Source: a bacterium (GTDB lineage: Bacteria; Blakebacterota; Blakebacteria; Blakebacterales; Blakebacteraceae). From it: a stretch of 9,069 bases of DNA. Below, in pieces: positions 1-9,069 of the stretch (positions are counted from its first letter, which is position 1; each line of letters opens with the position of its first letter). Both the position numbers and the translations under genes were made by a program. The stretch covers positions 1 to 9,069 of the forward strand of contig JALGVQ010000120.1 in the NCBI GenBank assembly GCA_025774615.1. Reading direction: 5' to 3'. The notes under the pieces were generated by a model that made no database searches, was not told where the DNA came from, and saw nothing but the letters and a program-made list of their open reading frames with translations.

Positions 1-1736
1 TTTTCATCGATCTGCGGGACAGGTGGGGAGTCATCCAGGTCGCGGTGGATCCATCCGATGAACCTGTGGGGCTGGCGATCGCGAAGGCGGCGCGGCTGGA
101 GGATGTGATCCAGGTTACCGGCCTCGTTCGGGAGAGGCCTGAGGGATCGGTGAATCCCGATATGCCGACCGGAGAGTGTGAGATCCAGGCCTCCCTGGTG
201 AAAAAGCTGGCACAGACCGAGACACCCCCCTTTGTGATCGATGAGGAAGCCACCGCGAGTGAGGAACTTGCGCTCAAATATCGATACCTCGACCTCCGCA
301 GACCACCCCTGCAGCGGAATCTTGAACTGCGACACCGGGCCGCGCAGATCACCCGGCGATTCTTCGATGCACGGGGATTCCTCGAGATAGAGACACCCTT
401 TCTGATCAGGTCAACGCCGGAAGGGGCTCGTGATTACCTGGTTCCGAGCCGCCTGCACCACGGGCGTTTCTGGGCGCTTCCGCAGTCACCTCAGCAGTAC
501 AAGCAGCTGCTCATGATGGCCGGCTTCGACCGGTACGTGCAGATCGTGCGCTGTTTCCGGGATGAGGATCTGCGGGCCGACCGTCAGCCGGAATTCACCC
601 AGGTCGACGTGGAGATGTCGTTCGTCTCGGAAGAGGATGTGCAGGAGGTGGTTGAATCGTACCTCGTTGCGCTGATGCGGGATGTTCTCGAAATGGAGGT
701 CCCCACACCCTTCCCGCGTTTCACCTTCGATGAGGCGATGAACCGGTTCGGTACCGACCGTCCCGACCTCCGATTCGATATCGAGATCCAGGATGTCTCT
801 GATGCTGTGAGCGCGAGCGAGGTCAGGGTGTTCCGCGGTGTGCTGGAAGATGGCGGTATCGTTGCCGGATTCTGTGCCCCGGGAGTGGGAGAGTTCAGCC
901 GGAAGAATGTGGACGAACTTGCCGGGATCGCCCAGATACATGGAGCAAAGGGAGCCGTGCCCCTTACCGTTCAGGGGGACGTCCTCGAGGGTGGGGTGGC
1001 GAAATTTCTCTCCGGTGAGGAGCAGTCGGCCCTCATCTCACGGTTCTCGGCAACCTCGGGTGATCTGATAGTTCTGGTTGCGGACAGGTCATCGACCGCG
1101 CTTACAGCACTGGGCGCGCTCCGCGTCGAGATGGCCCGGAGACTCGATCTGATCCCTGACGGGATCTTCCGGTTCGCGTGGGTACGAGAGTTCCCACTGA
1201 TGGATTGGGACGCCGATGAAGGCCGGATGGTCGCTGTCCATCACCCCTTCACCTCAGCGGCTGATCCTGAGGAGCTGGTCAGGTTGACCGGTGAAATCGG
1301 CGAAAAGGGAACAGCAGGGGAATTCCCGGAAGGAGTGCGGGAGTCGATCCTGGGACTGAAGGCGCGCGCATACGATGTGGTGCTCAATGGCTTCGAGATC
1401 GCCGGAGGCAGCATCAGGAACCACCGGATGCTCGAGCAGTCGGCGATATTCCGGCTGTTGGGGCTGCAGCCCGAAGAAGCTGAAGAGCGTTTCGGGTTCC
1501 TGCTCGAAGCCCTCCGGTACGGTGCGCCTCCTCATGGTGGTATCGCCTTCGGTTTCGATCGCCTGGCGATGTTGATGACCGACTCCGATTCCCTGCGTGA
1601 TGTGATCGCGTTCCCCAAAACCACCAGTGCGCTCTCCCTGATGGATGGCAGTCCGACCCTGGTGGACACCACTCAACTGACTGAGTTGGGGCTCGAACTG
1701 AAATCGAATAAAGAGAGGGACGAGGGAGTAAAATAA
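1..1736 (+). CDS. aspS: Aspartyl-tRNA synthetase, bacterial type (5'-truncated by window edge)
   Basis: Class II synthetase that charges tRNA-Asp with aspartate in the cytoplasm. The frame is open from base 3, and the first residues (FIDLRDRWGVIQV) already belong to the N-terminal OB-fold anticodon-binding domain. The GTG at 45 is therefore internal and the real start lies upstream, with probably only 20-30 residues missing. About 577 residues are visible. Numbering from base 3: motif 1 around 119-150 (GFLEIETPFLIRSTPEGARD), the aspartate-site LPQSPQ near 160, motif 2 near 182-195 (VRCFRDEDLRADRQPEF), a GAD-type insertion about 255-420 that marks the bacterial rather than archaeal/eukaryal form, HHPFTSA near 413, and motif 3 GGIAFGFDR near 512. 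It ends at a TAA. The sequence alone does not show whether it is Asp-specific or also charges tRNA-Asn. Confidence 0.97.
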   Translation, partial: FIDLRDRWGVIQVAVDPSDEPVGLAIAKAARLEDVIQVTGLVRERPEGSVNPDMPTGECEIQASLVKKLAQTETPPFVIDEEATASEELALKYRYLDLRRPPLQRNLELRHRAAQITRRFFDARGFLEIETPFLIRSTPEGARDYLVPSRLHHGRFWALPQSPQQYKQLLMMAGFDRYVQIVRCFRDEDLRADRQPEFTQVDVEMSFVSEEDVQEVVESYLVALMRDVLEMEVPTPFPRFTFDEAMNRFGTDRPDLRFDIEIQDVSDAVSASEVRVFRGVLEDGGIVAGFCAPGVGEFSRKNVDELAGIAQIHGAKGAVPLTVQGDVLEGGVAKFLSGEEQSALISRFSATSGDLIVLVADRSSTALTALGALRVEMARRLDLIPDGIFRFAWVREFPLMDWDADEGRMVAVHHPFTSAADPEELVRLTGEIGEKGTAGEFPEGVRESILGLKARAYDVVLNGFEIAGGSIRNHRMLEQSAIFRLLGLQPEEAEERFGFLLEALRYGAPPHGGIAFGFDRLAMLMTDSDSLRDVIAFPKTTSALSLMDGSPTLVDTTQLTELGLELKSNKERDEGVK

Positions 1737-1775
1737 AGGGGAGTCGATTTGCAGGTGCTCTTCACTGTTGAAGGA

Positions 1776-1816
1776 TGTACCATACTCAGGAACTTCTGGT
1801 TCTCTGAAATGGTACA
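1776..1816 (+). other. Long imperfect hairpin downstream of aspS
   Basis: TGTACCAT (1776-1783) is the exact reverse complement of ATGGTACA (1809-1816). Inside it, TCAGGAAC (1786-1793) pairs with GTTC (1799-1802) and CTGA (1804-1807), with T1803 bulged. The loop is 5 nt and a 2x1 internal loop separates the two stems. It lies 40 nt after the aspS stop, so it could end or stabilise the aspS transcript. No T-run follows (next bases ATAGGGG), so it is not a standard intrinsic terminator. Confidence 0.55.
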
Positions 1817-1869
1817 ATAGGGGTAGACAGGGCACTGTTGTATTTAAGTGTAATGAGTCCTGTTTTGCC

Positions 1870-1900
1870 TTGACTGAGTACGATGGTTGGCTAGTATGAT
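1870..1900 (+). promoter_or_regulatory. Probable sigma70-type promoter for the lipoprotein-LysM operon
   Basis: TTGACT (1870-1875) matches the -35 consensus at five of six bases and TATGAT (1895-1900) matches the -10 at five of six. The 19-nt spacer is longer than the ideal 17. Transcription would start near 1907. It sits where the two small envelope genes need a promoter of their own. Confidence 0.55.
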
Positions 1901-1959
1901 TCTCGCTGTACCTGCAAGAGGTGTGTATGTTTTGCGGGTTACAGGTAACAGGAATGTGA

Positions 1960-2006
1960 GAATCCGGCCCTGGGGTACTGACTGGGCTTCATGAATGGCC
2001 GGGTTC
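1960..2006 (+). promoter_or_regulatory. Leader hairpin just upstream of the ribosome binding site
   Basis: GAATCCGGCC (1960-1969) pairs with GGCCGGGTTC (1997-2006), ten pairs including one G-T wobble, with a 27-nt loop. The stem ends 16 nt before the AGGAGG at 2023. Further upstream TACCTG (1909-1914) can pair with CAGGTA (1942-1947). The leader is therefore likely folded, which may protect the mRNA or tune translation; no switching mechanism is visible. Confidence 0.4.
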
Positions 2007-2034
2007 TGGAATGGTGACTCATAGGAGGATGCCA

Positions 2035-2388
2035 ATGGGCAAGGCCCAGAAGCTGGCAGGAACCGGCTTCCTTGCGGTGCTTCTGCTGTCAGGATCGATC
2101 CTGACAGGGTGTACCAAGCGGCCCGATCCGGAACAGTTGACGCAGTTGCAGGAAGCCTGCGCCGCGGCCGATAAGGCCGAACAGACTGTGACGGAGAAGG
2201 AGGCTGAACTGGTTCAGGTACAGGCTGAGCTGGCTCAGAAGCAACGTACACTGCAGGAAGTCAACCGTGAGAAGGCCTCCGTCGAAAGCCGGCTGAATCA
2301 GCTGAGAAGTGAAGTGCAGCAGACCAGGGCCGAGATGGATCGCATCGAGCGTGAGAGGGTGACGCCACCCCCTCCCGGAAACCGCTAG
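2035..2388 (+). CDS. Small coiled-coil lipoprotein
   Basis: A 117-residue exported lipoprotein. In-frame ATGs exist at 2011, 2029 and 2035; AGGAGG at 2023-2028 lies 6 nt before 2035, so that start is chosen. Residues 1-25 form a signal peptide (basic GKAQK, hydrophobic GFLAVLLLSGSIL) ending in the lipobox LTG-C26, the lipidated cysteine. The mature part is almost entirely one charged Ala/Gln/Glu heptad coil (about 34-107) and ends in Pro-rich RVTPPPPGNR. A second cysteine, C42, lies near the start of the coil. It resembles Lpp-like or OmpA-less periplasmic coil proteins in general shape only. I do not recognise a named family. It is followed after 17 nt by a LysM protein with a similar coil, so both probably act together at the envelope and peptidoglycan. 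Confidence 0.85.
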   Translation: MGKAQKLAGTGFLAVLLLSGSILTGCTKRPDPEQLTQLQEACAAADKAEQTVTEKEAELVQVQAELAQKQRTLQEVNREKASVESRLNQLRSEVQQTRAEMDRIERERVTPPPPGNR

Positions 2389-2405
2389 AGAGGAGAGGAA
2401 AGAGC

Positions 2406-2900
2406 ATGAAATCATTACGTGCAATCCTGTCCGCGACGGTTCTGGGAGTACTTGTGTTGGGTACCGCGTCCCAGACTTTCGCACAGCAGGAGAAGATGAC
2501 GCTCGAGGAGTGGCAGGCTGCCCTCGATGCCTGTAACCAGCGTGAAGCTGCCGCAAGCGCTCGCATCAGCGACCTTGAGGGGCAGATCGCAGACGTCAGG
2601 CGTCAGATCTCAGACCTGGATAGCCAGGTTAGCCAGGTCCGTAGTGAGATCAGTGGTCTGAACCAGCAGGTTTCTTCGACGCAGGGGGATCTGACCAGTG
2701 CCAAGGATGAGCTTGAGCGGGTCCGCTTCCCTGATTCCTACACGGTGATCAAGGGTGATTGCCTGTGGAACATCGCGAAGAAGGACTACATCTACAACGA
2801 TCCCTTCAAGTGGCCGCGTATTTACGAGGCCAACAAGGACAAGATCAAGGATCCAGACCTGATCTATCCCAAGCAGGTCTTTACGATCATCCGTCCTTAA
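2406..2900 (+). CDS. Secreted coiled-coil protein with C-terminal LysM domain
   Basis: A 164-residue exported protein, start supported by a purine-rich GAGAGGAGAGGAAAG just upstream. Residues 1-26 are a Sec signal peptide with a cleavable TFA|QQ site. Residues about 45-106 form a coiled coil of repeating hydrophobic heptads (ISDLEGQIADVRRQISDLD and following). Residues 111-164 are a LysM-type domain: SYTVIKGDCLWNIAKK, then WPRIYEANKDKIKDPDLIYP and a final beta strand QVFTII. LysM binds N-acetylglucosamine-containing glycan, so the protein is expected on periplasmic peptidoglycan, with the coil as an oligomerisation or spacer part. There is no hydrolase domain. Cysteines are C43 at the coil start, at nearly the same place as in the upstream lipoprotein, and C119 inside LysM. 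It is co-transcribed with that lipoprotein and closed by a terminator. Confidence 0.9.
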   Translation: MKSLRAILSATVLGVLVLGTASQTFAQQEKMTLEEWQAALDACNQREAAASARISDLEGQIADVRRQISDLDSQVSQVRSEISGLNQQVSSTQGDLTSAKDELERVRFPDSYTVIKGDCLWNIAKKDYIYNDPFKWPRIYEANKDKIKDPDLIYPKQVFTIIRP

Positions 2901-2925
2901 CACTGGATCGGGAATTCAAAGTGAG

Positions 2926-2976
2926 CGCTCTTGCCCGGGGGGTCTTCGTACCCCCCGGTAAGGGCGTTTCCTTTTT
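2926..2976 (+). terminator. Strong intrinsic terminator after the LysM gene
   Basis: The arm 2926-2943 (ending in CCCGGGGGGT) pairs with 2950-2966 (ACCCCCCGG onward to GCG), about 17 pairs with one bulged C and a 6-nt loop containing TTCG. It is followed by TTTCCTTTTT. It starts 25 nt after the LysM stop and its T-tract ends 15 nt before the phoH start. Confidence 0.9.
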
Positions 2977-2991
2977 CCTGCCCTGCCTCTC

Positions 2992-3951
2992 ATGGCAATG
3001 AAAAATCGTATCAGAAATCGCATCCCCATCGACGTTGATCCGGCGCGTTTCTTCGGCGTGCAGGATGCCAATCTCCGTCTCCTCGAGGAATCCTTTCAGA
3101 ATGTAAAACTGGTTGGCCGGGACCGTGAACTCCTCATCGAGGGACCCGGCCCCGAAGTGAATCGGCTGATCGAGGTGATCGGCGTCATGCTGCATCGCCT
3201 GAAGAAGAAGGATGGATTCTCAGAGGGCGATCTCACTATCCTGCTCGAAGAATCGGAGCGGGAACGGACGGTCCCCGATGATTATCAGGACCGGACGGTA
3301 CTGCTCACGAACAAGAAGCGACGCATCTATCCGCGGACAGCAGGACAGTACCAGTATCTCCAGGCAGTCGAGGACAACGATATCGTCATGTCGATCGGTC
3401 CTGCCGGGACAGGAAAGACCTACCTGGCGGTCGCGATGGCAGTGAAGGCTCTGAGCGAACGTTCTGTTCAGCGTATCGTGCTGGCCAGACCGGCTGTAGA
3501 GGCCGGTGAGAGTCTCGGATTCCTGCCCGGAGATCTGAAGGAGAAGATCGACCCGTACCTGAGGCCGCTCTACGACGGGTTGATGGAGATGGTTCCGGCC
3601 GACCGTCTTCAGAAACAGCTCGAGAATCGCACGATCGAGGTGTTGCCGCTCGCCTTCATGCGCGGACGGAATCTGAGTAACTCGTTCGTCATCCTCGATG
3701 AGGCTCAGAATACCACACCGGCACAGATGAAGATGTTTCTGACCCGTCTCGGGGTGAATTCACAGGCGATCGTGACCGGTGACATCACCCAGGTCGATCT
3801 GCCGTCAGAGGTTACCAGTGGATTGATCACTATCCAGGAGATTTTAATGTCGGTGGAGGGCATCGCGTTCGTCTATCTGACCGAGAAGGATGTCGTCCGC
3901 CACCGGCTTGTACGTGAGATCCTGAAGGCCTACCAGGAGAAGGGACTCTAG
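2992..3951 (+). CDS. phoH: PhoH-family ATPase (YbeZ type)
   Basis: A cytoplasmic P-loop ATPase of 319 residues, the normal length for the family. The N-terminal part (about 12-75) is the small PhoH leader domain (DANLRLLEE). The ATPase carries Walker A GPAGTGKT (136-143), the family hallmark RPAVEAGESLGFLPGDLKEK (about 166-185), Walker B VILDEAQN (233-240) and a sensor-like VTGDITQVDLP (261-271). PhoH/YbeZ is linked to RNA metabolism and is usually encoded next to the ribosome-maturation nuclease YbeY, as here. The start is ATG 2992, with ATG 2998 as the alternative; an in-frame TAA at 2959 limits it upstream. No Shine-Dalgarno is visible, the preceding bases being pyrimidine-rich after the terminator. 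The next gene starts 3 nt after its stop. Confidence 0.96.
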   Translation: MAMKNRIRNRIPIDVDPARFFGVQDANLRLLEESFQNVKLVGRDRELLIEGPGPEVNRLIEVIGVMLHRLKKKDGFSEGDLTILLEESERERTVPDDYQDRTVLLTNKKRRIYPRTAGQYQYLQAVEDNDIVMSIGPAGTGKTYLAVAMAVKALSERSVQRIVLARPAVEAGESLGFLPGDLKEKIDPYLRPLYDGLMEMVPADRLQKQLENRTIEVLPLAFMRGRNLSNSFVILDEAQNTTPAQMKMFLTRLGVNSQAIVTGDITQVDLPSEVTSGLITIQEILMSVEGIAFVYLTEKDVVRHRLVREILKAYQEKGL

Positions 3952-3954
3952 TAC

Positions 3955-6246
3955 ATGAGACTCATCCCCGGCAGAAATCAGGGCAGCAGCGAGGTTGGCA
4001 GCGAACAGGGATATTTCTTCCAGATAGTGCGCTGGTTAACAGGAGTACTTCTGGTCGCCTTCATCGCGATGCTTTTCCCGACACGCCAGGCCTTCCGTTA
4101 CTCGCTGGACCTCGGAGATATTGCCCGGGAGACAATCGTTGCGCCATTCACCTTCCACATCCAGAAAAGCGATGAGGAACTCAGGGAGCAGCGTGACCTG
4201 GCGCGCGGGGGGATCCCGCCTGTACTGGAGTTGACCGAGGCCGTCGAGATACAGCAAACCGTCCTGCTTGCATCACTCATCGATTCTCTCTCGATCCTGC
4301 TGACCAATGCTGGAAACGAATTACAGGTGCTCACTGATTTCCAGCAGCTCGCGCCCGACCTTACCCGGGAATCACTCATCTACCTCTATGGAAGTGAGGT
4401 TGCCAGCAGGTCGGAAGATCGACGGCTCACGCTGGCGACACAGCGGCTCGATTCACTGCGGTCTGCGACCGAACGGGTCGTGGCACACTACTTCTCGATC
4501 GGGATCGTCGTCTCGAAGGAACCGCTCCGGAACATCTCGGATGGCATGGTGACGGTTGATATAGGAGAGAGTGAGGTTCTGCAGCGTCTGAGTGTCGTTG
4601 TGGACATGGACCAGGTTTTCGACTCCATGGCAAATATGCTGCGGACCAATCTTCCCGGCGCTGATATGCGGCTGATCACGGCGGGCTTTGAACTGACACA
4701 GGCAGTACTGCGTCCCAACCTCATCTTCGATGAGGAGCGAACCGATCGGAGGAGGGAAGCAGCTGAGAGCGAGATACCCCTTTTCAAAGGTACCGTCCTG
4801 GCGGATGAGAAGATCATCGATGAACATACAAAGGTCGATGAGGATGTTCTCGAGAAACTCGAATCACTGAATACCGCTCTGGCCGAACGTGAATACGAAC
4901 GGTCGTGGTGGCCGGTACTGAGAACCTGGCTGGCAAGGGTCCTGCTGATCATCCTCGTGCTGGGCGCCTATATCGCCTGGCTCAGGGAGCACCGGGAGGC
5001 ACTGCTCAAGAACAATCGGAAACTGATAACCCTTGCGATCATCATCGCGATCGAGCTCGCGCTGGTCTACCTCCTGCGGGAGAGCAGTCTGCTCAGCGTC
5101 TACCTCGCTCCGGTGGCAGTGGCCACCATGCTGCTCACGATCCTCTTCGACACCGGTGTCGGACTGGTGTCCGCCTTTGTGATCGGGATACTCCTCGGAT
5201 CAGTGCTCGGGTTCGATTATCAGAGCGCTCTGGTCCACACCCTGGCAGGTGCTGCAGGTGTATTCACTGTAAGTCAGGTCAGGAAGCGCAGTCATTTCTA
5301 CCGGGCACTCTGGGTTGTTCCGCTCGTGTACCTGGTCAGCATCCTTGCAGTAGAGCTCCTGCGCTTCAATACTTCCGAGATCATCTATACCAGCATGCTC
5401 TACGGCGCGGCCAATGGTGCGCTGAGCGTGGTGATCACAATGGGTATACTTCCGATCTTTGAGAGTCTCCTCAACTTTTCGACCAGCATTTCCCTGCTCG
5501 AACTCTCAGATCTCAACCACCCGCTCCTGCGGAAGCTCGCGATGCGCGCACCGGGGACATACCAGCATTCACTGATGATGGCTGAGATGAGTGCCGCGGC
5601 GGCCGAGGCATGCGGCGCCAACGAACTGCTGTCACGGATCGGCGCCTACTTCCACGATATCGGCAAGATGAACAAGCCGGAATATTATGTGGAGAACCAG
5701 CAGGACAGAAATCCCCACGAGAAGCTCGCGCCCAACATGAGTTCCCTCATCGTGTCGACCCATGTGAAGGAGGGAGTCGAGCTTGCCGAGGAGCACCATC
5801 TGCCTGATGCGATAAAGGCGTTCATTCCTGAACATCACGGCACTATGCCCATGACCTACTTCTTTCTCAAGGCGGTGGAGGAAGCAAAGGAGGGGGAAAA
5901 GGTGTCGGAGGATGATTTCCGGTACGCGGGGCCGAAACCACAGTCGATTGAGACAGGGATCGTGATGCTCGCCGACGCGGTTGAGGCCGCCAGCAGGGTA
6001 CTGGAAGATCCGAGCCCCCGTCGGTTCCGCATGATGGTGCGTGAGCTTGTCGAACAGCGGTTCGAGGATGGTGAGCTGGATGAGTGTCCGATTACCCTGC
6101 GCGACCTCCGGCTGGTGCAGGAAGCCTTCGTTGGTGTCCTTACGAGTCGATACCATCAGAGGATCGATTATCCCGATCGCGATGAGATCATGAAGAAGGC
6201 GGCAGCGAAGGACTCGGAGATCAGACAGAGGTCGGATGATGAGTGA
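3955..6246 (+). CDS. pgpH: 7TM-HD cyclic-di-AMP phosphodiesterase, PgpH type
   Basis: A membrane phosphodiesterase of 763 residues. The N-terminal helix (about 24-42) is followed by an extracytoplasmic 7TMR-HDED domain (about 45-315), then seven hydrophobic segments (about 325-505), then a cytoplasmic HD domain (about 520-735). Metal and active-site residues visible: H538 in GTYQHSL, H567-D568 in YFHDIGKM, H603 in STHVKEG, H627-H628 in PEHHGTM, and D674 in MLADAVEAASR. The conserved RYAGPKPQ is also present. This set matches the Listeria PgpH group, which hydrolyses c-di-AMP to pApA; that function here is inferred from family. A purine-rich AGGAGAAGGG precedes the ATG. The gene overlaps ybeY at its 3' end, implying coupled translation. 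No diadenylate cyclase is seen in the window. Confidence 0.94.
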   Translation: MRLIPGRNQGSSEVGSEQGYFFQIVRWLTGVLLVAFIAMLFPTRQAFRYSLDLGDIARETIVAPFTFHIQKSDEELREQRDLARGGIPPVLELTEAVEIQQTVLLASLIDSLSILLTNAGNELQVLTDFQQLAPDLTRESLIYLYGSEVASRSEDRRLTLATQRLDSLRSATERVVAHYFSIGIVVSKEPLRNISDGMVTVDIGESEVLQRLSVVVDMDQVFDSMANMLRTNLPGADMRLITAGFELTQAVLRPNLIFDEERTDRRREAAESEIPLFKGTVLADEKIIDEHTKVDEDVLEKLESLNTALAEREYERSWWPVLRTWLARVLLIILVLGAYIAWLREHREALLKNNRKLITLAIIIAIELALVYLLRESSLLSVYLAPVAVATMLLTILFDTGVGLVSAFVIGILLGSVLGFDYQSALVHTLAGAAGVFTVSQVRKRSHFYRALWVVPLVYLVSILAVELLRFNTSEIIYTSMLYGAANGALSVVITMGILPIFESLLNFSTSISLLELSDLNHPLLRKLAMRAPGTYQHSLMMAEMSAAAAEACGANELLSRIGAYFHDIGKMNKPEYYVENQQDRNPHEKLAPNMSSLIVSTHVKEGVELAEEHHLPDAIKAFIPEHHGTMPMTYFFLKAVEEAKEGEKVSEDDFRYAGPKPQSIETGIVMLADAVEAASRVLEDPSPRRFRMMVRELVEQRFEDGELDECPITLRDLRLVQEAFVGVLTSRYHQRIDYPDRDEIMKKAAAKDSEIRQRSDDE

Positions 6247-6727
6247 CCAGGTATCCTCATCGATCGACATACGGGTCCATCGCGACGACGCGGAGGATCT
6301 CCCCCGATTATCCGGACTATCCATGAACGCTGTCTCAAGTCTCGTGGCACACGTCCTGGAAGCAGAAAAGGTTGCCGCGGGTGAAGTTGATATCGTGTTC
6401 TGCGGGGATGACCGGATCACTGAATTGAACCATGAGTGGCTCGATCGGGAGGGCCCGACCGACTGCATCGCGTTCGATCTGCGTGAAGAGAAAGACTCAA
6501 CTCTCGTGGAAGGTGAGATTTACATCGACCTCTCCCAGGCTGAACGACAGGCCCCTGAATTCGGTGTCACCCTTGATGAAGAACTCAGGAGGCTGGTCAT
6601 ACATGGCCTGCTCCACCTGCTCGAATACACCGACACTGGCTCACCAGCCGAGGCTGATCTGATGAAAGAGCGGCAGGAATCTCTCGTTTCGGCATGGAGT
6701 ATGCCGGTTCTGGAAGAGATCGAATAA
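6236..6727 (+). CDS. ybeY: YbeY-family endoribonuclease, variant metal site
   Basis: A cytoplasmic single-domain protein of about 163 residues, usual YbeY length. YbeY acts in 16S rRNA 3'-end maturation and ribosome quality control. Seen: ITELNHEWLDREGPTDCIAFD (61-81), GEIYIDLS (93-100), and the metal motif HGLLHLLEYTD, with H123 and H127. The third ligand, normally His in HGxLHLxGYDH, is absent; D133 takes the same spacing (HxxxHxxxxxD). The Arg of the usual YRxxxxPT motif (E. coli Arg59) is Leu69. Both changes resemble the Bacteroidetes-type YbeY as I recall it, so this looks like a lineage form and not decay. The start may be ATG 6236 or 6239; AGAGG at 6227-6231 spaces better to 6239. It overlaps the end of pgpH and its TAA overlaps the next ATG. 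Confidence 0.93.
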   Translation: MMSDQVSSSIDIRVHRDDAEDLPRLSGLSMNAVSSLVAHVLEAEKVAAGEVDIVFCGDDRITELNHEWLDREGPTDCIAFDLREEKDSTLVEGEIYIDLSQAERQAPEFGVTLDEELRRLVIHGLLHLLEYTDTGSPAEADLMKERQESLVSAWSMPVLEEIE

Positions 6728-8022
6728 TGCCATACATTGTGGTACAACCGATCATGGAGGCGATGTGTATCCTCCTTCTGGTACTGCTCTCTGGCGGCTA
6801 TACGGCCGCTGAGACCGCCATCCTGACAATCCTGCGAACGAATCGCGCGAAAAAGCCCGAGAAGCCGGACCTGCTCCCGGAATGGGAAGAGACCGTGCGC
6901 GAGGAATTGCCGCGAACCATCGAGCGCCTGGCCAAAAAGCCCGGAAGGCTCACCGGAACGATCATGCTCGGGCGCCTTGTGACCCGCATACTTACGGTCT
7001 CTGAATCAGCACTCCTCTCATACCGCTGGGCTCTGTCGGCGAGGGCGGAAAGTCCGCTCCTCTGGGTGCTTGCCGGGGTGGTGATCGTCCTGCTGCTCCT
7101 GCTCGTTCTGGGGGAACTACTGCCCCGTATCGTCGGAACCCGTGCTCCCCACCTTGTCCTGACCTGGACGATCCCGTTGGTGGGTCTCTCGGCTCTTCTC
7201 TTCCTGCCGATCACCTCGACCCAGACGAAACTGCTGCTCCGTTTTGCGAGAAGCGATGACTATGAACCCACATTCCTTACGCTTGAGGAGTTGAACCGCC
7301 ACCTTCAGGTACGTGAGGAGGCCGGAGCGCTCGAAGTCGAAGAGCGGGAGATGATCGAGGAGATCCTTGAATTCGGCACGACGATGGTCCGCGAGGTTAT
7401 GGTTCCGAGGATCGACATCAAGGCGATCTCGGTGGATGAAGAATATGATGTGATCAGGAAGATCGTTTCGGAAACGGGTCACTCCCGTCTGCCGGTGATC
7501 GACGGCGATATCGATCATGTAATCGGGATCATGCACGTGAAGGATATGCTGCGTCAGCCGGCCGGTGTTGAGGCAACACCCAGAGAGCTTGCCCGGAAAG
7601 CTCTTTTCATGCCTGAGACCAAGATGATCGATGACCTGTTACGGGAATTCCAGCAGGCGCGGCGTCACATGGCGATCGTAGTGGATGAGTACGGCGGCAC
7701 GGCGGGAATGGTCACCCTCGAGGATCTGATCGAGGAGATCGTGGGTGAGATCCAGGATGAATACGACTCCGAGGCTCCATTGGTGCGTGAGGCGCAGCCG
7801 GGTGTCTGGGTAGCCAACGCCATCGTGAATCTGGATGATTTCGAGGAGTTTACCGGCATCAAACTGCCTGAAGATGGATGGGACACCCTGGGCGGCTTCC
7901 TCTATTCACTTGAAGGGAATGTTCCGGAGACCGGAGAGGTTCTCGAGTGGGAAGATCTCCTGTTCACCATTGTGGAGATCGAGGGCCGGCGGATACTCAA
8001 GGTCGAGATATCCAGAAAGTAA
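6727..8022 (+). CDS. CNNM/CBS-pair membrane protein (CorC/HlyC family)
   Basis: A 431-residue membrane protein. The ATG at 6727 overlaps the ybeY stop (TAATG) and has GGAAGAG 8 nt upstream, so it is preferred over the in-frame ATG at 6694 that lies deep inside ybeY. The N-terminal CNNM (DUF21) domain (about 8-175) has hydrophobic segments near 10-35, 112-132 and 145-162. Two CBS motifs follow: [19 protein letters not shown] to [11 protein letters not shown] (about 224-275) and about 293-345 with [19 protein letters not shown]. The CorC_HlyC transporter-associated domain ends the protein (about 352-430, [20 protein letters not shown]). Family members bind ATP at the CBS pair and are implicated in Mg2+ or Co2+ export. 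The E. coli homologue ybeX/corC also sits beside ybeY. The substrate here is not determinable. Confidence 0.93.
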
Positions 8023-8028
8023 TACTAG

Positions 8029-8066
8029 TTGCCTTCTGGTGACTCACTTCATATATTTGCGATAAT
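8029..8066 (+). promoter_or_regulatory. Promoter region of the ArsR-family operon
   Basis: TTGCCT (8029-8034), a 17-nt spacer and TATATT (8052-8057) form one good sigma70-type promoter. A second option is the extended -10 TGCGATAAT (8058-8066). It begins just after the stop of the CBS gene, so the arsR operon can be transcribed independently of the cluster upstream. The AT-rich stretch stands out from its surroundings. Confidence 0.6.
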
Positions 8067-8075
8067 TCTAAATTA
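8063..8075. promoter_or_regulatory. Operator-like palindrome
   Basis: TAATT-CTA-AATTA is a perfect inverted repeat around a 3-nt centre, overlapping the second -10 element (GATAAT) and lying 19 nt before the arsR start. ArsR proteins commonly repress their own promoter by binding AT-rich dyads in this position. That this is the operator is inference. Confidence 0.4.
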
Positions 8076-8094
8076 CATGAGGGGGTGTAGAACC

Positions 8095-8439
8095 ATGGAT
8101 GTTGAGCATCAACGTATGTACCAGTACTACTCTGAGGTCTGCAAGGCGATGTCTAACCCCCAGCGCCTGGCGATTATCGATATCCTGCGTCAGGGTGAGG
8201 TGCCTGTCGGCAATCTCGCCGAACAGCTGGGACGCTCGATCAGCAACACCTCCCAGCATCTGGCGGTGCTGAAGTCGGCCAGGCTGGTGAAGTGCCGCAA
8301 AGAGGGGACAACCTGCTACTACAGTGTGTCCACACCGGCCATCTTCAAGGCGTTCGACTGCATGGCTCAGATCATCTTCGATGGAATGACCGATCGGGCC
8401 GAACACAGGGAATACCTCAAGAGCCAGGTTCTGGTATAG
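8095..8439 (+). CDS. ArsR-family winged-helix regulator with wing cysteines
   Basis: A 114-residue DNA-binding repressor-type protein. ATG 8095 is chosen because AGGGGGTG (8080-8087) lies 7 nt upstream; in-frame alternatives at 8029 (TTG) and 8077 lack this. The fold is the standard ArsR/SmtB one: CKAMSNPQRLAIIDILRQGE (16-35), helix-turn-helix VGNLAEQLGRSISNTSQHL (38-56), then the wing VKCRKEGTTCYYSV (65-78). It lacks the ELCVCDL metal site of classical ArsR (EVPVGNL instead). It has four other cysteines: C16 in helix 1, C67 and C74 on opposite strands of the wing, and C89 in the last helix. Thiol, persulfide, arsenical or metal sensing is therefore possible; the ligand is unknown. It is followed after 23 nt by a small membrane protein with an in-frame TGA and then an FmdB gene, probably its regulon. 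Confidence 0.9.
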   Translation: MDVEHQRMYQYYSEVCKAMSNPQRLAIIDILRQGEVPVGNLAEQLGRSISNTSQHLAVLKSARLVKCRKEGTTCYYSVSTPAIFKAFDCMAQIIFDGMTDRAEHREYLKSQVLV

Positions 8440-8462
8440 GGGAGTAACGGGGAGAGATCGGG

Positions 8463-8636
8463 ATGGAGTGGATACTGTTCATAGTCGCTTATCTGCTGCT
8501 CACACAGTGGCTCCTGCCGAAGATGGGAGTACCCACGTGAGCGGTACCCTACGCTGCCGGGGACCGGCAGGCTGACTGTATTGACCAGGGTGGTAGTGGA
8601 GCAGATTCAGAGATACACAAAGGAATCATCGAATAA
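8463..8636 (+). CDS. Probable small membrane selenoprotein (TGA 8538-8540 read as Sec)
   Basis: No named family recognised. The strong Shine-Dalgarno GGGGAGAG (8449-8456) lies 6 nt before ATG 8463. Residues 1-19 (MEWILFIVAYLLLTQWLLP) form one membrane helix, followed by KMGVPT and then TGA. Read as a stop this is a 25-residue peptide. Read as selenocysteine (U26) it gives 57 residues: UAVPYAAGDRQADCIDQ, then a hydrophilic tail ending KGIIE and TAA at 8634-8636. That TAA overlaps the ATG of the FmdB gene by one base. A SECIS-like hairpin begins 13 nt after the TGA. The only other cysteine is C39. K20 just after the helix suggests the Sec-containing tail faces the cytoplasm. Neighbours (a cysteine-rich ArsR regulator, a zinc ribbon) suggest a redox or metalloid response. 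The alternatives are a genuine 25-residue peptide or a nonsense mutation. The initiation site is well supported; the Sec reading is inferred. Confidence 0.68.
8538..8572 (+). promoter_or_regulatory. Candidate bacterial SECIS element
   Basis: After TGA (8538-8540) and 13 nt, CTGCCGG (8554-8560) pairs perfectly with CCGGCAG (8564-8570) across a GGA loop; opening the closing pair gives loop GGGAC. G8553 can add a pair with C8572 if G8571 is bulged. Bacterial SECIS elements are hairpins directly downstream of the UGA, with the loop roughly 16-37 nt away and a G among its first loop bases. Here the loop starts 20 nt after the UGA and begins GG. SelB binding is inferred. Confidence 0.62.
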
Positions 8637-8842
8637 TGCCGATGTACGATCTGAAATGTTTGAACTGCGGGCACGAGTTCGAGGATCTCGTTTCGAGTCA
8701 TGACGCTATCAGTGAGACCACCTGTGAGAAATGCGGGATTCCCGGTCTGGAACTGAAGCCGAGCCTCTTTGCAGCCAGTGTGTCGGCCGGCATTTCAGGG
8801 TCAACATCGAGTGGTTCATGCGCACCCGGTCCATTCAGGTGA
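8636..8842 (+). CDS. FmdB-type zinc-ribbon protein
   Basis: A 68-residue protein with the FmdB opening MPMYDLKCLNCGHEFEDLV, close to the family's MPIYEYxCxxCGHxFE, which fixes the start at ATG 8636. Two CxxC pairs, C8/C11 and C30/C33, form a rubredoxin-like zinc ribbon. The tail is Ser/Gly-rich with a lone C62 (SSGSCAPGPFR), as FmdB tails often are. FmdB was described as a putative regulator near amidase genes; for most members the role is unknown. The ribosome binding site is poor (AGGA 11 nt upstream), and the ATG overlaps the TAA of the upstream frame, so translation probably depends on ribosomes that pass the TGA at 8538. The gene ends at TGA 8840-8842 with a hairpin 11 nt further on, so a Sec-extended C-terminus (U-G-S) is a remote possibility. 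Confidence 0.85.
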   Translation: MPMYDLKCLNCGHEFEDLVSSHDAISETTCEKCGIPGLELKPSLFAASVSAGISGSTSSGSCAPGPFR

Positions 8843-8853
8843 GGCTCCTGAAC

Positions 8854-8872
8854 TCCTCGCCGTAGGCGGGGA
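8854..8872 (+). other. Hairpin after the FmdB stop
   Basis: TCCTCGCC (8854-8861) pairs with GGCGGGGA (8865-8872), eight pairs with one G-T wobble, around the loop GTA. No T-run follows. It may end or protect the transcript. It lies 11 nt past a TGA with a G-starting loop, geometry also compatible with a SECIS. Confidence 0.45.
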
Positions 8873-8884
8873 ATCCAACCGACC

Positions 8885-8912
8885 TTGACTCAGAGACTCA
8901 GTTCTCTATTTT
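8885..8912 (+). promoter_or_regulatory. Probable promoter of the initiator tRNA gene
   Basis: TTGACT (8885-8890), a 16-nt spacer and TATTTT (8907-8912). Transcription would start a few bases before the tRNA 5' end at 8924, within the perfect palindrome GTAAGCTTAC (8914-8923). Confidence 0.5.
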
Positions 8913-8923
8913 GGTAAGCTTAC

Positions 8924-9000
<77 letters not shown>

Positions 9001-9010
9001 TCTATACCGT

Positions 9011-9053
9011 CAAAACCCTGGCCGGGAGAAATCCTGGCCAGGGTTTTGTCTTG
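9011..9053 (+). terminator. Intrinsic terminator of the tRNA gene
   Basis: CAAAACCCTGGCCGGG (9011-9026) pairs with CCTGGCCAGGGTTTTG (9033-9048), 16 pairs with one G-T wobble and a 6-nt loop AGAAAT. The 3' arm's own TTTT and the following TCTT supply the U-rich end. The A/T-flanked symmetry could also work on the opposite strand. Confidence 0.9.
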
Positions 9054-9069
9054 TTGGGCTAGCGAATAG

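Follow-up and report, generated by a model that had tools for sequence, protein, structure and literature searches.

A previously undescribed family of small bacterial membrane proteins with a predicted UGA-encoded selenocysteine

We report a gene that, judged from sequence and its conservation, very probably encodes a genuine selenoprotein of a previously undescribed family, in which an in-frame UGA would be read as selenocysteine (Sec) through SelB and a downstream hairpin. The gene lies near the end of the 9,069-nucleotide stretch of DNA analyzed here (the window). Its relatives are spread over about 15 phyla, and in the phylum of genome G310 they occur in 167 of 395 sampled genomes, despite two decades of bacterial selenoproteome mining. 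Ordinary gene callers would stop the ORF at about 25-30 codons. With this family, the bacterial selenoproteome would gain an architecture that is small and anchored in the membrane, a bacterial parallel to SELENOK and SELENOS, and the poorly characterized FmdB zinc-ribbon family would gain a conserved genomic partner. Given the defined motif and hairpin, re-annotation is immediately possible.

The gene occupies positions 8463-8636 of the forward strand. Its ATG at 8463 is preceded by GGGGAGAGATCGGG, and the read-through product is MEWILFIVAYLLLTQWLLPKMGVPT-U-AVPYAAGDRQADCIDQGGSGADSEIHKGIIE, a protein of 57 residues with the proposed Sec at residue 26 (U26; TGA at 8538-8540), within the motif LPKMGVPTU. 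The tail after U26 starts with AVPYAAGDRQADCIDQGG and includes Cys39 (codon at 8577-8579, or U+13). Between the TGA and the TAA at 8634-8636 are 31 sense codons, and the TAA shares the sequence TAATG with the ATG at 8636 of the next gene. A SECIS-like hairpin, CTGCCGG-GGA-CCGGCAG, is located at 8554-8570 on the same strand, with arms at 8554-8560 and 8564-8570 that form seven perfect pairs, and with a GGA loop at 8561-8563 that begins 20 nucleotides after the TGA. A first-pass annotation made from the letters of the window had pointed out the in-frame TGA, the perfect 7-bp hairpin with its G-starting loop and the TAATG overlap, all of which are located where it placed them; its count of 32 open codons after the TGA was one too many.

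The neighboring genes are on the forward strand as well. An ArsR/SmtB-family transcription factor gene (8095-8439; NF033788, 85 bits versus a cut-off of 55) ends 23 nucleotides upstream of the selenoprotein gene, and the overlapping downstream gene (8636-8842) encodes an FmdB-family zinc-ribbon protein (TIGR02605, 40.7 bits versus a cut-off of 31.3; Pfam Zn_ribbon_8). The three genes probably constitute one operon. Farther downstream, a terminator-like inverted repeat at 9005-9050 (CCCTGGCC...GGCCAGGGTTTTG) directly follows a tRNA-Met gene.

The hairpin was evaluated by using the published bacterial SECIS rule (PMC13188914), which calls for a stem of 4-16 bp, a loop of 3-9 nucleotides with G in one of its first two positions, a distance of 16-37 nucleotides from the UGA, and an energy of -7.5 kcal/mol or lower. 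The window hairpin conforms to this rule at -11.2 kcal/mol. This energy was reached by 129 of 5000 codon shuffles of the window (2.6%), an equally good rule hairpin follows 7 of the 382 TGA triplets in the window, and the fold of the whole 61-nucleotide region is not significant (z = -0.39). The hairpin in isolation is thus moderately unusual, and the window alone would not convince of Sec. Conservation among relatives lifts the hairpin far above chance. At the -7.5 kcal/mol threshold, a rule hairpin is present in 63% of the 101 distinct TGA members versus 5.8% of codon shuffles, and at -5 kcal/mol, in 88% versus 14%. Moreover, in 54 members that were picked by amino acid motif and not by structure, canonical pairs make up 74% of the stem in its proper register, with 118 double-change cells, whereas slid registers of the same members show 29-47% canonical pairs and 25-55 double-change cells. 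Covariation is therefore seen only in register, as compensatory changes within the SECIS stem. For this family, it is the rule-based test over all members that is informative, and not a z-score computed from the window fold.

The relatives were not found by direct comparison. No close homologue of the 57-residue query was detected in the scanned genome contigs at E-values up to 1e-3. The short length and the divergence of the family account for this, and made profile and pattern searches necessary. When the 57-mer was searched against 145 genomes, the matches were short and weak, and many shared a single TGA in an identical position. Ten sequences with a short N-terminus, one helix and the motif LP-[KR]-x-G-[VI]-[PS]-T-TGA constituted the first family set. 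Matches that lack the motif (for example, L015, L019, L024, L027, L029, L030, L032, L035 and L039) were dropped as chance matches, and four weak HMM matches (L202-L205) proved unrelated. A profile search of 386 genomes identified 41 carriers at E < 1e-4. The closest congener genome, a metagenome-assembled genome (MAG) that is 85% complete, had no profile match, and no match to the family was found in the plasmid sequences searched.

A DNA pattern search that left the Sec column open as TGN extended the family to loci in Desulfobacterota and relatives, KSB1, KSB3, Acidobacteriota, Armatimonadota, Planctomycetota, Spirochaetota, Gemmatimonadota, Verrucomicrobiota, Zixibacteria, Krumholzibacteriota, Margulisbacteria, Myxococcales and others. 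Cultured organisms also carry the family, among them Geomobilimonas luticola JCM 17780, Thermodesulfatator autotrophicus S606 and Desulfocicer vacuolatum DSM 3385. Among 80 of the matches listed for this pattern, the Sec column holds 77 TGA, one TGC, two TGT and no TGG codons, and over 148 loci it holds TGA in 144, a Cys codon (TGC or TGT) in three, CGA in one and TGG in none; the pattern search is biased toward the UM form, and the ratio of Sec to Cys is consequently not an unbiased estimate. The CGA (Arg) codon belongs to L058 (G248:C168), whose tail is truncated; gene decay or an error in sequencing may account for it.

The genome that contains the window is 82% complete in 324 contigs and has all four genes for Sec synthesis and insertion that the first-pass annotation had suggested seeking: selA (509 bits), selB (321 bits, above the cut-off), selC, encoding tRNA-Sec (66 bits), and selD (351 bits; L207, G000:C273:7717-8634). 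The selD gene has one in-frame TGA, and the selenophosphate synthetase of this genome is probably itself a selenoprotein. Across the 386-genome set, selB is present in all 41 family carriers, against a background of 173 of 386 (p = 2.7e-16). In the phylum of G310, selB was detected in 159 of 167 carriers versus 194 of 228 non-carriers (Fisher p 8e-4). The eight carriers in which selB was undetected are all MAGs whose genus or family includes selB-positive members, and missing sequence would be the simple explanation. The three genomes with a Cys form (L073, L096 and L110) lack selB, with only EF-Tu-size scores below the cut-off, and selB is present in the four TGA-form genomes that were checked beside them.

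We read the UGA as Sec; Cys replaces TGA exactly in the genomes without selB. SelB would decode the UGA immediately after LP-[KR]-x-G-[VI]-[PS]-T, by using the hairpin whose loop lies 16-24 nucleotides downstream. If the UGA were instead a true stop, the functional product would be a membrane peptide of 25 residues, or else a leader peptide, and the sequence TGAATG, which occurs in 87 of the 111 distinct members, would represent a stop-restart in many of them. This interpretation appears very improbable, because members with TGAGCG, TGACTC and other sequences have no restart codon yet keep the hairpin, and because neither the covariation of the hairpin, the presence of selB in every one of the 41 carriers nor the placement of the Cys forms would be expected of a stop. 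Even less credible is a selenium-free reassignment or suppression of UGA as another amino acid such as Trp: the exchange partner is Cys, the pattern allowed TGG and returned none among the 80 matches listed, and the linkage to selB is strict. In each of the 111 distinct members, moreover, the frame past the TGA runs on for 14 codons or more without a stop. Close pairs show a strong third-position excess upstream of the UGA (28/10/62%), and downstream the excess persists in weaker form (32/26/42%). The relatives thus stay open beyond GVPT-TGA, mostly keep a downstream Cys and show exchange of TGA for Cys, as the first-pass annotation had proposed looking for, and its 57-residue selenoprotein with U26 gains support from the Sec machinery, the TGA column, this exchange and the conserved hairpin.

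Family members are typically predicted to be single-pass membrane proteins of 45-90 residues (median 55.5). At the exit from the membrane, before the UGA, is the LP-[KR]-x-G-[VI]-[PS]-T motif; P(-7), G(-4), T(-1) and U itself hardly vary. The mean number of Lys and Arg residues is 3.9 in the C-terminal flank of the helix versus 0.4 in the N-terminal flank, with an excess on the C-terminal side in 97% of members. By the positive-inside rule, the tail and the Sec are therefore predicted to be cytoplasmic (N-out/C-in), with the Sec at the cytoplasmic face of the membrane.

A Cys is located at U+5 in 93 of the 111 distinct members (84%), and the tail past this Cys is poorly conserved. The window tail is an outlier, of a UAVP type shared with L064, L191 and L193 and with its Cys at U+13, versus the common UMxxxC. 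Cys39 had been put forward as a possible partner of the Sec. For this protein a selenenylsulfide with Cys39 is plausible, but the arrangement does not generalize, as the usual candidate partner is at U+5. A U-Cys selenenylsulfide is not universal in the family, because four distinct members have no Cys after U. In six members (L064, L069, L072, L191, L192 and L193), a Cys after the Sec is absent or distant, and their Sec may work without an internal partner; the SECIS-like hairpin is present in the three of these that were checked (L064, L069 and L072).

Genes near the family were tabulated partly by blastp clusters and partly by regular-expression motifs, so that some counts are not full gene calls. 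By motif scan, 22 of 148 loci have an adjacent FmdB gene, within about 0.5 kb and without exception on the same strand. Ten carriers have only one to five FmdB genes per genome, and well under one chance adjacency is therefore expected. Thioredoxin motifs were found nearby in 16 of 148 loci, and blastp clusters of thioredoxins and of ArsR regulators are near the family in 10 and 12 of 108 loci, respectively. Two members (L068 and L200) run in frame into a thioredoxin domain; L200 has an internal ATG, and a separate thioredoxin start is possible there. The Cys form L110 is flanked by thioredoxin and DUF6132 genes on one side and by a CcdA-thioredoxin protein on the other, and elsewhere the neighbors are YgaP-like membrane domains, or TauE together with a flavin oxidoreductase. 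L143 at first looked like an SQR-like fusion, but its flavin oxidoreductase starts from a separate ATG behind a Shine-Dalgarno sequence of its own, and the fusion was rejected.

Several further associations are confined to particular groups. In seven Desulfobacterales loci (L075, L081, L100, L105, L111, L134 and L150), a sigma-70 region-2 (ECF-like) gene follows the family gene, in some cases along with a zf-HC2 anti-sigma gene. Genes for zf-HC2 proteins also lie upstream of two Cys forms (L073 and L096). Five loci (L110, L124, L074, L116 and L045), three of them in KSB1 genomes, have as a neighbor a tiny membrane protein resembling DUF6132 (GCxSGxCP[IL]TSNP).

Guilt by association leads us to propose, tentatively, that the most likely function is a redox relay that is anchored in the membrane, works through a selenenylsulfide and is served by thioredoxin. 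The short N-terminus would be periplasmic and the charged tail cytoplasmic, which would place the Sec at the inner membrane face. There the Sec, usually along with the Cys at U+5, would form a selenenylsulfide; its reduction would fall to cytoplasmic thioredoxin, which some members carry as a fusion or have encoded next to them. Such a protein could relay or scavenge oxidized thiols, persulfides or peroxides that reach the membrane, with the FmdB zinc-ribbon protein as a working partner and with the ArsR regulator controlling the gene in some genomes. With the same reserve, the family might be seen as a new membrane selenothiol relay, phylum-spanning and built like SELENOK/S, through which redox chemistry at the inner membrane surface is linked to cytoplasmic thioredoxin and FmdB.

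Two live rivals concern this function only, and not the Sec. One is metal or metalloid handling, in which a cytoplasm-facing selenolate, with the Cys, would bind soft metals such as Hg or As at the membrane and ArsR would be the metal sensor. The ArsR/SmtB gene directly upstream in the window and at other loci is consistent with this role, as are the many predicted metal-transport selenoproteins (PMC13188914). However, the recurrent neighbors are thioredoxin, CcdA, FmdB and YgaP-like membrane genes, with no mer or ars genes among them, and ArsR is linked in a minority of loci; we consider this role rather unlikely. We give a similarly low probability to redox signaling, in which the protein would not be a catalytic relay but a membrane sensor, controlling the zinc site of FmdB or the ArsR regulator according to the oxidation state of its Sec. 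Adjacency to ArsR, the uniform strand of the 22 FmdB neighbors, and the sigma factor and zf-HC2 anti-sigma neighbors of several lineages all speak for such a sensor. Against it, the regulators vary by lineage, but partners of the thioredoxin type are recurrent and, in two cases, are fused to the family protein.

The first-pass annotation had supposed that the family might be undescribed, and database comparisons bear this out. Six full-length members matched no family in NCBIfam 20.0 at E-values up to 1, five members had nothing above the cut-offs in Pfam, and 31 trimmed members gave only scattered, weak and unrelated matches to family models. A sequence search of the PDB found no relatives with a solved structure. 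The GVPTU/UMxxxC motif is absent from the 119-family table of a 2026 selenoprotein review (PMC13188914); the literature covered is open-access, and a description elsewhere is possible. Comparison with the Olavius selenoproteome showed OS_HP1 (UxxC) and OS_HP2 (PF07610) to be different from the family. The zinc-ribbon protein FA519 (225 residues) was set aside, as it is not shown to be FmdB-like.

With the 119 catalogued families of bacterial selenoproteins (PMC13188914), the present family shares its decoding, a UGA with a downstream bSECIS that fits the rule. Small selenoproteins are also encoded in Tso/Sao operons, and the NCBIfam TsoR is an ArsR-type regulator that the ArsR of the window weakly resembles; its 42 bits are far under the TsoR cut-off of 115, and the window protein had no match to models of TsoA/B/C/X/Y or SaoC. 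The proposed mechanism is similar to the membrane thiol relays of DsbD/CcdA, TlpA and thioredoxin, and DsbD/CcdA-type and thioredoxin genes adjoin the family at some loci. Unlike those relays, the family protein has a single helix and itself lacks a thioredoxin fold: Pfam finds no thioredoxin domain in the 57-residue window protein, and such a domain appears only as the fusion partner in L068 and L200.

The closest architectural likeness is to SELENOK and SELENOS, which are small proteins with a single N-terminal membrane helix and a cytoplasmic tail that carries Sec, which have Cys forms in some organisms and for which, in SelS, a Sec-Cys selenosulfide has been proposed (PMC10650576, PMC3628699). 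The present family has the same single N-terminal transmembrane helix and cytoplasmic C-terminus, as predicted from hydropathy and charge asymmetry. It differs in that Sec is residue 26 of 57, directly after the helix, instead of second or third from the C-terminus, in that the tails of relatives are charged (Lys, Glu and Asp) and not Gly-rich, and in that the SECIS is within the coding region. The likeness is one of architecture, and we make no claim of homology. Finally, selenium and FmdB have been found together before, in the FmdB-family selenoproteins of the GOS metagenome, where FmdB itself carries Sec (PMC2398784); here, FmdB is instead the ordinary Cys-containing neighbor of a selenoprotein.
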